Made by a program: the position numbers and the translations under genes | Notes under the pieces: model-generated | The model's input: the letters and a program-made list of their open reading frames with translations, nothing else | Database searches by the model: none | What the model was told of the DNA's origin: nothing | Shown here: piece after piece, positions 1 to 50,366 of the stretch | Position numbering within the stretch: position 1 is the first letter of the stretch | Layout: the number at the start of each line of letters is the position of its first letter | NCBI GenBank assembly: GCA_030614785.1 | Contig: JAUWTJ010000025.1 | Location: forward strand, 1-50,366 | Reading direction: 5' to 3' | Length of the DNA stretch: 50,366 nt | Source: Alphaproteobacteria bacterium | GTDB lineage: Bacteria > Pseudomonadota > Alphaproteobacteria > M2410

Positions 1-181
1 CTGCGGCATTGGCAATTGCACCGGCAAACAGAGCCACCAGTGTGGCCCCGACAAGACCGAGGCCGATCCCGGCACCGACCCAAAGGGAGCGGGCGGCAAT
101 GCCGCGCGTGGCTGCCATAACAATGCCGATGATCAACGCGGCTTCCAGAACTTCTCTAAAGACAATGATTGCACTACTCAT
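1..181 (-). CDS. FTR1-family high-affinity iron permease, partial (N-terminal 60 residues)
   Basis: The minus strand reads from an ATG at 179-181 off the left edge of the window. Residues 9-13 are REVLE, the REXXE iron-binding motif in the first membrane helix of FTR1/EfeU permeases, which move iron across the inner membrane. The rest is hydrophobic and glycine/alanine-rich, as expected for helices 1 and 2. It lies 12 bp downstream of the cupredoxin gene on the same strand, so the two are probably one operon. That matches Ftr-type ferrous iron systems, where a periplasmic cupredoxin works with an FTR1 permease. The C-terminal part, with the second REXXE motif, is outside the window. Confidence 0.85.
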   Translation of the reverse strand, partial: MSSAIIVFREVLEAALIIGIVMAATRGIAARSLWVGAGIGLGLVGATLVALFAGAIANAA

Positions 182-193
182 TTTTCCACACCC

Positions 194-538
194 TTATTCC
201 ACGATCAGAAGGCCCTGGGCCGTTCCGGGATTGAACTCGCCAAAGAATTCGTATCTGCCCGGCTTCAGGGGACCGACAAAAACTTTGATTTGAGAATTTC
301 CGCCAACGATCTTCTCGCGATTGAAGTCGTAGCTTTCGAACTCCTCCGGAGTGGGATCTTCATTGCGTATGACCAGCTTAACTTTTGTCCCCGCCGGGAT
401 TTTAATCTCAGCCGGGTGAAAGAGATGGTCTTTAATAACAATTACGTATTCTGGCGGCTTCGCCAAAGCGCTGAGGGGTGCCAACAGGAGGCATCCGAGA
501 ACAGAGGCCAAAAGGCCAAACCTTGCGGCAGAGAACAT
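194..538 (-). CDS. Periplasmic cupredoxin-domain protein of an FTR1 iron-uptake system
   Basis: A 114-aa protein with a signal peptide (residues 1-26, ending LSALA) followed by one cupredoxin-like beta-sandwich. Typical marks are FHPAEIKIPAG near residues 39-49, the segment EEFESYDF, and the closing VGPLKPGRYEFFGEF. These match the cupredoxin partners of FTR1 permeases (FtrB or EfeO N-domain type), which are thought to oxidise or hand over iron in the periplasm. No classical type-1 copper Cys/His set is visible, so metal binding may use acidic residues. It is the first gene of the operon with the FTR1 gene. A Fur-like palindrome lies 30 bp upstream of the start. Confidence 0.82.
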   Translation of the reverse strand: MFSAARFGLLASVLGCLLLAPLSALAKPPEYVIVIKDHLFHPAEIKIPAGTKVKLVIRNEDPTPEEFESYDFNREKIVGGNSQIKVFVGPLKPGRYEFFGEFNPGTAQGLLIVE

Positions 539-567
539 AGGTCTACTCCATTATATCCATTTTGCTA

Positions 568-584
568 TTGCGAGGCATTCGCAA
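568..584 (-). promoter_or_regulatory. Fur-type operator palindrome upstream of the iron-uptake operon
   Basis: TTGCGAGGCATTCGCAA is a perfect 6+6 inverted repeat with a 5-bp centre. It resembles the TGCGAATNATTCGCA-type Fur boxes of many alphaproteobacteria and lies 30-46 bp upstream of the cupredoxin start codon, where a repressor would block transcription. The rest of the 301-bp gap to the rhodanese gene (539-839) holds no convincing gene. Assignment to Fur rests on resemblance and on the iron-related target. Confidence 0.6.
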
Positions 585-839
585 GTCAGTAGCATCTTGA
601 TGGACCCTTTGGCACCAAACGTCAATACAAAAACTCCATTTTTCCCCGGTTTTGAGCCAAATGCGACCGCATGTCGCACAAATTGGCCCGCTCTATCCGG
701 GACGAGGACAGGACGAGCAATGGGTGTGCATCTGCCGAGAGCCCCCACTCCCTCCCGAAAGAGTGACCCCGAACGGCACACATCCCGGCCTCAAAGTTGC
801 AGTTTACCTGACAGGTGAGGTGTAATTTCGAGGTGATGT

Positions 840-1256
840 GTGAAACTGGTATCTGGATCCCTTTTGGTTCTGCTGCTGATGGGCTGTGCGAGCGAGCGCG
901 CCCTGCCCCCGGCCAAAAAAATCAATATCAACAAACCGACCTACGTGCGCGATGTCATACGCGAGGCTCAGGGCTGGCGTCTGGTTGGAAAGGGCGCGGT
1001 GCTAATAGATGTGCGTGACCCTGAAGAATACAGGGCCGGCCACCTCAAGCATGCTATCAACATCCCCCTGTCGGAGATCGTCTCAGCCCGGAAGAACTTC
1101 AAACTGGACAAAAAACAGTTGATGGTGGTCTACGGCAGCAAGGCACAGCTTGCCGGGGTGACCCGAGCCATTCTGATCCGCTATGGCTATGCCAATGCAC
1201 ACGATGCGGGTAGCTATGAAGGCATGCTGGCGACCAGGGCCCTGAACTACAAATAG
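840..1256 (+). CDS. Rhodanese-like lipoprotein lacking the catalytic cysteine
   Basis: A 138-aa protein with a GTG start. It has a lipoprotein signal with lipobox LLMGC (lipidated Cys16) and then a single rhodanese fold. DVRDPEEYRAGH (residues 57-68) is the conserved rhodanese CH2-like segment with the following H-x-x-x-AINIP. Sulfurtransferases need a Cys in the loop after the central VVY strand, but here the loop reads YGSKAQ with Gly99 in that place. It should therefore not transfer sulfur and may instead bind a partner or an anion. It would be anchored to a membrane on the periplasmic side. It converges on the pentapeptide-repeat gene with only 21 bp between. Confidence 0.75.
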   Translation: MKLVSGSLLVLLLMGCASERALPPAKKININKPTYVRDVIREAQGWRLVGKGAVLIDVRDPEEYRAGHLKHAINIPLSEIVSARKNFKLDKKQLMVVYGSKAQLAGVTRAILIRYGYANAHDAGSYEGMLATRALNYK

Positions 1257-1277
1257 AGCTGATCAACTCTTGTGACC

Positions 1278-2060
1278 TCAAAAGGCGCCGATCCCCATTT
1301 CACCGAGCAGAACAATGCCCTGGGCCGCGCTGATCATTAGTCCTTCATAGGCCTTGAGCTCGCGCAGATCGAGACCGGACAGATCGGAGCCGCCAAGGTT
1401 TGCGCCAGACAGATCTGCGCCGCGCCATTCGGTATCGTTGAAGGTGCAATCAAGTAGCAGCGCACTGGACAGATGACATTCTTCGAAGGTCGCGAGCCGC
1501 ACGGAACATTTTTCCAGCTTGATGGTCTCCAGATCCAGTCCAAAGAAATTACAACTTTCCAGATTGGTCCCGGTCGCCTCAAACCTGACGAGAGATTTTG
1601 TTTTCGACAGGCGCCTGGCGAAGCTCGAGCTGGCAAATTCGGTTGCGCGGAAATTGCTGTCCGTCAGTTTGAGATCATAAAGCTCGCACCGATCAAATTT
1701 CGAAAACGATACGTCGCATTCGTTGAACCGGCTGTTGTCCAGCTTGACGTAGCGGAACGTGGTGCCTTCATGTGTCTCGCGGTCTGTAAACCGGCACTTG
1801 TCGAAGGCTGCATCCTTCAGCACGCAGGACGAAAAGCTCGCGCCAACGAAGTTACAAGTCTCGGCTTCCAGCCCTTCCAGATCGCAGTTGCGAAACTCAA
1901 GCCCAGAGGCCACACAATCCTTCAACTTCAGGTCCGCCAGATCGAGGCCGTCCCAGGAGACGCCGGACAGATCGAAGCGTTCAAGGCAGACACCTTCTTT
2001 TGATGCTGCTTCCAGAGCGGTCAGATCCAGTGGTTTCAACTCCATCGAAGCATCCGCCAT
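1278..2060 (-). CDS. Pentapeptide-repeat protein
   Basis: A 260-aa protein made almost wholly of five-residue repeats of the form A(D/N)LXX with a central Leu or Phe, such as FRNCDLEGLEAETCNF and GADLSGANLGGSDLSG. These fold as a right-handed quadrilateral beta-helix. No signal peptide or membrane segment is seen, so it is probably cytoplasmic. Cysteines recur at the same register (NC, SC, KC), forming a cysteine ladder along one face. Some family members mimic DNA and protect gyrase (Qnr/MfpA), but nothing here proves that role. It is divergent from uvrB, with 47 bp between the starts. Confidence 0.85.
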   Translation of the reverse strand: MADASMELKPLDLTALEAASKEGVCLERFDLSGVSWDGLDLADLKLKDCVASGLEFRNCDLEGLEAETCNFVGASFSSCVLKDAAFDKCRFTDRETHEGTTFRYVKLDNSRFNECDVSFSKFDRCELYDLKLTDSNFRATEFASSSFARRLSKTKSLVRFEATGTNLESCNFFGLDLETIKLEKCSVRLATFEECHLSSALLLDCTFNDTEWRGADLSGANLGGSDLSGLDLRELKAYEGLMISAAQGIVLLGEMGIGAF

Positions 2061-2107
2061 ACTGTGATCCCCTCACTTAAGTTGAACTGGAAAAACAGAA
2101 CGAGAAC

Positions 2108-4357
2108 ATGCATAGTCGATTCATGTCAACCGGACCAACATATCCTGAAGCGGAAGCCCCTGAAAGCTCGGAACTGGCCGAAGCGCCCGGTGCTGTTTTC
2201 ATTCCGCACAAGCCGCTGCGCCCGGAAAAAACCGAAGGCGGAAAGCGCTTTGAGCTGGTCACCGAGTTTGAACCAAAGGGCGATCAGCCGACAGCCATCA
2301 AGGAACTGGTGGCAGGCATTGATGCCAGCGAGAGCGACCAGGTGCTGCTTGGCGTAACCGGGTCCGGCAAGACCTTCACCATGGCCAAGGTCATCGAGGC
2401 GACCCAGCGCCCTGCCCTGATCCTGGCGCCCAACAAGACGCTCGCGGCCCAGCTTTACGGTGAATTCAAAAACTTCTTTCCGAACAACGCCGTAGAGTAC
2501 TTTGTTTCCTACTACGATTACTATCAGCCTGAAGCCTATGTGCCGCGGACCGACACCTATATCGAGAAGGAAAGCTCGATCAACGAGCAGATCGACCGGA
2601 TGCGCCACTCGGCGACACGGTCGCTGCTCGAGCGCGATGATGTGATCATTGTCGCGTCGGTGTCCTGCATCTACGGGATCGGGTCGGTCGAGACCTATTC
2701 TGCGATGACTTTCCAGATCAAGACCAGCGGCAGTTACGACCAGGCCGAGATCATGCGCAATCTGGTGGCGCTGCAATACCGGCGCAACGATGCGGCCTTC
2801 CAGCGCGGCACCTTCCGGGTGCGCGGCGATGTGCTGGAGATCTTCCCGGTTCACCAGGAAGATCGGGCCTGGCGCCTTTCGATGTTTGGCGACGAGGTCG
2901 AGAGCATTACCGAGTTTGACCCGCTCACCGGCCAGACCACCGATGAGCTGGAACAGATCAAGGTCTATGCCAATTCGCACTATGTGACGCCGCGCCCGAC
3001 CCTGCAGCAGGCCAGCAAATCCATTCGCATTGAACTCAAGAAGCGGCTTGAAGAGTTTAATTCCGATGGCAAGCTGCTCGAAGCCCAGAGGATCGAGCAG
3101 CGCACCAACTTTGATCTTGAGATGATGGAGGCGACGGGCTCATGCGCGGGCATCGAAAACTATTCGCGCTACCTGACCGGCCGCAAACCGGGCGAGCCGC
3201 CGCCAACGCTGTTTGAATATCTGCCGGACAATTGCATCCTGTTCTGTGACGAGAGCCACGTCTCGATCCCTCAAATTGGCGCCATGTTCAAAGGTGACTA
3301 TCGGCGCAAGACAACGCTGGCGGAGTTCGGCTTTCGCCTGCCCTCGTGCATCGACAATCGCCCGCTGAAGTTTGACGAATGGGTCGCAATGCGGCCGCAG
3401 ACCATTGCGGTTTCGGCGACACCGTCCAAATGGGAGCTTGAACAGACCGGCGGCGTCTTCACCGAGCAGATCATCCGTCCGACAGGCCTGACCGATCCTG
3501 ACATCAACATTCGTCCGGCGACCACGCAGGTCGATGATCTCATTGCCGAATGCCGCGAGGAAGCCGCCAAAGGCCACCGGGTGCTGGTCACGACGCTGAC
3601 CAAGCGCATGGCCGAAGATCTGACCGAGTATATGCACGAGCAAGGCATTCGCGTACGCTACATGCATTCGGATATCGATACGCTGGAGCGCATTGAGATC
3701 ATACGGGATCTCCGTCTGGGAACCTTCGACGTTCTGATCGGTATCAACCTGCTGCGCGAAGGGCTCGACATTCCCGAATGCGCGCTGGTCGCCATTCTGG
3801 ATGCTGACAAGGAGGGTTTTCTGCGCTCGGAGACCTCTCTGGTACAGACCATCGGCCGGGCGGCGCGGCACGTCGATGGCCGCGTTATACTTTATGCCGA
3901 CAAGATCACAGGTTCGATGGAGCGGGCCATGGCAGAGACCGATCGCCGCCGCGAGGTGCAGGACGCCTATAACGTTGCAAACAACATCACGCCGGAATCG
4001 ATCCGCAAGAATATCACTGACATTATGAATTCTCTTTATGAGAAGGACCACGTCACGGTTGATACCGGCGTATCAGGTGATGCCGCCCTCGTCGGTCACA
4101 ATCTGAAGGCCCACCTCGCCGATCTTGAAAAACGTATGCGTGACGCCGCCGCCGACCTCGAGTTTGAAGAAGCCGCCCGGATGCGCGATGAAATCAAGCG
4201 CCTGCAGGAAACCGAGCTGCTGCTGGCCGATGACCCTTTTGCACGGCAGGCCGATATCGAAGCCAGAACGGGCAAATCACCGAGCAGCGCAAGATCGCGA
4301 TCCCGCTCCACCGGCGGGCGCGGCGGCACGCGGGCCTGGAAAGGCAAGCGCGGGTGA
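2108..4357 (+). CDS. uvrB: Excinuclease ABC subunit B
   Basis: A 749-aa DNA damage-recognition helicase of nucleotide excision repair, cytoplasmic, partner of UvrA and UvrC. Walker A is GVTGSGKT (about residue 77), followed by the aromatic beta-hairpin segment [20 protein letters not shown] that inserts into DNA. Later come helicase motifs such as [21 protein letters not shown] and QTIGRAARH, and a C-terminal UVR domain ([16 protein letters not shown]) that contacts UvrC. A basic, Ser/Arg/Gly-rich tail of about 40 residues follows. The length is a little above the usual 670 aa because of both tails. An ATG at 2123 is an alternative start. No alphaproteobacterial LexA box (GAAC-N7-GAAC) was found upstream. 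Confidence 0.97.
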
Positions 4358-4487
4358 AGCCTACGCGCCGGGCACCCGGGTCCCAATACCAATAATGGTG
4401 CCCCATTGCCCTGTTGCTCCCGACTATTGTTCCGATACTAAACTTTAATACAGCCTGGTTATAATCCCTCCAAACAGGGGTTGTTGT

Positions 4488-6638
4488 ATGAGTGCAGTGC
4501 TGCCAAAAATACTCGTGGTAGATGATTTCATCACCAATCTGAACGTGATTGGCGAAATTCTCTCTCAAACCGAGGCTGAGATCATAAACGCGCGTTCCGG
4601 ACCTGAAGCGCTGGGGCTTGCCCTTCAGCACGACTTCGCGCTCATCCTGCTCGATGTCAATATGCCATTGATGGACGGTTATGAAGTTGCGCAGATTTTG
4701 AGTTCCAGTCGGGTTTATAGCAGTATTCCGATCATTTTTATCAGCGCTTCTGTGGGTGATCCGGCGCATCGGAAACTCGGTTATGAGTCGGGCGCCATCG
4801 ACTTCATTCAGAAGCCGATTGAGGAAGATGTTTTGGTCTCAAAGGTCAATATTTTTCTGGACCTGTATAATCAAAAGCGACACCTCGAACTGCTTCGCGA
4901 CGACCTGGAAGCCCGCGTTGACGAACGCACCAGTGAACTTCAACGCACTCAGAAGCTGGCACGGGTCGGCGGATGGTCCATCGACCTTGAGAATAAAACC
5001 GAACGAATCTGCCCCACTGCACGAGAACTTTTCTTCTCAAACACCTTCGCGGAGTCTTCAGGCTCTGAGCCAGTAACTTCGTTTTTTCATGCACTACAGG
5101 ACAGCGAACAAGCTCGTGTCCATGACCTGTTTCAAAGAGCCTATAAGGATCAGCTTCACGAAGTGGAATTTGAATTCGAATTCCTTGACGAAAACGATTG
5201 CCAGGGGACAGCGTTCAGTGCCGCCACTGTGACTTTCGAGGATGGTGCACCAATCGCCATTCATGGCTCTGTCATGGATATTACAGAGCGCAAGCTGGCA
5301 GAGGAGAGTCTGCAACACACCGCAACACACGATGCACTCACGGGGCTGCCCAATCGGTACCTCTTCAAGGACCGTCTTGATCAGGCTTTCCTCCGGGCAG
5401 ACCGATCAGGAGGTAGCGTTGCAATCCTGTTGCTGGATCTGGATTTCTTCAAGGACATCAACGACACGCTTGGACACCCGGCCGGTGACACCTTGTTGAC
5501 TGAAGTTGGCCATCGACTGATGGAAATCGCCCGCGCCAGTGACACTGTCGCGCGTCTGGGAGGAGATGAATTTGCGATCATCTGCGACGATATGAAAGAC
5601 TCCGAACATATCGGGCGCATCGCTCAACGCTGCATCTCCTCGCTGGAGAAGCCCTATGATATCAATGGTGGTAGCGTCCTCTCGGGATGTAGCATCGGGA
5701 TTGCCTTCTATCCGAATGACGGCGACAATGCAGATGAATTGACCAAACATGCGGATCTTGCCCTCTATCAATCCAAGACCAACGGCCGCAACGCTTTTCA
5801 GCTCTATGACAAGGAGATGAGCGCAAACATTGTACTACGCAAGGAACGCGAGAACCGCCTTCATCTGGCCCTTGATCAAAATGAATTCGAACTCCACTAT
5901 CAACCTCAAATCACTCTCGACACAAAAGAAGTTGTTGGTGTTGAAGCACTCATTCGTTGGGCTCATCCGGATGAGGGCCTTGTCCCGCCCAACGAGTTCA
6001 TTTCTCTGGCGGAGGAATCGGGATTGATCCACGATCTCGGTGAGTGGGTCATAAAGGAAGCCTGCCAGACTGCGGCCCGGTGGCGCACGATGCATGGTCG
6101 CAGACTTAAAATGGCTGTCAATGTGTCAGCCCTTCAACTGCGTTCGGATGCCTTTGTTGGCAATGTTGCAAGAATTCTCGGAAGGGAACATTATCCGGGA
6201 CGTCTTCTTGAAATTGAAGTGACCGAAAGTGCCATATTCAGCGACCCTGAGAAAACGCAAGCCACGCTTGATGAACTCCGGGATATGGGTATTACGATCG
6301 CGCTGGACGATTTTGGCACCGGCTATTCATCATTGACACACCTCAAACATCTGCGCGCATCGACACTCAAGATCGACCGTTCGTTCATCAGCAATATCCT
6401 GGAGGATCACAATGATCTTCATATCGCCGAGAAGATGATCGAACTCGCCCAAAAGCTCAAAATGAAAGTCGTGGCCGAAGGCATAGAAACACTCGAACAA
6501 ATGGAGCTACTCACTAGGTGCTCCTGCGACATCGGTCAGGGATACTTGTTCAGCAGGCCTCTTCCGGAGAAAGAGTTCCTGGCCTGGCTCGAACAGTATG
6601 AAGCAGAACAAATACCAGCTGCCCTGGAAGCCGGTTGA
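4488..6638 (+). CDS. Response regulator with PAS, GGDEF and EAL domains (c-di-GMP turnover)
   Basis: A 716-aa cytoplasmic protein. An N-terminal receiver domain (about residues 8-122) has the phospho-acceptor Asp in LILLDVNMPLMDGY and the conserved Lys in FIQKPIEE. A coiled segment (LEARVDERTSELQRTQKLARVGGW) leads into a PAS-like domain (about 150-270). A GGDEF domain follows with intact ARLGGDEFA and a feedback I-site (RASD five residues before GGDEF). The EAL domain keeps EALIRW, TESAIF, LDDFGTGYSS, KIDRSFI and AEGIET. Both catalytic domains look intact, so it could make or degrade c-di-GMP under phosphorelay control. No histidine kinase is adjacent. It may bear on the exopolysaccharide locus, but that is only an inference. 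Confidence 0.93.
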   Translation: MSAVLPKILVVDDFITNLNVIGEILSQTEAEIINARSGPEALGLALQHDFALILLDVNMPLMDGYEVAQILSSSRVYSSIPIIFISASVGDPAHRKLGYESGAIDFIQKPIEEDVLVSKVNIFLDLYNQKRHLELLRDDLEARVDERTSELQRTQKLARVGGWSIDLENKTERICPTARELFFSNTFAESSGSEPVTSFFHALQDSEQARVHDLFQRAYKDQLHEVEFEFEFLDENDCQGTAFSAATVTFEDGAPIAIHGSVMDITERKLAEESLQHTATHDALTGLPNRYLFKDRLDQAFLRADRSGGSVAILLLDLDFFKDINDTLGHPAGDTLLTEVGHRLMEIARASDTVARLGGDEFAIICDDMKDSEHIGRIAQRCISSLEKPYDINGGSVLSGCSIGIAFYPNDGDNADELTKHADLALYQSKTNGRNAFQLYDKEMSANIVLRKERENRLHLALDQNEFELHYQPQITLDTKEVVGVEALIRWAHPDEGLVPPNEFISLAEESGLIHDLGEWVIKEACQTAARWRTMHGRRLKMAVNVSALQLRSDAFVGNVARILGREHYPGRLLEIEVTESAIFSDPEKTQATLDELRDMGITIALDDFGTGYSSLTHLKHLRASTLKIDRSFISNILEDHNDLHIAEKMIELAQKLKMKVVAEGIETLEQMELLTRCSCDIGQGYLFSRPLPEKEFLAWLEQYEAEQIPAALEAG

Positions 6639-6671
6639 CCGCTCGGGAAATTCACAGGCCCTTATCGCCCC

Positions 6672-7457
6672 CTAACCGTCGCCCCGCGCAACAAGACCGC
6701 CGCCGTCGAGCGGAATAATTACACCCGTCATCCAGGCGGCTGATTTAGCCGTCAGAAAGACCGCGAGGCCTGCCATGTCATCGGGATTGCCTATACGCCC
6801 GAGTGGCACGCGGGCTTCCATCACGGCGCGGGCTTTTTCGTCCTCGGTAATGAAGGCCATCATTTTTGACGGGAACGGGCCCGGCGCGATGGCGTTGACC
6901 GTGATGCGGTCAGCGGCAAACTGGTTGGCCCAGTTCTTTGTCATCTGGTGAATAGCTGCCTTCGAAGCGCCGTAGGAGAAGGCGACGCCGCCGACACCGA
7001 AACCCGCGACAGAGCCAATGTTGATAATCCGGCTCGGGTCGGCATCCGTTGCATTGGCTTTCAGCAGCGGATGAAGCTCCTTTGTCAAAAAGAACGGTCC
7101 TTTGACATTGATATCGAGGACGCGGTCCCATCCCTTTGACGGAAACTCCTCAAAAGGTGCGCCCCATGTTGCGCCGGCGTTATTGACCAGGATGTCGATG
7201 CCTTTTTCGTCGGCCCGTATGGCATCAGCCAGAACCTTCGCGCCCGCTTCGGTGGACAGGTCAGCCGGGACGGCGATACATGTGGTTTTTTTGGAGATCT
7301 CGGCAGCGGCGGCCTTGAGGTCTTCTGCCTTGCGCGATGAAATATAGATCTTTTCGGCGCCTGCATCGGCAAAGCCGTTGGCGATCATAAAACCGATGCC
7401 GCGCGAACCGCCGGTTACGACGGCGATTTTGCCCTTAAGTGAGTAAAGATCAGACAT
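6672..7457 (-). CDS. Short-chain dehydrogenase/reductase (RhlG-like)
   Basis: A 261-aa classical SDR. The nucleotide-binding motif is TGGSRGIG (residues 16-23), the structural NNAG motif is present, and the catalytic set is Ser in IGSVAGFG with Y-x-x-x-K in SYGASKAAI. The C-terminus carries the LDGGG signature. The sequence style fits the RhlG/gluconate-5-dehydrogenase group, so 3-ketoacyl or sugar ketone reduction are the likeliest reactions, but the substrate cannot be set from sequence. A good Shine-Dalgarno (GAGGAA) lies before the ATG. It follows the PAS-fold gene on the same strand with a 72-bp gap. Confidence 0.88.
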   Translation of the reverse strand: MSDLYSLKGKIAVVTGGSRGIGFMIANGFADAGAEKIYISSRKAEDLKAAAAEISKKTTCIAVPADLSTEAGAKVLADAIRADEKGIDILVNNAGATWGAPFEEFPSKGWDRVLDINVKGPFFLTKELHPLLKANATDADPSRIINIGSVAGFGVGGVAFSYGASKAAIHQMTKNWANQFAADRITVNAIAPGPFPSKMMAFITEDEKARAVMEARVPLGRIGNPDDMAGLAVFLTAKSAAWMTGVIIPLDGGGLVARGDG

Positions 7458-7529
7458 GGGGTGTTTCCTCTGTTTTTGCTTTTCAGAGGACGGTATTGAG
7501 TTTCAGGCGATGAGCCAAGAACTTTTCGT

Positions 7530-8024
7530 CTAGCTGACCGCGTCAAGGAGCTTGCCGTTTGCCGCCCCCAGAATATGCGTGATGGTTTTGCCATCTTCGG
7601 TCAGCGGCAGAAGGATATAGCGAAAGGCAACGCGCTTGCCATCGAAGCGGGTAAGCACTTCCTCTATGAGGACGGCATCCCGGTTCTTGTACACCTCGCC
7701 GACATGATCTGTTGCCTTGTCGAGCAAGGTCTCTGTCCAGTCGGACGCACCAGACAGGAAGGTACCCGAGAATTTGGCAAATCTGCTCCCCATATAGTCG
7801 AAAACCGGAAATGGATGCTCGGACATACTATCGAGGATGAAACAATCCTGCCAATCGTCGCCAAAGACATCAGCGGCAATGTCAGCGCGTCTGGGAAATT
7901 CGTCACCGAGGCACCAGTCCTGCCAGCGGGCCAGAATGCGCTGGACAAGGCGTTGGTCCTCGACCGTGGCGGGTCGAAGAGAGATCCGCTCCCGCCTTGC
8001 CTGATTTTCAACTGCATTGCTCAT
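7530..8024 (-). CDS. PAS-fold protein of the alphaproteobacterial PAS_5 type
   Basis: A 164-aa soluble protein without catalytic domains. The arrangement (an N-terminal helix with RILARWQDWC, then FILDSMSEHPFPVFDYMGSRFAKFSG and VLIEEVLTRFDGKRVAFRYILLPL) matches the PAS_5 family found widely in alphaproteobacteria, many with unknown roles. Such proteins are thought to sense small ligands or act as partners for kinases. It is the upstream gene of a possible two-gene unit with the SDR at 6672-7457 and is divergent from the Na+/Ca2+ exchanger, sharing a 272-bp promoter region. Confidence 0.7.
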   Translation of the reverse strand: MSNAVENQARRERISLRPATVEDQRLVQRILARWQDWCLGDEFPRRADIAADVFGDDWQDCFILDSMSEHPFPVFDYMGSRFAKFSGTFLSGASDWTETLLDKATDHVGEVYKNRDAVLIEEVLTRFDGKRVAFRYILLPLTEDGKTITHILGAANGKLLDAVS

Positions 8025-8296
8025 GCTGATAAATTTACGGCCTCAGTGTAAATGGGGGCTTAAAGGTAAAATACGCCGAACTTCATTAAGGAACGGGCAG
8101 AGCGACCCGTAATAACCGGGCGTTTGTGTGCCCGTCCTGGTTAATTTCCCGAAGTTTGCCATTGATCCGGGCCGAATTTTGCCCCATTGGAATGAGGGGG
8201 ATTTATTCCTATATGGATAATGAATTGCGGCCTGGCTTCGGACACTCCGGGATCTGGCCCTGTAAATTGATGCGACCGGATTGAAAGGCAAGCCGA

Positions 8297-9307
8297 GTGA
8301 CGATGCTGGATTTTGATATTCAGGGAACAGGAATCGCGTTGCTCGCCATTACCGGCGGGCTCGTTCTTTTGATCGGGGCGGGAGAACTGCTGGTTCGCGG
8401 ATCGGTATCACTGGCCAAACAATTCGGAATTCCGCGCATTATCATCGGTATGACCATTGTGGCTTTCGGAACTTCGGTGCCGGAGCTGTTTGTCGGTATT
8501 CAGTCGGTGAGGAGCGGAAGCCCGGGGCTGGCCATCGGCAATGTTGTTGGCTCCAATATAGCCAACGTCCTACTCGTACTTGGGTTGCCTTCGATCATTT
8601 TCCCGACTGTCGTCAAGGAAACCGGCATCCGGCGCAACACGGTCATGATGATCCTTTTTTCCGGACTCTTCATCTGGATGTCCGCTGACGGCGGGCTCAC
8701 CTTCTCCGACGGCGTTACCCTTGTTTTTCTTCTGTCCGGCTTTCTGGCCTACCAGGCCCACCATGCCGTGAAATCTCCAGGCGACGTCGAACTGACAGAC
8801 GAGCTGGGCGCGTTGGAGGGAGTTTCGGGCGGGCGCGATAGTGGCCTCAAGATCTTCATCTTTATCCTTGTCGGCCTCATCGGCCTTCCCCTTGGTGCCA
8901 ACTCTCTGGTTTCCGGCAGCGTCTTTGTGGCGCATTCCCTTGGCGTCGACGAAGCCCTGATCGGGCTATCGCTGGTGGCTATCGGGACATCCCTGCCCGA
9001 GCTCGCGATCACAGCGGTTGCAGCCTTCCGCCGTCATGCCGGTGTTGCCATCGGTAATGTCATCGGCTCCAACATCATGAACATTCTGGCTGTGATGGGT
9101 ATTTCCATCCTTTTCGCCGGAGATGCCGGTATTCCGGTAAAAGCGAACTTTGTCGATTTTCACCTCTGGATCATGTTGCTCTCATCGGCGCTGCTCATAC
9201 CCTTCGCCTTTACCCATCGCCCTATTTCGCGGACAATGGGCCTCATTTTCCTGGTGTTCTACATCGGCTACATCGCCTATATTTTCAAAAATGGACTGAT
9301 GAGCTGA
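8297..9307 (+). CDS. Sodium/calcium antiporter (CaCA superfamily, YrbG-like)
   Basis: A 336-aa inner-membrane protein with about ten hydrophobic helices in two inverted halves. Each half carries an alpha-repeat: FGTSVPELFVGI with GNVVGSNIANVLLVLG, and GTSLPELAITAV with GNVIGSNIMNILAVMG. The acidic PEL residues bind Ca2+/Na+ in this family. A short hydrophilic linker (about residues 160-185) separates the halves. The start is GTG, with an in-frame ATG two codons later. It is followed after 15 bp by the pteridine-reductase-like SDR, so it may be co-transcribed with it. The family exchanges cytoplasmic Ca2+ for external Na+ or H+. Confidence 0.93.
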   Translation: MTMLDFDIQGTGIALLAITGGLVLLIGAGELLVRGSVSLAKQFGIPRIIIGMTIVAFGTSVPELFVGIQSVRSGSPGLAIGNVVGSNIANVLLVLGLPSIIFPTVVKETGIRRNTVMMILFSGLFIWMSADGGLTFSDGVTLVFLLSGFLAYQAHHAVKSPGDVELTDELGALEGVSGGRDSGLKIFIFILVGLIGLPLGANSLVSGSVFVAHSLGVDEALIGLSLVAIGTSLPELAITAVAAFRRHAGVAIGNVIGSNIMNILAVMGISILFAGDAGIPVKANFVDFHLWIMLLSSALLIPFAFTHRPISRTMGLIFLVFYIGYIAYIFKNGLMS

Positions 9308-9322
9308 CAGGACTATTTTCTC

Positions 9323-10087
9323 TTGAGCGATAACAACAAAGGCGTGGCTCTGGTAACCGGCGCTTCTGCGCGGATCGGCCGCGCCATTGCGCTGGGTCTG
9401 GGAGCGGCTGGATATACGGTCGCTGTCCACCATCGCGGTGCGGCCGGGGCTGCCGAGGAAACCGCAGATGCCATCAAGGCCGGCGGCGGGCGGGCACAGT
9501 GTTATGCTGCGGACCTTGCTGACGAGCCCGGCGTTGATGCCATGATGCAGGCCATCGCCCGGGACCTTGGCCCGGTGACCTGTCTTATCAACAATGCCTC
9601 CCTGTTTGAATCTGACGATATACAGACCATGACCCGCGAGAGCTGGGACGCTCACATTGAGCCGAACCTGCGAGCCCCCTTACGCTTGACGCAGCTGATG
9701 GCGGAAAACCTGGGAGACCGACAAGGCAATGTGATCAACCTGATCGATCAGCGGGTCCTGAAACTCACACCTCAATTTCTCAGCTACACTCTTTCGAAGT
9801 CAGCGCTCTGGACGCTGACGCAAACGCTCGCGCAAGCCCTCGCGCCAAAGATCCGCGTCAATGCCATTGCGCCGGGCCCGACGATCAGGAACCAGCGCCA
9901 GAGTGACGAGCATTTTGAGGCCCAGATTGCTGCAACACCGCTGGGCCGAGGGCCCTCACTTGACGAGTTCACGTCAACGATTGCCTGGATCCTTGCCACC
10001 CCTTCTCTTACCGGCCAAATGATCGCGCTTGACGGCGGTCAACATCTTATCTGGCAAACCCCCGATGTGATGAACATCGTTGAATAG
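9323..10087 (+). CDS. folM: Pteridine reductase-like SDR (FolM type)
   Basis: A 254-aa SDR with TTG start. The NADPH-binding motif is TGASARIG, with the Arg-Ile-Gly form common in FolM/PTR1 pteridine reductases. The usual catalytic Ser is replaced by Asp (NLIDQR), with Tyr and Lys in SYTLSKSAL. That Asp-Tyr-Lys set is the hallmark of pteridine reductases. It would reduce dihydrofolate or dihydromonapterin in the cytoplasm. The next gene is folB of the same pathway, 123 bp downstream, which supports the call. The folM symbol is by motif and context, not by alignment. An AGGA lies about 10 bp before the TTG. Confidence 0.78.
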   Translation: MSDNNKGVALVTGASARIGRAIALGLGAAGYTVAVHHRGAAGAAEETADAIKAGGGRAQCYAADLADEPGVDAMMQAIARDLGPVTCLINNASLFESDDIQTMTRESWDAHIEPNLRAPLRLTQLMAENLGDRQGNVINLIDQRVLKLTPQFLSYTLSKSALWTLTQTLAQALAPKIRVNAIAPGPTIRNQRQSDEHFEAQIAATPLGRGPSLDEFTSTIAWILATPSLTGQMIALDGGQHLIWQTPDVMNIVE

Positions 10088-10210
10088 AACTGCGACACTT
10101 GTCCTTTCGGCGATAATTTGCTGGCATTATTGAAGTCCTCAAGCTATTGAGCGGCGATGATCTGGCCAGACCTCGGGTTTGGATAATGCCGTGCTTCAGG
10201 AGGCTCACTG

Positions 10211-10615
10211 ATGCCACAAAATGTCTATCCGCTTCATATCGCCAATGCCGCGCATTCTGTGCGCCATGTTTTTATTCATGACCTGTTGATCCCCGCCCTT
10301 ATCGGGATCTACACCCATGAGAAACAAGGCAATCAGCCGGTTCGCATCAACATCGACCTCACCGTCCGCGAAGGCGACGTTGAAATCGATGACCGGTTCG
10401 AAAATGTGGTGTGTTACGAAGAAGTGGTCAAAAAGGTTGAGAACATCATTTCTGCGGGCCATATCAATCTGGTTGAGACGCTGGCCGAGGATATCGCGGC
10501 AGCTTGCCTTGAAGATGCCCGTGTCTTTGTGGCGCGCGTGCGTGTCGAGAAGCTGGCAGCGATCAAAAATGCCGCCTCCGTCGGCGTGGAAATTGAGCGC
10601 ATTCGAGCCGAATAG
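10211..10615 (+). CDS. folB: Dihydroneopterin aldolase
   Basis: A 134-aa protein matching FolB, which splits 7,8-dihydroneopterin into 6-hydroxymethyl-7,8-dihydropterin and glycolaldehyde in folate synthesis. Marks are FIHDLLIPALIGIYTHEK with the substrate-binding Glu, the active-site Tyr in CYEEVVKK, the conserved HINLVETLAEDIA, and the catalytic Lys region VRVEKLAAIKNAASVGVEIER. It forms a cytoplasmic octamer in characterised members. An AGGAGG-like ribosome site (CAGGAGG) lies a few bases before the ATG. The preceding FolM-like SDR reinforces the assignment. Confidence 0.93.
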   Translation: MPQNVYPLHIANAAHSVRHVFIHDLLIPALIGIYTHEKQGNQPVRINIDLTVREGDVEIDDRFENVVCYEEVVKKVENIISAGHINLVETLAEDIAAACLEDARVFVARVRVEKLAAIKNAASVGVEIERIRAE

Positions 10616-11128
10616 AACCATTCCAGATTGAATTTCGACACAATCCCACCGCAATCCCGCTACCTGATTGCAACATATGTGACATTTTTGCGTGTCTCTA
10701 CCGACCCGCAGCCTTGTTTTGTTCACACTGGCATTCACCTCGATTAACCATCTGTTAACCACAGGCGTTTCCTGCTTTACCAGTTACTTGCCGGGCAGCA
10801 TCAACTTTTTTCACTTTAAAAACAATGCATTACAAAATTGCCTGTTTTTTGGGCAATAACGTGAACCCTATATAGAGCATGGACTTCCGTCCAACAGGCA
10901 ACACATGTCCACAGGGTTTTCCACAGGTCTGGTGGAAAACGAATATCCCGACACTTTCCGTTATCGGTCTGGTTGTTCAATTCTACTAAATCTTGCTATT
11001 TTATTCCACAAAACCGACCTGAGACGATGCTCTAAACAGCTGAATCGGAGTACCATCAGTTCCAAGATCGGAGCTAAATACTCCGGTTTGCCAATAACAC
11101 CCCATCTGACACTCCCTTGCAGGCTCGA
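10616..11128 (+). other. 513-bp non-coding leader of uvrC with DnaA-box-like sequences and inverted repeats
   Basis: No convincing gene is visible; an open frame at 10905-11132 lacks family features and a ribosome site. On the plus strand the region holds several near matches to the DnaA box TTATCCACA: TTAACCACA at 10755-10763, ATGTCCACA near 10905-10913, TTTTCCACA near 10917-10925 and TATTCCACA near 11003. A perfect TTATCCACA follows inside uvrC at 11515-11523. Between them is an AT-rich stretch (about 10805-10875) with an ATTGCC/GGCAAT inverted repeat at 10837-10857. CGGAGTA/TACTCCG at 11046-11085 could form a leader hairpin. The function is open. Confidence 0.5.
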
Positions 11129-13051
11129 ATGACCGATCAGGAAACAGACCAGCAGGACGAAGAGGTCGATAACGGGCCAGTCGATGGGCCCTCAGTCATC
11201 CGCAACTTCGTCCGGACTCTGCCGGGTAAACCCGGCGTCTACCGGATGCTGGATGCCCGCAGCGAGGTTCTGTATGTCGGCAAGGCACGCAACCTGAAGA
11301 AACGCGTGCAGAGCTATACCAAAACTGGCGGTCATACCAATCGCATCGCCAGAATGATTTCGCTCACAGTCGATATGGAGTTCATCACTACAAAGAGCGA
11401 GGTAGAAGCTCTTCTTCTTGAAACCAATATGATCAAGAAGATGAAGCCGCGCTTTAACGTGTTGATGCGGGACGACAAGTCTTTTCCCTACATTGTCATG
11501 CGGCGCGATCACGATTATCCACAAGTGCAAAAACACCGTGGCGCGCGTTCGATCAAAGGTGATTATTTTGGACCCTTTGCCTCGGCCGGATCCGTCAACC
11601 GTACACTGAATACCTTGCAGCGTGCCTTCTTGCTCAGAACCTGTTCCGACAGCGTCTTTGACGCACGCTCCCGCCCCTGCCTCTTGCACCAGATCAAGAG
11701 ATGCTCGGCACCCTGTACCGGGGAAATCAGCAAGGCCGACTACGAAGCGCTGGTTGCTGATGCCAGCGCCTTTCTCAACGGCAAGGACTCTCACCTCAAG
11801 CAAGAGCTCTCTGCCCGCATGGAGGAAGCAGCTACCGCGCTTGATTTTGAACATGCTGCGGTTTACCGCGACCGGATCTCTGCGCTTAGCCATATTCACC
11901 TGCAACAGGGTATTAACCCGGCAACAGTGAACGATGCAGATGTTATCGCGGCGTGGCAGGAAAGCGGCCAGACCTGTGTACAGGTTTTCTTTTATCGCGG
12001 CGGCTCCAACTGGGGTAACCGGGCCTATTTCCCGCGCCACGAAAAATCCTATGAGACGGAAGATGTTCTGGCGGCTTTTGTTGCGCAGTTCTATGACAAC
12101 AAGATGCCGGCCAAATCTGTCATTCTGTCGCACAAACTGGCTGATGCGGATTTGATTGAGGAAGCTCTCACGCTCAAGGCGGACCACAAGATCACACTCC
12201 TGACACCGCAAAAGGGAGAAAAGCGAGCGCTGATTGACCACGCGCTTACCAACGCCGAAGAAGCGCTCGGACGCCGGATGGCAGAATCGGCGTCGCAGCG
12301 CCGCCTTCTCGAAGGCGTGGCCAATGCCTTCGATCTTGACGCACCGCCACAGCGGATCGAGGTCTATGACAATTCGCACATCCAGGGCACCAATGCGCTC
12401 GGCGGGATGATCGTCGCCGGGCCTGAAGGTTTTCTGAAAAATCAATATCGCAAGTTCAATATCAAGGACAAGGAGACGACCCCCGGCGACGATTACGGCA
12501 TGATGCGCGAAGTTCTGACCCGCCGCTTCTCACGGCTTCTCAAGGAAATGGAAAAGACCTCTGGAACCGAAGATGTCCAGGCAGAAGACAAACCGGCAAA
12601 CTGGCCTGATCTGGTGTTGATTGACGGCGGACAGGGACAGCTCAGTGTTGTCGAGGATGTTTTCGTGGAGCTCGGCATCGACACTGTTGCCCTTGTGTGT
12701 ATCTCCAAAGGGCCGGACAGGGATGCCGGGCTTGAGAAATTCCATATGCCGGGCCGCGCACCCTTTATGATTGACCCTAAAAGTCCGGTCCTCTACTACC
12801 TGCAAAGACTGCGCGATGAAGCCCACAGATTTGCGATCGGGAGCCATCGGGCAAAGAGAAAAAAGGCGATGAACGCCTCGCCGCTGGACAGCATCTCGGG
12901 CGTGGGCGGAAAACGAAAGAGAGCCCTGTTGAATCATTTTGGCTCGGCGCGCGCGGTCTCCAATGCGGCTCTTGGAGATCTTGTCGCCGTAGAGGGAATT
13001 TCAGATTCCATCGCCCGGCGCATCTACGACTACTTCCGTGAGGAACCATAA
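11129..13051 (+). CDS. uvrC: Excinuclease ABC subunit C
   Basis: A 640-aa dual-incision nuclease of nucleotide excision repair. In order: a GIY-YIG domain at the N-terminus ([11 protein letters not shown] and [13 protein letters not shown]) for 3' incision; a Cys-rich linker ([11 protein letters not shown]); a UVR domain ([13 protein letters not shown]) that meets UvrB; an RNase H-like nuclease ([17 protein letters not shown] and [11 protein letters not shown]) for 5' incision; and tandem helix-hairpin-helix motifs ([18 protein letters not shown]). I chose the ATG at 11129 because GCAGG lies five bases before it; a TTG at 11117 is in frame but has no ribosome site. It ends one base before the pgsA start region, forming an operon. 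Confidence 0.96.
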
Positions 13052-13052
13052 A

Positions 13053-13679
13053 ATGGATATGAAGAACCTGCCCAATCTCCTGACTGCTTTCCGAATTGGA
13101 ATAGTGCCCTTGCTCGTGCTGGTCATGTTTATTCCGGCCGATGCTGCTCGGTGGGTCGCTGTGATCCTTTTTACCCTTGCCGCCATTACGGATTTCTTTG
13201 ACGGATATCTGGCGCGCAAGCATAACGTCCAGTCCGATCTCGGCACGCTTCTCGATCCGATCGCAGACAAGTTTCTGGTGCTCGCGTCACTTCTTATGCT
13301 GATTGCGATCGGCACCCTTTCCGGCTTCAATGTCGTTGCTGCCATCATCATCCTGGGCCGCGAAATCCTTGTGTCGGGCCTGCGTGAATTCCTCGCCGGG
13401 CTGTCCGTCAAACTGCCAGTCACCAGGCTGGCCAAGTGGAAAACGACCATCCAGATGGTTGCCATCGGCTTTCTGATTGCTGGCCCTGCAGGCACTATTC
13501 TTATTCCCGGGTCACCCCTTATCGGGACCATTGGGCTTTGGGCGGCAGCGATCATTACGGTTATTACGGGCTACCAATATGTCGCTCTCGGAATACTCAA
13601 AATGACCGCTCCTGGCGCGCCAGCGGAAGCGCCAATGGTATCAGAAGTCGTAGCGACAGACGCAGCGGACGAGAGCTAA
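13053..13679 (+). CDS. pgsA: CDP-diacylglycerol--glycerol-3-phosphate 3-phosphatidyltransferase
   Basis: A 208-aa inner-membrane enzyme that makes phosphatidylglycerophosphate, the first committed step to phosphatidylglycerol and cardiolipin. The complete CDP-alcohol phosphotransferase motif is present: D50-G51-x2-A54-R55-x8-G64-x3-D68-x3-D72. Several hydrophobic helices surround it, and the N-terminal LPNLLTAFRIG is typical of PgsA. The ATG at 13053 is chosen over an in-frame start at 13038 because GAGGAA lies seven bases upstream and the first start would overlap uvrC. A polar tail of about 25 residues follows the last helix. Its stop and the moaD start are separated by one base. Confidence 0.94.
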   Translation: MDMKNLPNLLTAFRIGIVPLLVLVMFIPADAARWVAVILFTLAAITDFFDGYLARKHNVQSDLGTLLDPIADKFLVLASLLMLIAIGTLSGFNVVAAIIILGREILVSGLREFLAGLSVKLPVTRLAKWKTTIQMVAIGFLIAGPAGTILIPGSPLIGTIGLWAAAIITVITGYQYVALGILKMTAPGAPAEAPMVSEVVATDAADES

Positions 13680-13680
13680 T

Positions 13681-13932
13681 ATGAAGCTACTTTATTTCGC
13701 ATGGCTCAGGGAGCGGATCGGACTTTCCGAAGAGGAACTCTCGCTGCCTGACGGCGTCATAACAGTGCAAGACCTCATCACCCATCTAACTGCGCGCGGC
13801 GACGGTTACGCCAGCGCCTTTTGCGAACCCGCTGCGGTCAAGGTTGCGATCAATCAGGATTTTGCAAAAGTCACCGATCCGGTTACAGACAGTGATGAAG
13901 TCGCCTTCTTTCCTCCTGTAACAGGAGGCTGA
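13681..13932 (+). CDS. moaD: Molybdopterin synthase sulfur carrier subunit
   Basis: An 83-aa ubiquitin-like protein starting MKLLYFAWLRERIG and ending FFPPVTGG. The C-terminal Gly-Gly is the site that is adenylated and then thiocarboxylated to donate sulfur to precursor Z. It pairs with MoaE encoded 3 bp downstream, forming the heterotetrameric molybdopterin synthase of molybdenum cofactor synthesis. The order uvrC-pgsA-moaD-moaE is seen in many alphaproteobacteria. Confidence 0.95.
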   Translation: MKLLYFAWLRERIGLSEEELSLPDGVITVQDLITHLTARGDGYASAFCEPAAVKVAINQDFAKVTDPVTDSDEVAFFPPVTGG

Positions 13933-13935
13933 TGC

Positions 13936-14388
13936 ATGATCCGGGTTCAGCGCGAGGATTTTGATATTGCCGCAGAGATGAAAGCGTTGACCGGGGCCCG
14001 CACCGATATCGGCGCGCTGGTGACATTCACCGGGCTGGTCCGCGATGACAGCTCCGCGCCGGGTCTCAAGGCCATGACCCTTGAGCACTATCCGGGCATG
14101 ACCGAAAAGAAGTTATCGGAAATCGAGGACGAAGCGAACCGGCGCTGGGACCTCACTGGATCCCTCGTCGTCCACCGCTACGGACGCCTCGAGCCGGGCG
14201 AGCAAATCGTGCTGGTCATCACCGCCTCGAGCCACCGCGGCGACGCCTTTGAAGCCGCCAGCTTCCTGATGGACTGGCTCAAAACCGAAGCGCCGTTCTG
14301 GAAGCTGGAAAAGACCGGTGATGGCGAGACCTGGGTTGATGCCAAGGTCGAGGATGAAGATGCGAAGGACCGCTGGCAGAAGGAGTAG
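13936..14388 (+). CDS. moaE: Molybdopterin synthase catalytic subunit
   Basis: A 150-aa large subunit of molybdopterin synthase, which converts cyclic pyranopterin monophosphate into molybdopterin using sulfur from MoaD. Family marks are VTFTGLVRDD, LEHYPGMTEKKL, HRYGRLEPGEQIV, the SSHRGDAFEAASFLMDWLKT block and the active-site Lys region APFWKLEKTGDGETWVDA. The length is normal for the family. It is the last gene of the uvrC-pgsA-moaD-moaE run. Downstream, an imperfect CCTCA/TGAGG hairpin around 14450-14475 is too weak to call a terminator. Confidence 0.95.
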   Translation: MIRVQREDFDIAAEMKALTGARTDIGALVTFTGLVRDDSSAPGLKAMTLEHYPGMTEKKLSEIEDEANRRWDLTGSLVVHRYGRLEPGEQIVLVITASSHRGDAFEAASFLMDWLKTEAPFWKLEKTGDGETWVDAKVEDEDAKDRWQKE

Positions 14389-14484
14389 TCCTTGCGCCGG
14401 TCGTCTCTGCGGCGGCCTTCACATTGGAATTGGTTGCGTCCATGCTCCACGCCTCAAGAAAAAAACGCCTGAGGGATAAAGCAA

Positions 14485-15189
14485 ATGGCCTCGATACCCA
14501 AGGGTGGAACCGTTGCCGTGACCGGCAGCGCCGGCTTTATTGGCGGCTGGATGGTTCGGCTTTTGCTCGACAGGGGCTATCGCGTCAGAGCCTGTGTGCG
14601 CGATGTTGAAGACGCGAACAAGACGAGTTTTCTGAAAGATATGCCAGGCTATGCTTCGGGGCGGTTGACGCTCCACGCCGCAGACCTTGATCAGCCTGGT
14701 TGCCTTGACGACATATTTACGGGGTGCAACGGCGTCACCCACCTTTCTCACGTCAGCGGTTATGACGATCAGGCCTATATCAGGCGGGTCTGCGACCACA
14801 TCATCGCCAGCGTCAACAAGTCCGAAACCGCGACCCGGATTGTCGTAACGTCAAGCGTTGCTGCTGTCCTTTCAGAAGTGGACATGCAGGAACTTGTCAG
14901 GAGGCCGGTGTGTAATGAAGACCGCTATCCCGACGAACGCAATCCAGAGCGGACGCCGGAGCACGGTCAGGGCTATTCCATGGCCAAGGTGCTTGCCGAC
15001 CGCGCTTTCGCTGAGAGGCTCACGGCGCGCGAGGCAGAATTTCGCGCCATCTGGGCAGGATGCGAATTACGTAATGACAGGATCCGCGCCGTAACAGATG
15101 TGGAATTCCGTCCACTGGACACATCCATTCGCGACTGCGTGGAGTCTCTCATCGCTGTGGCGAAAGTCAAGCCGAAACGCAGGGTATGA
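14485..15189 (+). pseudogene. NAD-dependent epimerase/dihydroflavonol-reductase-like protein with internal deletion
   Basis: The reading frame (234 codons) starts like an extended SDR: VAVTGSAGFIGGWMVRLLLDRG is the Rossmann motif, followed by CVRD, the conserved THLSHVSG region, a catalytic VTSS Ser and Y-S-M-A-K. After EAEFRAIWAG the text jumps straight to a C-terminal piece (NDRIRAVTDVEFRPLDTSIRD) that in intact relatives ends the protein. The roughly 100 residues that normally lie between, including the substrate-binding NP-G segment, are absent. Intact relatives are about 330-340 aa. I infer an in-frame deletion and a probably inactive product. It is followed by another decayed gene, marking a degeneration zone. 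Confidence 0.65.
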
Positions 15190-15326
15190 TCCGGGTTGAG
15201 GCGATGGACCGCTGGCGGGAAAAGTGATGGCTCGCGTAAAACACTCTGATTGGTGAGCCGGAGCTTCGGCGCTTGCGATTTGTAGCCTGCTGTCCGGGCG
15301 TAAGGGAAGACAGGTTTGAGGCATGG

Positions 15327-16607
15327 ATGACAATTAGGAAGAATAATCACACCCTTCTCAGAAAGCGGCACAAACCTCTGGGACTGATTGAGGTAATCGC
15401 CATTGCGCTTGGGGGCATGGTCGGGGGTGAAATTTTCACCATTTCGGAGATTTGCGTTGCCATGATCGGCGTCTATACACCAGTGGCTATTTAACTCGGG
15501 GTGATCGCAGCGTCGGCCGCCTATTCCTATGTCCGGCTTGGAGTCTACTACAAAGATGAAGGCGCCACTTATTTGTTCTTTAAAAGGACGTTTCCCAATT
15601 CCCCTTTTGCTACTTCCCTGATCGGCTGGTGGGTTGTATTTGGATATATCAGCACACTGTCCCTGTACGCCTATACTTTCTCCCCATATGCGATCAACGG
15701 ATTTTCCTTTGCGCAGGAAGACTGGGTTCGTAAGGGTTTGGCCGGTGCGGTCATTGGCGTCTTTGCGCTCATAAATGTACTGAGCGTCAAAGGCATGGGC
15801 AAAATCGAGGATTTGATGGTCTATACCAAGCTGATTTTCCTGATCGCAATTTCCCTTGTCCTGATGGACAGCAGACAGTCAAGTCTTCCTATATTCATTG
15901 AAACCAGCGGGCCTGTCTCATTTTCAAACGTCCTGATTGTCGCGGCCATAACTTTTGTGACCTACGAGGGCCTTCAGCTGGTGATCAATGCCGTAAATGA
16001 GATGGAAAATCCTGAAAGAAATATTCCACGAGCAATCTATGCAGCAATCGGTCCCGCCATTCCGTTCGATGACACTATTGCAACCAGGAATACGCCCTGG
16101 CATCCAGAGCCAACCATGTTCTTGGGCATTGGGGGGCAAATCTGGAATTTGCCGGCGCCCTTCTTGCGACGAGCAGCGCCATCAATGGAATGGCATTTGG
16201 CTATTCACGTCAGATGGCCTTTATTTCAGGCGATGGCCATTTCCCAAGCGCCCTAGCGAAGCGATCAATTCATATTCCGGTTCGCGCCATCCTCACCATA
16301 TCCGGCTTTGCCTTCTGTCTTTTTCTCGTTGATGACCTTCAAGTTATTCTCGAACTTCGCAGTGTCCCTTTTCTTCTGGTGTCCCTGCCCATGGCCTATG
16401 CCAATCATGTCAGTCGCGCCAAAACCGGATCCTCCGTGGTCCTGACGACAGCCCTCTTGTCGGGCTATCAATCGGGACAGCACTCATCCTCTACTACGAG
16501 GCAACGACAGAAATTGAACAGCTGTTTTTATTGTCAGTATCTATATCCTCCTGACAATGGGGTCTTGGTTGTTTTCGAAAAGTCGAAAGTTTCTAAGGCC
16601 ACAGTGA
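15327..16607 (+). pseudogene. APC-family amino-acid permease, broken by a stop and frameshifts
   Basis: The start MTIRKNNHTLLRKRHKPLGLIEVIAIALGG and the following helices fit an amino acid/polyamine/organocation transporter. An in-frame TAA at 15492-15494 interrupts the second helix; the same frame continues with AASAAYSYVRLGVYYKDEGATY, FGYISTLSLYAY, FALINVLSVKGMG and TFVTYEGLQLVINAVNEMENPERNIPRAI. Around 16050-16150 the frame shifts, and the conserved GALLATSSAINGMAFGYSRQM reads in another frame. Further shifts occur near 16450 and 16550, after which a frame ending TMGSWLFSKSRK reaches a stop at 16605-16607. At least one nonsense change and three frame changes make it a clear pseudogene. The 169 bp to the next gene hold nothing I recognise. 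Confidence 0.85.
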
Positions 16608-16776
16608 CTGTATCAATTCATCGGAGAACACCTTCCAAACGATGAGTTTCCCGAGAGGCTGGCTCAAGATCGAAGCATCTCTCTGGAATTTGGTGTAAAT
16701 CGGAGAGAGTGATGGCTTGCATCGAAGCGAAGGCTGGGGTCGATGATGCGGAGGATCTGTGGCGCAAATGGTTGGC

Positions 16777-17985
16777 TCATCCAGGACCGCGCAACAAGGT
16801 CTCAAATCGGCCCATAATTGTGTCGCGGGCCAGGTTCTCAACAATATAGCTTCGTCCCTTCCTGCCCATGGAACTAAGCATCTCCCTGTCGCCCAACAAG
16901 TCCACGACACAATCAGCAAAACGCTCCGCATCACCCGGGGGGGTCGTCACAAAGGCCCCACTGGATTTCGAGAGGCGACCCAGGGGGGAATCAGGCAACG
17001 TTGTGCAGATGAACGGACGTCCCGAGGACATGATCGAAAAAACCTTGCTTGGAACTGCAAATTCCGCCCCTTCCGGCAATTGCGGCACGAGGTGAATGTC
17101 GGCTGCACCCATACTTACGTTGAGCTCTTCCTTTGACACAAAACCCTCAAATTCAACATTTCTCAGACCGAGTTCAACGGCCCTTGATTTCAATTCAACT
17201 GATTGGTTTCCTTCACCGCGAATGATTATCCTCGCAACGAAATCTCTATCTTGCAGTACTTTGGCGAAGTCGAGAATCTGGCCCAAGCCCTGCTTGCGTC
17301 CAAGATTGCCGCTATAGAGAAGAACCGGGATGCCATTCTTTGGACGATCAATGGGATAAATTGTGGATTCATTGATGTGGGGGGGCAGAACGGTCATCGG
17401 CCTCCGGACGCCGATCGCACGAAGTGCTGTTGCCATTTCCTCAGTCAAGACAACAAGGTGATCACTGCGGTTCAGAACAAATCTTTCAAGGCTCTCAATT
17501 AGGTAGGGAATTCCCCGCCCCTTTGAGAATTTCAAACTCCGCGCAAGACCCGACTGAATGTCATGAATGACCGCGATGTGATACCGCTTCCGCCCTGCAA
17601 ACAGCCAGCCAGCAGCAACAATCAGGATTGATGGGCAAATCGAAACCACGCATTCAGCGCGACGAAACTCCTTTCGCCAGGTTGTTCCCAAAATTTGGCC
17701 AAATGCCACCAACTCAAATCTGCCGCGCTGCAGCAAGCCTCCACCCCGAGGCGGAGGTGAGTATCGTCTGAAGATTCTGACCCCATTTAACGATTGCTTG
17801 TCGTTCTCACCCCTTCGAAAACCTTCGAAAATATCATTTTGCGGGTAACTAGGCCTGAGAGTAGAAACGGTAACGTCCCAACCGTGATCCGCCAGCCATT
17901 CAGCCATATCAGTCACGACCGGACCGCTGCCTGCGGGTTCGGGTGCATAATAGGTGCCTAGAATGAGGATGGATGTGGGACGCAT
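16777..17985 (-). CDS. GT4-type glycosyltransferase (WbuB/WcaI-like)
   Basis: A protein of about 402 aa from the ATG at 17985, or 415 aa if the upstream in-frame start at 18024 is used. The start MRPTSILILGTYYAPEPAG places the first beta strand at the N-terminus, as in WbuB/WcaI glycosyltransferases that add N-acetylhexosamine or fucose to lipid-linked sugars. The C-terminal domain has LLYSGNLGRKQGLGQIL, IRGEGNQ, VEFEGFVSKEELNVSM and VPSKVFSIMSSGRPFICT, the donor-binding face of GT-B folds. It is on the minus strand at the left end of the polysaccharide locus, divergent from the initiating transferase. The sugar specificity cannot be read from sequence. Confidence 0.85.
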   Translation of the reverse strand: MRPTSILILGTYYAPEPAGSGPVVTDMAEWLADHGWDVTVSTLRPSYPQNDIFEGFRRGENDKQSLNGVRIFRRYSPPPRGGGLLQRGRFELVAFGQILGTTWRKEFRRAECVVSICPSILIVAAGWLFAGRKRYHIAVIHDIQSGLARSLKFSKGRGIPYLIESLERFVLNRSDHLVVLTEEMATALRAIGVRRPMTVLPPHINESTIYPIDRPKNGIPVLLYSGNLGRKQGLGQILDFAKVLQDRDFVARIIIRGEGNQSVELKSRAVELGLRNVEFEGFVSKEELNVSMGAADIHLVPQLPEGAEFAVPSKVFSIMSSGRPFICTTLPDSPLGRLSKSSGAFVTTPPGDAERFADCVVDLLGDREMLSSMGRKGRSYIVENLARDTIMGRFETLLRGPG

Positions 17986-18060
17986 TTTAGGGCCTGAATT
18001 CAAAAACAGATTGCTTGTTAGCACAAGCTGCAGGCGAAAACACTACTGGAATACTTGTCG

Positions 18061-18116
18061 TCGTGTGTAATGACCATAGGGCGAGTCATCGTGTGTAATG
18101 ACCATAGGACGAGTTT
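18061..18116. repeat. Two tandem 28-bp repeats in the divergent promoter region of the polysaccharide locus
   Basis: Unit 1 (18061-18088) and unit 2 (18089-18116) share TCGTGTGTAATGACCATAGG and then G/A CGAGT, with 25 nearly identical bases per 28-bp period. They lie in the 403-bp gap (17986-18388) between the divergent GT4 gene and the initiating glycosylphosphotransferase, about 270-330 bp before the latter. The remainder of the gap is AT-rich and has no gene. Phased repeats of this size can be binding sites for a regulator, but no protein can be named. Confidence 0.6.
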
Positions 18117-18388
18117 TCTGACCTCTGAAACTACATTCCTTTACATCCTTGCCGCAGAACTTTCTACTGTGGGGGCCAAATAACGCGTTCTGGCTCGCCA
18201 AACGTTTGCACAAGCAATACAAAACTGACAAATGTTCCATCACTCTGCTATGAATCTATAGCCGATAACTTGATATTCAATCTATACGCGCATATTATCT
18301 CGTATAAATAGTTAATGCACATCGAGTTTTGTTTTGCGGAATCACTGCCACTATAGGATTGGTGACCGCCTTTGATTGGAGAGGTTAG

Positions 18389-19882
18389 TTGACGCTTCAT
18401 AACTCGATTGGCCAATTTGAGAGCCTCAAGCATTTCAATTTGCCGGAAAGACCCAAAAATGAACGCGGATGGGTGATGTTTCTCGGCGATGTCATTGCGA
18501 TTGCCTTGGCATGGTATGTAGCTAATCGAATCTATTTTGCGTTTCAAATCCATACGACCTTCATCGGTCCAAATCGTATTCCAGTCTTTGAAATTTTCTC
18601 CGCAGAACGCGCAATTGTCTTTGCCGGCATCATAGTGCTGTTTCGTCAAATGGGACACTACAAGGACCGCATACATTACTTTTTTCAACTACGATCAATT
18701 TTTGCTGCCTGTTGTCTTGGCGTCATTTCTGAAAGCGTTTTGAGGCTCTATCTCGAGACCCCGACTTCCACAAATGGCATCATTATCGCTTGGGCGCTTG
18801 TTGCGGTTGGGGTGATGAGCTTTCGGGTGGTAACAGCAATCTTTCTCTGTTCCCGACCGAATTTTCTCCAACCCGCGATCATTCTCAGTGATGGGAAACT
18901 GGGCAGACATGCAAGAAAGGCAGTGGGGCGAAAAATTCGGCTTGGATACCGTCTAGCAGACGATAACGAAGCCAGCACCAATCCGGATTGGATCGTACTT
19001 GCCCAAAGCGCAATCGAAGGAAAAGACGACGATGCGCTTGAGGGGTTAAGACATCAAGCTGCAGAATCCCCTCAAAATACGCTCTTCCTTTATGCTTTTG
19101 ACACCTTCAATGAGGAAAGCGTGCGTCGAGCAGTCAAATGTCTGGAACAGCTCCAGCGTCCATTTGGATTCATAACCAGCCAGACCGGAATTCGCCTTCC
19201 TTCTTTTAAGGAATTTCCTTTTTTTGGCGAAGACATCATTCTTCTTTTAGCGGACCAGAAAGACACGCCGGTGCTTTCTCGTGTAGTGAAACGTCTCTTC
19301 GACATAACTCTGGCGATCTTTCTGATTTTGATCCTTGCTCCTCTACTTCTAATATTTTCTCTGCTCATCGCAATAGACGGAGGCCCTGTGGCCTTCTCTC
19401 ATCCCAGAGTTGGAAGACGCGACGAGAGATTTGAATGTCTCAAATTCAGGACGATGGTTGTTGATGCCGATCAAAGGCTGAATAGATACCTTGAAGAAAA
19501 TGAGCCGGCCAAAGTCGAGTGGCAAGAAACCCATAAATTGAAAAAGGATCCACGAATCACAGGAGTTGGATCACTTCTCCGTAAATCCAGCCTCGATGAA
19601 CTTGCCCAACTCTACAATATCCTGAAAGGCGATATGTCATTCGTAGGACCAAGACCGATTGTTGAGGAGGAAATTGAGAAGTACGGTTCCGCTTTTTCAC
19701 AATATTGCGAGGTCAGGCCTGGAATTACCGGGCTCTGGCAAGCCAGCGGCCGGAATAATACGTCCTATGAGGAACGTGTTGAACTCGACAAATGGTATGT
19801 CGAGAATCTATCTCTATGGCTGGATTTGTTCATTTTGTTCAAGACGATACCCGTGGTGCTTTTTCGTCGAGGGGCCTATTAG
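18389..19882 (+). CDS. Polyprenyl glycosylphosphotransferase (initiating sugar-1-phosphate transferase)
   Basis: A 497-aa inner-membrane enzyme that would transfer a hexose-1-phosphate from a nucleotide sugar to undecaprenyl phosphate and so start the repeat unit. The N-terminal half has about four membrane segments and a nucleotide-binding-like region, as in WbaP. The C-terminal catalytic part begins with [18 protein letters not shown], then [19 protein letters not shown], the catalytic [19 protein letters not shown] and the [13 protein letters not shown] signature. I take the TTG at 18389 because GGAGAGG lies just upstream. It is the first gene of a plus-strand run to 23.9 kb. Confidence 0.93.
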
Positions 19883-19917
19883 GCCTGACAACAAGATCTA
19901 CGGTGGGAGAACAAGAA

Positions 19918-20646
19918 TTGTCTCAAGGTTCAATATTCAGAAAAATTCTTAAAGGACTGCGCCTGCTGCGTTATTCAAATGGCCGCCGAGGGTTGAGCCA
20001 TGGTGTAGCCATGACCTTGGAACACATTCCCGCCCTTAAGGGATTAAACCCTGCCACCATTGTTGATATTGGCGCCAATCGCGGCCAGTTCTCACTTCTG
20101 TGCCGGGAGCTGTTCCCGGACGCCTCGATATTCAGCTTTGAGCCCCTCGCAGGACCGGCCGGTATCATCCAATCTCTGTTTGGCAGCACAGAAAACTTTT
20201 ACCTTTTTGTTAGTGCAATCGATGAAAAATCGGGCACGGCGACGATGAATGTATCGCGCAGTGATGATTCCTCATCCCTCCTCCCGATCACTAACCAACA
20301 ATCCGAGATGTTCCCTGGCACTGAAAAAGTAGACACGGAACAAGTCAGAGTTGGTGTTTTGAGTGACTATCTGGAAATATCGGATATCTCCGGTTCGGCT
20401 CTTCTCAAGATCGATGTTCAGGGTTATGAGCTAAACGTTTTGAAAGGTTGCAGCGAACTCCTCAACCAATTTGAGCATTGCTATGTAGAGTGTTCGTATA
20501 GAGAATTGTATCAGGGGCAGGCTTTAGCGCCGGAAATTATGAAATTTATGACGGATTCCGGCTTTGACATTGTCGGCAAATTCAACACCTATACGGACAA
20601 GGCTGGCGCTCCCATTCAGTGTGACATTCTGTTTCACAGGATTTAG
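19918..20646 (+). CDS. FkbM-family SAM-dependent methyltransferase
   Basis: About 242 aa from a TTG at 19918, which has GGTGGGAGA seven bases upstream; an open frame continues further back into the previous gene but without a ribosome site. The SAM-binding motif is IVDIGANRGQFS, followed by FSFEPLAGP, a run around VSAIDEKSGTATMNV, and DVQGYELNVLKG, all typical of FkbM methyltransferases. Such enzymes O-methylate sugars in polysaccharides and natural products. It is cytoplasmic and sits 35 bp after the initiating transferase, within the plus-strand operon. Confidence 0.88.
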   Translation: MSQGSIFRKILKGLRLLRYSNGRRGLSHGVAMTLEHIPALKGLNPATIVDIGANRGQFSLLCRELFPDASIFSFEPLAGPAGIIQSLFGSTENFYLFVSAIDEKSGTATMNVSRSDDSSSLLPITNQQSEMFPGTEKVDTEQVRVGVLSDYLEISDISGSALLKIDVQGYELNVLKGCSELLNQFEHCYVECSYRELYQGQALAPEIMKFMTDSGFDIVGKFNTYTDKAGAPIQCDILFHRI

Positions 20647-20733
20647 TACCGTAGGTTGTTGGGTTCGGTACACCCCGACTAAAATAAAAGGAAGTCCAGC
20701 CCAGTCATTGTGGGCTGGCCAAAGAGTTTCTGA

Positions 20734-22023
20734 ATGAAGGTAGTTGAACCCAAAGTGGAAGAACCAGACGATCTCCCCGCGCTGTTGAACGGGATCCATT
20801 TTATCCCCAAACTCGACCCTTCGCCACAAGGGGTTCTGGTGGGGGGACATGTCAACGCACTCAAGCAGTTTTGCCGCAGCGTCAAACAGAAAACCGATCA
20901 TCGCATTCATCTATTCTCTGCCGTACCAAGCAAGAAAGTGCAAACATTTCAGTCAAATATTCCGGACTGGGCTGACTTTGAAATTTGCAGGTCCTCGGCC
21001 AAAAGTCAGTCCTATCAATATGGACTGTACTTTCTGATCAGAGCAGTGACCGCCTCGATACGACGTCGCTGGAAAAAGTTCGATTATGTTCATGGCCACT
21101 CCGGTTACATTATCTATTCACTTGTCACCCTGATCATAGCCCGACTCAATAATCTGCGACCGTTTCACTCGGTGTACTGCCCGGTCGAAACGACCGCCAT
21201 GGTGGGAGACAAGAAGAAGGTCCTGGCCAGCAATCAGATTGCACGTTTCGCCCTGCGCAGAATGGAGATGGTCATTGCCATGTCGGACAATATAGCAAGG
21301 TCCTTACGCGAAATTGGTATTCCTGACGTTCAAATTACCGTTTGCCCACCTGCCATAGACACCCGCGCGTTCTCGCCACAAAAGCACGTTGGGCTGACCT
21401 TTCGGAACGATCAGGGGATCCCGGACGACGCTGTGGTGATCATGTTTGTCGGCAACTTGATGAAATCCAAGGGCTTGAGAATTCTGCTTGATGCTTTTTC
21501 ATCGATCGCCCGAGACACCCCTTCAGCACACCTGCTCGTAACGCTTGAGATCGCCCATGAGGGGTTTGATGAACGCCATCGTGACATGCTAGCATTCCTG
21601 AAAGACAATCATCTTGAGGGGGCTGTGACCATATTGGGGATCGTCAACAATATTCAGGCGGCCTTCAATTCCGCCAACATATTTGTATCGCCCTATATTG
21701 ACACCAATGGCCCGTCTGATTACCCAATCGCTGCAATGGAGGCCATGGCGTGCGGCGTTCCCGTCATTGGAACACATGTTGGAGCCATCCCGGAGTTACT
21801 TGAAGACGGAAAATTTGGGGTTTTGGTTCCCCCCGCTGAACCTCGCGCGCTAGAAGAGAAACTTCGATCTCTGTTTCAGGATGAAGACTTGAGACAGAGG
21901 ATGGGTGAGCGTGCGCGGCAGAGAATTGAAGAGAACTACTCGATTGAAAATGTTTACAACATAATGAACGCCATTTATTCTAGGAAACACGAAAAGGCCG
22001 ATACGCATGTCCAACTCTCCTGA
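20734..22023 (+). CDS. GT4-family glycosyltransferase
   Basis: A 429-aa GT-B fold enzyme. The N-terminal GGHVNALKQF loop is the glycine-rich acceptor side. The C-terminal domain carries VIMFVGNLMKSKGLRILLDAF and then FVSPYIDTNGPSDYPIAAMEAMACGVPVIG in pieces typical of GT4, with the IPELLEDGKFGVLVPP loop. The first Glu of the usual E-x7-E pair is less clear, with Asp residues near that position. It should extend the lipid-linked repeat unit in the cytoplasm. Its 3' end overlaps the next methyltransferase start by 17 bp, indicating co-translation. Confidence 0.88.
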   Translation: MKVVEPKVEEPDDLPALLNGIHFIPKLDPSPQGVLVGGHVNALKQFCRSVKQKTDHRIHLFSAVPSKKVQTFQSNIPDWADFEICRSSAKSQSYQYGLYFLIRAVTASIRRRWKKFDYVHGHSGYIIYSLVTLIIARLNNLRPFHSVYCPVETTAMVGDKKKVLASNQIARFALRRMEMVIAMSDNIARSLREIGIPDVQITVCPPAIDTRAFSPQKHVGLTFRNDQGIPDDAVVIMFVGNLMKSKGLRILLDAFSSIARDTPSAHLLVTLEIAHEGFDERHRDMLAFLKDNHLEGAVTILGIVNNIQAAFNSANIFVSPYIDTNGPSDYPIAAMEAMACGVPVIGTHVGAIPELLEDGKFGVLVPPAEPRALEEKLRSLFQDEDLRQRMGERARQRIEENYSIENVYNIMNAIYSRKHEKADTHVQLS

Positions 22024-22783
22024 CGCAAGGCAGCAAACTCTCTATCAACAATCGGTTGAGTTTTACGAACGGAATTCTCAAGGATATGACGCCAAGCGGT
22101 GGACTACGCCGGCGGGCGCATATCTGAATGAAGTGCAAATCGGAGTTGTTCGGGAACTGGTTGCCACCGGGAATGGCAAGCACCATCTGGATATAGCCAC
22201 AGGCACCGGTCGCTTTGCGGTCGATCTGGCATTATGCGGCGCCGACGTTATGGCCTTGGATAGCTCGCCAGGAATGTTGGCTGAGACCAACAAACGAGCC
22301 GCAACATCAGATGTCTCGGACAAGGTTGAAACAAGGCAGGGCTTTGCAAATGAAATGGGGTTGAAAGAACAGTTTGATTCTTGCACCTGCATGAACGCAT
22401 TGTGCCACATACCAGATCAAAAGGGCGTCGTTCTGTCCGCAGCGGAAGCTCTTAAAGACGATGGGATACTGGTAACCAGCTATACCAACTGGCTCAGCCT
22501 CTACCTGCTAATAGGGATTTACATCAATCTCAAGGGTAAATCCATTCACGGCGACGTGTACACGAAATGGTTCTCTCTGCCGGAAATTCGCAGACTTCAT
22601 GCCGACAACGGATTCGAAATACTGGAAACCCAGGGCGTTCTTCATATCCCGACCCGCGTGAAAAACAAGGCCCTGTTGGGTTTTCTCAAGGCTATCGACA
22701 GGCTCTGCCGAAAGTCCTTCCTCCGGTTCGTTGCGCCCCAAATTTACGTCAAGGCACGAAAATTATCCGTGGCTGAGTTTTGA
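22007..22783 (+). CDS. Class I SAM-dependent methyltransferase
   Basis: A 258-aa cytoplasmic protein. Motif I is LDIATGTGRFAVDLAL (residues about 53-68), with the acidic SAM ribose contact in ALDSSPGMLAE, and motif IV is CTCMNALCHI. The C-terminal third has a hydrophobic stretch (LSLYLLIGIYI), perhaps membrane-proximal. It overlaps the previous glycosyltransferase by 17 bp and lies just before another, so it most likely methylates a sugar of the repeat unit. The exact acceptor is unknown. Confidence 0.85.
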   Translation: MSNSPDARQQTLYQQSVEFYERNSQGYDAKRWTTPAGAYLNEVQIGVVRELVATGNGKHHLDIATGTGRFAVDLALCGADVMALDSSPGMLAETNKRAATSDVSDKVETRQGFANEMGLKEQFDSCTCMNALCHIPDQKGVVLSAAEALKDDGILVTSYTNWLSLYLLIGIYINLKGKSIHGDVYTKWFSLPEIRRLHADNGFEILETQGVLHIPTRVKNKALLGFLKAIDRLCRKSFLRFVAPQIYVKARKLSVAEF

Positions 22784-22808
22784 CGAAACGTGGCTGGAGA
22801 TACCAGGA

Positions 22809-23927
22809 ATGGACACTAAAAAAATCAAGCTGAAGGCCACAGGTTCCAATAGACCCGTCGTCTATGTAGGCAACTTCAACCCACCTATTACCGGACAGAA
22901 ATTCGTCAATCAGAAGCTGGCCGACCTCCTGGAACGGCGCGGGATTTCCCTGAAGTATTTCACTTCTCTCCCTGTGCGCGGAAAAGATCAACACTATTAC
23001 AAAATTGCGCAGGTCTGCCGCATAATCAGCCTGCCGGTCCAGCTCCTTGTCGCACGGGCCCGGGGGTCCAGGCACTTTTTATATTCACTGCTGGGAGGGC
23101 GGTCCCGGGTCATCGACATGACAAATGTCAGTGTGGCACGGCTGCTCGGTTATCAGGTTATGCTCTATCATCACAGCAGCCAATTTGCCAAATCGAAGTC
23201 GAGAATGATGAAGGCTATTCTAGCCGTGTCCGGGCGTGAAACCACGCAGATCATGGCCAGCCCGAAGATGGGCAGAGATATGATCGAGACCTATGGAATT
23301 GATGTCCCGATCATATTTGTCGACAACAGTGCATACGTGGACGAGCCGCTACCTGCCCCTCCTGGCGATCGATTGCGGTTTCGTCTTGGCCTCCTGAGCA
23401 ATCTCAACAAATCCAAAGGTCTTGACGCTTCAATTGATACACTTGAAGTTCTCGTCGATATGGGATGTGACTGTGAATTGATCCTGGCTGGACCCGCGGT
23501 TGATCAAGAGGCTATAGAGCGCCTGGAAATGGCCAAACAGAAATTTCAAGGTCGTATCCAGACCCTGGGGCCCGTCTCCGGTGCACAAAAGGAAAAGTTC
23601 TTTCGCGACATTGATGTCTTCCTGTTTCCTAGCACCCACAAACATGAGACCCAGTCGCTCGTCGTGTCCGAGGCTCAAGCGTATGGCTGCCCGGTTATCG
23701 TATACGATCATGGCTATGTTGCAGAAAACATTCCGGAGGCACTGCCTCAGTGCATTATACCAGCAAATAGGTCATTCAAGGATGAGGCGGCTCAAGTTGT
23801 CGGGGATTGGACCAGCAACAAAGACCTTTTTTCTGCTGCCAGAAATATCACTCTCGATCACTTCGAACAAAGGCACCAGCAAGCTTCAAAATCAATAGAG
23901 GCGCTCTGCGAAACCTTGAAAGGCTGA
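22809..23927 (+). CDS. GT4-like glycosyltransferase
   Basis: About 372 aa from the ATG at 22809, with GGAGA eight bases upstream. A longer in-frame version from 22731 would overlap the previous gene by 53 bp and lacks a ribosome site. The N-terminus VVYVGNFNPPITGQKFVNQKL resembles GT4 acceptor-side loops. The C-terminal half has FRLGLLSNLNKSKGLDASI, ILAGPAVDQEAIE and FLFPSTHKHETQSLVVSEAQ, with an E-x7-E catalytic pair (Glu in HET and Glu in SEA), then CPVIVYDHGY. It is the last gene of the plus-strand run starting at 18389. Confidence 0.85.
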   Translation: MDTKKIKLKATGSNRPVVYVGNFNPPITGQKFVNQKLADLLERRGISLKYFTSLPVRGKDQHYYKIAQVCRIISLPVQLLVARARGSRHFLYSLLGGRSRVIDMTNVSVARLLGYQVMLYHHSSQFAKSKSRMMKAILAVSGRETTQIMASPKMGRDMIETYGIDVPIIFVDNSAYVDEPLPAPPGDRLRFRLGLLSNLNKSKGLDASIDTLEVLVDMGCDCELILAGPAVDQEAIERLEMAKQKFQGRIQTLGPVSGAQKEKFFRDIDVFLFPSTHKHETQSLVVSEAQAYGCPVIVYDHGYVAENIPEALPQCIIPANRSFKDEAAQVVGDWTSNKDLFSAARNITLDHFEQRHQQASKSIEALCETLKG

Positions 23928-23971
23928 CGGAGAGGGGCTATTCAGCACCAAATCGAATCATCTTCTCCGGT

Positions 23972-24769
23972 TCAGGCCGTAATACCTACTTTCTCTCCTG
24001 AAAGCGTTCGAGACATGAACTCACAGGCTTCCATGATTTGTTCTTTCGTCCAGATACACATTTCCCTTTCGGCTTCAGGTGCCAAATAATCATCAAGACG
24101 ATACAAAACCTCCTCGGATAACGAATATGGTCGTTGGAATAGATCAATTCTTCGGTAGTCCCCCGTCAATATATCCGAGTTGTTGAAGCTAGCATTGTTT
24201 TTGTACGTCGTTGTCATCAAGAGAGGAATATCAGATTTTGAGAAATTCTCCAGGAACGACAGCGTATCTTCATAACTAAAATGGAAAAGACAATCCCGAC
24301 AGATCATGAGATCCACCTCCGGAAGAGGATCATTTATAATATCCAACTTGACAAATTTGTGTATTTTGTCCGTATACATATTTCTATTTCTCTCGATCAA
24401 TTTGTCAACAATATCCCCCCCTATATAAGTCATACCTTTCTCTTTGGGTACGGCAATCATCCAGTTCATATCCCCGCATGGTGCGTCCAGAACCGCAACG
24501 ACATCAAACTTTTTGAAAATAACAGGCAAATGGGATCGAAGGTTTTCTGTTTGAACGAGAGATGATCCAACTCCACTCACGCTCTCCCCTCTTCCCCAAT
24601 ATTTGTCACTATAAATACCCGCAAAGACTTCAGAGACGCCTTGATTGGCAATCTGGACCAAGAAGCGACGCCGTCGCACCCGAGACACAGGATAAAATAT
24701 AGATTTTACAAGGGTCTTCGCAATCCCTCTGTTCTTCAATTGGTCGAGAAATTTATCTATCAATTCCAT
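23972..24769 (-). CDS. Class I SAM-dependent methyltransferase
   Basis: A 265-aa cytoplasmic protein with a Rossmann SAM-binding core: VAVLDAPCGDMNWMIAV is motif I, YIGGDIVDKLIERN the ribose-contact strand, and LMICRDCLFHFSYEDTL motif IV. The style with APCGD matches a group found in polysaccharide and O-antigen loci. Coding sequence here is AT-richer than in the flanking core genes. It is downstream of the GT4 gene at 24988-26157 on the same strand; the 218-bp gap between them shows no gene. The likely job is methylating the repeat unit. Confidence 0.82.
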   Translation of the reverse strand: MELIDKFLDQLKNRGIAKTLVKSIFYPVSRVRRRRFLVQIANQGVSEVFAGIYSDKYWGRGESVSGVGSSLVQTENLRSHLPVIFKKFDVVAVLDAPCGDMNWMIAVPKEKGMTYIGGDIVDKLIERNRNMYTDKIHKFVKLDIINDPLPEVDLMICRDCLFHFSYEDTLSFLENFSKSDIPLLMTTTYKNNASFNNSDILTGDYRRIDLFQRPYSLSEEVLYRLDDYLAPEAEREMCIWTKEQIMEACEFMSRTLSGEKVGITA

Positions 24770-24987
24770 AGCAACCTCTCTTGTTTAACAATAAAATACT
24801 CCAGCCCAGTCGACACGATAGTTGCGTTGCGCACTACGATTTCCGCTTTTCATCTCAAATTGCAATCACACCAACACTAACTCCTAGAAGCGTAAACTGG
24901 TTCGAAGTTTAAACCGTACTCTGAGGTGGTCCAGGAAACCGGGACCATCTCACTTGACCTGACAGTCACCGTACCGAAACCGGTATG

Positions 24988-26157
24988 TCAGATCGAGTCT
25001 GAATTACTACAATTGAACTGCTTGATAACCCCTCTTACGGATTTAACGTAGTTCGAGACATCTCCCATCTGTCCTGTTTCCAGTGCGTTTCGAGCCATCC
25101 TGTCCCATTCACTTTGAACACTGGCCAGCCGGAACATGGATTGAGCGACGCCGTCCGATTCTCCAACCGGGTAGATGTAACCATTTACATCCGGCCTGAC
25201 GAGAAGATCCACAGCACCACAATTTATCGAACATAGCACCGGCACACCCCAAGCCAAGGCTTCGTTGATGACATTCCCCCACTGTTCCTCCTCACTCAAC
25301 AATAACAATGCCAGGGACTTTGACATCCTGACGGCAATCTCTTCGGCTTGCACGAAGCCAACAAACTCTACTCCATGCAAATCATGCTCCCCGACACAAG
25401 CTTCCAATTGAGGCCGCAGCTCACCGTCGCCGCACAAGACCAGCTTTCGCGGCTCCCGCCCCGCAGCCATTTCCAGTTCACTGTACCCTTTGTATGCCAT
25501 CAACGTGGTCAACAAAGACTTCTTTGGCACGAATCGCGCAACGACCAGAAAGCACCGATCTTCATAAGGTGTGCCTTGAGGGGCTGGCGGTGTATCAACA
25601 TAACTGCGGACCCGTTCAGTACTCAATGAATTGTAACCAAGGAAGATCCTGTCCGGATTTATTCCGAGCCATGCAAAATACTCGGCACTGCGCCGACCAC
25701 TGACAAATGCCGCTGAATACGGCCATAGATAAACCCGCTTTAGTGCTTCGCGCAGAACTGATCTCGGCTTGTCATCAAATTTCGAATTGTTCAGAACGAC
25801 AACGCGTGCTCCGAACACGCGTGCTACAATCGAAGCAAGCAAGATTGTAGCTCTCTGATAGTGACACATGAAGACTACTTCTGGTCTCTCAACCCGCCAA
25901 ATGCGGATGAGCTTGAACAGAAGCAACACACTTGAAACCTGTTCGGTACTGCGTCCAGGGAACAGAGTCATCTTTCGGAACGTCTGCCCTCTGGCAGTCT
26001 CGTCCCAGGCATAGGTCTCGCCCTGAGAGGCTATTTCGATTCCGATCGTTTCAAATTCTTCCTTCAGTGCAATGCCAACGGCCTCACATCGATCCATGTG
26101 ATAGGGACCATAGCGATCCCAGAGGAAGACGATCTTTCGCAACGATACCCGTTTCAT
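24988..26157 (-). CDS. GT4-family glycosyltransferase
   Basis: A 389-aa GT-B enzyme. N-terminal half: FLWDRYGPYHMDRCEAV and a region EVVFMCHYQRATILL. C-terminal half: FLVVARFVPKKSLLTTLMAY, LVLCGDGELRPQLE, VEFVGFVQAEEIAVRMSK and the E-x7-E pair in EEEQWGNVINEALAWG, followed by VPVLCSINCGAVDLL. All these are hallmarks of GT4 retaining transferases. It is on the minus strand in the AT-rich centre of the locus, divergent from the flippase with 199 bp between. The donor sugar is unknown. Confidence 0.88.
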   Translation of the reverse strand: MKRVSLRKIVFLWDRYGPYHMDRCEAVGIALKEEFETIGIEIASQGETYAWDETARGQTFRKMTLFPGRSTEQVSSVLLLFKLIRIWRVERPEVVFMCHYQRATILLASIVARVFGARVVVLNNSKFDDKPRSVLREALKRVYLWPYSAAFVSGRRSAEYFAWLGINPDRIFLGYNSLSTERVRSYVDTPPAPQGTPYEDRCFLVVARFVPKKSLLTTLMAYKGYSELEMAAGREPRKLVLCGDGELRPQLEACVGEHDLHGVEFVGFVQAEEIAVRMSKSLALLLLSEEEQWGNVINEALAWGVPVLCSINCGAVDLLVRPDVNGYIYPVGESDGVAQSMFRLASVQSEWDRMARNALETGQMGDVSNYVKSVRGVIKQFNCSNSDSI

Positions 26158-26356
26158 AGTGGACGCTCATATCCTTGAGATTTCTTGTTGATGCGGCGGT
26201 ATTCTAGCCTTCATTCGGCTGCTAGTTAGCGCTGGAGTACATTGTTTTCGCAATCCCTTCTGTTGCATGGAGACACCTTGTATTTTTCATTGTTCCTCAG
26301 GGTGAACACTATACGCGCAAGTACCGATTGTTTAGACAGAATTGTAGCATCAATGT

Positions 26357-27820
26357 ATGTTAAAAAAAAAGGGCAGAGTGAGTTCTGAAAATGCGATTTC
26401 AATGTGCAAATCAAAACAGGGAATTGAACAGTTCAATGGGCAACAGATGTCTCTAGCCTGGCTGAAACAGAAATATAGATTGTTGGGCAAAGTTGGGTCC
26501 AACACTCTCTGGCTGTCCATCGAACAAATCTGCGCGGCCCTGTCCGGAATGATACTGACCATCGTTGCCGCGCGACTCTATGGGCCGGAAACTCTTGGCG
26601 ATCTTGCTTTTGCCATGGGATTTGTAGGCTTGTTCCTTCCGATTGTCACTTTTGGCCTTCAGCCAATCGTTGTTCGGGAAATTGCAAAGAAAAGTCACCC
26701 CGACAGTGAAATCATTTCGGCCAGCCTATACGTGACTCTGACAATCAGTATTGTTGCCATAGTGCTGATCGGACTGCTGATTACTGTGGCAACCGACCGA
26801 TCGCGTGTACAGACTTTGGCTATTATACTTGGGCTTCGAGTTTTTCTTTCTTCAGCCTCCATCATGTCGGCATGGTATCAGGCTCATCTCAAGTCATATC
26901 TTTTCGCCAAAATAAGAATCGCCGGTCTGATAATCGGGTCGGTTCTCTATATGTTATGCGTCATACTTGAACTTAGTATTTACGCGTTAGTGGGTGCTGT
27001 AACTCTTGAGGCCCTCCTCGTGACCATTATGGCCCTGACCATCTCTTTCGGCAAATCAACTGATCTTCAGCTCACAAAGACAAGTAGTGAGTTTGTAAAA
27101 CAGCTCCTCAGGCACGCAACGCCAATTGCGATTTCGGGCGTAGCAGTCACGATCTACCACCGCTCGGACCAGGTCATGCTTGGCATGATGTCCACCCAAC
27201 TGGAAACCGGCCTGTATGCCGTTTCAAGCCGCCTCTATGGAGCCGTGATATTGATCCCCTCCGCACTGGCTGCATCCTCCTACCCTATACTGGTACGTCA
27301 AATCAAGAATTCCTGCGACAGCCGCTTTAAGCCATCATATCAGTGGTTCTTTGATTCCACTGTTGCCAGTGCGATGGTCTTGGCTGCCTTTATGTTCTTT
27401 GCGGCTCCGCTCATCATTTTCATCCTGTTTGGCTCGGAATTTTCAAATTCAGTACCCATCCTGCAAATACATGCTGTATCAGCGGTTTTCGTCGCCGTGG
27501 GGATGACGAGAAACAGGTACCTGTACTGTGCAAATTTACAAACTATAGCCATGACCGCCACGATCCTTGGTGCATTCGTGAATGTTGCGCTGAACTTGGT
27601 GTTAATACCTCGCTATGGAGGCGTCGGTGCCGCTACCGCAACTCTGATTGCCCAGTTCATAATCGGATATGCTTTTTGTCTGTTGCGCTCCGACCTGCAT
27701 CCACTATTTCGCGCTCTTTCCTTAGCGTTACTCGTGCCTGTCAGGCTGTTATCACCTCGGGCGCGCACAAACTTGTTGGCCCGACCACGCACAAAATCAC
27801 AGAGCTCGCAGGTAAAATGA
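26357..27820 (+). CDS. wzx: Wzx-type polysaccharide flippase (MATE/MVF fold)
   Basis: Up to 487 aa with about 12-14 hydrophobic helices across the whole length. The N-terminal part (LWLSIEQICAALSGMILTIVAARLYGPETLGDLAFA) and GVAVTIYHRSDQVMLGMM are typical of the oligosaccharide flippase family, which moves lipid-linked repeat units across the inner membrane. The start is uncertain: the ATG at 26357 has no clear ribosome site, a GTG at 26378 follows AAGGGC, and an ATG at 26447 is also in frame. It is the only flippase seen in the window and so is needed by the Wzy-type pathway. wzx is used as a role name. Confidence 0.87.
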   Translation: MLKKKGRVSSENAISMCKSKQGIEQFNGQQMSLAWLKQKYRLLGKVGSNTLWLSIEQICAALSGMILTIVAARLYGPETLGDLAFAMGFVGLFLPIVTFGLQPIVVREIAKKSHPDSEIISASLYVTLTISIVAIVLIGLLITVATDRSRVQTLAIILGLRVFLSSASIMSAWYQAHLKSYLFAKIRIAGLIIGSVLYMLCVILELSIYALVGAVTLEALLVTIMALTISFGKSTDLQLTKTSSEFVKQLLRHATPIAISGVAVTIYHRSDQVMLGMMSTQLETGLYAVSSRLYGAVILIPSALAASSYPILVRQIKNSCDSRFKPSYQWFFDSTVASAMVLAAFMFFAAPLIIFILFGSEFSNSVPILQIHAVSAVFVAVGMTRNRYLYCANLQTIAMTATILGAFVNVALNLVLIPRYGGVGAATATLIAQFIIGYAFCLLRSDLHPLFRALSLALLVPVRLLSPRARTNLLARPRTKSQSSQVK

Positions 27821-27911
27821 CGTGACTAGTACTTTATACAGTTTGAGGTGGTTTGGTTAGTTTGAACTCTGTGCGATTGTTTCCCAAGTGAAACGGCTGG
27901 GCCTCACAGGC

Positions 27912-27934
27912 CTGTCTGCTTCAAGGACAGACAG
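27912..27934. terminator. Stem-loop between convergent genes (possible terminator)
   Basis: CTGTCTG and CAGACAG form a perfect 7-bp stem around a 9-base loop, in the 153-bp gap between the converging flippase and methyltransferase genes. There is no T-run on either side, so it is a weak candidate and may rely on Rho. Confidence 0.35.
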
Positions 27935-27973
27935 ACACTAACTCATAAAAGGTGACAATTCAGAGGGGCAAGG

Positions 27974-28702
27974 TCAGGGACAATAAGCTTCAAAGGCACA
28001 CTCTTCGATTTCATCATCTCGCCCGGGCGGCGACCAATAGAAGCGATCTCGCCTTTCCACTGACTTGAATGCCGCGTTTTCAGCATCACCATACGAACAT
28101 CGCCTTATCCTGCAGAAGCCCGCTTCTCGAAGAGCAAATTCGACTGCGAGATCATCCCACATCCACTTGTGTGCGCTATTACCGAGTGCCAAAATTGCGC
28201 TTGCTATTTTTGAGCGTGGCTCTTCAGAAACCCCCAAGAGAGTTGATTCAAGTAAAAAATCGTTCGCACCAGGCTCACCAAGTTCGATCATGGACAGATA
28301 GTACTTTGTTCGACTTAAGAGGTCCGGCACAATCAAACGCAACACCCCCCCTGGCTTTAACAACCGCCTAATGTTGGCCAGGGCTCTGTAAAAGTCACCT
28401 CGACAAAGGTGTTCAAGTACGTGGCTTGCATACACTCCCTCTGCAGAACCATCCTTGATAGGGAGGCCTTTCACAATGTCCCCATATTCCACACTGGCAG
28501 GAAACTTCTTGGCATTCTTCACGTAAATGTGGCCGACAAGAGGTGTTCTTTCAAAACGCAGCGTTGGTGAACCATCAAAGTTTCTCCAACCGTCGGGAGC
28601 ATCCCAGCCGCAGCCGATGTTTAAAAAAGTACCGCATCCACTTCCGCCCTTGTCATTCAATTTCATCTGCTCAATTACACTCATTAGCCTGTCATTCTTC
28701 AT
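27974..28702 (-). CDS. SAM-dependent methyltransferase (COG4627-like)
   Basis: A 242-aa protein. GTFLNIGCGWDAPDGWRNFD is the SAM motif with the W-x-N-x-D extension typical of the predicted methyltransferase group in polysaccharide loci. Motif IV is VYASHVLEHL, followed by the post-motif LANIRRLLKPGGVLRLIVPDL. It is the last gene of the minus-strand run that begins with the SLBB export gene at 34.8 kb, 29 bp after another methyltransferase. The likely substrate is a sugar or terminal residue of the polymer; this is by context. Confidence 0.84.
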   Translation of the reverse strand: MKNDRLMSVIEQMKLNDKGGSGCGTFLNIGCGWDAPDGWRNFDGSPTLRFERTPLVGHIYVKNAKKFPASVEYGDIVKGLPIKDGSAEGVYASHVLEHLCRGDFYRALANIRRLLKPGGVLRLIVPDLLSRTKYYLSMIELGEPGANDFLLESTLLGVSEEPRSKIASAILALGNSAHKWMWDDLAVEFALREAGFCRIRRCSYGDAENAAFKSVERRDRFYWSPPGRDDEIEECAFEAYCP

Positions 28703-28731
28703 TGGTTATTCTTGTACGGATGTGTAGGAAT

Positions 28732-29391
28732 TCAAAATTTCACAAGCGTACCTTCGGTCACTTGAAACATTCCTGGGGGATAATCAACAAATTTCATCAC
28801 ATATCCTCCCTGCTCATGAGCAGCGGACACCAAAACTTCGTACGCCATCAATCGCTCAACCGATTGAACGTCACTATTGTCCAGATAAACAAATCCTCCG
28901 CCTCTCTTCACCAATCGCACCGCTTCATGCATACACTCAAGCCGTTTAATTCCATCCACGACCAGAAAATCCATTGAGCCAGACTCTATGTCTTTTACCG
29001 CTGTTTCATAGAGTTCCAAATCTCGAAACCTGAAGTCAACGTTCTTCCAGCCTCCCGCTTCAAGTTTCTGTTGAATCTCAGTGTACCATCCACGATCATG
29101 TTCTATACTCGTAATCGACTCCACGCGCTTTGCCCACCAGACGGTCGACAATCCTGCGCCAAATTCCAAAACCCGCCAATTCGGTTGGATATGTTTTTCT
29201 ATCTCCTTCTGGGCATTGCGCGGAATCCATAGCGATCCACTTCTGGTTCCGGACCAGCGACGAAGCAGGCCGATACCAAATACAACAGGGGTTCGAAGTA
29301 GAACTTTCCAATTGGCAGCATCACCTCTTAATGTATGAAAACGTGATTTTCGGCCAGTGTCTGCCCGTATTAGCTTTTCAAGAAACTGCAT
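28732..29391 (-). CDS. Class I SAM-dependent methyltransferase
   Basis: A 219-aa protein with a basic N-terminus and a Rossmann core. WRVLEFGAGLSTVWWAKRV is motif I, ITSIEHDRGWYTEIQ supplies the acidic SAM contact, and MDFLVVDGIKRLECM with GGGFVYLDNSD form the later motifs. The layout is like small methyltransferases found beside glycosyltransferases. It precedes the 27974-28702 methyltransferase by 29 bp, so two methylation functions are co-expressed at the end of the minus-strand run. The acceptor is unknown. Confidence 0.82.
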   Translation of the reverse strand: MQFLEKLIRADTGRKSRFHTLRGDAANWKVLLRTPVVFGIGLLRRWSGTRSGSLWIPRNAQKEIEKHIQPNWRVLEFGAGLSTVWWAKRVESITSIEHDRGWYTEIQQKLEAGGWKNVDFRFRDLELYETAVKDIESGSMDFLVVDGIKRLECMHEAVRLVKRGGGFVYLDNSDVQSVERLMAYEVLVSAAHEQGGYVMKFVDYPPGMFQVTEGTLVKF

Positions 29392-29530
29392 AGAGAAACT
29401 CCATTCTCACATTCTGTATCGCGTCAATGAGATCCGGATCTTTTGAGAAAACCAGAATTCTATTGCCATAAGGTTGAATAGAGTAGCTGTGTGTCAAAAC
29501 GTCTCGTCATTCCAAATCCTGCACGAGACA

Positions 29531-30838
29531 CTAACCCAAATTGGGGGACATTTGGGACGGCAAAGACACTGCCTCTTCATTGATTGCGGGCGCTCTTAGC
29601 ATCCTTTTGCGAGAAGTAATCGGGTACACGAGACAAAATATAACCATAACTCCCATAATATCTCCAAAATTTATAAGTTGTGGTTGAAAAAATGCGGATA
29701 ACAAAGTCACCGTGAATATAATAAATACAATTCTCTGTTCGACTGTATTAAAGTCTATCTTGGCTGCATTCCTGACTATCTGGATAGCAAGCGTCACATA
29801 CTTTGTGAAAATTAGAACTGCGAGCATCGCCGAAATCAGCATCCCGTTCTCAAGGATAGTGTTTAGATACCCATTGTGAACGCCCTCGTACGCCCCTCTC
29901 TGCCTAAATCCAAACCCTGCCATGGGATGTGATGCCAATTGCTGAGAAAAATACAAGCCCAAGTCCTGACGACCTGTCATTCCGGATTCCAGACCTCGAT
30001 TAACATCATCCAGCTTAAACACCTCACGAACAAAGCTCAGCTCAAAAAGAACACCTGCGCCTGCAACCAAAACAGCAAGTGTCACAATCATATACATAGA
30101 AAAATCCACCTTTTTCAAGGCAATGACGCTGGCGAAGATACACACAGCAATCAAGATTGACAGTATTCCATATCTACTGCTCACTGCGATGGTCAGTCCC
30201 AAAAAAAAGGGGACGGCTACAAATCTCCAAATCCTTGTACTTGCAAGGACAATCGCTGTACTGATTATCAATACCTGCGAATATATGTTGGGGTGTATAC
30301 CGCCCATCCAGCGGTTTTGAGGCGGCCAATATAGGGCAATAGAAAGAAGAATATATACAAGGAGCAACCAAGAGAGCAATTTATAAAATCGTCTCCTGGC
30401 ATGTTCAGAGGCATCAAAGAATACGATAAATGTAGTAGATATCAAAAGCAAAACAACAGCCTGGATGAAAGCTTCGATTCTCATCAGAAACAAAGACATC
30501 AATAAAATCAAAATTGCGATAGAAACAAATGCCTTTGTATACACATCCCCTCGCACTATCCTGAATGTTGTGAGTACGAATTTGATGGGACCGAAAAGAA
30601 AACCCGTTGCCAAAGCTGCTATGGCCAGGTATTGAATGCTCAAAAAAAGATCACTCTGTGCTAAACTGTACGCTCCATGGGGACCTACTACTGGCGGTAT
30701 TGACAATAGCAATAGCGGATACACTATCAGCGCTAGGTAAATGAGAGCTGGGTAAATGGCAAGAATGTCTTTGTAATTCCTCATACTACAGATCTTCACG
30801 GCCTTAACGTTCCAAGTGCATTTGATTTCTGACTGCAT
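29531..30838 (-). CDS. wzy: O-antigen ligase/polymerase family membrane protein (Wzy-like)
   Basis: Up to 435 aa with about 11-12 hydrophobic helices and one larger periplasmic loop near residues 260-320 (VREVFKLDDVNRGLESGMTGRQDLGLY, then FGFRQRGAYEGVHNGYLNTILENG). The H-N-x-x-L style loop motif is characteristic of the Wzy_C/WaaL family. In a locus with flippase, chain-length protein and export pore, polymerisation of repeat units is more likely than lipid A ligation. Two starts are possible: ATG at 30838 or at 30784 (M19). AT-rich coding sequence suggests exchange of this segment. Confidence 0.82.
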   Translation of the reverse strand: MQSEIKCTWNVKAVKICSMRNYKDILAIYPALIYLALIVYPLLLLSIPPVVGPHGAYSLAQSDLFLSIQYLAIAALATGFLFGPIKFVLTTFRIVRGDVYTKAFVSIAILILLMSLFLMRIEAFIQAVVLLLISTTFIVFFDASEHARRRFYKLLSWLLLVYILLSIALYWPPQNRWMGGIHPNIYSQVLIISTAIVLASTRIWRFVAVPFFLGLTIAVSSRYGILSILIAVCIFASVIALKKVDFSMYMIVTLAVLVAGAGVLFELSFVREVFKLDDVNRGLESGMTGRQDLGLYFSQQLASHPMAGFGFRQRGAYEGVHNGYLNTILENGMLISAMLAVLIFTKYVTLAIQIVRNAAKIDFNTVEQRIVFIIFTVTLLSAFFQPQLINFGDIMGVMVIFCLVYPITSRKRMLRAPAINEEAVSLPSQMSPNLG

Positions 30839-30915
30839 TTCTTCGGCACAGAGCCAGTTTGCAAAATCCTTTCCATTGAAACCTTCCTGTTCCTTGAACC
30901 ACTCAATTCAGCACT

Positions 30916-31884
30916 TTATGGTTCCTGGTCAGCCTTAATCAGCCGTGAAGAAATTGATTTGAAGTCAAGGCCAAATGCGATAATCCCAAAACATCCAAAT
31001 ATGAAACCAGCCAAAGATGCCAAGAGAACTGTTACAACTGGCTGAGGGCTGGATGGAGTTTTCGACGCCAATGGAAATTGAACAATTTCGGCAACAAACG
31101 ACTCGTCGACCTGGATCATCATCATTTTCTTATTCTCTTCCATTAACAATTGTATCAAGGCATCCCGCTGAGCATTCGTCAGGGATCTTTCAAGATTTCC
31201 AGAAAGATAGGACAGCCTCTGGGAAGTTCGAACCTCTGCACGAGAACGAACCAGACCATCCGTGCTCCGATGAAGAGCCAACACGAGTCGAGCTGCAAAG
31301 TCAGAATCACGATTTTCATACAATATGGTAAGGAAGCCATTCTTCGGGTTCTTGGTGATGACGATTTTATCTTTGAGATACCTGGTCAGTCTTTCTACTG
31401 ATGGCTCTTGCCATTTCGGTCCGTTTAAAAAAAAGTGGATTAATGTCTGAACAACGGATCCGACGCCACTAGGCTTCTTCCAAACTTTGTCCTTCTCATC
31501 CCACTCGCCACTAAAAATGGTTGGCAAAATATCAGGATTATCATCAATCATGTTTTGGATCTGGTCAGTTGAAATCAGGAGGCTTTCATACTTATCAAAG
31601 TCGCCCGTCCTTGCAAGTGAAAGGTTTACTCCGGCAAGACTTGCCAACGAAGCATACTGACTAATACCGCTGCCTTCACCCTCCGTAGAGGTAGACCCGA
31701 CCACAATACTGGCACTATACCCTTTTTCTGACAAATTCAGCTTCAAGATCGCCAAGGAAAGAAAAATCAAGAGTACCAACAGCAGGAATCGCCATCCTTC
31801 ATATACGCCCACGACCAGGTTTCGCAGGGCCAATACATCAGGATCGCCGTCGATTGCTTCGTATTCATTCTTTGCAACATTCAT
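30916..31884 (-). CDS. wzz: Wzz-like chain-length determinant protein without kinase domain
   Basis: A 322-aa inner-membrane protein. It has an N-terminal cytoplasmic segment, a first membrane helix (FLLLVLLIFLSLAILKL, residues about 34-50), a long periplasmic domain with coiled regions, and a second helix near the C-terminus (VVTVLLASLAGFIFGCFGIIAFG) preceded by the proline-rich PSSPQPVV typical of Wzz/Wzc. No Walker motifs or Tyr-rich tail follow, so there is no BY-kinase, and none is seen elsewhere in the locus. Its ATG overlaps the stop of the preceding small ORF (ATGA), giving translational coupling. It should set polymer length. Confidence 0.88.
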   Translation of the reverse strand: MNVAKNEYEAIDGDPDVLALRNLVVGVYEGWRFLLLVLLIFLSLAILKLNLSEKGYSASIVVGSTSTEGEGSGISQYASLASLAGVNLSLARTGDFDKYESLLISTDQIQNMIDDNPDILPTIFSGEWDEKDKVWKKPSGVGSVVQTLIHFFLNGPKWQEPSVERLTRYLKDKIVITKNPKNGFLTILYENRDSDFAARLVLALHRSTDGLVRSRAEVRTSQRLSYLSGNLERSLTNAQRDALIQLLMEENKKMMMIQVDESFVAEIVQFPLASKTPSSPQPVVTVLLASLAGFIFGCFGIIAFGLDFKSISSRLIKADQEP

Positions 31885-32153
31885 ACTTTCTTGCCCTCTA
31901 CCGCGTTCTCCAATAAGCGCAAGATCTGCGACTCTTCGGACACCCCCATTAGATGCAACATAATTTCTTGTAAAACTACAGGATGTCCGAGTTCACATTC
32001 TCCCATTCCGGCTAGCAACCTGCAATACTCCCTTAAATTATTCCCAATCTCACATGCACTCGCCGTTGTCAGCGCCAGCTGACTTGAGATCTGCGTTATG
32101 CTTAACAGCATACCATCCCACCTGAAAGGTCTCAGGTTTCCTCCAACTAACAT
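31881..32153 (-). CDS. Small protein duplicating the C-terminal tail of the OPX export protein
   Basis: A 90-aa open frame between the OPX gene and wzz on the same strand. Residues about 18-37 (ITQISSQLALTTASACEIGN) closely match the end of the neighbouring OPX protein (VTQISSQLALTAASVAVIGN), and the DNA is also similar in this stretch. The rest (EYCRLLAGMGECELGHPVVL and so on) has no match I know. Its TGA overlaps the wzz ATG, and the OPX stop lies 24 bp before its ATG, so it is placed as a translated operon member. It may be a real small partner or a drifting duplication remnant kept for coupling. Confidence 0.55.
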   Translation of the reverse strand: MLVGGNLRPFRWDGMLLSITQISSQLALTTASACEIGNNLREYCRLLAGMGECELGHPVVLQEIMLHLMGVSEESQILRLLENAVEGKKV

Positions 32154-32177
32154 CTTCCGGTCTTCTCCTATCTACCG

Positions 32178-34811
32178 TCAGTTCCCGATAACAGCCACGC
32201 TCGCCGCCGTCAGAGCCAATTGACTTGAAATTTGCGTAACGCTGAGGAAAAATTCCCTCCACTGGATCGGTGTTAGATTTCTTGGAACTATAATAACCGT
32301 CCCGGGTGCAAGCATGTTGTCACCGAACCTCAGGGCCCCCCGGCTCATTCGCCTGGCCTGGCCGTCAGGCATAATCACGAAGACCCTCTTTTTATCGGCA
32401 AATCGGCCGTAGCCTCCGGCGAGCTTGATATAATCCTTCCCGTCGAGCGAAGTATCAAAGCGATAGGACGAAGGACTGAGGACATCGCCGACTACTGTGA
32501 TCGAGTTCGGCCGCGGCGGAACAGTGAGGCTGTCCCCGGGCTCAAGGAGAAGGTCATTTTTGCTGCTTGCCACCAGGACCGCAGGATCTGCCTCAATTGT
32601 AACACGCCCGATGACCGGCGCATCCTTGAGTTTGGCAAGAAGGTTTGAAAGAAACATGGCGCCATCGGAACCTATGTTTTGAGTCCCGACGACCGTCGTC
32701 AGCTGGCTTTCCATTCTGCCGACAAGTAGATCACGGGCCTCTTTTTCCGCTTTCGCCGCCGAGACGCGTGTAAAAACCGCACCATAGGGGTAGGCTGTAG
32801 ATGTGAGCCCTCCTGCTCTCTGGAGCAGGCTCGAGAGCCGCTCCCCGCGCAGAAGATCAAAATGTCCGGAGTATTTGACCTCACCGGCTATCCTTACACT
32901 GCCGGAGATGCGGTTCGAAAAGACCCGCCTCACGCGAACACTGTCGAGCGGGCCCAGCTTGACATTCCGAAGCACTTCCGGACTGAGAGTTATGTTGCGC
33001 CGTTCTGTACGAGATGTGCCCAGCGAAGGCTGGAACACGGTCGTGGTAATTTCTACGGCAGACCTATCAGCCTGCAGGGCGAGGCCGCCGGCCACATCAA
33101 GTATTTGTCCCAGGGCAATGCCGGGCATTACGAAGTAATCCCCCGGCGCCTTCACAGCGCCATAGACCGAGATCCGGCTTTCTTCAAACAAACTGAGAAG
33201 AACGCCGTCTGTGACGTCAATTTTTCGCCCCTGCCCCATCTGGCTGAGCGCGGACTTGAGAAGCTCTCTCGACGTTGGAGACGGCACCGGATCTTCAAGC
33301 TCGATCCCGCGCGACTGAGCACTGCCCAGGCGGTTTACCTCCCCTTCGCGAACTTGTTCCACACGGCTCGCAATGATCCCTTCCAGCTGCCGGGCACCGA
33401 GGTCCGTTGCTCGACTTTCGATGAGGTCGCCCTCTTCTCCCGATGCCCTTTTCTTCAAGGCTTGAGAAATCGCAGACACTTCGTCAATCGAAAAAATATG
33501 CACGACATCATCTTCGGCCAACACGAGGTCACTGCCGCCATAGATAACATCGACGGGGGAAAACGGGATATAGGTTTTGAGCCGCGTTCCCGGGTCAATC
33601 CGGGCTACGAGAGCGAACGGCATATAGGCTGATGAGCCAAGGATGTCACCCTCCGCCAACAGCGTTTTCAAGGTGCTGGCGGCTCCCAGAGCAACGGTAC
33701 CGCTCTGCCGCACATGGCCTTCCAGATAGACAGCCCCCCGAGATCGTTCGTCATTGGGCTCAACAAGCAACAGATCGCCTTCATGCATCTGTGTCTCGGA
33801 TGGGACAACATCCAGAACCTTTACAGCGCCGCCAGCATTAACCTGCAAGAGAGAAAGCCCGTAGCGTCCCTTGACCTCATAACCACCGGCAAGTTTGATC
33901 ATCTCGGCCGCCGTAAGAGCAGGTTTCTGCCGGGAAAGTTCATAGATGCCGGGCCGTTTGATCCAGCCGCCAATCGCAACGACTTTCCCGATTGGCGCCA
34001 CGTGGATACGGTCGCCTTCCATCAGAGAAAAATCGGTATTCTTTTGCGCGCCAAGCAGGACAGAATAAAGATCAATCGAGATAATCTGATCGCTGCGGGA
34101 GACTGTAATATTTCTGAGGCTACCGGTTTTCTTGATACCGCCGGCAAGCAGAAGGGCATCAACTGATGTGGCCAGACCGCTGAGGGCCAGAGGACCGGGA
34201 TTGTTGACCTCGCCAGACATAAGGACCGAAACCTGACGTACCTCGCCAATCGAGATAAAGACGTTTGTGGCGATATAGGCGCTCTCGATCTGTCTCTCCA
34301 GATGCGCCCTAAAATCCCCAAATCGCATACCTGCGGCCGTGACAGGGTCCAGCTTGGGAAGGATAATCCGACCAACATTGTCCACCTTCAGGCGATAGGA
34401 CTCGTTTTCCTGACCTCGAAGGTCAACAGAAATCGTATCACCGATCCCGATAACATAGTCCTCCTGAACGCCGCCTATCTTGCTCAGAACAATATCGCGG
34501 CCCGCACCAAAGGCCTCATAACCAAACTGCAGCAAGGCTTCGCCTGCGCGGTTTGAATAAAAAATCTCAAGGCGCGAGGGGCGGTCAGTGACTTCAGGCC
34601 CGTCATATTCCTGGATTTCAGAATCTGAAGACGAATCATCATCAGAAGAGACAGTTTGGCTACTATCGACACCATCCTGCAAAGCCTTGATTTGCTCAGC
34701 CGAAAAGCCGCCGATCTGGGCAACTGCATCCGCAGCTGCAAAAAGCGCGACACAACCAAAAACAAGGGCCAGCAAATATGTTCTGGCCCCTAAGAGAAAA
34801 CCCGTTTTCAT
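32178..34811 (-). CDS. Large SLBB-domain polysaccharide export (OPX, Wza-like) protein
   Basis: About 877 aa from the ATG at 34811 (an in-frame ATG at 34826 adds five residues). A signal peptide (MKTGFLLGARTYLLALVFGC to DAVAQ) directs it to the periplasm. A polysaccharide-export domain begins at YVIGIGDTISVDLRGQENES, followed by several SLBB domains, recognised by repeating units such as VLMSGEVNNPGPLALSG, VAIGGWIKRPGIYELSR, VYLEGHVRQSGTVALG and ISVYGAVKAPGDYFVMPG. Classical Wza is about 380 aa with a lipobox; this one is more than twice as long and has no lipobox Cys. It heads the minus-strand operon with wzz and wzy and would form the outer-membrane export channel. Confidence 0.9.
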   Translation of the reverse strand: MKTGFLLGARTYLLALVFGCVALFAAADAVAQIGGFSAEQIKALQDGVDSSQTVSSDDDSSSDSEIQEYDGPEVTDRPSRLEIFYSNRAGEALLQFGYEAFGAGRDIVLSKIGGVQEDYVIGIGDTISVDLRGQENESYRLKVDNVGRIILPKLDPVTAAGMRFGDFRAHLERQIESAYIATNVFISIGEVRQVSVLMSGEVNNPGPLALSGLATSVDALLLAGGIKKTGSLRNITVSRSDQIISIDLYSVLLGAQKNTDFSLMEGDRIHVAPIGKVVAIGGWIKRPGIYELSRQKPALTAAEMIKLAGGYEVKGRYGLSLLQVNAGGAVKVLDVVPSETQMHEGDLLLVEPNDERSRGAVYLEGHVRQSGTVALGAASTLKTLLAEGDILGSSAYMPFALVARIDPGTRLKTYIPFSPVDVIYGGSDLVLAEDDVVHIFSIDEVSAISQALKKRASGEEGDLIESRATDLGARQLEGIIASRVEQVREGEVNRLGSAQSRGIELEDPVPSPTSRELLKSALSQMGQGRKIDVTDGVLLSLFEESRISVYGAVKAPGDYFVMPGIALGQILDVAGGLALQADRSAVEITTTVFQPSLGTSRTERRNITLSPEVLRNVKLGPLDSVRVRRVFSNRISGSVRIAGEVKYSGHFDLLRGERLSSLLQRAGGLTSTAYPYGAVFTRVSAAKAEKEARDLLVGRMESQLTTVVGTQNIGSDGAMFLSNLLAKLKDAPVIGRVTIEADPAVLVASSKNDLLLEPGDSLTVPPRPNSITVVGDVLSPSSYRFDTSLDGKDYIKLAGGYGRFADKKRVFVIMPDGQARRMSRGALRFGDNMLAPGTVIIVPRNLTPIQWREFFLSVTQISSQLALTAASVAVIGN

Positions 34812-35062
34812 TCCAACACCCAACATCTTCTGATAAATCTAAAACTCAACGAACCACAATCGCCCAGACACTTGACTATATACCAGCAACTCGACCAAGG
34901 TGCCAGCGCTTCGAAGCAGCAGTCCAACGTTCCGTGTCATGAATTTCTGCAAGTGACCCGGTCTTCCACCAGGAAAATCAAAGAAATGGAGCACTGCAAT
35001 CTGATCTAAAAATATGCCCTTAAAATACTATAAAGTACAATTAGTTCAGCAGGTTATTAATA

Positions 35063-37741
35063 TTGTTTGATCTTAAAGTGATACATAAAGATGAGACTAA
35101 AGCTCCGTCTCTCTATTGCGTATGGGCGACGCTGCTCACGCTCGTCGCTACCCTGTACTTATCCACAGGAGCCTGGGCCGGGGACACTGCTGTCGGCCGC
35201 GTCACCACTTCACTTTATGGAAAGGCCGGCCTGGTCGAGATGCCAAATGCCCTCTTTTTTGACACTGGCCATCTATCGATGACTGGAATGATTAAAGATC
35301 CTGACAACCGAATCACCATGAATTTTCAGCCTCTGCCATGGTTCGAAGGAAGCTTTCGTTACAGTGTAATAGAGGATTTTGCTAGCAACAGAAAACACCA
35401 ACCGGATCTGTTTGACAGGAGTTTCGACTTCAAAATCAAAGTCTTTGAACAAGGTTCCTGGTGGCCGGCCGTTGCCTTCGGCATTCAGGACATTGCCGGG
35501 ACAGGCATTTATTCGGCCGAGTTCGTCGTTGCGACCTGGCAAACCAGACATTTGAATTTGACAGGCGGTGCAGGCTTTGGTCGCTTCTCCACGAGGGGTA
35601 ACCTCACAAATCCACTCACTTTCGTCTCCGACGCAGCAAAAACTCGAGTTGGGTTCAACGGCAGCATCTTCGATACCGGTCAAGTCAGGACAGGTCAGTT
35701 TTTCAAGGGCGAAGATATGGGATTATTTGGCGGAATTGAATATCTTACGCCAGTCAAAGGTCTCAAGCTCATAGCGGAGTATTCCAGTGATGCCTACCGT
35801 ACGGAAGAGTCTCGCAACATCGCCAAAGCAGACTTCCCCGTCAATTTCGGCGCCTCCTATCGCTACGGCAACAATATAGAATTCGGAGCCTCTCTAGTAC
35901 AGGGCAACACTCTCGCAATGCGCTTCACAATGCAAATGAACCCCATCTCCCAACGCGATCCGCCGCGTCTTGATCCGCCGCGCTTTCAGTTCCGCAATCG
36001 CGAAGATGACCCCGTGTCAGATGTGAAGCCTCTTGCAGGTGAAAGCAATCTTTACAAGCAATATACCGCCTTGCAGAACAAGGAGCGACCTCAAACCAAC
36101 CGAGATTATCTGTCGGTCGAGAATATCTGGAAGCCCTGGGAAAAGAAGGGCCGGCTCGATAACGTGGGCTACGCCGGTGTCCGACGATTCGAGCCAGTTC
36201 CCAAAAATGTAGATATCGGCTGGATTGAGTTTGCGGGAGCGCCAGCCTCCCCTGTGAGGGATGCAGTTCACATCAAAGTCGACAACAACATATCGGCTTC
36301 GAGCACGCCAGGGAAGTGGCGCCTGGCGACATCAAACGACGAGACCTCGTTTGTGCGTTCAGAAGATTCGGTCCGCGATCTCAAATCCATTCTTTTGCCA
36401 TCCCTGCCATCGGCAACACCAGCAACTGCGGACCTTACGCTCGCCGACTACGCTGCTCCAACCCCAAAAGATCGCGAAGCTCTGGCGCAGGCGCTGAAGA
36501 AAACATGGTCCTGGCCTTTGACCGAAGAAGACAAACTCGAAATTGCCGAATCAATCCGCCATGCAGCCAGTGTGCAGAAATTAGCGACGATTGCTGTTGA
36601 TTTTGAGGATACCAAACTCACGGTCTACTACTACAATGGCAAATATCACCGCGAATCTGAAGCCATAGGCAGGCTTCTGGCAATACTCACGCAGGCCGCT
36701 CCTGACCGCATTGAACATTTCAGCCTGATCGCGGTAATCAATGATCTTCAGGTAAATGAATTCCAGGTCCCGAGGCGATCACTGGAGAGAATCATTTCCA
36801 ATTATGGCTCGCCGCAGGAACTGTTCAATGTAGCGACGTTCAGCGAAGGCCCAACATCGAGACCCGCAAGCCTCCCCCTCGCAAAAGGTTGGCTTCCCAC
36901 GGTCGACTATGGCTTGTCACCATCCTTACGTTACTCACTTTTTGATCCGGACGACCCCATGCGCTATCAGATTTCTGCGCTTCTCTCTGGCACAATACAA
37001 CTTACCGACGGCCTTTCGATTTCCGGTATTTACCGCCTGAATGTGTATGACAATTTCGATGAAATCACCCGTGGCGCAAAAAGCAGATTACCCCATGTCC
37101 GCTCTGACTTTGCCAAATACCTGAATACCAGCGAGCATAGTATGGAGATGTTGAGCCTCAGCTACTCCTGGCAGCCCGCCCCCAATTGGTATGCACGGTC
37201 CTTCGCAGGATACTTCGAGGAAATGTACGCTGGTGTAGGCGGAGAAGCCCTCTATCGACCCTATGGAAAAAGATGGGCCCTCGCCCTTGAAGTCGATTAT
37301 GTCAAGCAACGCGATTTTGATCGTGGATTTGGTCTGAGGGACTACAAGACAGTGACCGGATTTGCCAAATGGTACTACGAAGTGCCTTATGAGGACCTTC
37401 GCGTTGAGCTCAACGTCGGACGATACCTTGCTAAAGATATTGGTGCCACGTTCAAGATCTCTCGAACATTTGACAATGGGACCGAGATCGGTGCTTTCGC
37501 GACACTAACGGATGTGCCTTTTGAGACTTTTGGTGAAGGAAGTTTTGACAAGGGTGTCATCATAAAGATCCCGTTCCATTTGTTCTCGTTCTTTGACACC
37601 AAACAGGTTTATTCCACCATCATCAGGCCTCTCACCCGTGATGGTGGAGCACAGGTCTGGTCCGGCCCACCGCTCTATGACCTGACCCAGCAATTTACGC
37701 TGGGCAATATTCGGCGCAATTGGGAGGCTATTTTCGAATGA
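35063..37741 (+). CDS. yjbH: YjbH-type outer-membrane exopolysaccharide protein
   Basis: Up to 892 aa, with an N-terminal hydrophobic signal (LYCVWATLLTLVATLYLSTGAWAG). The mature protein begins TSLYGKAGLVEMPNALFFDTGHLSMTG, a hallmark of the YjbH/GfcD family, and continues with many amphipathic beta strands and aromatic-rich endings as in a beta-barrel. E. coli YjbH is about 700 aa, so this one is longer. The TTG at 35063 is the open-frame start; a GTG at 35078 is equally possible. The stop overlaps the next gene's start. It is divergent from the OPX gene across 236 bp that include AT-rich promoter-like sequence. Confidence 0.85.
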   Translation: MFDLKVIHKDETKAPSLYCVWATLLTLVATLYLSTGAWAGDTAVGRVTTSLYGKAGLVEMPNALFFDTGHLSMTGMIKDPDNRITMNFQPLPWFEGSFRYSVIEDFASNRKHQPDLFDRSFDFKIKVFEQGSWWPAVAFGIQDIAGTGIYSAEFVVATWQTRHLNLTGGAGFGRFSTRGNLTNPLTFVSDAAKTRVGFNGSIFDTGQVRTGQFFKGEDMGLFGGIEYLTPVKGLKLIAEYSSDAYRTEESRNIAKADFPVNFGASYRYGNNIEFGASLVQGNTLAMRFTMQMNPISQRDPPRLDPPRFQFRNREDDPVSDVKPLAGESNLYKQYTALQNKERPQTNRDYLSVENIWKPWEKKGRLDNVGYAGVRRFEPVPKNVDIGWIEFAGAPASPVRDAVHIKVDNNISASSTPGKWRLATSNDETSFVRSEDSVRDLKSILLPSLPSATPATADLTLADYAAPTPKDREALAQALKKTWSWPLTEEDKLEIAESIRHAASVQKLATIAVDFEDTKLTVYYYNGKYHRESEAIGRLLAILTQAAPDRIEHFSLIAVINDLQVNEFQVPRRSLERIISNYGSPQELFNVATFSEGPTSRPASLPLAKGWLPTVDYGLSPSLRYSLFDPDDPMRYQISALLSGTIQLTDGLSISGIYRLNVYDNFDEITRGAKSRLPHVRSDFAKYLNTSEHSMEMLSLSYSWQPAPNWYARSFAGYFEEMYAGVGGEALYRPYGKRWALALEVDYVKQRDFDRGFGLRDYKTVTGFAKWYYEVPYEDLRVELNVGRYLAKDIGATFKISRTFDNGTEIGAFATLTDVPFETFGEGSFDKGVIIKIPFHLFSFFDTKQVYSTIIRPLTRDGGAQVWSGPPLYDLTQQFTLGNIRRNWEAIFE

Positions 37742-38463
37742 CGAAACTCTTGAAGCACACAGGGTTGGCCGCGTTGGCTCTCCTCCTCGCCACCGGTTGC
37801 CAGATCGGGCAAGACATGAATAAAAACTGGCAGCAATTCAATCAGATCGTCAACCTGGTGAGGTCCGGCGGATCTCATTCGTCTATCGCACGGGGGACGG
37901 TTGAGGCAAATCCCTTTGCATCGATGGGCTTTCGATATGGCAACAGCCCACAGGCATTTATATCACTGGCCCAAAGCCAAAGTGGGCAGCTCTTCTGGGC
38001 GTCCCGTGATGGCCTGACAATTGTTACTGAGCACGGAAGGATAGTTCAAACAGTTGGATTTCCAGGCAATTTGACAGGAGGGAAATCAACGACAAAAGAC
38101 CCTCTATCCCTGCCCCATTCCACAGACTGGAGTGAATACCCCTTCTTCCGCATTCTCGATTTCAAAGACGACTTAGGCTATGGTCACCACATGGAGTGCA
38201 GTCTGAAAGACCTTGGGGCAGAGGAAATAACCATACTCGGCAGGACGTTTACTGCCCGAAAATTTGCCGAGCCATGCCGGGTACCCACTCTCAAATGGTC
38301 GTTTGAAAACACCCATTGGCTGGATGCTAATACCGGTTTTGTCTGGCGTACCCGTCAATGGATTAGTCCAGGCCTCAAGAAACCGATCGAACTTGAGGTT
38401 CTTCGCCCTGCGGCGGAGGATCCCGCTTGGCAAATACACTCTGCCCTTACCACAGCATACTGA
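37738..38463 (+). CDS. yjbF: YjbF/GfcB-family lipoprotein
   Basis: About 241 aa from the ATG at 37738, which overlaps the yjbH TGA. A lipoprotein signal with lipobox LLATGC is followed by the family core: ASMGFRYGNSPQAFISLAQSQSGQLFWASRDGLTIVTEHGRIVQT, FPFRI-like strands around YPFFRILDF, and a C-terminal FVWRTRQWISPGLKKPIELEVLRPA. YjbF and GfcB lipoproteins occur in yjbEFGH/gfcABCD operons for exopolysaccharide or group 4 capsule. It should be tethered to the outer membrane's inner leaflet and act with YjbH. No YjbG homologue is seen between them. Confidence 0.86.
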   Translation: MTKLLKHTGLAALALLLATGCQIGQDMNKNWQQFNQIVNLVRSGGSHSSIARGTVEANPFASMGFRYGNSPQAFISLAQSQSGQLFWASRDGLTIVTEHGRIVQTVGFPGNLTGGKSTTKDPLSLPHSTDWSEYPFFRILDFKDDLGYGHHMECSLKDLGAEEITILGRTFTARKFAEPCRVPTLKWSFENTHWLDANTGFVWRTRQWISPGLKKPIELEVLRPAAEDPAWQIHSALTTAY

Positions 38464-38709
38464 TACACCAGATCGTCATAGAAACTGGCTCTGCGATGTG
38501 GATGTTGTTATTTTCGTCACAGTGGCGGGCCCAAATGCGGAGGCAGCATTCTCACCATCGCCATCATATAGAGCCAGATTACCGGTAAGACATCGCTCAA
38601 GCATAAAACACACCGACACCTCAGGGCTGCCTGACTGGCAAACCCCGAGGATTACGGTAGGATAACACCAACTTTTTTCCGAGAATAAATCACCGGATCT
38701 GATAAAATA

Positions 38710-38973
38710 CTACGGAGTTGTCGTAGTAGTGGTAGTAGTTGGCGACGGTGTTGGAGTCGGCGTCGGAGTTGGGCCCAACGGGTTACGATCATCACGGATC
38801 AAGCCCTCGCCGGTCATAACAAAAAGAACGCCTCCAATAATGACCCACGAACCAGTTGGCAAGGAATTCAACCACGCGGCAGAACCACCGCCGGCCATAG
38901 GCGTTTCCTGGGCAACCACTGGAAGACTGGCCATAACCGTCACAATTGCAGCAACACAAAATTTCTTAATCAT
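38710..38973 (-). CDS. Small secreted YjbE/GfcA-like protein with Thr/Pro-rich tail
   Basis: An 87-aa protein with a signal peptide (MIKKFCVAAIVTVMASLPVVAQ), a short mature part, one hydrophobic segment (GSWVIIGGVLFVMTG) and a C-terminus of TP repeats ending in eight threonines. E. coli YjbE and GfcA have the same design: a signal, a Gly/Ala hydrophobic stretch and a polythreonine end. The neighbouring yjbH and yjbF homologues support the link, which is by architecture and context rather than by alignment. It is a paralogue of the gene at 39340. A GGGAT ribosome site lies about 10 bp before the ATG. It converges on yjbF. Confidence 0.72.
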   Translation of the reverse strand: MIKKFCVAAIVTVMASLPVVAQETPMAGGGSAAWLNSLPTGSWVIIGGVLFVMTGEGLIRDDRNPLGPTPTPTPTPSPTTTTTTTTP

Positions 38974-39270
38974 TTTATCAATATCCCTTTTTGGGTAGTT
39001 ACAACCGCTAATAGAGAACCTAAAGAGGTTGCAATAGATTACAGTACAGTCAGGGAACCTCTTACACGATGGTTAACGTATACCAAAGCGGCTCATGCGT
39101 CCACTATCGCAATCCATTAGTTAAGATGGAGTTACAGCCGGAAATTCGCGCCTTTTAGGTAATAACTTATACGATCCAGATCTATAAATCAGCCTGGAGC
39201 CCTTCTGCAGATACTTCTTTGTCGGAATCGATAGACATAGCGATTCGCGCCGTTTAAGGAGCGATTTTCG
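38974..39270. other. Non-coding gap between the two polythreonine genes
   Basis: No gene is visible. Two copies of ATTCGCGCC followed by T-rich sequence and AGG lie at 39144-39159 and 39243-39259, about 99 bp apart. AT-rich sequence nearest 38974 probably holds the promoter of the 38710-38973 gene. Confidence 0.4.
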
Positions 39271-39306
39271 AAAAAAAGGGGTCCGCATCGGACCCCCAAA
39301 AAAAAA
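39271..39306 (-). terminator. Rho-independent terminator of the downstream polythreonine gene
   Basis: A perfect 8-bp stem, GGGGTCCG/CGGACCCC with loop CAT (39278-39296), is flanked by A-runs on both plus-strand sides. Read on the minus strand it is followed by seven T residues. It starts 34 bp after the stop of the 39340 gene, and its symmetry could stop transcription from either side. Confidence 0.88.
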
Positions 39307-39339
39307 TCTTCATACGCCCCACTGGTCGAGCATCCAAAA

Positions 39340-39615
39340 CTACGACGTCGAGGTAGTAGTTGTAGTAGTTGTAGTAGTTGTACCAGGCGGTGAAGTGCTC
39401 ACAGGATTGCCTTCATCGTCCAGAAGAACCAGACCAGCGGCTGTTACAATAAAAATGAACCCGCCAATCATGACATAGGAGCCAACCGGCATCGAGGCCC
39501 ATGTGGCAACCTGGCCGCCCGCTACGCCGGCAGAAGGAGATTCTTGAGCAATCACAGGTGCCGCAACTATCATCGCAGCAGCAAAACTTGCCAACAGTAT
39601 TTTCACTATTTTCAT
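39340..39615 (-). CDS. Second small secreted YjbE/GfcA-like protein with polythreonine tail
   Basis: A 91-aa protein from the ATG at 39615, chosen over an in-frame GTG at 39627 because GAGG sits six bases before it. It has a signal peptide (MKIVKILLASFAAAMIVAAPVIAQ), a short mature part with GSYVMIGGFIFIVTAAGLVLL, and a tail of ten threonines followed by STS. The mature segment and hydrophobic core align with the 38710 protein (P-x-GSxVxIGG), so the two are paralogues. It is closed by a strong terminator and so is its own transcription unit. The threonine run is coded by a perfect 9-bp tandem repeat. Confidence 0.72.
   Translation of the reverse strand: MKIVKILLASFAAAMIVAAPVIAQESPSAGVAGGQVATWASMPVGSYVMIGGFIFIVTAAGLVLLDDEGNPVSTSPPGTTTTTTTTTTSTS
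39353..39382. repeat. 9-bp tandem repeat coding the polythreonine tail
   Basis: GTAGTAGTT is repeated perfectly three times (39353-39379) and continues with GTA. On the coding strand this reads AACTACTAC, giving Thr codons. Because the unit is a multiple of three, slippage would change tail length without breaking the frame. Confidence 0.8.
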
Positions 39616-39734
39616 AACAATCCTCACGCAGATTCTTCAGTTGATGATTAGTCGCGAAATGCAGTCCGGGAACTATACACACTATCCAGATCGCAAACCC
39701 CAAGCAAAAGCTTAGGAAGCTCTAGGCCAATACG

Positions 39735-39751
39735 GTTAAGTAAGTCTTAAC
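39735..39751. promoter_or_regulatory. GTTAAG-N5-CTTAAC inverted repeat upstream of the second polythreonine gene
   Basis: A perfect 6+6 palindrome (GTTAAGTAAGTCTTAAC) lies 120 bp upstream of the ATG at 39615 and 85 bp beyond the stop of the 39836-40420 gene. It has the shape of a dimeric regulator site. No protein can be assigned. Confidence 0.4.
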
Positions 39752-39835
39752 ACCGCCCACACTCGTTTCAACAAAAAAAGCATGAAATAGCATTCATCTG
39801 ATTACAATTTTTGTCTCAAGAGAATTATCTGGCGC

Positions 39836-40420
39836 TCAACGCCTGTTACGCCAACCTGTCAGAGCTCGAATCCAGCTTCCACGACGCTTTGAGATCATGG
39901 TTTCGTCTTTTTCAGACCTCCCTTGCGAATCAGAAAACGAGTCATCCACATTTTTTCCTCGCAGAATAATTCGGCCTCTTGCCTTTCTCCTGAGCGGCTT
40001 GACCGCGCCCTCACTCATCCGGGGGCGATCAAAAGAAAGGCCCTCAACGGCCTCCTGACGAGAGGCCTTTCCGGGTGGATTCCGCCTTGCAATCTGAAAC
40101 GCTGTCAGCGCCGCTTCCGCCGGATCGATCTGGAGACTTCCTTTCGAAGGGGTCGCCAAATCTACCCCCTTGGTCGAAGTGTTGCGCCATATGTCTGGAT
40201 GGCGCGGCTCCGAATAACCTGGTTGCCCACCCTGAAGACCTCTACTCCCGGATTTAAAACCCGCTGGCGTTTGGTCCGGAGACTGGTGTGGGTTTTTCAA
40301 AATTCCCTCGCGGACTTCCGCGCGCATAGTGGCTTTGGCCCTGCGCCTACGCGGCTTCCTGGTTGCCATCTCGAATTCCTGCTTCACAACATCAAGCATC
40401 TGCTGAACACGATCTGTCAT
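39836..40420 (-). CDS. Uncharacterised basic, probably disordered protein
   Basis: I do not recognise this 194-aa protein. The ATG at 40420 is chosen because AGGAG lies nine bases upstream; an in-frame GTG at 40429 is too close to it. The first 20 residues form an amphipathic helix (MTDRVQQMLDVVKQEFEMA). The rest is rich in Arg, Lys, Pro, Gly and Ser, with patches such as RKPRRRRAKATMR, LRRKARGRIILRGK and a C-terminus WIRALTGWRNRR. There is no signal peptide. It follows the proteasome-like gene by 50 bp on the same strand, so the two are probably co-transcribed and it may be a partner or nucleic-acid-binding adaptor. That is inference only. Confidence 0.6.
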   Translation of the reverse strand: MTDRVQQMLDVVKQEFEMATRKPRRRRAKATMRAEVREGILKNPHQSPDQTPAGFKSGSRGLQGGQPGYSEPRHPDIWRNTSTKGVDLATPSKGSLQIDPAEAALTAFQIARRNPPGKASRQEAVEGLSFDRPRMSEGAVKPLRRKARGRIILRGKNVDDSFSDSQGRSEKDETMISKRRGSWIRALTGWRNRR

Positions 40421-40470
40421 TGCCTTCACTCCTCATGTTGCAAGGTGGCCATCAAACCGGCCGCCTTCAC

Positions 40471-41760
40471 CTATATATTACCACCATCACGGATCAGAAC
40501 GAAGCCTTCACTGAGCGAGATTAGCGCCACGTCGACCGGGCCGCCAACAGTCTCGGGCTGCTGCATCACCTTTTGCTGGAACGAGTTCAATTTAACCAGA
40601 GAGGCTGCAGTCTCCGCCAGCTCCGCCCTCGGCAGAGTGTGGAGCGCCCGAATAATAGGGGTCGTATGTATGGCCTGTTGATACTCTTCAATCTTGTGGA
40701 AAAAGACCCCCAGTGCCTGATTGAGATTAGCTTCACTATATTGCTCAAAAAGTTTCTGCTTTTGCCTTTTATCGAGCCCGGGAAGGTCGGCGATGAGATC
40801 GGCGATCAGATGATGTGTCAGACGCAGCGTTTCAAGGAAGAGATATTGCCGGAAGTCGCGATCAATACCGGTCAGGAACGTATAGATCATTTTATCCTGG
40901 GCAAACGTCATCATCACGGGACCGCTATTGGGATCTATCGCGCTCTTTCGATCATCCGCCCGCTTCAGAATGCCGCCAAAAACGCCGCCGGAATGATAGG
41001 AGACCATGGCAGGAAACTTCTCGCGTTCACCGAACCCGGCAAAAACCAGCCCTGTATAACCTTCAAAAAAGGCATTCTTTGTCACCGTAAAAACAGCGAT
41101 CTCCGACAGCCTGTCGCGCACATCGTTTGAAATCGTCAGGCCCGGATAATCTGACGCCAGATGCTTGCCCAGCGAATCAATCAAATCACCAATCTGGTTG
41201 CGATAACGGCTGGCAAGCTTACGCGCCATATCAGAGGGAAAACAATCCAGATCCCGGCGCGGCGTATCATCGAAGTAGCTGTTATAGGCGCTGTATATTT
41301 CCTCAACGATGAATTGGAAGACTGAGTTGGATTGCGCACGCACGTTATCAGGCGAACTTTCGCGGAGATTTTCCATCTCTTTGTCGAACTCGTCGGCAAT
41401 GAGGCCAAACACCACGGCTGCATTTTTGTAGAATTCAAGATCCTGATGTTCTTGCGGGAAAAGTTCCTTGTGACGTTCGACAAAAGCCAGAAAATCCAGC
41501 GCATACTCTTCGACAGTATTGAAACGGCGCTTGGCGGCCTCCGCGCCATAAAGATTGATGATCGTTTCCCAGGGAACATTCATTATGTCTACATTGTTGT
41601 AGAACATGATGCCCACCGGGGCGCCGTCAATCAACTGATAGACCTTGTCATAACTTTGATAAATTGCATGCGCTTCACCGCGACTGGACATCACAGTCAC
41701 GGCACTGTCCGCCGCCATGGCGACTGCACCCCGATTCATCAACAGCACTTCGGAAGTCAT
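40471..41760 (-). CDS. Proteasome-like Ntn-hydrolase family protein of unknown function
   Basis: A 429-aa protein starting MTSEVLLMNRGAVAMAADSAVTV. After removal of Met the N-terminus is Thr1, Asp falls at position 17 (AADSA) and a Lys at position 38 (SYDKVYQL), the order of Thr1/Asp17/Lys33 in proteasome beta subunits and HslV. This is followed by VGIMFYNN and VPWETIINLYG. A long helical insert (about residues 80-220) separates these from a second beta region (YTGLVFAGFGEREKFPAM), and the end GGPVDVALISLSEGFVLIRDG looks like closing strands. Proteasome subunits are about 180-240 aa, so it is twice as long. No ATPase partner is nearby. GGGGA precedes the ATG. Activity is inferred, not shown. 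Confidence 0.65.
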   Translation of the reverse strand: MTSEVLLMNRGAVAMAADSAVTVMSSRGEAHAIYQSYDKVYQLIDGAPVGIMFYNNVDIMNVPWETIINLYGAEAAKRRFNTVEEYALDFLAFVERHKELFPQEHQDLEFYKNAAVVFGLIADEFDKEMENLRESSPDNVRAQSNSVFQFIVEEIYSAYNSYFDDTPRRDLDCFPSDMARKLASRYRNQIGDLIDSLGKHLASDYPGLTISNDVRDRLSEIAVFTVTKNAFFEGYTGLVFAGFGEREKFPAMVSYHSGGVFGGILKRADDRKSAIDPNSGPVMMTFAQDKMIYTFLTGIDRDFRQYLFLETLRLTHHLIADLIADLPGLDKRQKQKLFEQYSEANLNQALGVFFHKIEEYQQAIHTTPIIRALHTLPRAELAETAASLVKLNSFQQKVMQQPETVGGPVDVALISLSEGFVLIRDGGNI

Positions 41761-41972
41761 TACGGTCCCCGTTTACCCGACAGACGTTTTCCTTGCCAAT
41801 CCCCACAATGGCAATGCGCCGCTCGCGTAAATATTTCACACGCGAAAACGCCCCGTCGTCCAGCATACACGGACACCGGGAAAATCAAAATGCAGAATAA
41901 AAGGTGAGCTAATTCATGTAGTTATGAGGACAAACCGATTTAAAACATCGGCAGTTTTGATCTCTTGTCACC

Positions 41973-41990
41973 CGCGGGCTAAATCCCGCG
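41973..41990 (-). terminator. GC-rich hairpin just after the ferritin-like gene (possible terminator)
   Basis: CGCGGG/CCCGCG form a perfect 6-bp stem with a 6-base loop, directly after the stop codon of the minus-strand gene at 41992. No T-run follows, so intrinsic termination is uncertain. Confidence 0.35.
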
Positions 41991-41991
41991 T

Positions 41992-43014
41992 TCAGGCATC
42001 TTCAAGGCCATTGAACTCAGCCACAAGTCGGTCTCCGCCATCCAGCTTGCCTATCATGCCTTCGAGCTGCGCCTTGGTGTGTTTCCTGTCGCCCTCCTGG
42101 CGACGATCGCTGTGCCAGGACACAATGGTCTCCCACGGGCCATCGATCAGATCGGAGCCGGCAATCGTGCCCCCGTCTTTCGTCCTGAACGTGAGAGTGC
42201 GCATCTCACTGAGGACGACCTGGAGCGACACGGTATGAATGCCTTCATCCGTCCGAATGCGCTCGACCACCTCTCTGGCTTCGGCCGCTTCTGCCCTGCG
42301 GTCAAGAAACAGCTCCGCGTCGTCCAGAAGGTCGCAGCAAAAGGCAAAAAAGGACTCAGCGCGGATTTCGATCATCAGCAAATTGAGCAGCAGCCCCATG
42401 ATACCGGCGTAGGCTCCATCGATCTGCGGAAACAGCGGCTCGTCACCCGGGCGCGACAGGTTCTCCGGGATCTCCGGATCCGGATAGGCATCCTTGCCAA
42501 ACACCAGATCACGAAGCGCATACCACATCGCATCATGGGCCCCGATACCATCACGCTTCGGGTCACCGCCCTCGTCGGCACCGTGGGCATAAAGAAGTCC
42601 TTTATGCAGGTGCCCAATGCCCAATTCAGAAATGTTTTCAACGATGATATTCTGAAAGTCAGGGATCGTGGCCTCACAGATAAACCGTCCACGCCCCTCA
42701 AACACCCCGGTCACAGTCAAGGAATTCCAGAAAGTCTGCCCCAGACTGTTTCGGAGAAGAAATTTCTGCTGTTCGCGTGAGGGGTAGTTGGAGCGGCTCA
42801 GGAGCTCGGTGGTGGCATCCAGAATCTTATCCCCTTTTGCCTCCAGGGCCTGCTTCCAGGCCCGCACAGCCGGCCAGCGGTGAAGCGTGCGGGGGGAAAC
42901 ATAGGTTCCCGCCTCATCAAAACCGCCATGCATTTCCTCACCGGCAATAACCTGTGCCCGCGCAAAGGGGTGATCCGCCATCAGATCTTCATTGCTATAA
43001 ATCAATTGAGTCAT
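41992..43014 (-). CDS. Uncharacterised protein with ferritin-like metal-ligand pattern
   Basis: A 340-aa soluble, mostly helical protein from the ATG at 43014 (an upstream frame to 43080 is less likely). I cannot assign a family with certainty. Candidate di-metal ligands sit in helices as in ferritin-like enzymes: Glu114 (FICEATIPD), Glu130-x4-His135 (ENISELGIGHLHKGL), and Glu257-x2-His260 (RTDEGIHTVSL). The last is the E-x-x-H signature of di-iron carboxylate proteins. A helix-rich middle (AGIMGLLLNLLMIEIRAESFFAFCCDLLDD) fits the bundle. It could be an oxygenase or oxidase. It lies 231 bp upstream of the proteasome-like gene on the same strand. Confidence 0.55.
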   Translation of the reverse strand: MTQLIYSNEDLMADHPFARAQVIAGEEMHGGFDEAGTYVSPRTLHRWPAVRAWKQALEAKGDKILDATTELLSRSNYPSREQQKFLLRNSLGQTFWNSLTVTGVFEGRGRFICEATIPDFQNIIVENISELGIGHLHKGLLYAHGADEGGDPKRDGIGAHDAMWYALRDLVFGKDAYPDPEIPENLSRPGDEPLFPQIDGAYAGIMGLLLNLLMIEIRAESFFAFCCDLLDDAELFLDRRAEAAEAREVVERIRTDEGIHTVSLQVVLSEMRTLTFRTKDGGTIAGSDLIDGPWETIVSWHSDRRQEGDRKHTKAQLEGMIGKLDGGDRLVAEFNGLEDA

Positions 43015-43111
43015 GACTTTTATCCATCTGTATACAACGTTAATACCAATATGTGTGCTTCTGCCAATCGCGGCAATCATTGTCGCAAGTAATATTCGAT
43101 GTCATATGCCC

Positions 43112-43903
43112 TCAGCCCACCTTCAGAAGTTGCCCACCATCGACGGGAAGAACCACACCGGTAATAAACTTCGCCTCATCGCTCGCCAGAAAGAGCGCGG
43201 CGTGCGCCACATCCCACGCTGTGCCCATCTTGCCGAGGGGAACCGCCTTGTCCCGAACAGCAATGAGCTCGTCCTTCGGTGTCCCGGTGGCCGAGGCAAT
43301 TCCCTCAATCGCCATCGGCGTGTTGATCAGCCCGGGCATGATCACATTGGCACGGATGCCGTATTTCGCGCCCGACATCGCTATGATTTCGTTCATGGCA
43401 TTGAGCCCGGCCTTGGTCGTCTTGTAGCCGACGCCGCGAAAATTGGCTTCAGCAGCAACCGATGAAATCGACACAATCGCGCCGGATCTCTGCTCCCTCA
43501 TAACCGGCAGAACGTATTTGCAGGTCAGGAACGGCCCCTTCAGATTGACATTGAAAATCCGGTCCCAGTTTTCGGATGTGAAATCAGTCGGCCCGCCATC
43601 TCCCGCCCCGATGCCGACATTATTGTGCAGGACATCGATCCGGCCCCAGGCCTCGACGCAGGCACGCGCAAGCGCCTCACAATCTTCCTCTCGTGTGATG
43701 TCGGCCTCAAAGGCACGCGCATCACCACCCTCATTGCGAATCAGCTCTGCGGTCTCCTCCGCCGAGGCAAGAAGCCGGTCAACGACCAGAACCTTCGCCC
43801 CTTCGCGGGCAAACAGCAGCGCCGTGGCGCGTCCGTTTCCGATCGTCTCACCCGGCGTTTGACCACCGCCGACTATAATCGCGACTTTTCCACTCAACCT
43901 CAT
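43112..43903 (-). CDS. Short-chain dehydrogenase/reductase
   Basis: A 263-aa classical SDR. The ATG at 43903 has GGAGGA five bases upstream; the upstream in-frame start at 44047 would add a 48-residue tail with no family match. Features: IIVGGGQTPGETIGNGRATA, an unusual glycine-rich loop longer than the usual TGxxxGIG; D-R in VVDRLL; NNVG in place of NNAG; SISSVAAE with YKTTKAG (Y-x-x-x-K); and a C-terminal VDGGQ. It should reduce or oxidise an alcohol/ketone with NAD(P). The extended glycine loop suggests an unusual cofactor loop. The substrate is unknown. Confidence 0.87.
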   Translation of the reverse strand: MRLSGKVAIIVGGGQTPGETIGNGRATALLFAREGAKVLVVDRLLASAEETAELIRNEGGDARAFEADITREEDCEALARACVEAWGRIDVLHNNVGIGAGDGGPTDFTSENWDRIFNVNLKGPFLTCKYVLPVMREQRSGAIVSISSVAAEANFRGVGYKTTKAGLNAMNEIIAMSGAKYGIRANVIMPGLINTPMAIEGIASATGTPKDELIAVRDKAVPLGKMGTAWDVAHAALFLASDEAKFITGVVLPVDGGQLLKVG

Positions 43904-44102
43904 CGGATCCTCCCTTATTGTTGTCTTGAGTAGAGCACTCCACCTGCCATCGCCGCAAGATGCCTGGTCGCTGATTTCCGGGACTTTCTCTACCCTCGGC
44001 AGAAATTCCGGATTATCCTGACAAAGGCTCAAAATACTTGAGTGCATTCGGGACTTTAGCCTTGCGCCGAGGCGGCGGAATCACTAGAAAGCCACCTCGC
44101 GT

Positions 44103-44178
44103 GGGCCCGTAGCTCAGTTGGTAGAGCAATTGACTTTTAATCAATGGGTCACAGGTTCGATTCCTGTCGGGCTCACCA
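44103..44178 (+). tRNA. tRNA-Lys (anticodon UUU), with encoded CCA
   Basis: A complete 76-nt cloverleaf. The acceptor stem pairs GGGCCCG with CGGGCTC, including one G-U pair, followed by discriminator A and CCA. The D-arm is GCTCAGTTGGTAGAGC, the anticodon loop CTTTTAA and the T-loop GGTTCGATTCC. The anticodon TTT reads AAA/AAG (Lys). No integrase or att-like repeat is next to it. It lies between the SDR gene and a minus-strand kinase gene. Confidence 0.96.
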
Positions 44179-44253
44179 TTTTACCCTAATTACCACAAAA
44201 CCCAATTCGCCCGATTCAGCGACTGACGGCTGGATTTGATCAGGCGGGGTCTT

Positions 44254-46341
44254 CTATCCAGCGTGGGCGCTCTTGAGCGATTGATCCTGATCGTGGCACT
44301 TCGTAAAGGGGACCGTGAACCAGAAGCATGATCCTTCGCCAGGCTCGGATGTAACGCCAATGGAGCCACCCATCAGCTCGGTCAGGCTCCTGCAAATCGC
44401 AAGCCCGAGGCCGGTGCCGCCAAATTTCCGCGTCGTGGTAGGATCTGCCTGAGAAAACTTTTCGAAGATATTTTCAAGAAGCTCGTCTCGAATGCCGACG
44501 CCGGTATCAGATACCTCGAAACGCGTCAGGATGACACCCATCTCCGTCTCTTCCTGAGAGAGCCTGATGCCAATCGTTCCCTGCTGTGTAAATTTGACAG
44601 CGTTACTCACCAGATTGGTGAGCACCTGACGAATTCTCGTTGGATCACCGTTCACCTGGGAACAGAGCATTCCATCACTCGCCACATCAATCGCGACGGC
44701 CTTGCCGCCTATTTCAACAGTCCCAAATTCGGCAACTTTGACCAGAAGATCATTGAGATCAAAATCGATATCCTCAATCGCCAGCTGCCCCGCTTCGACT
44801 TTTGAAAAGTCGAGCACATCATTCAGAACGGCCAGCAACATGTCACCCGCATCACGAATGGTCTTGACCCTTTTCCTTTGTTTTTCGGACAGATCATCTT
44901 CCAGCAACAACTCCGCCATCCCAAGAACGCCATTCATCGGTGTACGAATTTCATGACTCATGTTAGCAAGAAAAGTCGACTTGGCCAGACTTGCCTGTTC
45001 AGCCAGCGCCCGGGCAGCCTTCAAAGCCTGCTCCTGCTCTTTCCGCACAGTCATATCGCGAACAATCCAGAGAAAGAGATCGCGGCCATCGAAATTGACA
45101 AAACTCCGACTAATCTCAACTGACATGAGATCACCATCTTTCTTGCGATGGATTGTTTCTATCCGACTCGACCCGGACGGCTCGGCGGCGAGTGAAGATT
45201 CGATTTTCAGATCATCAAAATCCGAATCGGCATTGATGAACTCGATTGGTTGATTCAGCAGCTCCTTGCGCTCGTATCCGAGCCTCTGGGCCGCAACTTC
45301 GTTGAAATCAAGCAGTCGGCGGGATACCGGGTCGACAACAAAAATTGCATCAAGGGCGCTGTCAAACAGAGCGCGATATTTTCGTTCCGACAATTCTGTT
45401 TGCCTGGCCGCATCAGATTCTCGAGACAGAGATTTGTATCTAAAAGAGAAAATTAGAAGAACCGCGAGGATTGAAAGGATCAGGGCCAGACGCAGGGACA
45501 ATATGGCCACCAAACCTGGCTTCGCCGGAACCTTCATCACCCCGGCAATTTGCCAGGATCCATGCGGAAGCGACACCGGCAGCGTTTCGGCTCCACCCTT
45601 AAACAAAGCCGCGTCGCCATAAAAGACCTCACCCAAGGCTCCGCGCGCGTCCCGTCCCCGTATCGCAATACTCAGTCCCTTTTCTTCCCACGGTGTGACA
45701 AGGGAGAGGATCTCCTCTACGTCAATGACTGTCGAAACAAGACCCCAGAGATCATCGCCTCCTTGCGCCCCACTTCGTTGTTGGAAGCCAGCCTCAGCCT
45801 CAAGGAAAATCGGTGTCCTGACAACAAATGCAGTACCGCCTTGAACCAGATCCACCGGACCGGCTAGCACAAGAGACTTCTCATCAATCGCCTGGCGAAC
45901 GGCACTCCATTGAGCAGGATGGTTTTTATAAACAAGACCGATCGCAGCCTCATTACCCTCTATGGGGTACATATGCGTAATGACCAGGTCACGAGCCGCA
46001 GCAACATTACGGATACGTCGTCCGTCGCCTGCAATTTCTTTGGCAATTTCTGCAAATTCCTGCTGGGTGATATCAGGGTGTGCCTTGATTACAGCCATTA
46101 CACCTTGTACGCGGGCAGTCTCCTCATAGAGCGTTGCTTCTATTTTTCCACGGAGGAGGCTCAGCTCTCTTAACAGAGTACCTTTCTGCTCCCGCGCGGC
46201 CTGCTCTTTCAGAGTCCAGTCCAGCGGCAGATAAAGAAGCGACAGAAGGCCGATCAGTAGCAAAGGAGCAAGCCAAAGCCCCCAATTCGGTCGAGTTCGT
46301 ATGTCGGCGGACGCTACCTCGCCTGTTCCCGGATCAGACAT
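44254..46341 (-). CDS. Membrane sensor histidine kinase: CHASE, PAS, HisKA, HATPase
   Basis: About 695 aa from the ATG at 46341, with GGGGAA ten bases upstream; an in-frame ATG at 46371 adds ten residues. A first membrane helix (LWLAPLLLIGLLSLLYLPL) is followed by a CHASE-like periplasmic domain (GKIEATLYEETARVQGV through FVVRTPIFLE), a second helix (LALILSILAVLLIFSF), and a PAS domain (ALFDSALDAIFVVDP) with a PAC-like end. The HisKA box is [19 protein letters not shown], with the phospho-His in SHE. The ATPase has N box LVSNAVKF, G1 DTGVGI and G2 GGTGLGLAI. No receiver domain is present, so an unlinked response regulator is needed. Confidence 0.93.
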   Translation of the reverse strand: MSDPGTGEVASADIRTRPNWGLWLAPLLLIGLLSLLYLPLDWTLKEQAAREQKGTLLRELSLLRGKIEATLYEETARVQGVMAVIKAHPDITQQEFAEIAKEIAGDGRRIRNVAAARDLVITHMYPIEGNEAAIGLVYKNHPAQWSAVRQAIDEKSLVLAGPVDLVQGGTAFVVRTPIFLEAEAGFQQRSGAQGGDDLWGLVSTVIDVEEILSLVTPWEEKGLSIAIRGRDARGALGEVFYGDAALFKGGAETLPVSLPHGSWQIAGVMKVPAKPGLVAILSLRLALILSILAVLLIFSFRYKSLSRESDAARQTELSERKYRALFDSALDAIFVVDPVSRRLLDFNEVAAQRLGYERKELLNQPIEFINADSDFDDLKIESSLAAEPSGSSRIETIHRKKDGDLMSVEISRSFVNFDGRDLFLWIVRDMTVRKEQEQALKAARALAEQASLAKSTFLANMSHEIRTPMNGVLGMAELLLEDDLSEKQRKRVKTIRDAGDMLLAVLNDVLDFSKVEAGQLAIEDIDFDLNDLLVKVAEFGTVEIGGKAVAIDVASDGMLCSQVNGDPTRIRQVLTNLVSNAVKFTQQGTIGIRLSQEETEMGVILTRFEVSDTGVGIRDELLENIFEKFSQADPTTTRKFGGTGLGLAICRSLTELMGGSIGVTSEPGEGSCFWFTVPFTKCHDQDQSLKSAHAG

Positions 46342-46606
46342 AACTAAAAAATTCCCCGCGGAGTTTGCCACTTACTCGGAGAAAACCTATCAGGTTGACC
46401 TATAATACTCGGTTAATCCCGCCTCGCCGAAGCGCTGCCGACGCTACACGCGAGTCATCACACAGACGAATCATTAATCTGTACGGAAAACAGAAGAGTC
46501 CTCTCCCACATGGAATTGCTATTCATTTGCAACTTCATCTTTCCTTTTCCCAAATCACTACTTAGACTCGTCCCAGACGAGACATCGCCACCAAGGGAAC
46601 CCTCAC

Positions 46607-46993
46607 ATGACCATTGAACTAACAATGCTACTTTACAGCGTCATCCTGTTGCTCCTGCTCATTTTGATACCTGCAGGCGAGTCCATCATCAGGAACGGTG
46701 TCATGGCCCAGGCCGGGTCACGCGACAATTTGCCTGAACCTTCTGTGTTCAACAAGCGAGCCACCCGTCTCAAGAACAATATGATCGAGAATATGGTATT
46801 GTTCGCACCCGTCGTACTCCTCGCCAGCGCCACCGGCGTGTCAACCGGGGATACGGTCCTCGGGGCACAGATCTTCTTCTTTGCACGAGTTGTCCACGCC
46901 GTCATCTATTTGGCCGGGTTACCATTGATCCGCCCCCTGGCCTGGATGGTGAGTTTGGTCGGCATCATAATGATTGCCCTCGCCCTGCTTTGA
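46607..46993 (+). CDS. MAPEG-family membrane protein
   Basis: A 128-aa protein with four hydrophobic helices. [25 protein letters not shown] is typical of the bacterial MAPEG branch (PF01124), where the Arg/Asn region takes part in glutathione binding in eukaryotic relatives. Helices lie near residues 5-25, 60-80, 82-105 and 108-128. The role in bacteria is poorly known. It is on the plus strand, divergent from the CHASE kinase and convergent with the second kinase. A hairpin CTCGT/ACGAG lies just before the start region. Confidence 0.85.
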
Positions 46994-47044
46994 GCCACTC
47001 TCGCAAGCTCTTGCCCGACATCTTCTATCGAAGCAGGCAAACCG

Positions 47045-49228
47045 CTACATTGAAACCCTGGACTTGCCTTCGCGCGCAGCTTCGGCGACGGCCATTGTCA
47101 TCACGACCTCAAATACCGTTCCGGATCCATCAACCTCGTTGTCCAGAATTACAATAGTCCCCCCCATAAGGTCTATCAAATGCTTACAGATCGACAGACC
47201 AAGGCCGGTGCCACCATATTTGCGTGTCGTGGAAACGTCCGCCTGTTGGAAGGGCTGAAAAATTGTGTCTCGAACGTCCACCGGAATGCCAATCCCTGTA
47301 TCCACGACCTTTAGAACGAGCCTGATGGCACCGTTGTGAATTTTCGAAATTTTGCCATCGATGCGGACTTCGCCAGATTCGGTGAATTTGATACTGTTGC
47401 TCACCAGGTTACTGACCACTTGCAACAATCTGTGCTGATCACCACGCAGAATAAGGCCATCGGGTACAATTATCTGTCGAACCAGAGACAGCCCTTTATC
47501 GGCGGCTCTGGGCCTCCACAAGGTAATACAGCGCTCCAACAGCGAGCTGAGGTCGAATTCATGGGCCTCCAGAACCAGTTCACCGGCCTCGACTTTTGAA
47601 ATATCAAGAATGTCATTGAGAATGGTCAGAAGATCATCGCCTGACTGCCGGACAATACCCAATAGTTCGATCTGCCTTCCATTTAAGTCCGTATGATGAA
47701 GCAGGTCCGCAACACCAAGAATACCGTTCATCGGCGTGCGGATCTCATGGCTCATCATCGCGAGAAATTCAGACTTCGCCCGGTTGGCTTGACGGGCGTC
47801 CAACAGAGCTGATCGGGAGTCTTCAACAGCCCTCTCCAGGGCCCTGGTTCGGCTGGCGACAATATCTTCCAGTCCCTCATTGGCCTCCTGAAGGCGCACT
47901 CTCAAGTGTTCCGAGGTCGAGATTGCAAATGTAACCCTGCGCCCCAGAACGGCGGCCTGTCCAAGGATCATGGCAGACACGCAAAGATGTATGATTCCGC
48001 TCGGCGAATAACCCTCAAGCGAGTGTATCAGTATGCCATAACAGACCCCTCCGGCCGCAATACCGACAGAGATCAGAAAGAGTTTTGCGCCCTCAAGCTT
48101 GCGGTGAATCCCTACAACGAGCGATACGATGCTGATTGCAAGCCCACAAACAATACCAAGTTTGAAGACAGGCAGAAATCCGGTAAAGACAATCGATGGA
48201 GTTACAAGGATAAACAGGATGCAGGCGATGCAGTAACCTGCAAAAATTCGCCACAAAGGCTTCCATCTTGTCTGGGGATAGAGATGCCAAAGACAGATGA
48301 GACTACAAAACGAGCTGAGAACCAGTGACAAATATTCTGTGTGCAGCATAAATGAGGCTGCTGCACCAGGTACGACGATAGACATCAGCCCAAGACTGCA
48401 TGTCCCGTAAACTGCAATCGTCATCAGAAAGGCAGAAAACGACAAAAATGCCAGTTCCTGTCGGCGATTGAGAAACAATATGAAATGGTAGAGAGCCAAT
48501 AAGAGCGACGCCCCGATCAGCATAAGGCGAGCCATTGTATCTATTGTAAGCGCCCGGACGATATAGTTTGCCTCACCCATGATCATCGCCGCGCGAAAAC
48601 CGCCATTGGCATGAATGTGATTGGACAGCTGGACCACCAGATCGACACTATCCGGCGTTCCTTCAGATGCCGGAATGCGAATTACACCCGGTCTTGTCCA
48701 GGGTGCGGGCGTTTCGTCTTCAGCCGATACGCCGGGTACGCCGTTTTGGCGAGTCAGTTTACCGTTGATATAAATCCTGGCGCCATAGTGGAGCGAGCCC
48801 AGGTCAAGAGCAAGTTCCGGATGGGTGGCGGGCAACAATATCCGCAGCCCATAAGTAGCATAACCGGTTTTGCCAAAAGGTCGGTTACCGCGTGCGCCAG
48901 CGCCCCAGTCATCTGGAACAGAAGCAACTTGAAGCGCATCCCCGGAGAAAAAGATCGTCGGCTCTACAAATTTCTCCCAAACCACCTGCCACTCGCCGGA
49001 AAGGGTTGCGCGTCCAGGATCAAACTCCTAGCCACTCAAATCAAGCACACCACCCACAGCCTGTGTGGTGATATTAGTCCCGCTCGCCCCCACACCGGTC
49101 CAGGCCACCAGCAAGGCAATAAAAAGTGCTGAAAAATGGAAGCGCACCAGTCGCACAAAGTTCCCCAAAATATCCAGACGCCGAGAGCCCGCTCCCACAG
49201 TCAGCGTTTTAAGTTCCTCTATCACCAC
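47045..49228 (-). pseudogene. 7TMR-DISM sensor histidine kinase interrupted by one in-frame TAG
   Basis: The minus-strand frame from a GTG at 49228 reads a signal helix (FSALFIALLVAWTGVGAS) and GGVLDLSG, then a TAG at 49028-49030. The same frame continues [20 protein letters not shown] and 646 further codons to the stop. LSGEW and the preceding LDL are the start of a 7TMR-DISM extracellular domain, so both parts are one gene. The second part has the rest of that domain, seven helices, a coiled linker, HisKA ([20 protein letters not shown]) and HATPase ([27 protein letters not shown]). Nothing else in it is damaged. Either the stop is a recent nonsense change, a sequencing error, or translation restarts inside without a signal peptide. 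Confidence 0.75.
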
Positions 49229-49308
49229 TATGAGTGTCTGGATTTAAGATTGCTTTAAGCTCTTTGATTGATGAAAATAATTCGCGAAAACCGCAGATTT
49301 GTCCCCAT

Positions 49309-50366
49309 CTAAACCGGAATAATATCCCCTTTAGTTTGCTCAGCCTCAAATTTTTCCCTAAAAATGTCGAATTTTTCTGCCGTAATGGCTTCACGCATGT
49401 CGGCCATCAGCTCCTGGTAATAATTCAGATTATGCCAGGTCAGGAGGATGGGACCAAGGAACTCACCGGCTTTGAAAAGATGGTGCAGATAGGCCCTCGA
49501 GTAATCGCGAGACGCCGGGCATGAACTTGCCTCATCCAGCGGTCTTGGGTCCTTGGCGTGACGGGCATTACGAATATTAACGCTGCCTCGGCGCGTGAAG
49601 GCCTGACCATGACGCCCGGACCGGGACGGCATCACGCAGTCGAACATATCAATGCCGCGTGCGACGGCGCCGACAAGGTCATCGGGTTTGCCAACCCCCA
49701 TCAGATAACGCGGTTTGTCTGAAGCCATATGCGGCATCGTGAAGTCCAGCACACGGAACATTTCCTCCTGGCCTTCGCCAACCGCCAGACCACCAACCGC
49801 ATAACCCTCAAACCCGATATCTTGCAATTCAAGCGCAGAATGCTTGCGCAACTCTTCGTATGTGCCGCCCTGAACAATTCCGAAACAACCACGACCCTCT
49901 CGCGCCTCAAACGCCTCGCGAGACCGTTTCGCCCAGCGCATGGAAAGCTCCATGGACGCCTTCGCCTCATCATGGGTCGCCGGAAACGGCGTGCATTCAT
50001 CAAGTACCATCTGGATGTCAGAGCCAAGCAAATGCTGGATTTCCATGGCGCGTTCCGGAGACAGCGAATAACGTCGGCCATCAATATGTGACTGGAACGT
50101 GACGCCCTCTTCGGACATCTTGCGCAGCTTTGACAGCGACATGACCTGAAAGCCGCCGGAGTCTGTCAGGATAGGATGTGGCCAGTTCATGAACTTGTGC
50201 AACCCGCCGAGCTCATGAACTTCCTCCGCCCCGGGCCGAAGCATCAGGTGATAGGTATTGCCGAGCAGAATATCGGCCCCTGTGCTCTCCACCATATCGA
50301 CAGTCTGAGCCTTGACCGTTGCGGCCGTCCCAACCGGCATGAAGGCCGGCGTGCGAATAGTGCCGC
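49309..50366 (-). CDS. tgt: Queuine tRNA-ribosyltransferase, partial at right edge
   Basis: The frame enters from the window edge with [16 protein letters not shown], so the N-terminus is outside. The enzyme swaps guanine-34 for preQ1 in tRNAs with GUN anticodons. Visible marks are [25 protein letters not shown] (catalytic Asp), the FGIVQGG loop, GLAVGE, the nucleophile region [12 protein letters not shown], and [13 protein letters not shown]. The zinc site is altered: the usual C-x-C-x2-C reads SSCPAS, so two of the three zinc cysteines are Ser, while the later His (LLTWHNL) remains. It ends in a normal short tail (TKGDIIPV). Confidence 0.93.

Follow-up and report, generated by a model that had tools for sequence, protein, structure and literature searches.

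A proteasome-like N-terminal-threonine hydrolase gene and its conserved small partner gene on alphaproteobacterial chromosomes and mobile elements

The window, by which we mean the whole stretch of 50,366 nucleotides that was analysed, carries on its minus strand a gene for a proteasome-like N-terminal-threonine hydrolase of 429 aa (40471..41760), called from its open reading frame, homologues, invariant triad, predicted fold and match to PHROG 5990. A preliminary description of this DNA had placed the frame correctly. The likely start of a second gene on the same strand, an ATG at 40420, lies 50 bp past the stop codon of the enzyme gene, behind a ribosome-binding site, AGGAG (40429..40433, minus strand; a 5-base match read in the sequence). 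This gene (39836..40420) encodes a basic protein (pI 11.3) of 194 aa, predicted to be mostly disordered, here called the partner. The preliminary description had given it a side remark, as a basic, disordered, co-directional protein 50 bp downstream; it exists, has homologues at the same position, and is the conserved second gene of the module and the most informative feature of the locus.

No ATPase was seen among the neighbouring ORFs, as had been reported for this neighbourhood, and promoter and terminator scans stayed at chance level. Directly upstream of the enzyme gene, on the same strand (41992-43080), lies the gene for a 362-aa protein that has no significant match in Pfam, NCBIfam or PADLOC. 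Small proteins adjoin a YjbF/GfcB gene in the window (38710-38973 and 39340-39627, minus strand) and in the related MAG L001 (3138-3482); their N-terminus resembles a signal sequence, and a single hydrophobic segment and a tail of Thr/Pro repeats follow. A tRNA-linked island was considered for the locus and rejected, as the orientation of the tRNA-Lys at 44103 does not fit.

Homologues of the enzyme were collected from alphaproteobacterial genomes, plasmids, phages, IMG/VR and E. coli genomes. All 106 that were counted, each at <90% identity, have Thr2, Asp18 and Lys39 (window numbering), and a further row, the full sequence in alignment A1, also has the triad. The residues claimed for the window enzyme after Met removal, Thr1, Asp17 and Lys38, are thus present and unchanged across these homologues. 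Their codons lie on the minus strand at 41755..41760 (start codon plus the Thr codon of the predicted nucleophile), 41707..41709 (Asp18, equivalent to proteasome Asp17) and 41644..41646 (Lys39, equivalent to proteasome Lys33); a profile match, itself non-significant, aligns Lys39 with Lys33 of the T. acidophilum proteasome beta subunit. Since the start codon (ATG, GTG or TTG) of the homologues directly precedes the Thr codon, no propeptide should be needed, and this earlier claim extends to these homologues.

The position of proteasome Thr21 holds Thr in 101/106 homologues and Ser in 4/106. The equivalent of Gly47, at the oxyanion hole, is aromatic (Tyr in 83/106, Phe in 16/106, by a hand alignment on G43/M45, which are G50/M52 in the window enzyme). 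The oxyanion hole uses a backbone NH, so an aromatic residue there leaves activity possible. Gly47 has been counted within the shared core (PMC8665760). Near the C-terminus, the motif ETVGGPVDV (40528..40554, minus strand) resembles the GG(x)xDVAVI of proteasome beta in a profile alignment to 1pma_B: ETVGGPVDVALIS aligns with GGMIDVAVIT close to the end of archaeal proteasome beta, a match that is non-significant alone and serves for orientation only. G406, G407 and D410 of this motif are kept in 101-103 of 107 homologues.

An AlphaFold2 model of the enzyme, with 50 homologues as input, reached a pLDDT of 89.3 and a pTM of 0.87. It predicts the Ntn beta-sheet core with flanking helices that had been proposed, and 20S proteasome chains were the only PDB entries among the 50 Foldseek matches listed (best match, E 8.4e-5, probability 1.00). 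Global TM-scores are low because insertions break the superposition. Both checks set for the preliminary description, on the fold and on the conservation of the triad, came out in its favour. The preliminary description had noted one helical insert; helical insertion is indeed predicted, at two sites instead of one. The first (residues ~97-235; 41056..41472, minus strand) follows H1/H2, covers ~139 residues with helices at 103-135, 137-164, 178-185, 187-204 and 212-227, and lies between strands 49-55 and 236-242. The second (residues ~325-377; 40630..40788, minus strand), ~50 residues between H3 and H4, contains helix 331-375. Insertions at these two sites are expected to hinder assembly of a ring or double ring (PMC8665760), so the suggestion of a self-compartmentalised hydrolase is unsupported and, on the model, not favoured. 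Its sequence and predicted structure place the window enzyme in the proteasome superfamily with all three triad residues in place, and it would be expected to cleave peptide bonds.

The window enzyme matched PHROG 5990 (E 1e-76), as did all 22 members of alignment A1, and had no match in Pfam, NCBIfam or PADLOC. A single-sequence search of the PDB found nothing, and a profile search ranked proteasome beta first without significance (E 0.058). Fuchs, Alva and Lupas (2021) described 22 uncharacterised families of proteasome homologues and saw no genomic context suggestive of function (PMC8665760). Both insertion sites found here were described for their families PMI-3 and PMI-4, of which PMI-4 alone is listed in phages, Firmicutes and Bacteroidetes (Table 1 of PMC8665760); our homologues occur across Proteobacteria, Firmicutes, Bacteroidetes phages, and plasmids. 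Because both insertions fit and only PMI-4 spans phages, Firmicutes and Bacteroidetes, the window enzyme is probably PMI-4 (Proteasome homolog with Multiple Insertions, variant 4; the largest new family in that table), an assignment made by the published description of that family, whose representative is HDY66466.1. Like the enzyme, PMI-4 has a proteasome core with the Thr1/Asp17/Lys triad, interrupted by long insertions, one following H1/H2 and the other between H3 and H4; it lacks a propeptide and an AAA+ neighbour and occurs in Proteobacteria, Firmicutes, Bacteroidetes and phages. Neither a conserved small partner nor the cargo positions reported below figure in its description (PMC8665760). 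The enzyme itself is most probably not new, and the earlier statement that the family has no assigned function holds in part: PHROG 5990 has no function or partner on record and PMI-4 has no function, but the family has very probably been described already, as PMI-4.

The enzyme shares with 20S proteasome beta and HslV the predicted fold, Thr1, Asp17, Lys33 and the Thr21 position. It differs from them in being twice as long, with two helical insertions, in lacking an ATPase, in the aromatic residue at Gly47 and in having no match to them that is significant by sequence. HslV is a short subunit without insertions that is partnered by HslU; the window genome encodes elsewhere a separate PF00227 protein (215-aa frame) that is probably HslV. 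Of the other relatives, AAH and PPH were rejected as identities since both are compact and lack insertions (PMC8665760).

Orthologues of the window enzyme occur in two related MAGs (L001, L002) at 66% and 60% identity, with homologues of the window partner at the same position (31-35% identity). We searched for partners more widely by requiring a co-directional ORF with an ATG or GTG start, a ribosome-binding site and a start between -30 and +65 bp from the enzyme stop codon. Among 66 non-redundant loci with enough downstream sequence, 61 have such an ORF (53 of 30-80 aa and eight of 81-200 aa), against 127 of the 381 other genes in these loci that encode ≥200 aa (56 and 71 by size class) and 15% in shuffled DNA; shared ancestry among the loci makes Fisher p-values for the 61/66 and 127/381 comparison naive. 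The exceptions are a locus with a partner ORF and no recognised binding site (L102), one whose partner starts further downstream and was found by similarity to that of L006 (L007), one whose partner ORF was not scored complete, probably at a contig end (L009), and two without a partner whose enzymes carry basic C-terminal extensions instead (L031, L067). In a held-out set of 35 homologues with <85% identity to the first set, a partner was judged present in about 32; two or three lack a convincing one, among them L116, whose enzyme has a C-terminal extension.

Pairs of loci whose partners are >50% identical show 99/67/163 substitutions at the three codon positions, and this concentration at third positions argues that the partner ORF is coding. 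The partner diverges faster than the enzyme (for example, 56% against 88% identity). The enzymes are acidic (mean charge -16, pI 5.3) and the partners basic (mean charge +4, pI 9.3, 89% positive) and rich in disorder-promoting residues. The AlphaFold2 model of the window partner is mostly of low confidence (pLDDT 54.5), with helices only at 2-20 (confident) and 170-193 (weak). Across 59 non-redundant partners no universal motif was found, the small gain over shuffles coming from residually related groups, so the partners may not all bind in the same way. When viral contigs were searched with the window partner, no relatives were returned. A Pup-like tag was rejected as the identity of the partners, which have no conserved C-terminal Gly-Gly.

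A tree of 72 sequences splits the family in two. A single branch (support 99/96) sets ten enzymes without a C-terminal tail apart from the rest; this tailless clade comes from alphaproteobacterial genomes (chromosomes), includes the window enzyme and has partners of 105-194 aa, a spurious scan entry for L007 being set aside. The remaining enzymes end in the tail KRKHYFxxxLNxxFF, come mostly from phages, satellites and plasmids, and have partners of 34-70 aa, so that within the tree partner length tracks the presence of the tail without overlap. The held-out set mostly agrees, with partners of 37-76 aa for tailed enzymes and of 139, 110 and 90 aa for tailless ones; the exceptions are both tailless, L121, whose partner has 64 aa, and L117, for which no convincing partner was seen. 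The two-gene module is very likely real, and we found no earlier description of it in the literature.

The mobile copies recur at a few kinds of place, among them sites next to CI-like repressors. In one E. coli prophage the enzyme gene lies antisense beside antiterminator Q, and in another directly after the phage repressor and co-directional with it. In streptococcal satellites it is found at or near the 3' end, in a streptococcal prophage at the right end after the endolysin (peptidoglycan hydrolase), and in Providencia and Stenotrophomonas phages close to the lysis genes. In IMG/VR loci, at least 8 of the 27 immediate upstream genes that share the strand of the enzyme gene encode phage repressors, and others encode endolysins. 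Genes of the opposite strand flank 11/44 enzyme genes on both sides, against 28/258 other genes, with crude gene calling. Sites after the repressor, beside Q or lysis genes and at the right end are known lysogenic-cargo positions; rexAB, beside cI, are lysogenic-conversion or prophage cargo genes, and the mobile enzyme copies occupy the same kind of genomic position, no sequence relation being claimed. The gene is patchily distributed (15/385 alphaproteobacterial and 22/5426 E. coli genomes). In the family of the window organism itself it occurs in 3/4 genomes, near surface-polysaccharide genes, and several chromosomal copies sit among housekeeping genes. One of these, in the alphaproteobacterial chromosome L133, is a tailless member inserted between queA and tgt, two genes that normally neighbour each other (gene names from reading the sequences).

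We propose, at a probability of about 0.5, that the enzyme is an ATPase-free N-terminal-threonine peptidase under the control of a dedicated partner, and that mobile elements carry the pair as accessory cargo. Removal of Met would leave the enzyme ready to act, with Thr1 as nucleophile, the Lys as base and Asp17 in support. The basic, disordered partner would bind the acidic enzyme and control it by blocking, gating or substrate delivery, standing in for an AAA+ ATPase. The window copy belongs to a sister clade, on alphaproteobacterial chromosomes and with a longer partner. Should the partner replace the ATPase as regulator, it would provide another way to control proteasome-type enzymes. The conserved second gene and the recurring phage-cargo positions make this family of orphan sequences testable in E. 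coli. The partner gene often goes unannotated because it is so short, as in both E. coli prophages examined (RefSeq).

For the mobile copies, the most likely role would be to protect the lysogen or element against competitors, a role proposed because most sampled copies sit on prophages, satellites and plasmids in lysogenic-cargo positions. Defence genes are carried by prophages and PICIs (PMC11364771, PMC10884400). Known defence systems were not clearly enriched among 124 neighbours in PADLOC, where 148 models matched, the listed ones being mainly methyltransferases and HTH regulators; this is a raw count, uncorrected for background. Neither the window enzyme nor the window partner matched a catalogued anti-phage defence protein in PADLOC, and the literature yielded nothing on the family in phage defence beyond PMC8665760. 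With no clear enrichment of such genes nearby and some chromosomal copies amid housekeeping genes, we hold the defence reading well under even odds. Its fullest form is doubtful: a new two-component, ATPase-free, proteasome-type conflict module in which the fast-evolving, disordered partner would check or aim the Thr peptidase, and in which invading phages, by disturbing the partner or the complex, would trigger infection-blocking proteolysis.

The pair might instead serve ordinary accessory proteolysis, as an ATP-independent peptidase with an adaptor or assembly factor for proteins of the host or phage, a pair that mobile elements would carry for host fitness and that would have no defence role. 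The location of the chromosomal clade amid housekeeping or polysaccharide genes, the lack of clear defence-gene enrichment and the probable HslV in the window genome would suit such a role, which we consider unlikely given the recurrent lysogenic-cargo positions, the patchy distribution and the fast evolution of the partner. That the partner is a dedicated substrate, from which the enzyme would free an active peptide or signal by cutting or splicing, is improbable: it is strictly adjacent, small, disordered and fast-evolving, as such a substrate might be, but the partners share no cleavage-like motif, and no obvious secretion signals were seen when their sequences were read by eye. Still more improbable is a transpeptidase or ligase that attaches the partner, or some other tag, to targets. 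Protein ligation is the activity of connectase, another proteasome homologue that carries insertions (PMC8665760), and multiubiquitin/E1 genes lie close by in five plasmid loci (four of them read, and R602sp from near-identity). The connectase insertion is at S3/S4 (PMC8665760), whereas those of the enzyme are predicted elsewhere, and the partners have no conserved terminus. That the linkage merely reflects the dense, co-directional packing of genes in phage genomes, the two proteins being functionally unrelated, is hardly tenable: a following small or mid-size ORF also accompanies 33% of the other long genes in the same loci, but the 61/66 enzyme loci far exceed this rate (127/381), the pairing persists on chromosomes, on plasmids and where the gene is antisense to its surroundings, it is kept over 20-30% enzyme identity, and partner length tracks enzyme clade and tail, with the held-out set in agreement.

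Control of an ATPase-free peptidase by the partner is the reading that we retain. On Rhizobium and Mesorhizobium plasmids (L033, L127, L128, L031), multiubiquitin and E1-like (ThiF) genes lie within a few kb of the enzyme gene, with a ClpP-like protease gene also in the three Rhizobium loci and at least two different arrangements overall; this cluster may be a shared accessory or defence island. In L015/L018 and on a Hyphomicrobiales UR115 plasmid (L130), the enzyme gene is found in two overlapping frames and is probably broken by a frameshift.
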